Shown: in pieces, positions 1-42,921 of the stretch
Numbering within the stretch: position 1 is the stretch's first letter
Layout: every line of letters begins with the position of its first letter
Assembly: GCA_016872635.1 (NCBI GenBank)
Contig: VGZN01000002.1
Span: 1 to 42,921, forward strand
Reading direction: 5' to 3'
DNA from: Planctomycetota bacterium
GTDB lineage: Bacteria > Planctomycetota > Planctomycetia > Pirellulales > Pirellulaceae
DNA length: 42,921 bases
Notes under the pieces: model-generated
What the model was told of the DNA's origin: nothing
Databases searched by the model: none
The model's input: the letters and a program-made list of their open reading frames with translations, nothing else
Made by a program: the position numbers and the translations under genes

Positions 1-1
1 C

Positions 2-307
2 CTGCGTACACGAAGAAAATATTCGGTGACCAGCATCGTGGTGACGCATGACATGCATTCGGCAAAAAAGGTCGCCGATAGGGTGATCATGCTTTATCCT
101 TATAGTCGCCTTTTGCCAGGCGAGTCACAAATCCTATTCGACGGGACCCCAGAGCAACTTGATCATACCAAGGACACTCGGGTACGTCAGTTTGTTCGAG
201 GCGAAGCGGGCGAGCGTTTGATGGAGATGCTCGCGAGCCAAGCCAATCATGTTGAAGAAACCCCTCATTTGCACGATACCATCGCACGAAGGGAGGCTGA
301 TCGTTAA
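2..307 (+). CDS. Mla-type ABC transporter ATP-binding protein, C-terminal part (partial)
   Basis: This is the last ~101 residues of an ATPase whose start lies before the window; the frame is open from the first codon at base 2. The stretch SIVVTHDMHSA is the H-loop (switch histidine) region of an ABC nucleotide-binding domain, followed by ADRVIML and the VRQFVRGEA tail that is typical of MlaF/Ttg2A ATPases of phospholipid-transport systems. In that family the ATPase works at the inner face of the cytoplasmic membrane with the permease MlaE and the MCE protein MlaD. The next gene starts 2 bp after the stop and is an MCE protein, which supports this assignment. Walker A and B lie outside the window. 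Family is fairly certain; substrate is inferred. Confidence 0.85.
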   Translation: MRTRRKYSVTSIVVTHDMHSAKKVADRVIMLYPYSRLLPGESQILFDGTPEQLDHTKDTRVRQFVRGEAGERLMEMLASQANHVEETPHLHDTIARREADR

Positions 308-309
308 TC

Positions 310-1572
310 ATGGACGATAACGGCTATCGATTTGGTGTCGGCGTTTTGGTACTCGCATCGGCGATCATCGGTGTCTTGCTGATCGCGTTTTTTGGTGCGG
401 TACCTAAGTTTTGGGTGGAGCGTTACCGGTTTACGGTGAACTTTCCAAGCGCACCGAATGTCGGTGTGGATACTCCTGTGCGCAAAAATGGTGTCCTGAT
501 AGGACGCGTTGCGAAAGTGGAACTCAGAAAGCAGCTTAATGGCGGTGTCGATTTGCTTTTGGAAATCGATCGTGAGTTTGAATTGCGAGTGGGTGAGACA
601 GCGAGGATTAAGACCGGTTCGCTCATCAGTGGCGATTCGATCATCGAATTTGTGGAACCCGACGATCGAGAGTTGCTAACCCGTTTTGATGGTTGGTCAG
701 GGTCTCCAAGGGACGGGGTGCTCGACGAAAAGGAAGCCGCGGCTTCGCAGGCGATTATCGGTGCTCAGGATTTTGTCGCCAAAGGAGAAGTGGTCCCGGA
801 TCCACTGGAGGCCGTCGGCGATTTGGTCGGATTGGCAAACTCTCTCCAACGCGTCGCGGAGAAGCTTGATAATGTCCTTACGGTTGCTCAAGACGCAGTC
901 GGTGGTACCAACACGCCGATCCGCGAGGTAACCGAGTCGTTCCGCGATACGCTCGATAACATCAACTCGACAGTAAGCACTATCAATCGCATTGGCAGCC
1001 AAGTCGAACGCGCAGAACTGCCGAAATTGGTGGCATCGGCGCTCGATGAAGTCCCAGTACTCTTCAAGCGAGCTTCGGAGACATTGGTCCAGTTGGAGCG
1101 AACTCTCAAAGGCTTCGAAGAGTTCAGCATCAGCCTCGAGGGATTAGGGAAAGAATTTGATGGAGTTGGGGATTCAGTACGCTCAGCCCTTAAGAATGCG
1201 AATGAAGCGATAGAGAATATTGCGGAAATCACTGAACCGATCAGTCAGAAAAGCGACGTGCTCGCCAACAACGTCGTCCGTGCACTAGCCAATATCGAGG
1301 CGTTGGCAACCGATCTGCGAGTCTTTGCAAATCGACTCAACAGCAGCAATGGAACCATCGCAAGGTTGGTAGACGATCCGACGATGTATGGTAAGGTAAA
1401 CGACACGCTGGACGCTATTCGGAATGTTTCCGGTAATGTGGAATTGGTTTCACGCAGGTTGCAACCAGTGATCGAGGACGTGAGGATTCTCGCGGACAAG
1501 ATGGCTCGGGATCCGGGACAGATCGTGCGAGGCGCGTTCAGCGGTCGACCTGTAGGAGCGGGGGTGAAGTGA
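310..1572 (+). CDS. MlaD family (MCE domain) lipid-transport protein
   Basis: A 420-residue protein with one N-terminal membrane span (about residues 9-28), then an MCE domain (about 36-115, with NVGVDTPVRKNGVLIGRV and a GSLISGDSIIEF end), then a long helical, coiled-coil-prone tail (about 170-400). MCE proteins form hexameric rings in the periplasm that pass lipids between membranes, anchored to an MlaFE-type ABC core. It is longer than E. coli MlaD (~183 residues); the long tail is more like the MCE subunits of TGD2 or mycobacterial type and could form a tube or needle. The ATG lies 2 bp behind the stop of the ATPase gene, so the two are almost certainly co-transcribed. No MlaC or MlaB gene follows within the window. 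Confidence 0.88.
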   Translation: MDDNGYRFGVGVLVLASAIIGVLLIAFFGAVPKFWVERYRFTVNFPSAPNVGVDTPVRKNGVLIGRVAKVELRKQLNGGVDLLLEIDREFELRVGETARIKTGSLISGDSIIEFVEPDDRELLTRFDGWSGSPRDGVLDEKEAAASQAIIGAQDFVAKGEVVPDPLEAVGDLVGLANSLQRVAEKLDNVLTVAQDAVGGTNTPIREVTESFRDTLDNINSTVSTINRIGSQVERAELPKLVASALDEVPVLFKRASETLVQLERTLKGFEEFSISLEGLGKEFDGVGDSVRSALKNANEAIENIAEITEPISQKSDVLANNVVRALANIEALATDLRVFANRLNSSNGTIARLVDDPTMYGKVNDTLDAIRNVSGNVELVSRRLQPVIEDVRILADKMARDPGQIVRGAFSGRPVGAGVK

Positions 1573-1765
1573 GCCATTGGCTGGTTGCGGTAATGGGACC
1601 ATCGTTGGATGGCTTGTCATTATTGATGGTGGGCTCATGTTGGGATTATTGTGGCGATATTTTTATTACGCTCTAATAGGTCGCGGTCGGAACATGGACA
1701 TCCAATGGTTGTCTAGGATCCGCAAAGATTGCCTCGGATCGTCGCATCAGTGAAGTGGGAGCATC

Positions 1766-2536
1766 ATGAAATTGCATTGCCTGGGTACAGCCGGATATCA
1801 CCCAAGCGAAACTAGGCATACCGCTTCCTACTTTCTCCCTGAATGCAGTTTGCTCCTCGATGCTGGAAGCGGTATGTTTCGCCTGCAATCGCTTATCGAA
1901 ACCCAAGAGCTCTCGATTTTGCTATCGCATGCGCATTTGGATCATGTGCTCGGTTTGACATTCTTTTGGGATTTGGTCAGCGGCACTCCTCTCGAGCGAA
2001 TCCATGTCTATGGTGAGCGTCAGAAGATTCTGGATCTTCAGCAGCATTTGTTCCATCCATCCCTTTTTCCTGCCAAGCCACCGTTGGTGTGGCATGCCCT
2101 CGAGGAATACGGAGAGTCTTTTGAATTGGGCAACTTCCAATGCACTTGGTTCCCACTAGAGCATCCTGGGGGGTGTGTTGGATACCGGTTGCAGCTTCCT
2201 GGGGTTTCCCTAGCTTACGTCACCGACACAACTTCTCGGCCCGATTCTCCTTACTGGCGATCGATCCAAGGTGTCGATTGGCTTCTCCATGAGTGCAATT
2301 TTGCGGACTCCCAGCGAGAGTTGGCGATCCAAACGGGGCATAGTTGGACCAGCGCAGTGTTGGAAAATGCGGCCATGCATGGTCTGCAACGGTTGATTCT
2401 GGCCCACGTGAATCCACTTGCAAACGATCCTGATCCCGTCGATTTGGCAGGAGCCACGGCGCGACTGGGCAAGAATACGCCGAATCAGATCTTTCTGGCC
2501 AACGATTCCTCGGTGATCGACCTCTCAAGCCTTTGA
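1766..2536 (+). CDS. MBL-fold metallohydrolase, ribonuclease Z-like
   Basis: A 256-residue soluble protein with the metallo-beta-lactamase signature HAHLDH at residues 55-60, preceded by LLLDAGSG, and with a later TDTTSRPDSPYW segment, a LLHECNF segment and a C-terminal LILAHVNP histidine. This order of metal ligands matches the RNase Z/ElaC and PhnP-like branch of the fold, which binds two zinc ions and hydrolyses phosphodiester bonds. It is shorter than typical tRNA 3'-processing RNase Z (~300 residues) and no flexible arm was recognised, so the substrate is open. The ATG has a GGGAG Shine-Dalgarno element 4-5 bp upstream. It is separated from the MCE gene by 193 bp with no obvious signal. 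Confidence 0.85.
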   Translation: MKLHCLGTAGYHPSETRHTASYFLPECSLLLDAGSGMFRLQSLIETQELSILLSHAHLDHVLGLTFFWDLVSGTPLERIHVYGERQKILDLQQHLFHPSLFPAKPPLVWHALEEYGESFELGNFQCTWFPLEHPGGCVGYRLQLPGVSLAYVTDTTSRPDSPYWRSIQGVDWLLHECNFADSQRELAIQTGHSWTSAVLENAAMHGLQRLILAHVNPLANDPDPVDLAGATARLGKNTPNQIFLANDSSVIDLSSL

Positions 2537-2560
2537 ATTACGTAGTCGCTCAACCTATAA

Positions 2561-2603
2561 TCCACTGGCCCAGTTTCCACTGGCCTCTAGTCCACTGGTC
2601 CCC
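2561..2603 (+). repeat. Short imperfect tandem repeat (three CCACTGG units)
   Basis: Directly after the metallohydrolase gene, the heptamer CCACTGG occurs three times with a spacing of about 16-19 bases, each followed by a pyrimidine-rich stretch. On the other strand it reads as a CCAGTGG repeat, which resembles the short low-complexity repeats found between genes in many planctomycete genomes. No coding role is likely. Confidence 0.5.
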
Positions 2604-2740
2604 ACTCCCCCGAAGATGTGGGGAGCGACCATGGCCGGATGTTGGATGGCTAGTTTTTTGGACGGGGGGTTGGAGTTTTGCGCATGACCAAAACCGCAGA
2701 TCACGGCCGGTGCTCTCAGTAGCGAGGAAAGACAGCAAGA

Positions 2741-3484
2741 ATGAATCCATACGGTGCGCTGAGTGATGACTTTTACGCCAATGTAACGCTTCAGACGGAA
2801 ATGGATTTGCCCAGCGGGCGCGAATCCGTCCTCCATTTCTTCGAGCAGATGCAGCGTCGATTTCCAAAGCTGCACCATTTCTACCAGAGAGAACGGGGCG
2901 AGTTTATCCTCGAAGAAGAGAAGGATCACGGTGCTTACCGTTGGGTCGCAGTCGAAGCCAAGCGGATCAGTAGCGGCGTCGTAAACCCCAATACGCTTGA
3001 CGAAGCGATGGAGCAACACCATGAAGTTCTCGACATGGCACCGTACATGCTCTCGGTCAGCCGACTCGACTGCGAAGCGTTGAGCCTGATGTACGGTTTC
3101 GACTTTGCGTACCGAGGCAATCACAATCAGCTTCTGGCGGACGCGATAGGATTGCCCACCGGATTCGAGTCCATCGCCCAGCGTACTGGATCCCAATTGA
3201 TGTGTTATGAACCAGTGATTCAGATTTCTCTCGACGATGTTTTTCGAACCCATGCCCGGATCAACTTTGAACCCAGAACAGGTTCGTTGCAAGCACGCGG
3301 GCCTGAATACCCAGATGAACTGCTCAGCGTCTACGTGACACTTCGTCGTTTTGATTCACTGGCACCCGATGAGTCGTTCTCTGACGAACTCAAGCGTCTC
3401 GATGTCCTCATGCGGGAACTGATGGACAATTACGTGGTGGAGCACATTCTCAAACCCCTGCAGAACTCGATCGCAATCCGCTGA
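2741..3484 (+). CDS. Conserved-looking hypothetical protein, 247 aa
   Basis: I do not recognise the family. The protein is soluble, without signal peptide or membrane segment, and rich in acidic and aromatic residues. A basic, aromatic stretch (FPKLHHFYQRERGEF, about residues 43-57) is followed by an acidic EEEKDHGAYRW run. Spacing, reading frame and the use of typical codons indicate a real gene. The ATG at 2741 is preceded by an AGCGAGGAAAG purine stretch 11-13 bp upstream, a weak ribosome site. It is not clearly in an operon: 204 bp separate it from the gene before and the next gene is on the opposite strand. Confidence 0.7.
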   Translation: MNPYGALSDDFYANVTLQTEMDLPSGRESVLHFFEQMQRRFPKLHHFYQRERGEFILEEEKDHGAYRWVAVEAKRISSGVVNPNTLDEAMEQHHEVLDMAPYMLSVSRLDCEALSLMYGFDFAYRGNHNQLLADAIGLPTGFESIAQRTGSQLMCYEPVIQISLDDVFRTHARINFEPRTGSLQARGPEYPDELLSVYVTLRRFDSLAPDESFSDELKRLDVLMRELMDNYVVEHILKPLQNSIAIR

Positions 3485-3545
3485 TCGTTCTCAAACGCTC
3501 CAGCAGATGGTGACATTTCTGACAACCTCACCATCGATTGCGGAT

Positions 3546-3587
3546 GTGTTTAGCGCGAGCAACAACGTGTTTAGCGGTAGCAACAAT
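3546..3587 (+). repeat. Two-copy 21-bp direct repeat
   Basis: The unit GTGTTTAGCGCGAGCAACAA(C) at 3546-3566 is followed at once by a second copy at 3567-3587 with three changes. It lies between two convergent genes. A second, 12-bp direct repeat (GAAGCTATTGGC at 3629-3640 and 3645-3656) follows and touches the stop codon of the universal stress protein gene. No function is evident. Confidence 0.6.
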
Positions 3588-3648
3588 GGACCGCCCCCTG
3601 TTGTTGGAATCGATGGGTGATCATAGAGGAAGCTATTGGCTCATGAAG

Positions 3649-4086
3649 CTATTGGCCAATCTTTAGGACCAGCACCGGGCACTTTGCCAGTCGCACAATT
3701 CTCTCCGCCACGCTTCCCAAGAGCAGTCGGCTAAAGCCGCTTCGTCCATGGGAGGGAACGATGATCAGTTCTGCACCGATCGCCTCGGCTCGATCCACGC
3801 AAACCATTCCGGGGTCGCCGATCAAGACTTCGCGAGGGATCGATGCAAATCGAGAATCGGCAAACTCTTCATCTAGCGATTGCTGGGCTGCTTCCAATCG
3901 GACCCGATCATCGATCGCCTCCACCGGGAATCCTTCGGGTGCCAAGGGAATAAAGGTGGGAAGCACATGGAGGATATGGATCAGCGAGGGGGACTCTGCC
4001 AATTCCAGAGCCTTCTCCACTGCGAGGCGAGAGTGGGACGAAAAATCATAAGGAACCAGAATCGGTTTCTTGACAGTCCAAGCCAT
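3649..4086 (-). CDS. Universal stress protein (UspA family)
   Basis: A 145-residue single-domain Usp. It starts with KKPILVPYDFSSHSRLAVEKAL, the usual beta-1/helix-1 with the conserved Asp, and ends with the ATP-binding loop SHGRSGFSRLLLGSVAE and CPVLVLK strand. The GRSG...GS loop places it in the nucleotide-binding class (MJ0577/UspFG-like). Usp proteins are cytoplasmic dimers induced by starvation and stress; the exact task here is unknown. The gene is monocistronic and divergent from proA, with 434 bp of shared upstream DNA, and its stop codon overlaps a small direct repeat. Confidence 0.92.
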   Translation of the reverse strand: MAWTVKKPILVPYDFSSHSRLAVEKALELAESPSLIHILHVLPTFIPLAPEGFPVEAIDDRVRLEAAQQSLDEEFADSRFASIPREVLIGDPGMVCVDRAEAIGAELIIVPSHGRSGFSRLLLGSVAERIVRLAKCPVLVLKIGQ

Positions 4087-4520
4087 GATGGACCCTTTTT
4101 CTTCAGAGGCTTGTGAGGAATGCGAGGACGGATTCGCCGACGAAACCCTTCCCCTAAGGATGATTGTAGCGGTCTACACGACCGAAACAGAAGCATTTCG
4201 TCGCACCCAAGGGAAAAGTCCTACGCCATTTTTGAATCACTGCGAATGTTGGCTCGGGTGGCCCATTATCCCTGCGAGTAGCCATCGGGTTCCGTCTCCG
4301 CGCTCGAGCCCGTAACCAAAGCGGTCTCCAATTTTCACCCGCAGGAACTATGTCTTGAGACCCGTTCCAGCGAGCAATACGGTTGCATTGAAAATGGAAT
4401 GCTAGCGAATCATTATGCTGAGGGCTCTAAACCAGGTCCGAATCGGCATTGACCCTTGTTCTGGCTTCCTCGATACTCCCGCAAAAGTGTCCCTTGCGCG
4501 GCTCTACAACCATAGCTTCC
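4087..4520. other. Intergenic region between divergent usp and proA
   Basis: This 434-bp stretch must hold the promoters of both the universal stress protein gene (minus) and proA (plus). I saw no credible additional coding frame, RNA gene or clear -35/-10 pair. If proA starts at the more upstream in-frame ATG (4449), the region is shorter. Confidence 0.5.
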
Positions 4521-5855
4521 ATGTCACCCGTAAACTCCCAGCCCGATTCAGCAAACTCGAAGAGCCTACGTGGTTCCGAGACGGTGCACGAACTCGATGA
4601 AGAGTTGTTGTCCTATTGCCGAACGCTTGGCCTACACGCTAAAAACGCTTCCTTATCCCTGATGGATTGCTCGACCGCGGCGAAAAACCGATGGCTGCAT
4701 TTGGCAGCCGATGCGATGCTTGCCAAATCGGATTCGCTACTAGATGCGAACGCAAAGGACTTAGCAGCCGCACCCGGATACAGCTTGAGCCCCGCAGCTA
4801 TGGATCGTCTGACCCTCACCCGTGAGCGGATCGAAGGGATTTCTCGCGGTTTTCGTGAGATTGCGTCGTTGCCGGATCCAATTGGTGAGTTGATCGGAGG
4901 CGGGACACGCCCCAACGGTTTGCAGGTCCAAAAAGTTCGGGTCCCTATCGGCGTGGTTTTGTTCATTTACGAATCGAGGCCGAATGTAACGGCGGATGCG
5001 GCAGCGATTGCGATCAAAAGCGGCAACGCGATCATCCTTCGCGGTGGCAAGGAAGCGTTCCATAGTTCGGTCGCGATCGTGAAATTGTTGCAGCAAACCG
5101 CGATTCATTGCGGTATTCCTGAGGCTGCCATCCAGCTCGTAGAAACATTGGATCGCGACGCAGTGGGTGCCTTGTTACGGCAATCAAGCACGATTGACGT
5201 GGCGATTCCGCGAGGCGGTGAGAGCTTGGTGCGACGCGTGGTCGCTGAGGCGACGATGCCCGTGCTCAAGCATTTCGACGGCAATTGCCATGTGTATGTC
5301 GATCGTCGCGCCGATTTGGAGATGGCGGTTCGCATCGTTATGAACGCTAAAACTCAGCGTATGGGTGTATGCAACGCTGCCGAATCATTGCTGGTTGACG
5401 CTGCCATAGCTCCGGTGTTTCTCAAGATGGTGGAGCCGAGATTGAAGGAAAAGGGGATCGAGTTGCGAGGGGACGTTACGGCTTGCAGTCTGATGCCGAC
5501 GGCGGTGAAGGGGACTGAGGCGGATTGGTCTAAAGAATACCTCGGACCGATCATGAGTGTCTGTGTTGTGGACGGAGTCGATGCTGCGATTGAGCATATC
5601 AATCGCTATGGCTCAAAACATACGGATGCGATCGTGACCAACGATTTGCCAAGTTCGCGACGATTCGTCCAGCGAGTCGATTCGGCTGCAGTGATGGTCA
5701 ATGCCTCGACACGATTCAATGATGGTGGTGAGTTAGGATTGGGTGCGGAAATAGGAATCAGTACCGACAAGATTCACGCGCGTGGCCCTTGCGGCTTGAC
5801 CGAATTGACGACGTACAAGTACGTTGTCATCGGCGAGGGTCAAATTAGGGAATAG
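4521..5855 (+). CDS. proA: Glutamate-5-semialdehyde dehydrogenase (gamma-glutamyl phosphate reductase)
   Basis: Second enzyme of proline synthesis: it reduces gamma-glutamyl phosphate to glutamate-5-semialdehyde with NADPH in the cytoplasm. The sequence shows the ProA hallmarks VRVPIGVVLFIYESRPNVT, SGNAIILRGGKEA, LKHFDGNCHVYVD and the catalytic cysteine in RMGVCNAAESLL (Cys284 in this numbering), with a GPCGLTELTTYKY end. With the ATG at 4521 the protein has 444 residues; the family norm is about 415-425. A GTG at 4584 would give 423 residues and may be the true start, and an ATG at 4449 would give 468; no strong ribosome site decides. The partner proB is not in the window. fliM follows 30 bp downstream, so the two may share a transcript. 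Confidence 0.95.
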   Translation: MSPVNSQPDSANSKSLRGSETVHELDEELLSYCRTLGLHAKNASLSLMDCSTAAKNRWLHLAADAMLAKSDSLLDANAKDLAAAPGYSLSPAAMDRLTLTRERIEGISRGFREIASLPDPIGELIGGGTRPNGLQVQKVRVPIGVVLFIYESRPNVTADAAAIAIKSGNAIILRGGKEAFHSSVAIVKLLQQTAIHCGIPEAAIQLVETLDRDAVGALLRQSSTIDVAIPRGGESLVRRVVAEATMPVLKHFDGNCHVYVDRRADLEMAVRIVMNAKTQRMGVCNAAESLLVDAAIAPVFLKMVEPRLKEKGIELRGDVTACSLMPTAVKGTEADWSKEYLGPIMSVCVVDGVDAAIEHINRYGSKHTDAIVTNDLPSSRRFVQRVDSAAVMVNASTRFNDGGELGLGAEIGISTDKIHARGPCGLTELTTYKYVVIGEGQIRE

Positions 5856-5857
5856 GA

Positions 5858-5873
5858 TTCGATACGTATCGAA
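5858..5873. promoter_or_regulatory. Perfect 16-bp palindrome between proA and fliM
   Basis: TTCGATACGTATCGAA reads the same on both strands and fills half of the 30-bp gap between proA and fliM. It sits directly before the AAGGA ribosome site of fliM (5874-5878). A dimeric repressor site or a small RNA hairpin controlling fliM are the plausible roles; which one cannot be told from the sequence. Confidence 0.5.
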
Positions 5874-5885
5874 AAGGATTTCGAC

Positions 5886-6911
5886 ATGTCCGAAGAAGTA
5901 CTCAGCCGTAACGATGTGGAGAGCTTGCTGAAGTCCCTCGAGGGAGGTGGCGCGGTTCCGACGACTCCTACCCCGGCGGCGGCAGCCAAAGTGGATCCGA
6001 AGAAGCCGGCTTCCAAGGTTCGTATCCTCAATTACGATTTCAAACGCCCGGAACGGGTTGGCAAGGAGCAGATGCGTGCGCTGCAATCATTGCACGATGG
6101 TTTTTCACGCAACTTTGGAGCCTCTCTTTCGGCGATTTTGCGCAGTATCGTCGAAGTACGACTAATCAGTGTCGACCAACTCACCTACAGCGAGTTCGTG
6201 TATTCGCTTGAAATCCCCACTTGCTTTAACTTGCTCAAACCATTGCCCCTTGAGGGGAATTGGGTTTTGGACATCAGTCCTTCGCTTCTCTATCCGATCA
6301 TCGACCGCATGCTCGGTGGTGCTGTCAGTAGTGATTCATCGCCGAAACGCCCTCTTTCCGACATCGAGCTACGATTGGCCTCGAGGATCACCATGGTCTT
6401 CCTCCAGGAGTTGCAATCCGCTTGGAAAAATGTCGTCGATCTCAATATCGAAGTGGAGAGAGTCGAGAGCAATCCACAGCTTGTTCAAATCGTACCGCCC
6501 AACGAGGTCGTGGTGATGGTTAGCTTTGAGCTCAATATGGGGACCATTCGAGGAACAACCAATTTGTGTATTCCGTTCAACACTATTGAACGCGTTGGGA
6601 GCAAATTGACGAGCAACAGTTGGGTTGGATACACCGCGACTCGAACGAATGAGAAGACCATGTCGCAGCTTAGTTCGCGATTGGATGGATCGCTTGCTGA
6701 TGTTGTCATTACATTGGCTCGTTCGACGATCAAAACTTCCGAACTGTTCGGACTCGAAGTGGGTGACGTGATCTCCACGGACAAGGATATCAATCATCCG
6801 CTCGAGGTTGAGATCGCGAATCAAGTAAAGTACCTGGCATCGCCAGGGGCATACAAAGGTCGCAAGGCGATCAAAATCGAGAAGCTGGTCCGCACGGACA
6901 ATCCCCAGTAG
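5886..6911 (+). CDS. fliM: Flagellar motor switch protein FliM
   Basis: A 341-residue FliM. The N-terminal CheY-binding peptide is present as VLSRNDVESLLKSL (residues 5-18), followed by an Ala/Pro linker, the middle CheC-like domain (about 45-230, starting VRILNYDFKRPERV and containing the ...RNFGASLSAILRS and LPLEGNWVLDISP signatures) and the C-terminal SpoA/FliN-like domain (about 255-335). FliM sits in the C-ring at the base of the flagellum and switches rotation on binding phosphorylated CheY. The start is supported by an AAGGA site 7 bp upstream. No other flagellar gene is nearby; scattered flagellar genes are known in planctomycetes. The following Fur gene is convergent. Confidence 0.96.
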   Translation: MSEEVLSRNDVESLLKSLEGGGAVPTTPTPAAAAKVDPKKPASKVRILNYDFKRPERVGKEQMRALQSLHDGFSRNFGASLSAILRSIVEVRLISVDQLTYSEFVYSLEIPTCFNLLKPLPLEGNWVLDISPSLLYPIIDRMLGGAVSSDSSPKRPLSDIELRLASRITMVFLQELQSAWKNVVDLNIEVERVESNPQLVQIVPPNEVVVMVSFELNMGTIRGTTNLCIPFNTIERVGSKLTSNSWVGYTATRTNEKTMSQLSSRLDGSLADVVITLARSTIKTSELFGLEVGDVISTDKDINHPLEVEIANQVKYLASPGAYKGRKAIKIEKLVRTDNPQ

Positions 6912-6913
6912 GA

Positions 6914-6943
6914 AGTCCAACGTCCAATGACTCTCGTTGGATT
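6914..6943. terminator. Candidate terminator hairpin between convergent fliM and fur-like gene
   Basis: TCCAACG (6916-6922) pairs perfectly with CGTTGGA (6935-6941), extended by an A-T and a G-T pair, around a 12-nt loop; ATTT follows on the plus strand. The U-run is short, so the strength as a rho-independent terminator is doubtful, but its place between two convergent stop codons fits. Confidence 0.35.
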
Positions 6944-6965
6944 TGCAGGAATGGTACCAATCCAA

Positions 6966-7424
6966 CTACGAAGTGGCGGCTGTGGCGCTATCGCATGTTC
7001 CGCAATGTCCTTTGACGAGGACCTCGCTGATGCGTGAAATGTTAAGTGACCGACGGAGCGAAGGGCTGGGTAGAGCCATTTCATCGATGCAGGATACCGT
7101 GCCGCAGTCGGTGCAAACAAAGTGCGGGTGGCTGCTCCGATCGTGCGACGGATCGCGAAGTTCGAATCGCCAAACGCGATCCCCGAGCTCTGTTCGCAGA
7201 ACCAACTCGGCTTCGGTGAGGTCGGTAAGGTTTCGAAACACGGTCGCTTTGTCAAAGCCTAGTGGAACCAATTGATCAGCCAATTCCGCGTGGGTTTGAG
7301 GCTTTGTGGATCGCTTGAGCGCATTGATAACCGAGATCCGAGCTGGAGTGCTGCGCAATCCCGAATCGCGAAGAAGCTTTTTCGCTTCGTTCACTTCATC
7401 GATACTGGATTTCTTCTTGGACAT
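6966..7424 (-). CDS. Fur family transcriptional regulator
   Basis: A 152-residue protein with the Fur layout: winged-helix DNA-binding half (residues ~10-90, with STPARISVINAL and the recognition region DKATVFRNLTDL) and a dimerisation/metal half. Two structural zinc CxxC pairs are visible, C104-TD-C107 and C141-GT-C144, along with a HPHFVC histidine cluster and His45 that could form the sensing site. Members sense Fe2+, Zn2+, Mn2+ or peroxide; the residues do not settle which. The gene is the last of the eight-gene minus-strand cluster, 7 bp after the pseudo-receiver gene, so it is probably co-transcribed and may autoregulate the operon. Confidence 0.93.
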   Translation of the reverse strand: MSKKKSSIDEVNEAKKLLRDSGLRSTPARISVINALKRSTKPQTHAELADQLVPLGFDKATVFRNLTDLTEAELVLRTELGDRVWRFELRDPSHDRSSHPHFVCTDCGTVSCIDEMALPSPSLRRSLNISRISEVLVKGHCGTCDSATAATS

Positions 7425-7431
7425 GGTGGGC

Positions 7432-7812
7432 TTAAGCGGCGCTAGTACCGAGGACTTTGGCGAGCTTTTGGGTGGTTTCAGGCTTGTTGAGTTCTAGTTT
7501 TCCGAAACCTAGTTCAGCCCCCATTGCCATCGCTTGTTGCTGGTGTTCCGGGTAGTTCGTAATCAGCATAACAGGGATCGACGCATAATTCGAATCGGTC
7601 TTTAGATATCTCAAAATCTCGATCCCATCGCTGTAGTCTATATCTAATTTTCGGTTGATCAGAATAAGGTCGACGGGTTGGTCTTCCAAGCATTTCAACA
7701 TGTCGGATTGCTGGTCTGCGCGGAGGATTTCGACTTGGAACTGACGCTTCAGCATGGCTGCGATTGCGGCGTGATCAGGATTGCAATTGCCGACATCGAG
7801 AACGGTTTTCAT
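7432..7812 (-). CDS. Receiver-domain protein lacking the phosphorylation site (pseudo-receiver)
   Basis: A 126-residue stand-alone CheY-like fold: beta-1 KTVLDVGNC, a DLILINRKLD strand, IPVMLITNYPEHQQQAMAMGAELGFGK. The acidic pair that binds Mg2+ after beta-1 is replaced by G8-N9, and the phosphoacceptor Asp is Asn53 (INRKLD). The switch Thr (in LITN) and the late Lys (GFGK) are kept. It therefore probably cannot be phosphorylated and would act as a constitutive or protein-protein binding module. Its ATG abuts the TAG of the upstream 794-residue gene with no spacing, and the Fur gene follows 7 bp on, which places it firmly in the operon. Confidence 0.82.
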   Translation of the reverse strand: MKTVLDVGNCNPDHAAIAAMLKRQFQVEILRADQQSDMLKCLEDQPVDLILINRKLDIDYSDGIEILRYLKTDSNYASIPVMLITNYPEHQQQAMAMGAELGFGKLELNKPETTQKLAKVLGTSAA

Positions 7813-10197
7813 CTATCTGCCACTCTTCTTGTCGGCGATTTTGACTTCCAGTTCGCGAACGATGTCCTCTTGGAGGTAGTTTTTCACCAGATCGCTGGTG
7901 GTGCTGAGCATTTTATTGATTCGTTCTTTGACGGGTGCAGGAATGAGACCGTTTTCGGTGGATTCTGCACGACGCTCGATGTTTTGGATTTGGGAGGAAA
8001 GCCCTTCGTAGCTCCGAACCTTTTTCAGTTCATCGAGCAATGAGGAGGCTTCATCGAGTTTTCCTTCGTCAATCTTCCTGCGAGTGCGAGCGTCCAGAAT
8101 TTTTCGGCGAACGACGAGATCGAGGATTTCGCCTTGGATACCCTTGAGGAACGCTTCGGCTTGCAAGCGTCGGCGATCGTCTGGCAAGTCTGCTTTTTCC
8201 GATTCGCGATAGCCGGTGATGATCGGCAACCGTGCTAAAAGGGTCTCCCCATTTTTGATGTAGTACAGATACAGCGGTAATTTGATCTTGAGGGTGCTGG
8301 TCGGGGGTTTTTCCATCCGTTTCCGCAGCGCTTCTTGTTCCGCTGCCGCCTTAGCCGCTTCATCCTTCGGAGCGAAAGATGGAGGGTTCGTATCGGACGA
8401 TTCGGCAGATTTGGCTTTTAGCGCGGCGGCCGTTGTGAACCTGGCTTTCGCGATCGTCTCAAGCCCGCTCGAAGTGGGTTGATCGTAAGTTATTTCTGGG
8501 AGATCGGATTGCTTGAGGTCGATGATACCACGCCAATCGGAACGCCCCACCATGTTCAGGTCATCGGAACCTGGGGTTCGTCTGTAGACCTCGACGCCTG
8601 GTACCGCGCTGGCGGGGGAGCCACGAACTCCTAATTTCAGGTCAGTTTTTGCAAACTGCGGCTTGATCTTGAGTGCAACTCTTCTCGTTCGGCGATTCTT
8701 TGCAGCGACGAGTGCTCCTCGGCTGGCTGCAAAGATCGCTCCATAGTATCGCGCTTCATCGATCGGTTCGGTAACGGCGATGTATGTGAAAGCCATATTC
8801 TGGAGAAGGGTTGGGTTCCCAGTCAAGTCGTCCCGGCGAACGTAGGGAGCGAGGACGTCTCCAATATCGATGCGAATCGGGGAATCTGGCGTTGTCACCA
8901 GCCCGCTGGCCCGAACTCGAAGGATAGCTGTTTTGTTGTCATTCTCCTCGATCCGAGCCATGGGTGTGAAGCAAGCTCGTGAAAGGTAGGCGATTGCATT
9001 AGGTATTTCGTTAGTGCTGGTTGCGTAGCTCGTCTCCATCAAACCAATGCGTCGCACGAAGGCATCGAGTTCTTTGACCTGGATTCGAATCCGTTCTCCT
9101 TCTCGGTCGACCGAAACCAGCATGACCTTGTCCTTGTCACGAAGCATCGCTTCCGGTTGCCAAGGAAACCGCGTTGGAATCGTCCGAGACACTTCCTTGA
9201 CCTTCGGAACATCGGGCTTCGGAATCAAGGCGGCAAAGTACTTGCCGGTGTCCAGGTCTTCTTTCAGTTGTGAAAGGGACCCTTGGTACTCTACGATTTT
9301 CGTCTTCAACGCATTCCAATTCTCGACCTCACGCTCTTTGCGTTTCAGAGGCTCTTGGATTCGATTGATTTCCGATTGGAGTTCTTTGAGTTTGGCTTTC
9401 AACTCGCTCAGCTTTTTCTCCTTGTCCGAGTTCGGCTGGACCGTGACACCTCCAACCTTGGCTTCGGCTTCAAGCTGTTTAGTGAGTTCTACTTCTCTGG
9501 CGAGGAGTGGTTTGATTTCCTCTCGGAGTCGCGGGATCTCCTTGTCGACCAAGAAGGGGACAATATCCCGATTGAGGGCGTTGTATTGCAGCGATGGAAT
9601 CGCAATGGTCGGAATGCGTTCTACGGCTGAGTCAAACGTGCGTACGCTATTTAGGCTCAGGGCTCGCATTTCAGCGTCTTCTTTTGCCTTGAGATCTGCC
9701 TCTTCCTTTGCAGAGAGTTTTTTCTTGGGAGCCGATGGATCAACCTCTGGAACTTTTTTCGGTTGGATCGCGAGGAAAGCATCCTTGGCCTGATCGGACT
9801 TTGCGAGCATCAACACCAACTCGCGCGACAATAGCTGTTCGATGGTGAGGTCGTCGAGGTGGTAGAGCACCGAACCAAACAGAGCATCTGGTGTTTCCAG
9901 CACGTCGACGTTCCAAGTCGCTCCAAATTCAATTTCGGAGCACTCGAGAACCTTGCGATAGATCTCTTGTTTGGATTCTTCGGAGAGACCAAGCGTTGGT
10001 GAAATACTTGTCCAGACTCGAACCTTGTACGGGGAATACTCCCATACCTCTTGGGCCTGTAGGCACGTTGAAAGCAACACCAGCACAATCGTGTTCCATT
10101 GGGCTATGACCAGCAACGCCGTCCGTAACCTAGTGGGGATCGTTGGACGAAGATCGGCAGAGCATTGGGAGTGTAGGTGTTTCGGGGAAGCGATCAT
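7813..10197 (-). CDS. Large secreted coiled-coil protein of unknown function
   Basis: No family was recognised. The chosen ATG at 10197 overlaps the TGA of the preceding gene as ATGA, giving 794 residues; an ATG 18 bp further upstream would add six residues. A long N-terminal signal peptide (hydrophobic around residues 25-45, ending STCLQAQ) predicts export. Then follow a region EVWEYSPYKVRVW..., an Ala/Lys/Glu-rich segment, a coiled coil (about residues 215-300), a beta-rich middle and a charged helical C-terminus (about 670-790). There is no transmembrane span after the signal. Position inside the ExbB/ExbD operon suggests it is a periplasmic structural or scaffold part of that system; this is inference. 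Confidence 0.8.
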   Translation of the reverse strand: MIASPKHLHSQCSADLRPTIPTRLRTALLVIAQWNTIVLVLLSTCLQAQEVWEYSPYKVRVWTSISPTLGLSEESKQEIYRKVLECSEIEFGATWNVDVLETPDALFGSVLYHLDDLTIEQLLSRELVLMLAKSDQAKDAFLAIQPKKVPEVDPSAPKKKLSAKEEADLKAKEDAEMRALSLNSVRTFDSAVERIPTIAIPSLQYNALNRDIVPFLVDKEIPRLREEIKPLLAREVELTKQLEAEAKVGGVTVQPNSDKEKKLSELKAKLKELQSEINRIQEPLKRKEREVENWNALKTKIVEYQGSLSQLKEDLDTGKYFAALIPKPDVPKVKEVSRTIPTRFPWQPEAMLRDKDKVMLVSVDREGERIRIQVKELDAFVRRIGLMETSYATSTNEIPNAIAYLSRACFTPMARIEENDNKTAILRVRASGLVTTPDSPIRIDIGDVLAPYVRRDDLTGNPTLLQNMAFTYIAVTEPIDEARYYGAIFAASRGALVAAKNRRTRRVALKIKPQFAKTDLKLGVRGSPASAVPGVEVYRRTPGSDDLNMVGRSDWRGIIDLKQSDLPEITYDQPTSSGLETIAKARFTTAAALKAKSAESSDTNPPSFAPKDEAAKAAAEQEALRKRMEKPPTSTLKIKLPLYLYYIKNGETLLARLPIITGYRESEKADLPDDRRRLQAEAFLKGIQGEILDLVVRRKILDARTRRKIDEGKLDEASSLLDELKKVRSYEGLSSQIQNIERRAESTENGLIPAPVKERINKMLSTTSDLVKNYLQEDIVRELEVKIADKKSGR

Positions 10198-12581
10198 GGC
10201 GCTCGGTTTCTCCATTTCTGGAGGTCTTGATACAGTCCCAGTGGCTTTTGAGTTACTCCAGATACATCGTTCCGGTAAGCAAACGATTCGCTAACTTGCC
10301 AAAGCGGTAGGATTGGTAAGTGGGCAGCAACCAACGAATGAAGATCTTGGCAGCTTTGACGAACCTCGCGCCAGTTGCGAGACGCGCTCAATTGGCCGAG
10401 GATTTGGACGATGAATTGGTTGTTAGTTTCTGCGGGTGCGCCGATTCCGAACAATCGCTCCGCATCGGTTGCTGGTTCCCAGATCGATGCCGTCAGGTAA
10501 AGGATATCGACTGGCGAATCCTCCTTAGGGCCGGGAACTTTATCGAGCACGATCAACTCGGCGGGCACATCGATGAGTTTCCATTGCTCGATGATGGCTT
10601 GGCCCGCAACGCGAGCCGCTTCGTAGTTGGGAACTCCCAAACGGATTTTCGGAAGCGTTGGGACCGGTTCCTTTCGCTTCTCATACATCATCTTCAATTT
10701 GCTGTTGGTGATCAGCATAAGGACTTTGGCGAGCCTAGGATCGTATGCTTGATTCTCAACACTGTTGTTGTATGCGTAAGCAATGGGATCCTGTTCCGAA
10801 GCCCCGCGAGGAAACGGGCCGCTGATGACGCGGCTTTGCTCGGATTCACTACCCCCAAGAATTTCCCCTCGCAAGATTCCTTCGCGATTGATTGCGTAGA
10901 GAAGCGCGCGACGAAACTCGCGGTCATCGAGATAGGGATTGGAGGTACGAGGAACGAGCATGTGTACCGTTGGTAACGCGTAGGATGCGACATTGATCGT
11001 CTTGGAGACAATTGAAGCTTCCAACCGCTTGGCATCGGCCGGGAACAAGCGATCGATGATCTCAATCTCTCCACGCAGCAAATCGTTGATCGCTTGGCTC
11101 GGATCGGTATAGAGTATTTCGTGGATTTCGATCGGTTGAAAGTCTGCAGCTGGGCTCGACGATGCCCATTCGAATCGTTTGGTATCGCCATCTTGTGATT
11201 TAATTCGGTATAGCACTCCGGGAGGAGCTGCCCCTTCGACTTGGGTTTCGATAGGCCACTGAAGGAATGCCTGTGGAAGAACGTGAGGCCTACGGAATCG
11301 AACTTTCAGTCGCTCGGGACCAAAGACAGATACCGAATCGAAAATAGCAGCCCAACCCGGTACATAATCATCATTCCCGACAGTGGCTCGGCGTAAGAAC
11401 GATTGCGATAGATTCAGACTATTAGGGATGGCACCCAGTCCGGGGTTCTGGATGGTCATGTCGAGTTCGAGACGATCGTCGCTCTGCTGGAAAGAGCCCA
11501 AAGTGAATCGGTATTGCCCACCTTCCGGGCCGGTGCTTCGAAACTCGAACAACGGACGGCTGATCAATTGTCCCGACCGAAACGCCGGCCAATTGGCGAG
11601 AGCGGCTGTGTCGGGAGTATCGGCAGTTTGAAAAACGCCAACCCGCGTGATCGGAAATTCCTTGAGCAAATCGTTCAGGAGTTGACGTCCCCCTTCGATA
11701 CTAGGCTCTATCTCCAGCATTTTTGTCGCTTCGCGACGTGCGTTCATGAAATCCTTTTGGTCTCGGAAAGCGATCGCGCGATCGAGGTATTCCTTAGCGA
11801 GATCGAGGAATTTGCCTCGCCATTCTTCCACGACGGGAAGAGGGTCCTCTTTGTAGTCTTTCTCGAGACGGTTAATCATCGATCGAGCGGTTGCTAGATC
11901 TTTTTTGTCGAAGTACGACTTGATGAGCTGACTCGACACGCTGGTGATATATCCTCGCACTTTTTCCTTCTGGTAATTCGGAAAACTTCTTTGAAGTTCC
12001 TCGAGTACCGCCAAGGTATGGGCGAGGCGTTTTTGCCTGACCATTTCGACAGCGCTGGCGAAAAGGAAATCCTGTCTCAAGACTTGCAGGCCAGGCGTTT
12101 GCGGATAATTCACCAGGAGGAAATTGAGGTGCTCAAACGCTTCACCGAAATTCTTCTGTTCGACGAGTTGTTTGGCTTTTGCCAAGATCATCTGCTCGTA
12201 GAAGGAGACCTTTTCGATATCCTTCCAAAGGACCTCGTAGCGACGAGAAGGAAAGAGCAATATCGTTACTTGGAGTTTGTCGGTGTCTTTGGTTGCCGTC
12301 GGCATACGGCGATTCGGAATCTCTACCGGGGCAACCTTGACACTCCTGCCTGTTGCTTCTGGTTTGAGTGTGATGATGTCAAACGGCTCTTCGTCGAGGA
12401 GTGAAGTAACAACCTCAACCTCCTGAAAAATTTTGTCATAGTTGTCTTGCGCATTTGCTGACCGAGCGAATGTCGCGGCAACAACAAACACCGCGAGACT
12501 CAGGAACCAACCGAGGCGAGATTGGGGCAAAGATTTCTTGGAAACCGAAAGGATCATTTCTGCGTCGCTCCACCGTCTCAT
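10194..12581 (-). CDS. Periplasmic TPR plus family 5 (oligopeptide-type) solute-binding protein
   Basis: A 795-residue exported protein: signal peptide ending in RSANAQ-DNY (about residue 45), a helical TPR-like part (about 115-290) and a C-terminal domain (about 330-795) that resembles SBP_bac_5 (DppA/OppA-type) proteins, with PYLDDREFRRALLYAINREGI, the family's best signature, and the late ILYLTASIWEP region. In the family these proteins bind peptides, nickel or similar ligands for ABC importers, but no ABC permease or ATPase gene is present here, and the TPR fusion is unusual. The ATG forms TAATG with the stop of the PQQ-propeller gene. It probably serves as a binding or adaptor module of the ExbB/ExbD system. 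Confidence 0.82.
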   Translation of the reverse strand: MRRWSDAEMILSVSKKSLPQSRLGWFLSLAVFVVAATFARSANAQDNYDKIFQEVEVVTSLLDEEPFDIITLKPEATGRSVKVAPVEIPNRRMPTATKDTDKLQVTILLFPSRRYEVLWKDIEKVSFYEQMILAKAKQLVEQKNFGEAFEHLNFLLVNYPQTPGLQVLRQDFLFASAVEMVRQKRLAHTLAVLEELQRSFPNYQKEKVRGYITSVSSQLIKSYFDKKDLATARSMINRLEKDYKEDPLPVVEEWRGKFLDLAKEYLDRAIAFRDQKDFMNARREATKMLEIEPSIEGGRQLLNDLLKEFPITRVGVFQTADTPDTAALANWPAFRSGQLISRPLFEFRSTGPEGGQYRFTLGSFQQSDDRLELDMTIQNPGLGAIPNSLNLSQSFLRRATVGNDDYVPGWAAIFDSVSVFGPERLKVRFRRPHVLPQAFLQWPIETQVEGAAPPGVLYRIKSQDGDTKRFEWASSSPAADFQPIEIHEILYTDPSQAINDLLRGEIEIIDRLFPADAKRLEASIVSKTINVASYALPTVHMLVPRTSNPYLDDREFRRALLYAINREGILRGEILGGSESEQSRVISGPFPRGASEQDPIAYAYNNSVENQAYDPRLAKVLMLITNSKLKMMYEKRKEPVPTLPKIRLGVPNYEAARVAGQAIIEQWKLIDVPAELIVLDKVPGPKEDSPVDILYLTASIWEPATDAERLFGIGAPAETNNQFIVQILGQLSASRNWREVRQSCQDLHSLVAAHLPILPLWQVSESFAYRNDVSGVTQKPLGLYQDLQKWRNRAP

Positions 12582-15500
12582 TAACGAGTGCCTGTCGGGT
12601 TGGAGTTCGATTCCGAAGGGATAGGCGCGTTGATTATGGTTCCCTCGTCACCAGGTATAATCAATCCATTGGCTCCCAATCGGGGTGTTCCTGCGATGGG
12701 TTCTCCGGCTGAACTTCGAGCCGTTTCTTTACCATCTCGGCTTGAGATGCGAATCAACTCACCTGTGGTGCTCGATAGAATCAAATCGGATCCACTAGTC
12801 AGCGGATCGCCCACCAATACTACTTGCTGAAGCGGGGTCGACCACAGTTGCTTCCCTTCGGAGTTGAACGCGACGAGTCCTTCGATGTCGCTCAATGCCA
12901 AACCGATTGTGCCGGCATCGGTTTCTGCCGCGAATGGACCCCACGCAAAGCGTCCTTCGAAGGTGAGAGATGCGATCTTTTTAAATTCGCCGCTTTCGTA
13001 GAAGTCCATCACATCTCCAGACGCACCAGGTGAGATTCCAACGATCACATCGTTCAACGAAGCCAATCGGCCCTTGAGCGATTTCTCGAGGGGCTGCGAA
13101 TTGAGCATGCGAAGCTGCTTGCCGGTGGAAAGCTTGTAAAGATTTCGTTTTTGGTCAGCGATGACAACGGATTGCTTGTCAGACAGAAGGAGCGGGTTCA
13201 GCCATACTGGGCGCTCGCCAGCTGCGATCGTAGGTTGAAAGGCCGTTCCAATTTGCTTCCCACTTTCAGGATCGATCATCAATAGCTGCGAGTTTTCCAG
13301 TGGTACGATAAGGGAATTTCCAACTGCGATTGGGGCTGTAATCGGGTAGGAGTTGGCGAGATCGAGATTCACCAATTTTGTAGTCCAGCCTGCTTTTCGG
13401 CTAGGATCGACCAGCAGGAGCTGGCTTCCCTGAGATGAGTTGAGAAGCACGCTACGGCCATCTTCGAGTTGGGTGGAATTGGCGAACATCATCGAGCGTT
13501 GATTGCGCCCCATGTTCTCGATCTGCAAGTTGGGCTTTGACGATCCAAAGGCGTTTGACTCGACGCTGAACGTCGCACCTTGGCTGGTAACGGCCACCAT
13601 CGAGTTTTCGACCGGGGAAATCGAAGCGACCGGGGTACCGATATCGGTTTCCCAATAGGGGTTCCCTGTCTTGGGGTCGACAGCGGCGACGCGCACGCCC
13701 CCGGTACCGCGTACGATTCGGCTATGAACGATCGTTTCACCGATTTTGGTTGGACGACATGTGAACTCATCGAGGTCATCTTTGAGCCACATCGAATTGA
13801 GCTTTTGGCCGGTGATTTGTATTTGGAAATAGGCCAAGCGACTGGATGCCAACCATAGGTCTGTTCCCGACATCAATGGCCAAGTCACCTTGGGAGAGGC
13901 TTCGTTAGAGACCAGGTTTACCATTTTGAAAACCTTGTCGCGAGCGTTCGTCACCTCGACGTCTAGGATTGCGATTTCACCCAAGTTGGTAGCAACCGCC
14001 AATCGTCGACCTTCCACTTGGGGTTCGACCACAACGTGACCCTTGAATCGGACCGGCGCTTGGGCTTGGGTCAACTGAAGTCCTTCATCGTTGGTGGTGT
14101 AGACACGCATCAGGCAGTGGTCCGGCCCGGCATTTTCGAAGAGAATCAATTGGTTTAAAACCCAGATGGGCGGAACGACAATGGTTCCAGGATTATGGCC
14201 GACGTAGACGACTTCCTCACATTCGCCGTTTCCTCGGCTCATGACGTAAAGGTTCGAATGATTCCCGGGCAGATAGCGTTTGCGTTTTCCAGTCGCTCCA
14301 CCCATCCCCACATCGATTGGTTGCGGAATTTTCTTCGCCCATCGGGATTGACCCGAGATGGCATCCAAGCAGTAGATGTTGCCACCGACCGTGCAGACAA
14401 AAACATCGTCGCCATCTACCGTAGGTTCGAGGATTCTCTCCGGGAATTTACTTTTCCAGAGGAGGCTACCATCCTTTGCGGACAGTCTGCTTACCGTACC
14501 GCGAGAGGCGACGGCAACGATCGGATCGCTGTCGCTGGTTTGCGCGATGCGCTGCGGTTCCGAGTTCCAATCACGGCCGATGTATTTTCGCCACAAAACT
14601 TCACCGTTGGATACTTGGATCGCGACCACGGAGCCTTTTACGCGAAGGCATGCGACATCGCTGCTGTTGCTGTCGCTGGGGTTTCCAGTTCGGCTAGTCA
14701 GCAACGCTGTAGATGCATTTGCAGTCGCTGCAGGCTCATTGCTGACCGTTGGTACGGTGGCTGATTTAGAAACCAATCCCTTTTGAAGATTGGTAGCTGC
14801 TAGCATCAATTCGCGGAGTTTTTTATCGGGTTCCAAAGGTGGGTACTTGCGGATCAGTTCCTTGCGAAGGTCGTAGGTTTTTGTCACGTCCTGGGCATCG
14901 ATCGCTTGCTGCATATTCACCAACGTTGCGGCGAGGTCTTCGCTTTGTTGGATATCGCGAATCACTCGCTGTTGACCTTCTTCGATGGTCTTGATGCGCT
15001 GTTCGTTTTGGGTTCGTTCTTGAGTGCCGACGTAGCGAGGGTCTCGGATGAGTTCCATTTGTTGGTTCATCATGCCGATCAAATTTTTCCTATCTTCGGT
15101 ACCGGACATGTTCTCCGCTTTGACCACAAACTTCTCCGCGATACGGAGCAGAGTGTCGGTGACATCCACGCGCATTTGAGCCAAACCGGGCTCGTTCACA
15201 ATCTTGGGCAATTGTTCCTGAGCGGTCTTAAGAGCAATGGTTGGGTCTGCGTTCTTTTCCGCGTCCTGACGCACGCGAGCGATGGAAGCTTTGACTTTAG
15301 CAACGCTTACGTTCTCATCGGTTGTAAAGGTGCTGGCAAAAGTTTCATATTGCTTGATTGCCCGTTCGTAGTCTCTGTTCTTGAAAAGCTCTTCGGCCAT
15401 GTCGAACGACTCTTTGGCGGAGCCTCGGGCGAACCAAATGTAGAGGGGGACGAAGAAGATCAACAGCAAGAGAACGATGAAACCGACGCCGACGATCCCG

Positions 15501-16012
15501 AAGGATTCCCAAGGACTCTTATTAGCCTTCTTTGGTTTTGGGGCTTGTGCGACCTTGACCTCGGAGATTGGATCTTCCGCGAATGAAGACTTCTTTTTCT
15601 TCCTCTTTTTTGAGGTGGGTTCTTCCGTCGACTCCGCCTCAACGACTTCGACGACTTCGGCGACGGGACCCCCGACCACTTCCGCGACCTCGACGACTTC
15701 GGGTTCATCCGGAGGCAGAAGATCTTCGACGGAGTCCCCTTTTTTGGGCGTCGGTATTTCTACCGGGCGTCCGCCGCGCAACGCCGTAGACGAAGGATCC
15801 GTACCAGCAGCCCCGATCGTCTCATTGAGTTCGGTAATCAGTTTGGTTGCTTGGAACCGAGTCAATTGCCCATTATCGACCAAGAGTCGCGCGATGGCTT
15901 CGGGAGTTACGCGGACTTTCGATTGCTCGACTTGGTTATGGAGTTCCTGAATGATCTCAGGGTCGAGTAGGCCTTTGCTCTCGAGCATATTGATGAACTG
16001 CTGTGCGCTCAT
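12581..16012 (-). CDS. Membrane-anchored PQQ-like beta-propeller protein with cytoplasmic N-domain
   Basis: A 1143-residue protein. Residues 1-65 are a helical domain ending in the NGQLTRFQATKLI motif seen in planctomycete kinases and propeller proteins. A Glu/Val-rich acidic linker, then a KKRKKKKK basic patch, lead to one membrane span (about 172-195, IVGVGFIVLLLLIFFVPLYI). Outside the membrane come a TPR-like helical part (about 200-400) and a large propeller (about 430-1130) with repeated blades such as DGSLLWKSKF, SGQSRWAKKI, TGNPYWETDI and EGKQLWSTPL. Such propellers bind proteins or sense; PQQ cofactor binding is not implied. It starts 3 bp after the stop of the second ExbD gene, and its stop overlaps the next start. 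Confidence 0.88.
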   Translation of the reverse strand: MSAQQFINMLESKGLLDPEIIQELHNQVEQSKVRVTPEAIARLLVDNGQLTRFQATKLITELNETIGAAGTDPSSTALRGGRPVEIPTPKKGDSVEDLLPPDEPEVVEVAEVVGGPVAEVVEVVEAESTEEPTSKKRKKKKSSFAEDPISEVKVAQAPKPKKANKSPWESFGIVGVGFIVLLLLIFFVPLYIWFARGSAKESFDMAEELFKNRDYERAIKQYETFASTFTTDENVSVAKVKASIARVRQDAEKNADPTIALKTAQEQLPKIVNEPGLAQMRVDVTDTLLRIAEKFVVKAENMSGTEDRKNLIGMMNQQMELIRDPRYVGTQERTQNEQRIKTIEEGQQRVIRDIQQSEDLAATLVNMQQAIDAQDVTKTYDLRKELIRKYPPLEPDKKLRELMLAATNLQKGLVSKSATVPTVSNEPAATANASTALLTSRTGNPSDSNSSDVACLRVKGSVVAIQVSNGEVLWRKYIGRDWNSEPQRIAQTSDSDPIVAVASRGTVSRLSAKDGSLLWKSKFPERILEPTVDGDDVFVCTVGGNIYCLDAISGQSRWAKKIPQPIDVGMGGATGKRKRYLPGNHSNLYVMSRGNGECEEVVYVGHNPGTIVVPPIWVLNQLILFENAGPDHCLMRVYTTNDEGLQLTQAQAPVRFKGHVVVEPQVEGRRLAVATNLGEIAILDVEVTNARDKVFKMVNLVSNEASPKVTWPLMSGTDLWLASSRLAYFQIQITGQKLNSMWLKDDLDEFTCRPTKIGETIVHSRIVRGTGGVRVAAVDPKTGNPYWETDIGTPVASISPVENSMVAVTSQGATFSVESNAFGSSKPNLQIENMGRNQRSMMFANSTQLEDGRSVLLNSSQGSQLLLVDPSRKAGWTTKLVNLDLANSYPITAPIAVGNSLIVPLENSQLLMIDPESGKQIGTAFQPTIAAGERPVWLNPLLLSDKQSVVIADQKRNLYKLSTGKQLRMLNSQPLEKSLKGRLASLNDVIVGISPGASGDVMDFYESGEFKKIASLTFEGRFAWGPFAAETDAGTIGLALSDIEGLVAFNSEGKQLWSTPLQQVVLVGDPLTSGSDLILSSTTGELIRISSRDGKETARSSAGEPIAGTPRLGANGLIIPGDEGTIINAPIPSESNSNPTGTR

Positions 16013-16015
16013 TGG

Positions 16016-16804
16016 CTACTCAAACTCCTCGACAACCGTAACGCTGAAACTGTTGAACCCTTTTTCCCGCCCTGCATCAAGCGCTGCGACCACAGCAGCG
16101 TGAATACACTCTTCGTGGGCATCGATCAATAACTTAAGATTTTCATCTTCCTTACCCGTCGAAACCTCGGCGCGGGCTTCACCTAGAGCCATGAGCAAAT
16201 CTTGTTTGCTGCTGGCCTCCCGTTGGTCACCGGTTGGGAAAATCACGGTGTACGCATTGAACTCATCGATCTGAACTCGAACACTGTCGTAAACCTCTGG
16301 TGGTTTTTCCATCGGCTTGGTGCTGGGAGAGTCCGACAACGGCGGCGGCTTTTCGAAGACTTTTTCGCTTGAGAACGAAGCGGTGATCATGAAAAAGATC
16401 AGGAGCAAGAAGGTCACGTCCACCATCGGCGTCATGTCCATATCATCCTTGGGAAGTTCTTTCTTCGCAAAGGTGACTTGTTCCGGCTCTTCCTCCTCGG
16501 CGATAGCTACGCCCGATGCGCTCGGTGCGGCTGTTGCTACTGCTGGCTTAAGCGGGGCGTTGTTGGGGCTGTTGGTCGGCGTGGATTTTTCGATGGGATA
16601 TGAGCTGCTGCCCTGGGACGGTAACGCTGCTGGTGGCTGGGCGACAGAAGGCTCGGTTGTCTTCGCAGATGCTTCCTGAATCAAAAAAGTCTCATCGGCA
16701 CGGAATGGCTGATCGCAATTCGGACATCGAATTTCTCGGCCGATGACACGCGGATTGACGGATCGGATCACCAGGCAGTGTGGGCAGCGAATGCTCAAGC
16801 TCAT
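16016..16804 (-). CDS. ExbD/TolR family protein with N-terminal zinc ribbon
   Basis: A 262-residue biopolymer transport subunit. The C-terminal ~150 residues are ExbD-like: DMTPMVDVTFLLLIFFMITA carries the conserved, protonatable Asp at the start of the single membrane span (about 122-142), followed by a periplasmic domain. ExbD subunits convert proton flow through ExbB/TolQ into movement of periplasmic partners. Fused in front is a cytoplasmic zinc ribbon with CPHC at residues 7-10 and CPNC at 27-30, then a Ser/Pro/Ala linker. This makes it nearly twice the usual ~140 residues. Its ATG overlaps the TGA of the first ExbD gene as ATGA. Confidence 0.92.
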   Translation of the reverse strand: MSLSIRCPHCLVIRSVNPRVIGREIRCPNCDQPFRADETFLIQEASAKTTEPSVAQPPAALPSQGSSSYPIEKSTPTNSPNNAPLKPAVATAAPSASGVAIAEEEEPEQVTFAKKELPKDDMDMTPMVDVTFLLLIFFMITASFSSEKVFEKPPPLSDSPSTKPMEKPPEVYDSVRVQIDEFNAYTVIFPTGDQREASSKQDLLMALGEARAEVSTGKEDENLKLLIDAHEECIHAAVVAALDAGREKGFNSFSVTVVEEFE

Positions 16805-17343
16805 TTACCTGCCTCCGAAACGGAAAGATTGATCAGTTTGCCTTCTTCGAGGACTTCCGCAACTGCCTGCTCCACCTTCTTTAGTTGCTTGGCCGTGACG
16901 TTCCCCTCAGCTCGAATCAAAACTTCGGTCTTGCCGCCGGTTTCCATCTGCATTTGGACATACTCGGCAATTTCTGCAGATTGTTGCTCAGGATCATCGG
17001 AAAATACCGATCCATCCGCTTTGGCAACAATCGGGCTATCGCTGATGCCGCGTGTCACACTGAGCATCACGCAATTCTTAGTAGCGATGGAGCTGCCATG
17101 CTTTGCAGGTGGTACTTCGTACGATTTTTCACCGGTCATTTTGGAGGTCAAAATGAAGAAGATCAGGAGCAGAAACGTCATGTCGATCATAGGGGTGATG
17201 TCCATCTCATCGTCCATAGGAGGACGCGCACCGAGTTCGACTTGCTCCGGCTCTTCATCCGCTTCGACAACAGGAGTGGCTACCGTGCCCGCATCGAGCA
17301 AATCCGGCTCCTGTGCGTCAAATGAATTGGAATCTTTGTCCAT
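16801..17343 (-). CDS. ExbD/TolR family biopolymer transport protein
   Basis: A 180-residue ExbD. An acidic N-terminal segment (about 1-45) precedes MDITPMIDMTFLLLIFFILT, with the conserved Asp at the membrane-span start (about 46-66), and a periplasmic domain with a TEVLIRAEGNVTAKQLKKV end typical of the ExbD/TolR fold. It should work with the ExbB-like channel encoded just upstream (64 bp) and with the second ExbD, which overlaps its stop codon. The two ExbDs are paralogous but diverged, so a mixed ExbD dimer is possible. Confidence 0.93.
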   Translation of the reverse strand: MDKDSNSFDAQEPDLLDAGTVATPVVEADEEPEQVELGARPPMDDEMDITPMIDMTFLLLIFFILTSKMTGEKSYEVPPAKHGSSIATKNCVMLSVTRGISDSPIVAKADGSVFSDDPEQQSAEIAEYVQMQMETGGKTEVLIRAEGNVTAKQLKKVEQAVAEVLEEGKLINLSVSEAGK

Positions 17344-17407
17344 ACGTCCACGTACCTTCTCTGGACCTACACTGCCGTATTACGCAATCGACCCGTTGGC
17401 CAAACCA

Positions 17408-18142
17408 TTAGGCGCTTTGCCGAGCACCGCGTTGCTCTTCGCGAGCAAGGCCAACTTTGAAGGCTTCGAAAATTCGAGCCAATCCCGATCCAACCAGATC
17501 TTGCATGTGTCGGATTCGGTTGTGGATACTTGCCATCGCCATGACCAATGGAATAGCAATGGTCAAACCGATTGCGGTCGTTTCGAGAGCAACGCGAATG
17601 TCACCGGCCAAGTCGGTTGGATTGACGTTGGTTGCCGATGCCAGCTTACCGAACGCACCCATCATCCCCACCACGGTACCGAACAACCCGAGCATAGGTG
17701 CGGTTTTGATCACAGTCACGATCCAAGCGATGCTGTAGTCCAAATCGGCGATGACGTCTCGTTGGAATCGGTCGAGTGTGTACTGCCGCGTTTTCTGGTA
17801 ACCAAACGATCGATGCTTGCACGCATAAGTGATCAGCATGGGCAAAGCTCGTTTATCCCCCTCGCAAGCGGTGAGCACGGCGTCGAAATTACCCCGTTTC
17901 AAGTCATCTTCGATCGAGTCGATGAACTCGTCTTGCTGCTGCTCGGTTTTGAAACGCTTTGCGTTCACACGCGTCAAAACCAGAACGACGTAATAGGCTC
18001 CCCATAGAGCCACAGCCGCCAGCGCAACGTACGAGAGCTGTCCAACGATGTTGAAAACATCGGATGCATCTGCCAGCAAAAGAAAATCCATGGAGGGAGC
18101 GATGCTCGACGAAGCGAAGTGCGTAGCCAGATATTCGTGCAT
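17408..18142 (-). CDS. MotA/TolQ/ExbB proton channel family protein
   Basis: A 244-residue inner membrane protein with three spans (about 33-55, 134-155 and 178-198). The family core is clear: APMLGLFGTVVGMMGAF in span 2 and ALETTAIGLTIAIPLVMAM in span 3, with the conserved Thr/Gly residues lining the ion path. ExbB forms pentamers around an ExbD dimer and uses the proton gradient to power envelope work. It is the first gene of the eight-gene minus-strand operon. The first 17 residues before an internal Met (DFLLLADAS) may be extra; neither start has a clear ribosome site. Confidence 0.94.
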   Translation of the reverse strand: MHEYLATHFASSSIAPSMDFLLLADASDVFNIVGQLSYVALAAVALWGAYYVVLVLTRVNAKRFKTEQQQDEFIDSIEDDLKRGNFDAVLTACEGDKRALPMLITYACKHRSFGYQKTRQYTLDRFQRDVIADLDYSIAWIVTVIKTAPMLGLFGTVVGMMGAFGKLASATNVNPTDLAGDIRVALETTAIGLTIAIPLVMAMASIHNRIRHMQDLVGSGLARIFEAFKVGLAREEQRGARQSA

Positions 18143-18191
18143 GACGTCAGTGGGTTCTATGAGTTAGCAAATGAGTGATAAGTGAACGAGG

Positions 18192-18222
18192 AGGCTACGC
18201 GACCCAGATCGCGATGTAGCCT
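18192..18222. promoter_or_regulatory. Bulged hairpin in the leader of the ExbB operon
   Basis: AGGCTAC (18192-18198) pairs with GTAGCCT (18216-18222) and GCGA (18199-18202) with TCGC (18209-18212), leaving a 6-nt loop and a 3-nt bulge. It lies 50 bp before the ExbB start and about 115 bp after the DUF1559 gene, both on the minus strand. It could be a leader structure or part of a terminator; there is no U-run after it on the minus strand. Confidence 0.35.
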
Positions 18223-18294
18223 ATTTATGGGAGGCGCGAAGTGTCCGCAGCGGGCATCCCAAGCGTCTCCCCAAATATAACTGAACAGCCCCCC

Positions 18295-18316
18295 TTTGAG
18301 GACCGTCTTCCTCAAA
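18295..18316 (-). terminator. Candidate terminator-like hairpin after the DUF1559 gene
   Basis: TTTGAGGA (18295-18302) and TCCTCAAA (18309-18316) form a perfect 8-bp stem with a 6-nt loop, 20 bp past the stop codon of the DUF1559 gene. On the transcribed strand it is followed by a G-run, not a U-run, so rho-independent action is uncertain. Confidence 0.3.
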
Positions 18317-18336
18317 AAGGATCCATTCGCTTGGGT

Positions 18337-20004
18337 TTAAGGGAGCAGGGGAATCACTTCGCCGCCATTGACCGTCATGAGTGCCCTAAGGATTTGCTCC
18401 GCGAGTTCGGCGGAAATCCAACGAACGGAACCATCGAACATGCCGACGTTGGCTCCTCGATCGGTCATCCAACTGGTGCCTGAGTTCTCGTCGATGTCTA
18501 AATCGTCAGGTGCCGTCCAGGGAACTGCCAGATGAGGTGCGACCTCGGTCAGTGCGATCGTATTGGACGTGCCGTCAGTGATCGCGGGCAGCCGCATGTT
18601 TTTGTCGAGCCAACCCGCATTTTTGCCGACAGGTGCCAAGTATACCGTATATCCAGGTGCAACCTCGACCTGAGGGTTGGCATAGGTTTGCGGCATCCGC
18701 TCCAACAACTTTATGTTGTGAGGACTATTCCACGGCTCATCCATATGAAATTGTTGGTAGAGCTCGTTTTGTTCGATGTACGGAAGGATCGAGACTCGCC
18801 AACTCAATAAAGGACTCCCGTCGTTACCTCGGATGACCCGATCCGGGAATTTTTTGTAGGCGGCTTCAAAATTATGCATTGCCAGCATGATTTGTTTCAT
18901 GTTGTTGCTGGAACTCATTCTCCGCGCGGCTTGTCGTGCTGACTGAACGGCAGGCAACAAAAGTCCTGTCATGACACCGATGGTCTGATAGCTCGCCATC
19001 ATCGACGTCTCGGTTTTCAACTCCAAACGATTGTCTTCGATCGACCACATCGAGGTATCACTGAATGACTCTTGCATTCTGTCCGCGTACTTCGACGCAG
19101 CCTGCTTCATGGCGTCGGAGATCCAAGGCTCCGTAGCTAGTTGCGATTCGACCGATTCTCGAGCAAACTGAAGACCTTGCGTTCGCAGTCGTTGGAGCGA
19201 TTCCTCCAGTTTTTCGGTCGATTCGCGATCAGCCGTCCCAAAGCTAACACGAATCGGATTGGAATCGGAGGCCTCGAGTTCAACAAGCAAATTGTCCGTC
19301 AACTCGATCACGCTCTCGATGTCGCCGTGAAACATTTCGGGAACTTGCTGTTCCTGGGTCATCCAGAGGCCGAGGAGAAGATCTCGAATCTGAACTAGAT
19401 TGATGGCGATCCTGACGTCCGATTGCCGCGAAGATACCAGTTCGACCGTCTTACCCCCCGTCCTGATCCGTTGGCTCATCATCCGACGGAGTGTCCCCTG
19501 GGTCCCAATCAAGACTCGGTTGGGGTCCTTTTGGGCGACCCGCAACATAGGGAAATCGTAGATGTCACGGAATCGCAATCGCTCGTCCTTCGGAGACACC
19601 TCGATTTGAGTGGCAACCTGTTCCGAGAGATCGGCGATATCGAACGGAGCAGACGTTCGGATCGAAAACCCAAACTCAGGCTCCGAGCTTGGCATGGAAA
19701 GGGTGGCATCGATTGTCTCGATATCGTCAAGGGCGAAACCGAATTGCTCTTGGCATGCCACGTTAAGGACTTCCCAAGGCCACATGCGGAACTGAGCGGA
19801 GCCTTTCAATTCTTGAAAGTCGATCGAGGCAATCGCTACCGAGTCGCTTGGAATATCGCTGTACCGTTCGACTTGTTGGCCCCATGCAATACCGAAGCTG
19901 CCAGCGGCAAAAACGATCGCTGCAACCACGGCTTGAGTAAGCCCAATAAGGACTCTTTTTCGCATCGTCTCACGAAGCAATCGCGTGGGGGACAAAAACG
20001 ACAT
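18337..20004 (-). CDS. DUF1559 (pilin-like H-X9-DG) domain protein with long N-terminal extension
   Basis: A 555-residue exported protein (ATG at 20004 with GGAG 11 bp upstream; a GTG at 20016 would add four residues). A signal peptide (ending SFGIAWGQ) is followed by an unrecognised ~310-residue domain, and only then by the DUF1559 signature: GLLLPAVQSARQAARRM, NNMKQIMLAMHNFE, LLSWRVSILPYIEQ and the end motif ANVGMFDGSVRWIS. Most planctomycete DUF1559 proteins carry this signature at the N-terminus with a type IV pilin-like cleavage site; here the prepilin site is absent and a Sec signal is used. The function of the family is not established. The gene appears monocistronic. Confidence 0.85.
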   Translation of the reverse strand: MSFLSPTRLLRETMRKRVLIGLTQAVVAAIVFAAGSFGIAWGQQVERYSDIPSDSVAIASIDFQELKGSAQFRMWPWEVLNVACQEQFGFALDDIETIDATLSMPSSEPEFGFSIRTSAPFDIADLSEQVATQIEVSPKDERLRFRDIYDFPMLRVAQKDPNRVLIGTQGTLRRMMSQRIRTGGKTVELVSSRQSDVRIAINLVQIRDLLLGLWMTQEQQVPEMFHGDIESVIELTDNLLVELEASDSNPIRVSFGTADRESTEKLEESLQRLRTQGLQFARESVESQLATEPWISDAMKQAASKYADRMQESFSDTSMWSIEDNRLELKTETSMMASYQTIGVMTGLLLPAVQSARQAARRMSSSNNMKQIMLAMHNFEAAYKKFPDRVIRGNDGSPLLSWRVSILPYIEQNELYQQFHMDEPWNSPHNIKLLERMPQTYANPQVEVAPGYTVYLAPVGKNAGWLDKNMRLPAITDGTSNTIALTEVAPHLAVPWTAPDDLDIDENSGTSWMTDRGANVGMFDGSVRWISAELAEQILRALMTVNGGEVIPLLP

Positions 20005-20351
20005 GGCTCGGTTCACTCCACAAAAAAATTAAAAGGAGGAGGCCGCAGACTCAACGCTCCAACGCTCCCGTTCGGCCCCCTCATTCAAATGGGGGCCCGC
20101 GTTACAGACCTCCAACGTGACGATAGTGTGGCGGTTGTAAATTTAACGGTCAACCGATTTCCTGGAACAATACACCAATCTCGCACAATCGTCACAATCC
20201 CCCATTCTTTGCCGCATGAACGAAATCAGGGGAAGTTTTCCTCATGCTCCGACAAGCCACTTTCTAAGGGTGGGCTAAATTGTAACGGGCAGCGAAGGCG
20301 TGCTGCTCGCATCGGAATTTCTTACTGGAGATACTGTGCGGGTGGAAAAAA
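20005..20351. other. Divergent intergenic region with a GC-rich hairpin
   Basis: 347 bp between the divergent DUF1559 gene and the 131-residue protein gene; it must hold both promoters. GGCCCCC (20074-20080) pairs with GGGGGCC (20091-20097) around a 10-nt loop, within 80 bp of the DUF1559 start. An A-rich run followed by AAGGAGGAGG (about 20020-20041) also lies here. No coding frame or RNA gene was recognised. Confidence 0.5.
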
Positions 20352-20747
20352 ATGACGAAATCGAAAAAAGCTGGCGAAGAAATCGTAACCTTGGACCGTA
20401 GGGCAAATGACCGTCGTGCGGATGAACGCCGAACCGAGGATCGCCGCACCGGCGACCGCCGTGTCGAAACCCCGAGCGAACTGCAAGTCAAGCAGATGAT
20501 CGCCAAGGAAAAGCGGAAGGCTAAGGTCCAACGCCGTCGCCAGATCGACCCAACCACCTGCGAACGGGATTACTCTGGGGACGAAATCGAGTTCATGGCT
20601 GCCATGGACGAATACAAACGAAAAAACGGTCGAATGTTCCCCACTTGCAGTGAAATCCTGGAAGTCATCCGGTCCCTCGGCTACGAACGAACGGAACGGT
20701 CCGCTCCCATCGCCACCGCCACTGCACAAGATGACATCGACGAGTGA
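20352..20747 (+). CDS. Small highly charged protein with DRR repeats, 131 aa
   Basis: No family was recognised with certainty. Residues 15-39 are five consecutive 5-residue repeats of the type DRRxx ([25 protein letters not shown]), which gives an alternating acidic/basic helix. A Lys/Arg-rich stretch follows ([15 protein letters not shown]), then a more ordinary C-terminal part ([40 protein letters not shown], written here as about residues 73-112) that looks like a small helical, possibly nucleic-acid-associated domain. A GGTGG element precedes the ATG by 8 bp. There is no signal peptide. A cytoplasmic regulator is a reasonable guess only. Confidence 0.75.
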
Positions 20748-20769
20748 CAACCGAGATAAAACTCCGAGT

Positions 20770-20906
20770 AACAACACGGTCGCCTAACGAACCGGCGCCT
20801 AACGAACCGGCGCCTAACGAACCGGCGCCTAACAACACGGTCGCCCAACGAACCGGCGCCCAACGAACCGGCGCCCAACGAACCGGCGCCTAACGAACCG
20901 GCGCCT
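20770..20906 (+). repeat. Array of nine 15/16-bp tandem repeats
   Basis: Seven 15-bp units AACGAACCGGCGCCT (or with final C) and two 16-bp variants AACAACACGGTCGCC(T/C), arranged as 16-15-15-15-16-15-15-15-15. The 16-bp variant recurring as the first and fifth unit shows a higher-order duplication. Each 15-bp unit contains the palindrome GGCGCC, and each junction reads GCCTAAC or GCCCAAC. The array begins 23 bp after the 131-residue protein gene. Confidence 0.95.
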
Positions 20907-20955
20907 TGCCTAACATGGTTGCGGTCTAGAGTAGTTGGGTTACGTTAGGCAACGC
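20903..20955. repeat. Inverted repeat closing the tandem array
   Basis: GCCTTGCCTAAC (20903-20914) matches the reverse complement of GTTAGGCAACGC (20944-20955) in 11 of 12 positions, around 29 bases. The inner heptamers GCCTAAC and GTTAGGC fit the outer core boxes of integron attC sites, but no inner L boxes are present. It may be a hairpin or the end of the repeat element. Confidence 0.6.
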
Positions 20956-21195
20956 AGCAACCGTTGATGCGATGTTGGTGGACTCGTGAACGATACAACC
21001 CTATCCATAGCGCTCCGCATCGCGGAGTCGATGGTGTTAACCGCCGCTTAGGTTCTAATGAAACCACGCTTTCGGATGTCCCGACTGGGGGATGCCTCTC
21101 GAGGCTTTTAGTCCAGCTCGTTGCAAGTGTCCTTGTCAGCGCTTACCGCATGTGAAAAGCGATTGTCTGTATTGCCTCGCGTTTTCAACGACCTT

Positions 21196-21217
21196 AGTTC
21201 AGGTTACACTCTGAACT
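21196..21217. promoter_or_regulatory. Short hairpin or operator-like inverted repeat upstream of slyX
   Basis: AGTTCAG (21196-21202) and CTGAACT (21211-21217) are perfect inverted heptamers around GTTACACT. It lies 188 bp before slyX. A regulator site or RNA hairpin is possible; there is no further support. Confidence 0.25.
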
Positions 21218-21404
21218 CAAGCGAGCGATTTTCGGATGAGATTTATGCGTGAGATTCACACTCGAACTTCACGGGACATTGCTTCCCAGCGAGCTGCAGG
21301 TTTTCGATGATTCTCGATCGCAATGCATCTACACCCCTCCAACGGTCTGACAGTGCTACTAGCCCCGTTTCGTTACGTGCACTGAGAATGGAAGGCTGCT
21401 GCCA

Positions 21405-21620
21405 ATGAAGAACCCCGACGATCGACTTGTCGAATTGGAAGTCCTGTTTACCCATTTGCAAAAGACAATCACCGACCTCGATGAGGTTGTAGTCGACCAA
21501 TCGCGCCGCATCGACCAATTGCAACGAGAACTGAAAATTCTTGCAGGCGATGTCCGATTGGTTCGAGAATCCTCGCGCGAACAGCGGCGTCCCGAAGACG
21601 AGATTCCCCCTCATTACTGA
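21405..21620 (+). CDS. slyX: SlyX family protein
   Basis: A 71-residue coiled-coil protein with the SlyX pattern: an N-terminal helix LVELEVLFTHLQKTITDLDEVV, a VVDQSRRIDQLQRELKIL heptad region, and the family's end EIPPHY (usually PPHY). SlyX function is unknown; in Gammaproteobacteria it is found near the peptidyl-prolyl isomerase slyD, which is absent here. The start is supported by a GGAAGG ribosome site 9 bp upstream. The binding-protein gene follows 100 bp later on the same strand. Confidence 0.9.
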   Translation: MKNPDDRLVELEVLFTHLQKTITDLDEVVVDQSRRIDQLQRELKILAGDVRLVRESSREQRRPEDEIPPHY

Positions 21621-21720
21621 TTTGCTATTCGTGGTTCGCCGTGGCGTTCCGCCCTGACCTGGATCCAATAATCCCGAACTTGATACCCACCCTTGCGACG
21701 AACGGAGGGGAGCCAGCCCG

Positions 21721-23241
21721 ATGAGTTCCGATCCAGCCAAGCCTCCAACCGGTTCCAAGGGATTTGCGATGGTGCGCCAAAGCCGTTGGCGCGAGATGTT
21801 CTTAATGGCATCAGCGCTCGCATTGCTCGGCCTTGGAATTTGGATTTGGCAGCCTTTCAAAAAGTCATCTCCCGTTCGGCTTCGGATCTCGGCGGGTAGT
21901 GCTGCGGGAACTCGCCATCAGCTCGCTCTGTCTCTTGCCAGCAATCTAGCCGAGCAAACGATCGAGCTAGAGGTCATTCCATCCGACGGTTCCGAAGAGT
22001 CATTGGAATGGTTGGAAGCAAACCGAATCGATTTGGCGCTGATCCAAGGAGGGCTGGTGCCGACCAAGCCGTCGAGGGTACGGCAATTGTGTCCATTGGT
22101 GACCGAGCCGATGCATGTACTTGTCAAACCAGCCCTCGGTGATGAGATACGAAAAAGCAATCTGCTGAGTTTAAGGGGCAAAAAAGTAAACCTTGGAGCC
22201 GGTTCGAGCGGCACGCGATTACTCGCCGAAGCAGTGCTCGATTTTCTCGAGTTGCAAGTTCTCGAAGGTGAACCCAAAGAAGAGTCCAAAGACTATGTCC
22301 GTTCGGATCACATGTCTCACGACGAACTCGAGCATGCTGCGTTTGACGATATGCCCGATGCAATCTTTTTGGTTTCCACGATGCCTTCTCCACTAGCGCA
22401 TCGCTTGATCGAGAATCAAGGTTACCAATTGGTAGGCATTCCATTCGGGACGGCGTTCAGCCAATCGTCGACGATCGACGACACTGCGTCGAAATCCCGC
22501 AAGATCGATCGGCGTTTTTACTCGCCCTGCGTGATTCCCGCGTACAGTTATGGGGTGGATCCCGATACTCCCGAATCCGATCTGCCGACCATCGGTTCGC
22601 GCATGCTCCTCGTGGCTAATTCCAAGGTCTCTGACATTGCGATCGAGCGAACGCTAACCGGTGTTTTTAATACGGACTTTACTCGCAATATAATCCCCGG
22701 GCTGGATTCATCATGGCTCGACTTGCCGAATGAGTATGTGCTCCATCCCGGTGTGCAAGGGTATCGCGATCGCAACAAAGTTCTCATCGCAAGCGACTTG
22801 ATCGACTACCTTGAAAAAGTGCTTGCCATCATTGCAACACTCGCTGGCGCCGCGTTTTTCTCGTACCAGTGGTATTCCGAGCATCGACGGCAGCAACGCG
22901 AAAATCGTTTCGGCGAGTTCATGACTCGCGTCATCCGAATCGAGCAGCAGGCGCTGGAAAGTGAACTTTCCGCAAAGCTACAGCTGGTGGACCTAATCCG
23001 ATTGCAACAAGAGCTTGCTCTCTTAAAGTCGGATGCCGTTCAAGGCTTTGTATCAGGGGAATGGCAAAGCCCCACCATGCTTAATGGATTACTGGCACTC
23101 ATCAACGATACACGAGAGCAAATCACTCGTCTAATCCTGCACGAACGCGAGAATATTGAGCAGGATGCCGAAAAGAAACATGTGCAACCCGATGCGCTTT
23201 GGCGCAAAGAGATCGACGCTCCTCAACCGACAGACAACTAA
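21721..23241 (+). CDS. TAXI-family (TRAP-type) solute-binding protein with two membrane spans
   Basis: A 506-residue protein. A first membrane span (about 26-46, MFLMASALALLGLGIWIW) leads to a periplasmic NMT1/TAXI-like binding domain (about 52-350) with RLRISAGSAAGTRHQLALSLA, the DLALIQGG strand, a KKVNLGAGSSGTRLLAEAVL hinge and a late LLVANSKV region. A second span (about 366-386) is followed by a cytoplasmic coiled coil (about 387-490). In TRAP transporters the TAXI protein is soluble and delivers ligand to permease subunits; none is encoded here. The double-anchored layout is more like a sensor or a receptor. A strong GGAGGGGAG site lies 8 bp before the ATG. Confidence 0.85.
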   Translation: MSSDPAKPPTGSKGFAMVRQSRWREMFLMASALALLGLGIWIWQPFKKSSPVRLRISAGSAAGTRHQLALSLASNLAEQTIELEVIPSDGSEESLEWLEANRIDLALIQGGLVPTKPSRVRQLCPLVTEPMHVLVKPALGDEIRKSNLLSLRGKKVNLGAGSSGTRLLAEAVLDFLELQVLEGEPKEESKDYVRSDHMSHDELEHAAFDDMPDAIFLVSTMPSPLAHRLIENQGYQLVGIPFGTAFSQSSTIDDTASKSRKIDRRFYSPCVIPAYSYGVDPDTPESDLPTIGSRMLLVANSKVSDIAIERTLTGVFNTDFTRNIIPGLDSSWLDLPNEYVLHPGVQGYRDRNKVLIASDLIDYLEKVLAIIATLAGAAFFSYQWYSEHRRQQRENRFGEFMTRVIRIEQQALESELSAKLQLVDLIRLQQELALLKSDAVQGFVSGEWQSPTMLNGLLALINDTREQITRLILHERENIEQDAEKKHVQPDALWRKEIDAPQPTDN

Positions 23242-23344
23242 CAACTTCTCAATTACCATACGGCACTCTGTGTCCTTAGGCACGGGAATCTTAGTCTCGC
23301 TGCACTTAGTGACTATGAAGCCCTGGCGTGTCGAAACGTGAAAA

Positions 23345-24640
23345 TTATTCGCGCCAGAAACTCGGTGGATTGTCATTTTTGTAGGTCACCTTCATCTCCG
23401 GTGTCTCATAACGGTCCCCTTTGCGAAACAGGGACTCGACCCCACCGATGACCATGCCTGAAGTGAGTAGTGTTCGTTCCACAGGATAGGGTGTTTTGCC
23501 TTCGTCGACCAAGGTTTCGATATGCCTAGCGAGAGGGTTGAAGAAGTCAGCCGTGGTAGAGCCATGCGTCGGCATGGGTAAGTACATTTGGCAGGAAATT
23601 ATTTCACCGTTGTCCGAACGCATCCCAGCGTAGTTAAAGTCTTGGATCGGGCACAGGAACATCGTGGTCTTAAAACCATCCCGGTGTTCGATGAAGTAGG
23701 CGATTGTGCCATTCATCACTTTCTTCCCCCATTCGTAGGTGACTGGGTCACTTGGGAAGCCTCCATCGACCGGAAGATTATGGCTGCGCGTCATCGCAGC
23801 AACGAAGAGTTTGCGCGTGTCCCCGTGAGAAGTTTTTTCCATCTCTGCCCAAAGTGCATCCCCTTTTAGTGCGGTCACGGATGAGATACCTACTTCTCCT
23901 CCTCGCCTTCGCTCGGACATGCATTGAGCGGTCTCTAATCCATGAAAGTCGTAACTATCCACGCCGCCATAACAGACGCACACGCTCTCCTTCAGCGGAG
24001 TGTCGACCGGCATATCGATCGATGGGAATCGCCACGTTACAGGCAGCGACGACCCGGCGAGGAAAGGGAACTTAAGACGCTTCGAATCTTCGACCATTTC
24101 GACACACTCGGACCACACGGTCGAGAGATGCTTGTCATTGAAAACGGGGACGCTGCGGCCGCTTTGCTCAAACACCTTGACGATTTGCTTGAACCAGTCG
24201 TAGCGAGGGTATCTCCGTTGGCCTTTTTCGTTGGTGGGGTAATCGCCGTGCTCGCCGATCATGACTACCCCGTCGACCGCAAGCTTCGAGGTTCCCAAAG
24301 TCAATGCATCGGCAATGGTCGAGTATTGTTTGAGTTTGTACTTGTCGATCCTTTGTTGCGATAAATCCCCTTCTTTCTGCTGCTGTTCGATATATACCGA
24401 CGCCACATCGAAGCGAGGTGCTTGCCAGCGCCCGCCCCAGGTGTATCCCATGCAATGCCGATCCAGGAAATGCTGCGCGTGGGAATGTCGGAAAACGACC
24501 GTGCCCAGGAAGGCAATCTTCTTTCGAGGCCCATCGGCTGGACTTGCACCGAAACTCGATGATGTCAGCGCGGATGGAATGGCAGCGGTTGTCGCTGCGA
24601 GTGCAGCGGATTGACTGAGAAATTGGCGGCGACGCAACAT
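23345..24640 (-). CDS. Tat-exported protein of unknown function, 431 aa
   Basis: The N-terminus MLRRRQFLSQSAALAATTAA is a twin-arginine signal (RRRQFL), so the protein is exported folded. The mature part starts KIAFLGTVVFRHSHAQHF and contains HGDYPTNEKGQRRYPRYDW, VPVFNDKHLST and FPFLAGSSLPVTWR; these suggest a Rossmann-like or sugar-processing fold resembling planctomycete proteins annotated near oxidoreductases, but I cannot name the family with confidence. No NAD-binding GxGxxG is clear. It follows the MFS gene by 43 bp on the same strand, so a role linked to sugar or sugar-acid use is a fair inference. Confidence 0.8.
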   Translation of the reverse strand: MLRRRQFLSQSAALAATTAAIPSALTSSSFGASPADGPRKKIAFLGTVVFRHSHAQHFLDRHCMGYTWGGRWQAPRFDVASVYIEQQQKEGDLSQQRIDKYKLKQYSTIADALTLGTSKLAVDGVVMIGEHGDYPTNEKGQRRYPRYDWFKQIVKVFEQSGRSVPVFNDKHLSTVWSECVEMVEDSKRLKFPFLAGSSLPVTWRFPSIDMPVDTPLKESVCVCYGGVDSYDFHGLETAQCMSERRRGGEVGISSVTALKGDALWAEMEKTSHGDTRKLFVAAMTRSHNLPVDGGFPSDPVTYEWGKKVMNGTIAYFIEHRDGFKTTMFLCPIQDFNYAGMRSDNGEIISCQMYLPMPTHGSTTADFFNPLARHIETLVDEGKTPYPVERTLLTSGMVIGGVESLFRKGDRYETPEMKVTYKNDNPPSFWRE

Positions 24641-24683
24641 GGTGGGCTCTCCTTAGGGAATGAGGCAAATCGGAGGGTGAATC

Positions 24684-26192
24684 TCAGGATGACGACTGCG
24701 AAGGGCTAGGAAAGTTTCCCATCCGAGGATCATCGTGGTCTCGAGGCCAAAAGTAGTAAAGGCACACGAGTGGCAAAATCGGCAGGGCGTTCAATAGGAA
24801 GATTCCTAGGTCGTAACTTCCTGTTCGTTGCTCCAGCCAACCAAACCACGGTTGCGCGTACGACGAAGCCAGCCAGCCCCCGGTCGCTGCTATCGATGTT
24901 ACCTTGCCTTGGTGACGGGGTGATACGTCTTGAGCAAAGGAATAATAGATCGGGAAAATCCCCAATGCACCTGCTCCCGAGATCAGCAACACTCCGAGCA
25001 TGGTGAGCCGCAATGCGTCAAGCGATAGAAATTGCGTGAACAACCCTGCGGTCGATGAGGGAGATTCAGCAGTTGTGGTGCCCACCGGCGACATCGATTC
25101 AGGCAACTGACTATTCAAGAAGGGGACGGCAATCAATGTGGCAAAGAGAATCACGCACAGCGTCAGCGAGAGTAAACGGGAGCCGAGGATCGACCATCCG
25201 CGGCCGGCCATCCCGGACGCAATCACTCCGGATGCAAAACATCCTATGTCGGTGAAAATGTACCAGATCGAATTGAAGACTAAGGTTTGTTTTTCATTGA
25301 ATCCATAATTCTCTTGCATGATCAGCGGCAACCAAGCTCGCATGACTTGCCACATGGTATTGATGCACATCACCATGAGCAAAACAATCGCGAACCGGCG
25401 CGTGAACACGTCATGCCACCAACGGTGTTCGACGCCGTCATCGCCAAGTGTTGTGGTCTTGACTGTAGTGTTGCCCAAAGGTGCGTAAGGGTTGGCAGGA
25501 TCACTCGCAAGGGAAGCGTTATGCTTCATGTTGGGCAGATTGTCATGGGTCGGAGGGGAATTCGTGGTGGATGAGGATTCGACCGCGATCAAGTCGCTAT
25601 CGCGAACGACGTATAGCCAAAGGAACACCCACAAGGCACCCACGACTGCGATACCTTGGAAACCGATCCGCCAGCTTCCCGGCTCGCTAGTGAGGATACT
25701 GAGCATGACGATCGGGGTCAGGATAGCACCGATGGACGTTCCACTTTGCAGCACGCTATTTCCCATGGCTCTCCCCTGCTTGCTGAGGAGGGCTTGGGTT
25801 GTTTTTAAACCGCAAGGCCAATGGGCCGATTCAAAAAAACCCAAGAGCAGTCGACACCAATAGAGTTCACCGTAATTGTTGGCCCATCCGGTGAGAAAGC
25901 CCATGGCAGACCAACCGAGCAGTCCGATCGGATAAACCCATCGAACCGAAAACCGATCGACGATGAATCCCCAGAAAAGAGAACCGAAGGCAAAGCTGTA
26001 GCCGAAAATGGCTTCGACACGCCCGTACTGGACATTCTCGAGTTGGAACTCGCTTTTGATCCGTGCGGAAGCGACCGCCAGCGTCTGGCGATCCATGTAA
26101 TTGACTGCGGACGCCAAAAGCAACAGCAAGCAGACAATCACTATGCGTTTGGATCTCGGATTGGACCAGTCGATCGATCGTATGGAAAACAC
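24684..26192 (-). CDS. MFS transporter, sugar-acid (anion:cation symporter) type
   Basis: A 502-residue carrier with about 12 membrane spans. The first span ends in the ACS-family signature NYMDRQTLAVA, followed by QLENVQYGRVEAIFGYSFAFG, and RLLLGFFESAHWPCGLKTTQALL corresponds to the family's fourth-fifth span signature (GxxExxxxPxxxk). These are features of hexuronate/galactarate transporters such as ExuT. The central loop between spans 6 and 7 is unusually long (about 205-255) and poor in charge pattern. The start is a GTG at 26192 with GAGG 10 bp upstream. It lies 16 bp after the reductase gene and 43 bp before the Tat-exported protein gene, likely one transcript. Confidence 0.9.
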   Translation of the reverse strand: MFSIRSIDWSNPRSKRIVIVCLLLLLASAVNYMDRQTLAVASARIKSEFQLENVQYGRVEAIFGYSFAFGSLFWGFIVDRFSVRWVYPIGLLGWSAMGFLTGWANNYGELYWCRLLLGFFESAHWPCGLKTTQALLSKQGRAMGNSVLQSGTSIGAILTPIVMLSILTSEPGSWRIGFQGIAVVGALWVFLWLYVVRDSDLIAVESSSTTNSPPTHDNLPNMKHNASLASDPANPYAPLGNTTVKTTTLGDDGVEHRWWHDVFTRRFAIVLLMVMCINTMWQVMRAWLPLIMQENYGFNEKQTLVFNSIWYIFTDIGCFASGVIASGMAGRGWSILGSRLLSLTLCVILFATLIAVPFLNSQLPESMSPVGTTTAESPSSTAGLFTQFLSLDALRLTMLGVLLISGAGALGIFPIYYSFAQDVSPRHQGKVTSIAATGGWLASSYAQPWFGWLEQRTGSYDLGIFLLNALPILPLVCLYYFWPRDHDDPRMGNFPSPSQSSS

Positions 26193-26208
26193 GCGTAAGG
26201 GCCCTCAG

Positions 26209-26955
26209 TTACCAGTACCGTTCGACCACATAGTGACCCGATTCATTCCGTTTGTGCTTGCGCATTCCTCGAGCGTTCAAGATAGCCTCGACATCGTCGA
26301 GCATCAGCGGATTGCCGCACATCATGACAGCACTGCTTTGCGGCGATAACGGTAATCCCGCGAGTTCCTCCAGAGCACCCGATTCGATGGCAGTGGTGAT
26401 TCGGCCATGAAAACCATCGTCGGGGCGATCTCTTGAAACAACAGGCACAAGTCGAAATCGACCTTCGCTCGATCGTACTAACGATTCTAGTTCCGCGGTA
26501 TACGCAAGATCCGTCACGTGACGGACACCATGCACCAGGATAATATCTCGGTAGGAGTTCCATATTCGGGAATCACGCAGCATGGCGATGAATGGCGACA
26601 ACCCCGTACCTGTTGCAAGCAGCCAGATCGCATCTGCGGACGGCGAATGCTCAAGCGTGAATCCCCCAGTGGCTTTCGAAGAAACGTCGATGGTATCACC
26701 GAGGTTCATCTCCCATAGCCTAGGTGTCAATTCTCCGTCGGCAACACGAACGATAAAGAAATCAAGTTTGTCGCCATGCGGAGACGCCACGGAATACGGG
26801 CGATGCAAGTGTTTGTCGGCAAGCGGAACTCCGACTTGCAAGAACTGACCGCATTCAAAGGGTGCGACGCCGGGACAGTCGACCGTCAAGGTGAATAGCC
26901 CTTCGTGCCAAATCTGTTTGCGTACGATGTGACCGTTGATCCATTGGATAGCCAT
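26209..26955 (-). CDS. fpr: Ferredoxin/flavodoxin-NADP(+) reductase
   Basis: With the ATG at 26955 the protein has 248 residues, exactly the size of E. coli Fpr. The FAD motif is RPYS at 52-55, the NADP-binding loop is ATGTGLSPFIAML at about 114-126, the CGNPLML element comes near 223, and the C-terminus is GHYVVERYW with the terminal Trp of the bacterial FNR type. The enzyme moves electrons between NADPH and ferredoxin or flavodoxin in the cytoplasm. A longer frame to 27042 would add 29 residues that do not fit the family. The MFS carrier follows by 16 bp. Confidence 0.93.
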   Translation of the reverse strand: MAIQWINGHIVRKQIWHEGLFTLTVDCPGVAPFECGQFLQVGVPLADKHLHRPYSVASPHGDKLDFFIVRVADGELTPRLWEMNLGDTIDVSSKATGGFTLEHSPSADAIWLLATGTGLSPFIAMLRDSRIWNSYRDIILVHGVRHVTDLAYTAELESLVRSSEGRFRLVPVVSRDRPDDGFHGRITTAIESGALEELAGLPLSPQSSAVMMCGNPLMLDDVEAILNARGMRKHKRNESGHYVVERYW

Positions 26956-27288
26956 GACGAGACACGTCCAGTCGTCGCGAGAGGTAAGAGGAAAAGAAGC
27001 AAACGAACGAAGTGCGGAAGGGAACCACCCAAAAAATGGCAACTAAAAACTTCAAGGATGGTTGTTCATCTTAGCAGATTGAAGACTGCCGCTGGGGTTG
27101 CATGCATGATTTCATCGAGGATCAGATGCAGCCGCTTCAAGAGAGATTGCCTCGCTGTGCGTAGGCAACAATACCCAAATCACGTGACCGAAGTTCAGCC
27201 TAAATCGCGGTGTTGCGAACGGGAGTCTGCTGTCCTCAGTTTCACCGTCCTAGTTGCGGCATTTAACTCGCGGCTTTTACTTGTTGAG
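26956..27288. other. Intergenic region before the ferredoxin-NADP reductase gene
   Basis: 333 bp between two minus-strand genes; it should hold the promoter for the reductase-MFS-Tat protein transcript. The only structure noted is a 6-bp inverted repeat (TTGCCT ... AGGCAA near 27148-27169). The open frame on the plus strand here runs on through the opposite strand of the next gene and is not convincing. Confidence 0.5.
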
Positions 27289-28698
27289 TTATTTCTTCAA
27301 TCGCATCATAGCGTTAGAGAGTTGGTCTGCGTAGGGAGTGGATCCATCGAGGGTCGGCGGATCGGCTTGTGTTTCTTTCCCGACACGGTTCGGCGTGTGC
27401 CAAAGGACCGCAGTCTCACCCTCGATACGGTAGCCGAAGGGTTTAGGGCCGATGGTGGGCCAATCCTTGCTGTGAAAGCCTATCTGGCTCAGCGCTTCAA
27501 GGGAGTCAGGAAACGCCCCATGTTCCTGATTGTTTTCTTTCCATTGGTAGCGTCTTACGGCGAGCCCATGCATCAGAAAATTGCGTTGTACTTTTTCTTC
27601 TGCAAAGCTGGAGACGATGGCTGCGATCGCTGGAGCTGCGACACCGGTCACGATCCACCCAGGCGCGCCCAGTACACCAGCGCCGCGGACGTTGCGCATC
27701 AATTCCTCTTCCGATTTCTCAGCTTGGGCTATGGCTGCGTCGAGAGCCTGCGTGTCGATATCTGAAAGGCTTTGAATATGCTCGATGTAGTGGGCGATGT
27801 CATTGTATCGGGCTCGTCTTGATCCAGTCACCCACGAACGGCTGAATCCATTCGATCCGTCCCCTAGGTCATTTACAAGGTACTCGTCGAGGTTCATGAA
27901 CATCGGTAGAGCCCCCGCCATTTCAGATTGGAAGGTTTCCCGCAAGGAATCGAACGCCAGCGATTCTACAGTCAATTGCTTGTTGAGGGATTCAACGGCA
28001 GAGTCGTCGAGGAAGCCTTGTTCGATCCCTTTACGGATCGAAGAGTACGCCATCCTGCGAATCGCGGAACAAACCAATTGCGATACAACAAACGGTTCGT
28101 TGCGATGAACCTCAACCATATCGAAGAGGGTTTGTACCGCAGAGATTAAACCGATCGAGTTGCGGTCGGCAATGGCGACGGCGCACTCGACATCCAGGAG
28201 CCGAGCGATACCCCGTAGCGACTGCATATGCGCAAGGTTTGTTTGGAACGAGTTCAATCGGATAGGGTATCGTACGGGAATGCGTTTCCGGCTCAACGTT
28301 TTGATTTTCTCTCTCAATGCCACAGTGTCTTTCAGAAGTCTCCGCACGGACGCTTCAGCCGGCCAGCCGTCTGGCGTCCACTCCGAATCCTCCGGGGTTT
28401 TGGGATCGAATTGCGGGACACCTTGGGCGAGCGTCACAAAGTCGGACGATACAACGAATTGGCCGGTCTCCATCCATTCCCGCGCGTCGGTAGGGTCGGT
28501 TCGATTTTGATACCACGTGTCCAAGGACTCGTTGTCGACAGGAAGTCCCGCTTGTCGCATCCGTTCGATCTCTTTTTCGACGAAGGGGCGATTGCTGTCG
28601 AAACTGGACAACCAGACTCGGTAGGCCAACCAAGGAAGGAAAATGACCGCCGCAACCGCGATGAGAATCCATGTGATGAGGGTAATTCGGTTGTTCAT
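27289..28698 (-). CDS. Membrane-anchored hypothetical protein, 469 aa
   Basis: No family was recognised. With the ATG at 28698 the protein starts MNNRITLITWILIAVAAVIF, one N-terminal membrane anchor, and the remainder (about 30-469) is predicted outside the cytoplasm and mostly helical, with an Arg/Glu-rich surface. A Gly/Ala-rich hydrophobic stretch (about 355-380, GWIVTGVAAPAIAAIVSSF) may be a second span. The C-terminus has the EHGAFPDSLEAL...PFGYRIEGETAVLWHTP pattern often seen at the end of planctomycete membrane proteins. The frame extends 125 residues further upstream, but that would run into the secA leader and start, so the shorter form is preferred. It is divergent from secA. Confidence 0.75.
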   Translation of the reverse strand: MNNRITLITWILIAVAAVIFLPWLAYRVWLSSFDSNRPFVEKEIERMRQAGLPVDNESLDTWYQNRTDPTDAREWMETGQFVVSSDFVTLAQGVPQFDPKTPEDSEWTPDGWPAEASVRRLLKDTVALREKIKTLSRKRIPVRYPIRLNSFQTNLAHMQSLRGIARLLDVECAVAIADRNSIGLISAVQTLFDMVEVHRNEPFVVSQLVCSAIRRMAYSSIRKGIEQGFLDDSAVESLNKQLTVESLAFDSLRETFQSEMAGALPMFMNLDEYLVNDLGDGSNGFSRSWVTGSRRARYNDIAHYIEHIQSLSDIDTQALDAAIAQAEKSEEELMRNVRGAGVLGAPGWIVTGVAAPAIAAIVSSFAEEKVQRNFLMHGLAVRRYQWKENNQEHGAFPDSLEALSQIGFHSKDWPTIGPKPFGYRIEGETAVLWHTPNRVGKETQADPPTLDGSTPYADQLSNAMMRLKK

Positions 28699-28861
28699 GA
28701 ATCGTGGCGTTCCAGACAGTCGAACGGTCGGAATACAAAATGGAAATACTGGCATACTCGGTATCGCGATGCGAACGCTATCCTGCCAGGAACTCAAATC
28801 TCCTTGAAGATAGTACCGGAAAATCCTCCGTTTGGAGAAGGATTCCCGCGGGTGCCTTCGA

Positions 28862-28890
28862 TTGACGCACTTGGGATGAATCGATACTCT
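28862..28890 (+). promoter_or_regulatory. Weak candidate sigma-70 type promoter for secA
   Basis: TTGACG (28862-28867) is five of six to the -35 consensus; with a 17-bp spacing TACTCT (28885-28890) is only three of six to the -10 consensus. It lies about 100 bp before the secA start within the 292-bp divergent region. Confidence 0.25.
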
Positions 28891-28943
28891 CCAATCACGC
28901 AAAACCTGAGAAAATGCGTAAAATGCATGTATATCGATGCGCG

Positions 28944-28963
28944 GGGGGTCCCCTCCGACCCCC
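28944..28963 (+). promoter_or_regulatory. GC-rich hairpin in the secA leader
   Basis: GGGGGTC (28944-28950) pairs perfectly with GACCCCC (28957-28963) around CCCTCC, ending 27 bp before the secA ATG. A stem this strong near the ribosome-binding region could limit secA translation. In E. coli secA translation is controlled through the secM leader, but no secM-like gene is seen here. Confidence 0.45.
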
Positions 28964-28990
28964 ACTCCTATACCAACGGTTACCGAAAAC

Positions 28991-31900
28991 ATGGAACTGC
29001 TCGAGAAAATTTGGGAAGGCACCACCACCGCAGTCAACGGCGTCCTCAGCGGATTGGACCGAGGTCTGACCACGTTGTTTGGATCCGCAAACTCTCGCCA
29101 GTTAAAGCGTTACGGCGAATTGGCCAAGCAGATTGGGGAGTTGGAACCCCGATACATGGCGATGAGCGATACAGAGCTGAGGGAGCAAACGCTCAAGTTC
29201 CGAAAGCGGTTGGCGGATGGCCAAACCCTCGATGATATCCTGGTCGAGGCTTTCGCGACGTGTCGCGAAGCTGGACGGCGTTTCATGCGCATGCGGCACT
29301 ACGATGTCCAATTGCTCGGGGGAATGGTCCTCAACGGTGGAAATATTGCAGAAATGATCACCGGGGAAGGAAAAACCTTGGTGGCAACCCTTCCTGCGTA
29401 CCTGAACGCCCTCGAAGGACGTGGGGTTCACGTGGTCACGGTGAACGACTATTTGGCTCGACGCGATATGGAGTGGATGGCGCCGCTCTATATGGGGCTC
29501 GGCCTTACGGTCGCGAACATCCAAAGCGGGATGGAGAACAGCGAGCGTCAAAAGTCCTACTCCGCAGACATTACCTACGCAACCAACAACGAACTCGGCT
29601 TTGACTATCTCCGCGACAACATGCGGATGGCGGCGAGGGGTGACCATCGCTTCCCCAGCCACATGCAACAGGTCCAAGGTCCCTTGCACTACGCGATCAT
29701 CGACGAAGTCGACAATATTTTGATCGACGAAGCGAGGACGCCGCTGATCATTTCGGGACCTGCCATGCGTGACTCTGGCAAGTACATGGATGCCGACCGC
29801 GTCGCGATGGGACTCAAGCGCGAGGAGCACTTTGTGGTCAACGAAAAGGACCATACGGTGAACTTGACCGATGCTGGGATTCGCGAAGCCGAGCGGTTGG
29901 CAGGTGTCGAAAGCTTCTATACCGTCGGCAATATGGAATGGCCTCACCTGCTCGATAACGCGCTCAAGGCCCATCATCTGTATAAGCGGGACGTCAATTA
30001 CGTTAGCAAAGATGGTCAGATCATCATCGTCGACGAGTTCACCGGACGATTGATGGAAGGGCGTCAGTGGAGCGATGGCCTTCACCAAGCGGTTGAAGCC
30101 AAAGAACGGGTGCAGATCAAAGAAGAAACGCAGACACTCGCAACGATCACGCTGCAGAATTTCTTCAAGCTCTACAAAAAGCTCTCCGGTATGACCGGTA
30201 CGGCGATGACCGAAGCCCAAGAGTTCAGCAAGATTTATAATTTGGGCGTCGTAGCTGTTCCGTCCAACAGGGGGCTGAAGCGTATCGAGTTCGCGGATGC
30301 GATCTATCTGACCGAGAAGGAAAAATACAGCGCCGTGGCCGATGAAATCGATCGCGTGAACAAGCATGACACGATCGAGTTTAAAGACCGCAAGCGAGGG
30401 TTTCTGGTCGGAAACATCCAATCGGAATCGGACCAAACGGTTGTGCTGAAAAAAGCGGACTCGAAGGAACTCGTTGAGGTCCCTGCGGAAGAGATCTCAA
30501 CCATCGAACGGGCTGGGCGTCCCATTCTGGTCGGTACAGTTTCGATCGAAAAAAGTGAACAGCTTTCGCATCTGCTCGAGCATCGCGGCGTTAAGCACCA
30601 AGTTCTCAACGCCAAGGCTCACAAGCGGGAAGCGGAGATCATCGCTCAAGCTGGACGACTCGGGGCTGTCACGATCGCCACCAATATGGCTGGCCGCGGT
30701 ACCGACATCATTCTCGGTGGTAATCCCGAAACGATGGCATGGGCCCAACTGCAGCACAAGTATGCGACACGGCTCGACGTTCCTAAAGAAGAATGGGATG
30801 CGCTTGTCAAAGAGATCGACGAGACGGAAAAAATGCGCGAGCAAGGGCTCGTTGTTCGAGACTTTGGCGGGCTGTACGTGATCGGAACGGAACGGCATGA
30901 GTCGCGACGTATCGACCTGCAATTGCGAGGCCGCTGCGGTCGGCAAGGGGACCCGGGATCGAGCCGGTTTTATTTGTCGCTCGAAGACGATTTAATGCGC
31001 ATCTTTGCTGGTGATTGGGTCCGTGCGATGATGCAACGGATGGGGATGGGAAATGGGGACGCCATCGAAAGCCCCTATGTTTCCAAACGGATCTCAGGCG
31101 CTCAGAAAAAGGTCGAAGAACGGAACTTTGAAGCCCGTAAAAACCTCCTCGAATACGACGAGGTGATGGACCATCAACGCAAACGGGTATACACCTACCG
31201 CCAACAAGTCCTTGAAGGTACCAGTTGTCGCGAATTGGTGATGCAGCAGCTCCGACAACAGATCGAGAGCAACGTCGAACAGTTCTGCGATCCGATGTTC
31301 GGAGCCGAGTCGTACGCACGTTGGGCAAGCCCCCGTTTGGGAGTGCAACTCGAGCCGAAGGATTTCCGTGCGGTCGAGCCATCAGTGGCGGTAGCCTACG
31401 CAAAAGATCAAGCGGAGCGAGCGACGGAAACGCAAATCCTCGATGCGATCGATGAGAATTTACCGAGCGAAGAAGAGCAATCCGAATGGAATTGGGATGC
31501 GATGGCCAAGTGGCTCAATACGCGCTTCAACACGCACTACACCGTCGGCATGCTCAAGAAAATGGATCGCGATCGGATGGACGAAGAGTTCATCAAGAAG
31601 TCGACCGAGTACATCGAAGGAATTGATCTGAGCGAAGGGGACATTTTCCTGTCCGAGGATTACGGCATGAGGATGCTCGTCGCTTGGATGCAGAATAAGT
31701 TCGGATTGAATGTCAAACTGGACGAGCTCAAAGGACTCGAGGTCGACGCGATCAAGAAGCGGATGTTGCAGATCGCTGAAAATGCATACATCGAGCGAGA
31801 AGTGCAGTACCCATTGTTGGTCGGTTTCCATCGATTCCGTCATCAAGAATCCGCAGAGTCCTTCACCATCGATGGCGGCGCATTGGCGGATTGGGCTACC

Positions 31901-32698
31901 AATCGTTTCGGTGACCCAAACGTCCTGGATAAATTGCAAGCTGCCGGGGATAAGACGTACGAAGCGTTGATCGACATCAGTCGAGCGAGTGTTGATCGCG
32001 CCCAATCGGTCTGGAACAAGGTAGGGGAAAAGGTCGAATCCATCTTTGGCAAGAACCAAAAGAAGAAGCTCGGCGATTGCTTGGCAACCAATAACGGAGA
32101 GTTCCAGTCGCTGATCGAATGGATGCAGCGCGACCTTAGATGGTCCGGTGACCCCGAGGAAGTTGTCAAATGGACGCGTGACGAGTTCAAGTCCAAGATC
32201 AGCCAAGCTTTTGACGATCACTACTATCCAGAGATCCGTCGCATGGAGCGTACCGTACTATTGACGACGCTCGATTCTGCGTGGAAGGATCACTTGCTCG
32301 CTATGGATCATGTCCGCTCGAGCGTTGGTTTCCGCAGCATGGGTCAAATGGATCCAAAGGTGGAATACAAGCGCGAGGGTATGCGGCTGTTCGAACAAAT
32401 GTGGCACTCGCTCGGCGAGCGAATCACCGATGTCATCTTCCGCATGGAAGCGATGGACGATGAGTTGGTTGCCAGTTCGTGGGTAGAGACCAGCGCGCGA
32501 CACGACGCTTTCGATGTCACCCAAACACTGTTGGCGGAAAAGCAAGCCGACCTTGAGGCGGCCGATCGCGCTGGTGCGTCGGAATCCGAAGAGCCAGTCA
32601 CAATCCGCAACCGCGGAGAGAAAGTCGGCCGCAACGATCCATGTCCGTGTGGCTCTGGCAAGAAGTTCAAGAACTGCTGCATGCGAAAGCAAGTCTGA
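28991..32698 (+). CDS. secA: Preprotein translocase ATPase SecA (enlarged form)
   Basis: The motor that drives unfolded proteins through SecYEG. With the ATG at 28991 it has 1235 residues, against ~901 in E. coli. Visible parts: NBD1 with Walker A TGEGKT (124-129) and Walker B DEVDNILIDEARTPL (from 238), the preprotein cross-linking domain, NBD2 with the ILVGTVSIE and TNMAGRGTDIILGGNPE motifs and the arginine-finger region QLRGRCGRQGDPGSSRFYLS, the scaffold helix (NLLEYDEVMDHQR, about 716-728), and a C-terminal SEC-C zinc motif CPCGSGKKFKNCC. Two extra segments stand out: about 50 residues in NBD2 (454-505) and about 300 in the helical wing/scaffold part (780-1085). The upstream frame (18 residues) lacks a ribosome site. 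The sulfatase gene follows 6 bp after the stop. Confidence 0.97.
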   Translation: MELLEKIWEGTTTAVNGVLSGLDRGLTTLFGSANSRQLKRYGELAKQIGELEPRYMAMSDTELREQTLKFRKRLADGQTLDDILVEAFATCREAGRRFMRMRHYDVQLLGGMVLNGGNIAEMITGEGKTLVATLPAYLNALEGRGVHVVTVNDYLARRDMEWMAPLYMGLGLTVANIQSGMENSERQKSYSADITYATNNELGFDYLRDNMRMAARGDHRFPSHMQQVQGPLHYAIIDEVDNILIDEARTPLIISGPAMRDSGKYMDADRVAMGLKREEHFVVNEKDHTVNLTDAGIREAERLAGVESFYTVGNMEWPHLLDNALKAHHLYKRDVNYVSKDGQIIIVDEFTGRLMEGRQWSDGLHQAVEAKERVQIKEETQTLATITLQNFFKLYKKLSGMTGTAMTEAQEFSKIYNLGVVAVPSNRGLKRIEFADAIYLTEKEKYSAVADEIDRVNKHDTIEFKDRKRGFLVGNIQSESDQTVVLKKADSKELVEVPAEEISTIERAGRPILVGTVSIEKSEQLSHLLEHRGVKHQVLNAKAHKREAEIIAQAGRLGAVTIATNMAGRGTDIILGGNPETMAWAQLQHKYATRLDVPKEEWDALVKEIDETEKMREQGLVVRDFGGLYVIGTERHESRRIDLQLRGRCGRQGDPGSSRFYLSLEDDLMRIFAGDWVRAMMQRMGMGNGDAIESPYVSKRISGAQKKVEERNFEARKNLLEYDEVMDHQRKRVYTYRQQVLEGTSCRELVMQQLRQQIESNVEQFCDPMFGAESYARWASPRLGVQLEPKDFRAVEPSVAVAYAKDQAERATETQILDAIDENLPSEEEQSEWNWDAMAKWLNTRFNTHYTVGMLKKMDRDRMDEEFIKKSTEYIEGIDLSEGDIFLSEDYGMRMLVAWMQNKFGLNVKLDELKGLEVDAIKKRMLQIAENAYIEREVQYPLLVGFHRFRHQESAESFTIDGGALADWATNRFGDPNVLDKLQAAGDKTYEALIDISRASVDRAQSVWNKVGEKVESIFGKNQKKKLGDCLATNNGEFQSLIEWMQRDLRWSGDPEEVVKWTRDEFKSKISQAFDDHYYPEIRRMERTVLLTTLDSAWKDHLLAMDHVRSSVGFRSMGQMDPKVEYKREGMRLFEQMWHSLGERITDVIFRMEAMDDELVASSWVETSARHDAFDVTQTLLAEKQADLEAADRAGASESEEPVTIRNRGEKVGRNDPCPCGSGKKFKNCCMRKQV

Positions 32699-32704
32699 GA
32701 TCGA

Positions 32705-34021
32705 ATGAATCATCGCGCTTTCATCGGGCTACTCCTGCTGATCATCGTCGATGGATTATCGTCGATGCAGCGCTGTTTTGGGACCGAACCCCCCAGTACT
32801 CGGATGCCCAACATCCTCATGATCGTTTCGGACGATCAAGCGTGGACCGACTATAGCTTTATGGGTCACTCCCATATACAGACCCCTCACATCGATCGGC
32901 TCGCTCGCGAGAGTATCACGTTCCGTCGTGGGTATGTCCCATCGAGCCTCTGTTGCCCAAGCCTAGCCACGATCCTGACTGGACGGTATCCGCACCAACA
33001 CAAAATCACTTCCAACGATCCGCCGATGGTGCCAGGGCTTTCAGGCAAGTCGTTTCATGATTCGGAAGCTTTCCGAACTGGTCGACAACGGATGAACGAA
33101 CATATGCGTGCGGTGCCTACGTTGCCGCGACTCCTCTCGGAGCATGGTTATGTTTCATTGCAAACAGGGAAGTGGTGGCAAGGCCACTATAGTGAAGGTG
33201 GATTCACTCACGGGATGACCCGTGGGCAACGCCATGGCGACGATGGCTTGAAGATCGGGCGCGAGACCATCCAACCGATCGAAGACTTCATCGATGGAGC
33301 GACGGGCGAAAAGAAACCGTGGATGGTTTGGTACGCGCCATTGCTACCCCACGATCCGCATACGCCACCCAAAGAGTATCTAGATCGCATGCGGCCGCTA
33401 GCGCCAACCGAGAATGTTGCCAAGTATTGGGCGATGGTGGAGTGGTTCGATGCGACAGTCGGACGATTGCTCGAAAGCCTGGAGCGTCGGGGATTGTCGG
33501 ACGATACCATCGTGGTGTATGTGACGGACAATGGTTGGATCCAGGATCCCAAGAGCATGCGATATGCCCCGAAATCCAAGCAATCGCCGTACGACGGTGG
33601 CGTGCGAACCCCAATCATGATTCGATGGCCGGGGCATTGGCCCGCGCGCGAATGCCAAGATCTGGCTCACAGCATTGATCTGGTGCCGACACTACTGTCC
33701 GCGATCGGAGCGCCGATTCCCGAAGGATTGCAAGGAATCAATCTGGCCGATGACAAGCAGACTCATGAGCGGACCAGCGTGTATGGAGAGTGCTTCACAC
33801 ACAACGCCAATGATCTCGACGAACCTCGGAAGAATCTTCGTTGGCGATGGATTGTGCGAGGGGAATGGAAATTGATCGTTCCCAACGAATCGATCGAAAA
33901 GGAAAGCTCAGAGGAGTTGTATCGTCTGTCCAACGATCCGCTCGAGAATCATAATCTACGTGATGAGCAATCGGCGATTGCCCGCGACTTGCTCAGCGAA
34001 TTGGACCAGTGGTGGAAATAG
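32705..34021 (+). CDS. Secreted sulfatase-like hydrolase with atypical active-site motif
   Basis: A 438-residue alkaline-phosphatase-superfamily sulfatase. A hydrophobic N-terminus (about 1-26) predicts export. The metal site starts with NILMIVSDDQAW (Asp43, Asp44); the active-site loop is SLCCPSLATILTGRYPHQH, in which Cys83 would be turned into formylglycine; a late VYVTDNGW gives the other metal ligands. In the usual CxPSR motif the Arg, important for the modifying enzyme, is Leu here (C83-C84-P85-S86-L87). Such CxPSL variants are seen among planctomycete sulfatases. The natural substrate may be a sulfated sugar polymer. The gene starts 6 bp after secA and may be co-transcribed. Confidence 0.92.
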   Translation: MNHRAFIGLLLLIIVDGLSSMQRCFGTEPPSTRMPNILMIVSDDQAWTDYSFMGHSHIQTPHIDRLARESITFRRGYVPSSLCCPSLATILTGRYPHQHKITSNDPPMVPGLSGKSFHDSEAFRTGRQRMNEHMRAVPTLPRLLSEHGYVSLQTGKWWQGHYSEGGFTHGMTRGQRHGDDGLKIGRETIQPIEDFIDGATGEKKPWMVWYAPLLPHDPHTPPKEYLDRMRPLAPTENVAKYWAMVEWFDATVGRLLESLERRGLSDDTIVVYVTDNGWIQDPKSMRYAPKSKQSPYDGGVRTPIMIRWPGHWPARECQDLAHSIDLVPTLLSAIGAPIPEGLQGINLADDKQTHERTSVYGECFTHNANDLDEPRKNLRWRWIVRGEWKLIVPNESIEKESSEELYRLSNDPLENHNLRDEQSAIARDLLSELDQWWK

Positions 34022-34126
34022 CCGGCGTCGCCTCTGCCCGCTTGCCCCGCAATTTTTGTTTCGCTCGATGAGTCCCTATTCTGTATTTCCTGCCCACCCT
34101 TCACTTTGGCTGCAATTGGATTCTCG

Positions 34127-35269
34127 ATGCTCGTCATCGCGCTGAAAATGTTGTTTTATGATCGGGCAAAGTATCTGGGTTTGGTGCTCGGCGTTGCGTT
34201 CTCAACCTTGCTCATCAATCAGCAAGTCGGCATCTTCCTCGGCTTGATCGCCAGGGCGGGTGCGATCGTTTCAGATGTTCCAGAGGCGAACATCTGGGTC
34301 ATGGATCGAGGAGTAAAGAATCTCGATACGATTTTTCCGTTGCGTGATACGGAGTTGGGACGTGTACGAGGTGTGCCTGGTGTCGAATGGGCCGTACCTC
34401 TATTCAAGGCCAATGCAACGGTTCGGACAGCCAAGGGGGATTTGGAATCGTCGATCTTGATCGGTGTCGACGACAGTTCGTTGATCGGAGTGCCACCCAA
34501 AGTGGTCATGGGAGATATCGAGGATTTGCGTCGACCAGACGCTGTCGCGGTGAGTCAGGATGGGTTTACCAAAGTGTGGCGCTACGAACCGCTTGCGCTC
34601 AATAAGACAGTCGAACTCAACGATCGTCGTGCGGTCGTGGTGGCGATTGTAAAGGACTCGCCAAAGTTTACGTCCGCCATCACATTTTTTACGCGGTACT
34701 CGCAAGCCCTTCAGTACACCAACAATGGAAGAAATCAAATGTCGTTTGTGGTGGCCAGATCTGTCCCCGATCGAACCCCAGACGATGTTGCTGCCGCGAT
34801 CGAAGAGCGAACTGGTTTGCAAGCCTTGAGCGCGGAGGCATTTCGCGACAAAGCGATCCAATACGTCATCGACAACACGGGGATACCGGTTAGTTTCGGC
34901 ACCGTAGTGGGACTAGGTGTGATCGTTGGTGTCTGTGTGGCGGGACTGATGTTCAATCTGTTCGTCCTGGAGAATCTTAAGCAGTTTGCGGTCCTCAAGG
35001 CCATCGGTACAAAGAACTCGCGACTGATCGGAATGGTCTTCTTGCAGGCACTGGTGGTAGGTTTTGTCGGTTACAGTATCGGGTTGTTTGGAGCATCGTG
35101 CTTCTTTGAGTTCGCTGGCAAAAACAACCCGAACTTCACGGGTTTCTACCTGCCGTCCCGCGTCGCGATCGCGTCGGGTGCTGTGGCGGCGATCATCATT
35201 TTGATCGCGGCATTGATCGCGTTGCGGCGGTTGCTGTTCGTCGACCCAGCGATTGTGTTTCGAGGTTGA
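34127..35269 (+). CDS. DevC-like ABC transporter permease (FtsX/MacB fold)
   Basis: A 380-residue permease with one N-terminal span (about 13-35), a large periplasmic domain (about 36-255) and three C-terminal spans (about 262-290, 310-335, 350-372), the typical FtsX/MacB layout. The N-terminus ALKMLFYDRAKYLGLVLGVAFSTLLI and the ENLKQFAVLKAIGTKNSRLIGMV loop between spans match cyanobacterial DevC. DevC works with the ATPase DevA and adaptor DevB to move substrates (glycolipids in Anabaena heterocysts) out through a TolC-type channel. The ATG at 34127 was preferred over a TTG at 34106. The ATPase and adaptor genes follow directly. Confidence 0.9.
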   Translation: MLVIALKMLFYDRAKYLGLVLGVAFSTLLINQQVGIFLGLIARAGAIVSDVPEANIWVMDRGVKNLDTIFPLRDTELGRVRGVPGVEWAVPLFKANATVRTAKGDLESSILIGVDDSSLIGVPPKVVMGDIEDLRRPDAVAVSQDGFTKVWRYEPLALNKTVELNDRRAVVVAIVKDSPKFTSAITFFTRYSQALQYTNNGRNQMSFVVARSVPDRTPDDVAAAIEERTGLQALSAEAFRDKAIQYVIDNTGIPVSFGTVVGLGVIVGVCVAGLMFNLFVLENLKQFAVLKAIGTKNSRLIGMVFLQALVVGFVGYSIGLFGASCFFEFAGKNNPNFTGFYLPSRVAIASGAVAAIIILIAALIALRRLLFVDPAIVFRG

Positions 35270-35311
35270 TACTGTGTTCCGTGGATTCCATATGCGGTAT
35301 ACAGCCAGATC

Positions 35312-36067
35312 ATGAATAGCCACTCATCGATGAACCCTGAAGTGCCCCCCAACCATGGGCAGCTTGATCCCGCGAGGATTTCCATCTCGTGCCGTGGGAT
35401 CGTAAAGGAGTTCGGGGAGGGACAAGCCAAGGTGACGGTCCTCCATGGGGTTGATATCGATTTCCCTAAAGGTGCTACCAGTTTTCTGGTCGGGCCGAGC
35501 GGGTGTGGAAAAACGACTTTGATCTCGGTGATCGCAGGGTTACTGACATCGACGTCAGGTCGCGTAAGTATCTTGGGACAAGAGCTCACCGCAATGCGGG
35601 GTTCAAAACTTGTCGAGTTTCGGGCCAAGCATCTCGGTTTTATCTTCCAACAATTCAATTTGATCCCGGCTCTCACGGCGGCTGAGAATGCTGCGGTCTC
35701 GTTGGTGGTGCGAGGTTGGACATTGGCCAGCGCGAAACGGGAAAGCAACCGATTGCTCGATCGACTTGGGATGGGAGTGAATCGAAACAAGTATCCAAAT
35801 CAGCTGTCTGGTGGACAGCAACAGCGGATTGCGATCGCACGTTCCTTGGTCCATGATCCAGACATCGTCATCTGCGATGAGCCGACGGCATCTCTCGATG
35901 CGGAGACAGGACGCGAGGTTATGATTCTCCTGAAAGAGGTTGCATCGTCGAGCGAGCGAGCGGTGATTGTCGTCACGCACGATAATCGTATCTTCTCGTT
36001 TGCGGATTGCATTGCGACGATGTCTGATGGGAAAATTGAGCGTTTTGAATCTTTAACGAGGAATTGA
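35312..36067 (+). CDS. ABC exporter ATP-binding protein (DevA/LolD/MacB type)
   Basis: A 251-residue nucleotide-binding subunit. Walker A is GPSGCGKTT (61-69), the Q-loop is FIFQQFNLIPALTAAEN (about 110-126), the signature is LSGGQQQRIAIARSL (165-179), Walker B is DIVICDEPTASLD (184-196), and the H-loop is VIVVTHDNRIFS (about 220). This is the LolD/MacB/DevA class that pairs with FtsX-fold permeases. It lies 42 bp behind the permease gene and 51 bp before the adaptor gene. The first ~20 residues are poorly conserved; an internal ATG at residue 7 could be used. Confidence 0.95.
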   Translation: MNSHSSMNPEVPPNHGQLDPARISISCRGIVKEFGEGQAKVTVLHGVDIDFPKGATSFLVGPSGCGKTTLISVIAGLLTSTSGRVSILGQELTAMRGSKLVEFRAKHLGFIFQQFNLIPALTAAENAAVSLVVRGWTLASAKRESNRLLDRLGMGVNRNKYPNQLSGGQQQRIAIARSLVHDPDIVICDEPTASLDAETGREVMILLKEVASSSERAVIVVTHDNRIFSFADCIATMSDGKIERFESLTRN

Positions 36068-36118
36068 TTCGATGCGATCTGTAGTGATAATCGTTCGAGC
36101 CTCTTTGGGAATGCACCG

Positions 36119-37249
36119 ATGAATCGAATCCTAAAAAACGTTATCTCGATCGCTACCGTGTTAGCGGCTATTCTGATGTTTACCGTCGCGATTTCGTTCA
36201 TCAAAAAGAATACTCCGCAAGAGTCAACTACGGAGATTCGAAACTTTCCACCAACGGCACCGGGCACTGTGCTTGCGGTAAAGCGAATGAAAGACAAAGC
36301 TTCGATCGGTGGAGTCGGTATCGCTGAACCCGTGGGAGAGGCGACGGTTATCGGATCGCAATTACCGGGAGTGGTCGAGGAAGTATTGGTATCCCCAGGA
36401 ATGACCGTTCAAAAAGGAACTGTTCTTCTCCGCTTGGATCGTCGATCCGCGGCTGCTGACGTAGGTGTCGCCGAAGCCGACTTGGCCGGACAGCGTGCAA
36501 AGTTTGAAGAGCTTCAAGCGCAAGTCCAGATGCTGCAAGCGCGGGTCGAAGCAGCCATGGCGACCTACCAGCAATCGGTTTCGAGCGAGCAATTTAGCAA
36601 GAGGGATTACGATCGTGCTCAATCCGTCCGGCAGTCGAGCGCCTACTCCGAAGAGGAAGTCGACGATCGCAGAATGAAGTTTGAGATCGCGCAAGCCAAA
36701 TCCAAAGAGTCCGAAGCGCTGGTGCGCGAGGCTCAGGCGAAACTGGACATGATCGCAGGACGCCCTGTCGCTGCGAGCATCGAAGTGCAGCGCGCTGCGG
36801 TTGTGCAGGCCGAAGCAAATCTCCAGCGGGCAAAGACAAACTTGGACCTGCGAACCATCATCGCACCGAGCCATGGTACCGTACTGAGTGTGAAGATCAG
36901 GGCGGGCGAGTTTATCCCAGCATCGATACTTCCAAATCCACTGATTACCTTGGGGGTGATCGACCCCCTCCACTTGCGGGTCGATATCGACGAGTCAGAG
37001 ATACCGAGGTTTAGCCCGACAGCGAAAGCATTTGCTAGCGTACGAGGGCGCCCTGAAGTGCAAGTTCCGATTGAGTATGTGCGCACCGAACCATTGGTCA
37101 TTCCCAAGCGGTCTCTTACCGGTAGCGTCAGCGAGCGGGTCGATACACGAGTCATGCAAGTCATTTATTCGGTCGATCCCAAGGTTCTTGGCGCCGCGGT
37201 TGGGCAGCAGGTGGATGTCTATATTGTTGACGAAAATGGTGCCCCCTAG
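36119..37249 (+). CDS. HlyD/DevB-type periplasmic adaptor protein
   Basis: A 376-residue membrane fusion protein. One N-terminal span (about 9-25), a barrel-sandwich (biotinyl-lipoyl-like) half-motif around GVVEEVLVSPGMTVQKGTVLLRLD (written as about 82-105), a long alpha-hairpin coiled coil (about 110-245), the second lipoyl half (APSHGTVLSVKIRAGEFI) and a beta-barrel domain. It would link the DevC/DevA exporter in the inner membrane with an outer membrane channel. Gene order here is permease, ATPase, adaptor, in contrast to the devB-devC-devA order of cyanobacteria. No TolC-type gene is in the window. Confidence 0.92.
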   Translation: MNRILKNVISIATVLAAILMFTVAISFIKKNTPQESTTEIRNFPPTAPGTVLAVKRMKDKASIGGVGIAEPVGEATVIGSQLPGVVEEVLVSPGMTVQKGTVLLRLDRRSAAADVGVAEADLAGQRAKFEELQAQVQMLQARVEAAMATYQQSVSSEQFSKRDYDRAQSVRQSSAYSEEEVDDRRMKFEIAQAKSKESEALVREAQAKLDMIAGRPVAASIEVQRAAVVQAEANLQRAKTNLDLRTIIAPSHGTVLSVKIRAGEFIPASILPNPLITLGVIDPLHLRVDIDESEIPRFSPTAKAFASVRGRPEVQVPIEYVRTEPLVIPKRSLTGSVSERVDTRVMQVIYSVDPKVLGAAVGQQVDVYIVDENGAP

Positions 37250-37296
37250 GCTAAACCGACGTGGTATCCCTGAGGGACGATGGCTAGACTAATAGC

Positions 37297-37878
37297 ATGA
37301 TGTGTTCCTGTCGCCCTCGAAACCTATTCTCAGTAGGAAACCTGTTTTCAGTAGTTCGACCGCTACTCATCCTGACTTTGCTCTTTGGTCAGATTGTAGG
37401 TGGCCGTTCGTGCTGTTGTTTTTCCAGTGAGATCATCTGCTGGTTGGGAGATTCTTTGTGTTACGGCAATGCCTTACAATTCAAGGCATTAGCTTGTGCA
37501 ACCGACGCGAGGCCATGCGATTCGAGTTCCGCTCCGGATGTAGCGAGATATGACTCAGGATCGAGTCTGCCGGGGCGTTGTCCCAAGTGCATTGGCCGAC
37601 AGATGGTGGCGGAACCCAAAAATGCAGGAACGGCGAAGTCTGTGCGTGGCACACCCGCAATCGGCACGGTGAAAACATGCCAATGCCCATCGCACAAGGT
37701 TTCTGCGACGGTGCCACCGACCGAGTCCTCGTTGGATCTGAGTGTGCAGGCATGGGTTCCACGTCCGTGGAAGCTGGAAGTAGATGTTGCCTTGGAAAGT
37801 CGGGAACACCGGGCATCGCAAACAGAAATTGCGACGTGTACCTCATGGCAGGCTCGCGCCTGCATCTGGCGCATTTGA
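37297..37878 (+). CDS. Small Cys-rich exported protein, 193 aa
   Basis: No family was recognised. The protein has a hydrophobic N-terminal segment (about 20-35, LLILTLLFGQIVGG) followed at once by RSCCCF and has fifteen or more cysteines, including CPKC (about 94-97) and CQCPSHK (about 127-133). Such proteins are often found in front of metal-efflux genes in planctomycetes and could bind metal outside the cytoplasm. Residues 9-19 hold a short repeat (NLFSVGNLFSV), visible in the DNA as a near 17-bp repeat. An overlapping open frame exists on the minus strand, but signal-like N-terminus and context favour this one. Confidence 0.6.
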   Translation: MMCSCRPRNLFSVGNLFSVVRPLLILTLLFGQIVGGRSCCCFSSEIICWLGDSLCYGNALQFKALACATDARPCDSSSAPDVARYDSGSSLPGRCPKCIGRQMVAEPKNAGTAKSVRGTPAIGTVKTCQCPSHKVSATVPPTESSLDLSVQAWVPRPWKLEVDVALESREHRASQTEIATCTSWQARACIWRI

Positions 37879-38039
37879 TGCATATTCTCTGAGTGGATTG
37901 AGACTCTTCCTCCACACTGATTTCTAAAGAGTCGCTGACTTCAATCGAGTTGCAACGCTTGCGATTCGCTTCGATGTTCGATGATTGCCATGCGATGGTC
38001 GAACGTATCGCTTACTTTACTTGCTAAGTACTTGGTGCA

Positions 38040-38957
38040 ATGAGGTCCATAATCATGCGATCGAACCATGGGTATCTTTTGAAATTTACGATGCTACTCG
38101 TAACCACAAGCGGTTTGGGGTGCCGCGATCAATCCAGTCGAGACCGGCAGGATGGAGCGACTGGTACCGAAACGCACAGCGAGGGGAGCGATTCCAAGAC
38201 CACTCATACAGCAGGGCGAACTGAGACTTCAGGGGGGGAACACGAGCACCAGCAGGGTGCGCACGGTGGGATTATGGTCTCACTCGGTCAGGATAGTTAC
38301 CACGTGGAAGCGGTACTGGGATCCGACAACAAGGTGCGTCTGTATATGCTCGGACGGGATGAAACCAGGGTGATCGATATACCTGCTGGCACTCTCAAGG
38401 GATTTGTGCAACTTGAAGGGGATGTTCAAGCCGACTCCATCGAGTTCCAGCCTGAGCCTCAAGACGGTGATGCCGAGGGAAGAACTTCGTGCTTTACCGG
38501 TTCACTACCGGATCGGATGCTCGGTCGAGATCTCATGGTCACAATTCCGAACGTCGCGATCGACGGTGAACGATTTCGACTTTCCTTCCAAACACACTCG
38601 GCAGACCATTCCGATTCCGAGATGCCATCCAAAGCAACCGATGATGAGGAGGAAGTTCTTTATACTCGTCCGGGAGGGGTGTACACCCAAGCGGACATCG
38701 CGGCCAACGGCAACCAAACTCCCGGTCAAAGGTATCGCGGGATACGGTCTAAGCATGATCGGAACCCGAAACCTGGTGACCGGATTTGCCCAGTGACCAA
38801 GACGAAAGCGAATCCCCAATTCGAGTGGACGGTCGGTGGCAAGAAATACACCTTCTGTTGTCCGCCGTGCATCGACGAATTTGTGCGCAATGCGAAGGAG
38901 AGCACGACACCTCTACCGGAACCGGACGCCTTCACGCAGCAGGAGGAAGGGCGATGA
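38040..38957 (+). CDS. His-rich, YHS-domain-like exported (lipo)protein
   Basis: A 305-residue protein. The N-terminus LLKFTMLLVTTSGLGC resembles a lipoprotein signal with Cys at residue 28, although the lipobox is not perfect. A Ser/Thr/His-rich spacer with EHEHQQGAHGG (about 67-77) may bind metal. A central beta-rich part (about 78-205) has no known name to me. The C-terminus (about 245-292) is YHS-like: ICPVTKTKANP...FEWTVGGKKYTFCCPPCIDEF, with Cys residues set for binding a soft metal, as in CopA/CusB-linked YHS domains. The stop overlaps the start of the adaptor gene as ATGA, so the two are translationally coupled. An internal start at 38055 is possible. Confidence 0.82.
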   Translation: MRSIIMRSNHGYLLKFTMLLVTTSGLGCRDQSSRDRQDGATGTETHSEGSDSKTTHTAGRTETSGGEHEHQQGAHGGIMVSLGQDSYHVEAVLGSDNKVRLYMLGRDETRVIDIPAGTLKGFVQLEGDVQADSIEFQPEPQDGDAEGRTSCFTGSLPDRMLGRDLMVTIPNVAIDGERFRLSFQTHSADHSDSEMPSKATDDEEEVLYTRPGGVYTQADIAANGNQTPGQRYRGIRSKHDRNPKPGDRICPVTKTKANPQFEWTVGGKKYTFCCPPCIDEFVRNAKESTTPLPEPDAFTQQEEGR

Positions 38958-41260
38958 TGCATTGTTCCCGTTTCTTTCGGGTATCGCTCGGTATCGTGTG
39001 GTTATCCGTTTCATGTCCCGGATTGGCGCACGAGGGGCATGAACCCTTGCCGACCAAGGGTGCAAGCGTGGACGCGAAACGCGGCACCGTTCAGTTGGCT
39101 GCTTTATCGCGAGTTTTGCTGGATGTCCGAACCTTGGAGGTTAAGCAGATGCAGCATGTGCAGCGCAGTTTAGCGTTCACGACGATTGAATCTCCTTGGA
39201 ATCAGGAAGGGTGGGCTTCGCCGCGGCTATCCGGAAGGTTGGTGCAGATCTACGTTCGATCGGGAGAAAAGGTTGCTCTGGGTCAGGTTTTGGCGGAGCT
39301 CGAAAGTCGTGAATTAGAGGAGTTGTATTTCGACTATCAAGGAGCATTGCGGCGGTTGGAAAATCAGCAGCGTGTATTGGAGTTGTTGCAGCCTTCGGTT
39401 CGGAGCGGCGCGGTCCCTGAGTTGAGAGTGATTGAAGCGGAGAGCGGAATCAAACAAGTTGAAAACGAACTCTGGGTGCTGAGATCGAAAGCCTCTGCAT
39501 TGAACGCCTTATGGAACGATACGGACGGAAATAAAGTGGCAGCGTCCAATACTGCGGGGGGTGTAGTGCCAGTAAAGCCGCAGATTCTCCGCGTATTAGC
39601 ACCGATTTCCGGGACAGTACTCCAGCAGGATGCGGTCTTAGGTCAGTTCGTCGATCCGAGTAACCATTTATTCACAATCATCGATAACTCGAGCGTGTGG
39701 GCGAGACTCCACATGATGGAAAAAGATGTTGGACGGGTTGCTATTCAAAGTCGTGCGAATGTCTTCTTGAATGGGTTTCCCGATCAGAGTTTCCCAACGC
39801 GCGTTGATAAGATTTCTTACGGCATCGATTCCGTAACCCAGCAATTCTCCGCGTGGTGCCGTGTCGAGAATAAAGATCGAGATACATTCGTGTTACCAGG
39901 GATGACTGGGCAGTCGTACGTTGAGACGAGGGAATCGGCGGCTCGATTGAGTGTGCCGCGATCTGCGGTTTGGAGCGACGGTATCGCCCATTATGTGTTT
40001 GTGGAAACGGCGGCGACCAAGCAAGGATCGGAATATGAAAAGCGATTGGTTTGGGTCGACGATCAGCGATTTGCATACACAGCCGACGGACATTCACACC
40101 TGCTCGACACAACAGCGAAAACCGAAGAGAGCGAGTACATCGAACTTTTAGCGGGAGGGATTTTTTCCGGGGACCGTTTGGTGGTCCAAGGGGCGCATGA
40201 GATGTCGAGTCTCTTAAATCGTCAAGTTTTAGTGTTGGACGATGCTTTATCGAAGAATTTAGAGATCGAATATCAGAACGTCGACGAGCGAGCCATCGAT
40301 CGTGTGGTGAATGTCGATGCTATTGTCGAGTTGCCACCGATGCAACGAACACGCGTAGCTACACAAATGCAAGGATCCGTCAGCAAGGTTCTTGTGGATC
40401 GAAGCGAGCAGGTTCGAGCGGGACAAGTGCTGGCAGAGATATCAAGTTTCGAGGCGGTGACGTTGCAATTGGAATTTGTGAAAACAGTACTCGATTTGGA
40501 ATTGCAGTCGAACACGTACCGTCGATTGGAGACTGCTGGTGGAACGATATCACCACGTACTTTGCTGGAACTGAAGGCAAAGATCGAGAGTCTACAGTTG
40601 CGGCAAGAGACTTTATACCGGCAATTGCAGTTGATTGGATTCGATGATGATGCGGTTCGCACGATGCTGGTCGATCGCAAGATCTGGGATACCATCCCAC
40701 TCCGTTCCCCAATCGATGGTGTCGTGGTGGACTTCCTCGGGACGCCAGGGAGGGTTGTCCGAGCCGGCGAGGATCTATTTCAAATCCACGATTTGAGAAA
40801 TTTTTTGGTACAAGTTTACGTTGCCACGCGAGATATTTCGTCGGTCCGTGTGGAGCAAAGAGCACGGATCCGCTTGAATGCATACCCGTTAAAGGAGTTC
40901 GAAGGAAAAGTTGTAGGGATAAGTCCTTCGATCGATAACCATTCTGGGATTCAGTCGGTTTGGTTGGCCATTCAAGGAGCCGAAGAGTTGGAATTAAGGG
41001 ATCGAATGCTCGGACGGGCCTCGATCGTCATCGGATCCAGTGAGCCTCGGGTGGTTTTGCCAAAGACGGCGATTGTGCAAGACGGCCTGCGAAGCTTTGC
41101 GTTTGTTCGACAACCCAATGGTGAGGTCGAAAGACGCAAGGTGGATATTGAACCGGGAGACGACCGTTTTGTTTATGTGAGACGAGGTGTCTCTCTAGGA
41201 GAATCAGTCGCTGTTTCTCGGGTTTCCGCATTACAAACCGCATACGCATCGGTGAGGTAG
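38954..41260 (+). CDS. Double-length RND periplasmic adaptor (two fused adaptor modules)
   Basis: With the ATG at 38954 the protein has 768 residues, about twice a normal CusB/CzcB adaptor. A signal peptide ends at CPGLA, followed by HEGHEP. Module 1 spans about 60-430: a lipoyl half-motif (GRLVQIYVRSGEKVALGQVL, ~93), an alpha-hairpin, the second half (LAPISGTVLQQDAVLGQFV, ~214), a beta-barrel with LMxxD-like LHMMEKDVG, and VPRSAVWSDG (~332). Module 2 spans about 440-768 with the same order: GSVSKVLVDRSEQVRAGQVL (~474), a hairpin, IPLRSPIDGVVVDFLGTPGR (~580), VQVYVATRDISSVRVEQRAR and VLPKTAIVQDGLRSF (~700). Adaptors usually act as six copies around a trimeric pump; a fused pair would need only three. 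The RND pump gene follows 10 bp later. Confidence 0.9.
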   Translation: MMHCSRFFRVSLGIVWLSVSCPGLAHEGHEPLPTKGASVDAKRGTVQLAALSRVLLDVRTLEVKQMQHVQRSLAFTTIESPWNQEGWASPRLSGRLVQIYVRSGEKVALGQVLAELESRELEELYFDYQGALRRLENQQRVLELLQPSVRSGAVPELRVIEAESGIKQVENELWVLRSKASALNALWNDTDGNKVAASNTAGGVVPVKPQILRVLAPISGTVLQQDAVLGQFVDPSNHLFTIIDNSSVWARLHMMEKDVGRVAIQSRANVFLNGFPDQSFPTRVDKISYGIDSVTQQFSAWCRVENKDRDTFVLPGMTGQSYVETRESAARLSVPRSAVWSDGIAHYVFVETAATKQGSEYEKRLVWVDDQRFAYTADGHSHLLDTTAKTEESEYIELLAGGIFSGDRLVVQGAHEMSSLLNRQVLVLDDALSKNLEIEYQNVDERAIDRVVNVDAIVELPPMQRTRVATQMQGSVSKVLVDRSEQVRAGQVLAEISSFEAVTLQLEFVKTVLDLELQSNTYRRLETAGGTISPRTLLELKAKIESLQLRQETLYRQLQLIGFDDDAVRTMLVDRKIWDTIPLRSPIDGVVVDFLGTPGRVVRAGEDLFQIHDLRNFLVQVYVATRDISSVRVEQRARIRLNAYPLKEFEGKVVGISPSIDNHSGIQSVWLAIQGAEELELRDRMLGRASIVIGSSEPRVVLPKTAIVQDGLRSFAFVRQPNGEVERRKVDIEPGDDRFVYVRRGVSLGESVAVSRVSALQTAYASVR

Positions 41261-41270
41261 ATCCAGGCAA

Positions 41271-42921
41271 ATGCTCAACAAGATTATCTCTTTCTCGTTG
41301 CACAATCGGTGGCTCGTAGCGTTGGTCTCCATCGTTGCTACCGTCTATGGCCTCAATTTATTGCGAAGCGCGAGCGTCGATGTTTTTCCGGATTTGAACC
41401 GCCCAACGGTGACGGTTATGACCGAGGCGCCGGGGTTGGCGCCGGAAGAAGTCGAATCGCTGGTAACACGCCCCATTGAATTGGTTATGAATGGGGCCTT
41501 GGGAGTGCAGAGAGTCCGATCTTCTTCGGCGCTCGGATTGTCGATTGTTTGGGTTGAGTTCGATTGGGGGACCGATGTCCTCGTCGATCGTCAAATTGTT
41601 GCAGAAAAACTGCAACTGGCCCGAAACAGAGTTCCCTCGGCATTCAATCCGGTGATGGCTCCAGTTTCCTCCATCATGGGTGAAATCCTATTGATTGGAT
41701 TGCGATCGACAAAGGAAGTCCGAGACGAAAGCGAAGCTCAATCGGTTTCGATGGAGTTGAGGAACCTCGGGGAATTCACGCTGCGCAATCGATTGTTAGC
41801 GCTGAAGGGGATCTCTCAATTCACCGTGATGGGTGGGGTATTAAAGCAGTATCAAGTCATCACCTCACCACAGCGTTTGTTGGCTCACAATGTCACACTG
41901 CAACAATTGACAGATGCTGCGGTGAAAACCAACGCGCTAGCTGGTGGTGGAGTGATGCTTCGCAATCCTCGGGAATCCGTGATACGAATCCAGGGGCAGT
42001 CATTGACATTGGATCAGATCGGATCAAGCCCTGTTCAGTGGCGGGAACCGGTCCCTATCCGTATCCGCGATGTCGCCGATGTGCGATTCGGAGGTCCGAT
42101 ACGGCGTGGGGATGGTGCGTCATGGCAACGCGATACCCTCGCGCCTTCGGGTTCAGAACCCGAAGGCGCGAGGGCATCGTTCGTGGGTGGCAATGCAGTG
42201 ATCTTGGCCATCCAAAAGCAACCCAAAGCCGACACGATTTCATTGGATCGACAGATTACCGCTTTGCTCGAGGAAATGAAGAATGAACTTCCTCCTGATG
42301 TCACCATCGATATGGATATTTTTAGGCAATCACGATTCATCCACACGGCCGTTGAAAACGTGATGGAGTCGGTACGCGATGGAGCGATCTGGGTGGTCGT
42401 GGTACTTTTTCTACTGTTGGGAAGCTTCCGCAGCAGCGTCAGTTCCTTGGTCTCGATGCCGGTCAGTATTTTGTTGACTTTTATCGTTTTCTATTGGTTC
42501 GGATTGGGGATCAATACGATGTCCCTCGGAGGAATCGCGGTCGCCATCGGGGATTTGGTGGATGATTCGATCGTGGATATCGAAAACATCTATCGTCGAT
42601 TGAAAGAGAACCAACAAAAGAGCATTGAAGATCGGAAGCCTATTTGGGACGTGGTATATGCAGCATCGTGCGAGGTCCGGAATTCGATTGTCTATGCAAC
42701 CGCGATTGTAGTAGTAGTGATATTTCCACTCTTTTTCTTATCAGGGCTCGAAGGGCGTTTGTTTGCACCACTCGGACTGTCCTACTTGATTGCTCTTTCA
42801 TGTTCGCTTTTCGTATCGTTGACATTGACCCCGGTATTGGGCTTTTGGTTGTTGCCTCATGGGCGGTTGCTAGGCCATCAATCCGAACCCTTTCTGGCTC
42901 GATGGGCCAAGGCTTTTGTGA
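41271..42921 (+). CDS. HME-type RND efflux pump (CusA/CzcA family), partial at window end
   Basis: The frame is open from the ATG at 41271 to the window end (about 550 residues of ~1040). N-terminal span: LVALVSIVATVYGLNLL, then ASVDVFPDLNRPTVTVMTEAPGLAPEEVE, the classical CusA/CzcA start. Later come the second span (AIWVVVVLFLLLGSFRSSV), and MSLGGIAVAIGDLVDDSIVDIEN with the proton-relay Asp of span 4. Such pumps export Cu+/Ag+ or Zn2+/Co2+/Cd2+ with proton energy. The stretch between RRGDG and VGGNAVILAIQ (about residues 283-302) looks like an extra ~20 residues encoded by a palindrome (42136-42174). Metal specificity cannot be decided from this part. Confidence 0.94.
   Translation, partial: MLNKIISFSLHNRWLVALVSIVATVYGLNLLRSASVDVFPDLNRPTVTVMTEAPGLAPEEVESLVTRPIELVMNGALGVQRVRSSSALGLSIVWVEFDWGTDVLVDRQIVAEKLQLARNRVPSAFNPVMAPVSSIMGEILLIGLRSTKEVRDESEAQSVSMELRNLGEFTLRNRLLALKGISQFTVMGGVLKQYQVITSPQRLLAHNVTLQQLTDAAVKTNALAGGGVMLRNPRESVIRIQGQSLTLDQIGSSPVQWREPVPIRIRDVADVRFGGPIRRGDGASWQRDTLAPSGSEPEGARASFVGGNAVILAIQKQPKADTISLDRQITALLEEMKNELPPDVTIDMDIFRQSRFIHTAVENVMESVRDGAIWVVVVLFLLLGSFRSSVSSLVSMPVSILLTFIVFYWFGLGINTMSLGGIAVAIGDLVDDSIVDIENIYRRLKENQQKSIEDRKPIWDVVYAASCEVRNSIVYATAIVVVVIFPLFFLSGLEGRLFAPLGLSYLIALSCSLFVSLTLTPVLGFWLLPHGRLLGHQSEPFLARWAKAFV
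42131..42179. repeat. Palindromic element inside the RND pump gene
   Basis: CCCTCGCGCCTTCGGGTTC (42136-42154) is the exact reverse complement of 42156-42174, with a single A between: a 39-bp hairpin with 19-bp perfect arms. With one mismatch the arms extend to 42131 and 42179 (24 bp each). It is read in frame as about DTLAPSGSEPEGARAS and keeps the pump frame open. Confidence 0.97.

What the first reader, a model, noticed from the sequence alone, without database searches (positions are those of the whole stretch)
6966..18142. Eight-gene ExbB/ExbD operon with propeller, binding protein, pseudo-receiver and Fur
Seen: ExbB-like channel, two different ExbDs, PQQ-like propeller with membrane anchor, TPR plus SBP family 5 protein, secreted coiled-coil protein, receiver lacking its phosphosite and a Fur-family regulator, on one strand with ATGA (16801-16804), TAATG (12579-12583), ATGA (10194-10197) and an abutting stop/start (7812/7813). 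Known: ExbB/ExbD and TolQ/TolR use the proton gradient to move a periplasmic partner (TonB, TolA). Here no TonB or TolA gene is in the operon; large periplasmic proteins of unknown role take that place. Inference: a planctomycete-specific energised envelope machine, perhaps for uptake or sorting of large molecules, with metal- or peroxide-linked control.
Basis: partly seen in the sequence, partly recalled or inferred. Interest (0 to 1): 0.75.

Follow-up and report, generated by a model that had tools for sequence, protein, structure and literature searches.

The report
Proton-powered envelope machine of planctomycetes
A set of six neighbouring genes, kept in the same order across much of one class of planctomycete bacteria, appears to build a proton-driven motor joined to large proteins between the two cell membranes; I found no description of it, and it could explain how these unusual cells power work at their outer membrane.

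Summary
The eight genes are there, on one strand, with the stated junctions. Six (ExbB, ExbD1, ExbD2, TPR/BamB-like propeller, TPR/SBP5 protein, secreted orphan protein) form an old core: all 37 fetched loci that hold the six keep order and strand. The pseudo-receiver and Fur genes were seen beside it only in the window's genus. The secreted protein is near-universal in the class (96 of 99 genomes by two profiles) and nearly absent outside (2 of 294, marginal). In five genomes the cluster is split, yet motor and periplasmic genes both persist; nine order-level genomes lack all. Both ExbDs keep the channel aspartate in every aligned row. Most relatives have a seventh gene at the operon head: a single-pass protein with a TonB/TolA-like layout but no recognised domain; it is not beside the cluster in this genus. 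The own genome shows no TonB_C, TolB_N or Plug match. Best reading: a 5:2 proton motor with two different axle subunits driving a class-specific trans-envelope machine. One machine: fairly well supported. Cargo: unknown; polymer uptake and a Tol-Pal-like role both fit. Planctopirus limnophila very probably carries it.

The parts
17408..18142 (-). ExbB/TolQ-like channel protein, 244 aa; T156 and T189 invariant
   Evidence: MotA_ExbB 77.9 bits; aligns to TolQ chains at E 1.2e-9 and to ExbB chains at 5.7e-8; both Thr in 39 of 39 rows, window included
16801..17343 (-). ExbD1, 180 aa, one TM helix with Asp54
   Evidence: ExbD 60.4 bits; D54 in 39 of 39 rows
16016..16804 (-). ExbD2, 262 aa, weak zinc-ribbon match at the N-terminus, TM helix with Asp129
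   Evidence: ExbD 63 bits, Zn_ribbon_4 below its cut-off; D129 in 40 of 40 rows
12581..16012 (-). Membrane-anchored protein with a BamB-like beta-propeller, 1143 aa, TM about 172-190, TPR-like stretch after it (weak YukC/BamD-type matches)
   Evidence: PQQ_2 101.9 bits; weak BamD and YbgF matches below cut-off; hydropathy gives a TM in the first 420 aa of 44 of 47 rows of 900 aa or more
10194..12581 (-). Probably exported TPR plus solute-binding-protein family 5 domain, 795 aa
   Evidence: SBP_bac_5 57.9 bits; family profile matches AgaA, DppA and NikA chains; N-terminal hydrophobic stretch
7813..10197 (-). Probably exported protein of an orphan family, with a coiled-coil insertion, 794 aa
   Evidence: No Pfam family matched by more than 1 of 25 homologues; only hit to PDB sequences E 2.3; N-terminal hydrophobic stretch
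7432..7812 (-). Pseudo-receiver, phosphosite Asp replaced by Asn; genus-level addition
   Evidence: Response_reg 33.9 bits; Asn in 13 of 13 rows
6966..7424 (-). Fur-family regulator with HPH...CxxC...GHCxxC; genus-level addition
   Evidence: FUR 48.9 bits; these motifs in 13 of 13 rows

Best explanation
The six core genes encode one proton-driven trans-envelope machine of the class Planctomycetia. ExbB forms the channel pentamer and ExbD1 plus ExbD2 form the two-subunit axle, each bringing its own membrane Asp (family mechanism: established knowledge; heterodimer: inferred). The motor works on the membrane-anchored propeller protein and, in most relatives, on the extra single-pass protein X, either of which could carry force into the periplasm (inferred). 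The SBP5 protein and the secreted orphan protein are the periplasmic parts that hold or pass the load (inferred). My commitment on purpose is energised handling of large molecules at the outer membrane, most likely uptake of polymers; this step is inference, about 0.35 to 0.4.
For: Order and strand kept in 37 of 37 six-gene loci from 35 genomes. Near-universal in the class: SBP protein in 95 of 99 genomes, secreted protein in 88 of 99 and 96 of 99 after a wider profile. In 5 genomes with a real split (G054, G287, G349, G409, G411) a strong cognate ExbB (E 2.6e-48 to 2.4e-78) with both ExbDs lies elsewhere in the genome. In family f23 the periplasmic genes are scattered but present: secreted protein 10 of 10, propeller protein 7 of 8. 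Nine order-level genomes lack full-length SBP, secreted and propeller proteins and show ExbB only in the score range of paralogues. Channel Asp and Thr invariant. For uptake: an SBP5 domain; dextran uptake in a planctomycete is stopped by the uncoupler CCCP, 0 of 816 treated cells against 23% of 1,065 (PMC5394234, figure-legend passage); own genome has no TonB_C or Plug match.
Against: No outer-membrane component is in the cluster. No direct evidence of cargo, localisation or interaction. Structure models were poor (mean pLDDT 50.5 and 47.4). In family f23 the ExbB-ExbD-ExbD sets score no better (93-118 bits) than the own genome's paralogous ExbB-ExbD-ExbD set on C14 (105 bits), so a cognate motor there is not shown. 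Nine genomes of the same order lack the machine. Presence does not track TonB_C: of 15 order-level genomes outside the genus and family, 5 of 8 TonB_C-positive and 3 of 7 TonB_C-negative ones have the SBP protein. Protein X is not beside the cluster in the window's genus or in two Planctopirus-like genomes.
Confidence: 0.4

Rival explanations
1. A Tol-Pal-like machine: the motor tethers, constricts or maintains the outer membrane in budding cells that lack TolB, with the propeller, TPR and secreted proteins doing the work of TolA, TolB and CpoB.
For: Nearest named families are TolQ and TolR, though far below cut-off (tolQ 60.9 bits against 221; TolQ chains rank above ExbB chains). TolB_N matches in 0 of 60 relatives, own included, while 3 of 14 control genomes ring. 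Gene content loosely parallels tolQ-tolR-tolA-tolB-pal-cpoB (E. coli order). Near-universal, mostly single-copy distribution in the class. Weak Foldseek matches of the secreted protein to TolB chains, probability 0.66 to 0.97 but E 0.10 to 0.21, with no match at E 0.001 or better and unrelated proteins ranked above.
Against: No Pal/OmpA domain in the cluster, though three OmpA-domain proteins lie elsewhere in the genome. hhalign of the N-domain family against E. coli TolB gave nothing above shuffled controls. Neutral: the main text of the P. limnophila essential-gene paper has no mention of exbB, exbD, Tol or TonB (search terms); its supplement was not read.
Confidence: 0.3
2. A surface or secretion motor of the AglRQS kind, moving adhesins or polymers over or out of the cell.
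For: AglRQS likewise pairs one MotA-like subunit with two MotB-like subunits (PMC9389320, passages) and also powers spore-coat assembly (PMC3858216, passages).
Against: No Glt, Nfs or Agl partner was recognised by Pfam among the eight proteins; no dedicated search for them was run.
Confidence: 0.12
3. Motor and periplasmic genes merely share an operon; the SBP protein is an ordinary ABC importer binding protein and the motor serves something else.
For: The SBP5 domain is real; Isosphaeraceae keep motor and the other genes apart; in family f23 the motor is not securely assigned.
Against: No ABC permease or ATPase among the eight genes; persistence of both halves in the 5 split genomes and joint absence in nine genomes.
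Confidence: 0.1

Closest known systems
TolQ-TolR-TolA-TolB-Pal (Tol-Pal)
   Same: Proton-driven motor of the same two families; gene set with a membrane-anchored periplasmic protein, a propeller and TPRs
   Different: Two ExbDs, no TolB_N, no Pal in the cluster, an SBP5 domain, an orphan secreted protein
ExbB-ExbD-TonB
   Same: Motor families and membrane Asp/Thr
   Different: No TonB_C or Plug match in the own genome; no TonB in the operon
PVC motor plus vWA transducer clusters (PMC12204202, section 8 read)
   Same: PVC group, a TolQ-like gene with a pair of different TolR-like genes and a TPR gene
   Different: No vWA domain in this cluster; the own genome has a separate ExbB-plus-vWA locus on C342
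AglRQS of Myxococcus
   Same: One channel subunit with two different axle subunits
   Different: No recognised Glt/Nfs partners
BamB
   Same: PQQ_2 propeller
   Different: Far below the BamB equivalog cut-off (85 against 285.2 bits), membrane-anchored, inside a motor operon

Membership tests
MotA/TolQ/ExbB-ExbD 5:2 motors | ExbB and ExbD family domains over curated cut-off | tested here: met
   77.9, 60.4 and 63.0 bits against 22.9, 25.4 and 25.4
MotA/TolQ/ExbB-ExbD 5:2 motors | Membrane Asp in ExbD and Thr in the channel subunit | tested here: met
   D54 39 of 39, D129 40 of 40, T156 and T189 39 of 39; both Thr align with Thr of TolQ
MotA/TolQ/ExbB-ExbD 5:2 motors | Pentamer with two-subunit axle | not testable with these tools
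   No complex prediction available
Ton system | TonB C-terminal domain protein | tested here: not met
   Own genome 0; same genus 0 of 25 including own; own assembly is 93.66% complete, so a missing piece is possible
Ton system | TonB-dependent receptors (Plug) | tested here: not met
   Own genome 0 matches; 3 other genus genomes have marginal ones, E 4.5e-4 to 6.8e-4
Tol-Pal | TolB with TolB_N domain | tested here: not met
   0 of 60 relatives, own included; controls ring in 3 of 14
Tol-Pal | TolQ and TolR equivalog scores | tested here: not met
   60.9 against 221; 34.8 and 38.2 against 127.3
Tol-Pal | TolB N-domain fold in the secreted protein | tested here: inconclusive
   Foldseek E 0.10 to 0.21 on a model of mean pLDDT 50.5; no profile signal
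vWA motor transducers | vWA-fold protein beside the motor genes | tested here: not met
   No VWA match in the eight proteins
AglRQS | Two different TolR-like subunits with one TolQ-like subunit | tested here: met
AglRQS | Glt/Nfs partner proteins | not tested
   No profile search for them was run
ABC importer | Permease and ATPase with the SBP | tested here: not met
   None among the eight genes; the rest of the genome was not searched
Response-regulator receivers | Phospho-acceptor Asp | tested here: not met
   Asn in 13 of 13 rows

The most novel reading that the evidence does not exclude
This is the dedicated motor of the planctomycete outer membrane: a proton-driven machine with a two-paralogue axle and a new kind of transducer (protein X and/or the propeller protein) that powers import of intact polymers at the crateriform structures, the pits that link the two membranes in this class.
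Probability: 0.2. Interest if true: 0.88.

Novelty: new variant of a known kind. Interest (0 to 1): 0.64.

Why it matters
Planctomycetes are reported to take up dextran in a CCCP-sensitive way (PMC5394234), lack FtsZ (PMC8871954, passage) and, in the 60 relatives sampled here, show no TolB_N match; what powers their outer membrane is open. This gene set is a class-wide, mostly single-copy candidate with a proton motor, and it is present in what is very probably Planctopirus limnophila, a planctomycete in which deletion mutants have been made (PMC10632474, passages). It turns the question into a deletion experiment. It also adds a motor with two conserved ExbD paralogues and protein families without a described role in such systems.

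Tried and rejected
Metal or peroxide control as part of the machine: rejected, REC and Fur seen only in the genus. TonB replacement as a simple rule: rejected, cluster presence does not track TonB_C. Cluster simply absent from Isosphaeraceae and family f23: rejected for the periplasmic genes after profile searches found them apart; for the f23 motor it stays open. L082 first looked as if a condensin locus had replaced the motor; its motor, X and propeller genes were then found on another contig (L102). G046 looked like a sixth split genome, but its motor contig ends inside the propeller gene and another contig starts inside one (L101 and L054), so it is probably an assembly break; G046 also has a second X-propeller-SBP-secreted set without a motor (L065).

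Led nowhere: AlphaFold models of the secreted and SBP proteins (pLDDT 50.5 and 47.4). VIA-align of the secreted protein matched its C-terminal helical bundle and coiled coil; TolB was not among the 50 rows shown. hhalign against E. coli TolB. Pfam, NCBIfam and PDB sequence searches for protein X. Promoter and terminator scan below the shuffled mean. PMC searches gave no description of this cluster in the listings shown (one search listed 20 of 122 papers, one search listed 15 of 62); only passages or a section of chosen papers were read, and subscription papers are not held. R. baltica genes RB12053/RB12055 (exbB/exbD) induced by salt (PMC2754498, passage) could not be tied to this cluster. 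The V. spinosum essential-genome paper has none of the motor terms searched.

Counting notes: the class count (99 genomes) was made by hand from the kinship column, own genome included; genomes below the printed list were taken to be 'same phylum' because the list is sorted by kinship. The wider profile A8 was not run outside the class, and holds rows from two f23 genomes (G323, G375). The 37 six-gene loci are 35 genomes (L031 and L071 are one genome; L055 and L067 are two copies in one genome) and were fetched because they had an SBP match, so they are not an unbiased sample; the other 24 of 61 loci are contig-edge cuts, splits or lone SBP genes. ExbD1 and ExbD2 labels were given by best profile match, so their separation in the tree is partly circular; the fixed order in 37 of 37 loci is the independent part. 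In one search two ExbD paralogues of the own genome were dropped for lack of the trimming motif. In one search propeller rows under 900 aa were left out (47 of 51 kept). Protein X: the script's own count is 26 of 45 non-genus loci with 900 nt or more upstream; my 33 of 35 leaves out 12 motor-only loci (L103-L114), 5 own-genome paralogue loci and L050, L054, L062 and L081, whose cluster start is not visible, and takes in loci with less room.

Full report
Observation. Pfam puts MotA_ExbB, ExbD twice, PQQ_2, SBP_bac_5, TPR_14, Response_reg and FUR over their cut-offs; the secreted protein matches no family over cut-off. The window is contig C2 of a 6.08 Mb, 93.66%-complete assembly with seven MotA_ExbB matches, so this is one of several motors; the nearest named relatives include uncultured Pirellula MAGs.

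The conserved unit. The SBP protein was found in 51 of 60 relatives, own genome included. Around those and class-level hits, loci were fetched and annotated with profiles built from them. Of 61 loci (L031-L091), 37 hold all six genes, and all 37 are collinear on one strand; they come from 35 genomes. L100 (genome G242) adds one more full set. REC and FUR were found beside the core only in the genus.

Distribution. With a profile, 172 of 393 genomes of the phylum match the SBP protein; by hand count 95 of 99 class genomes do, and most of the 77 matches outside the class are partial and weak, G086 being the clearest exception. The orphan secreted protein is the cleaner marker: 88 of 99 in the class and 2 of 294 outside, at E 3.0e-4 and 3.8e-4. 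A wider profile then found it in 10 of 10 genomes of family f23, including the 8 missed before, giving 96 of 99.

Co-retention. In five genomes the cluster is split: G054, and the Isosphaeraceae-type G287, G349 and G409, keep X-propeller-SBP-secreted in one place and ExbB-ExbD1-ExbD2 in another; G411 keeps X-ExbB-ExbD1-ExbD2-propeller in one place and SBP-secreted in another. Their cognate ExbBs match at E 2.6e-48 to 2.4e-78, well above their other ExbBs. In family f23 the propeller protein (7 of 8 tested), SBP (not found in G394) and secreted protein (10 of 10) are diverged and lie apart. ExbB-ExbD-ExbD sets also occur there (8 of 8 loci examined, 93-118 bits), but the own genome's paralogous set on C14 scores 105 bits, so I do not count the f23 motor as cognate. 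Nine genomes of the same order have no full-length SBP protein (short partial matches in 4 of 9), no secreted protein (0 of 9), no propeller match longer than about 130 positions at E 1e-15, and ExbB matches only in the range of paralogues. Parts that persist when the operon breaks up, and are missing together elsewhere, are best explained by one machine.

Names. Contig length 5,472,964 for G349 equals the published chromosome of Isosphaera pallida (PMC3072084, passages), so f22 is taken as Isosphaeraceae. Contig length 5,423,075 for G242 equals 5,460,085 minus the 37,010-base plasmid of Planctopirus limnophila (PMC3035269, passages; that paper's own figures are inconsistent). That f23 is Gemmataceae is my recall from genome size, not a call.

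Motor chemistry. In 39 and 40 aligned rows the ExbD1 and ExbD2 membrane Asp never varies; in 39 ExbB rows T156 and T189 never vary and align with Thr of TolQ (genus rows are over-represented). PMC12204202 (section 8 read) states that such Asp and Thr are essential in this motor family. Sequence-labelled ExbD1 always precedes ExbD2 (37 of 37 loci), and a tree separates 48 ExbD1 (support 0.88, with one own-genome paralogue inside) from 49 ExbD2 (support only 0.31). Two paralogues kept side by side suggest a heterodimeric axle; that is inference. [quoted passage not shown]

Protein X. Comparing flanks outside the genus revealed a seventh gene: about 300 residues, short N-terminal segment, one TM helix, a Glu/Gly-rich linker and a conserved C-terminal domain (by eye). 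By my tally it lies upstream on the same strand in 33 of 35 non-genus cluster loci whose start is visible, before ExbB or, where the motor has moved away, before the propeller gene. Motor-only loci lack it (L103-L111, L113, L114; L112 has a weak match on the other strand). It is absent beside the cluster in the two Planctopirus-like loci and in 12 of 12 genus loci with room; in 9 genus loci a DUF1559 gene stands upstream. It matches no Pfam, NCBIfam or PDB family meaningfully and has no conserved His in its TM, unlike the SHLS motif described for TonB and TolA (PMC12204202). Its layout makes it a candidate force transducer.

What it is not. No TonB_C in the own genome, no Plug, no TolB_N in 60 relatives, and no vWA, ABC permease or ABC ATPase among the eight proteins. 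The PVC motor-vWA systems of PMC12204202 are a different arrangement; this genome has a separate ExbB-plus-vWA locus on C342.

Function. The distribution matches class traits. PMC8882080 (passages) says all described Planctomycetia bud, while the described Phycisphaeraceae lack crateriform structures and divide by binary fission. PMC5394234 (passages) reports that dextran uptake vanishes with CCCP and that crateriform structures appear to join outer and cytoplasmic membrane. These traits share one distribution, so it cannot separate an uptake role from a budding or envelope role. Crateriform structures were not observed in some Planctomycetia (PMC8303584, passages). An SBP5 domain without an ABC transporter in the operon leans to uptake; TolQ/TolR-leaning scores, absence of TolB_N and near-universal presence lean to a Tol-like role; the TolB rows of Foldseek are too weak to count for much. 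I commit to uptake of large molecules by a small margin.

Literature. Searches of the held PMC library showed no description of this cluster in the papers listed.

Noticed in passing
L042:14350-15294, L055:15121-16026, L079:2052-3023 and 30 other loci: A seventh conserved gene (protein X) with TonB/TolA-like layout at the head of the operon outside the window's genus; no recognised domain.
   Followed up: partly
L067:422-10143 and L055 (genome G040): One genome holds two copies of the six-gene cluster, the second strongly diverged.
   Followed up: no
L097 (own genome C342): A weak MotA_ExbB gene, two further genes and a VWA_3 protein: a separate vWA-type motor locus, perhaps like those reported in PVC bacteria.
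   Followed up: no
L092 (own genome C355): Another motor locus: TPR protein, ExbB with a long N-terminus, ExbD and a 685-aa protein.
   Followed up: no
L093:5891-7702 (own genome C14): A paralogous ExbB followed by two ExbDs, with TPR proteins beside it.
   Followed up: no
window 18337-20016: DUF1559 (SBP_bac_10, H-X9-DG-CTERM) gene 194 nt upstream of exbB in part of this genus, standing where relatives have protein X.
   Followed up: partly
downstream of the cluster in 13 loci outside the genus, e.g. L044:10788-12194: A recurrent downstream family, mostly on the opposite strand; by eye its N-terminal module resembles that of the propeller protein.
   Followed up: no
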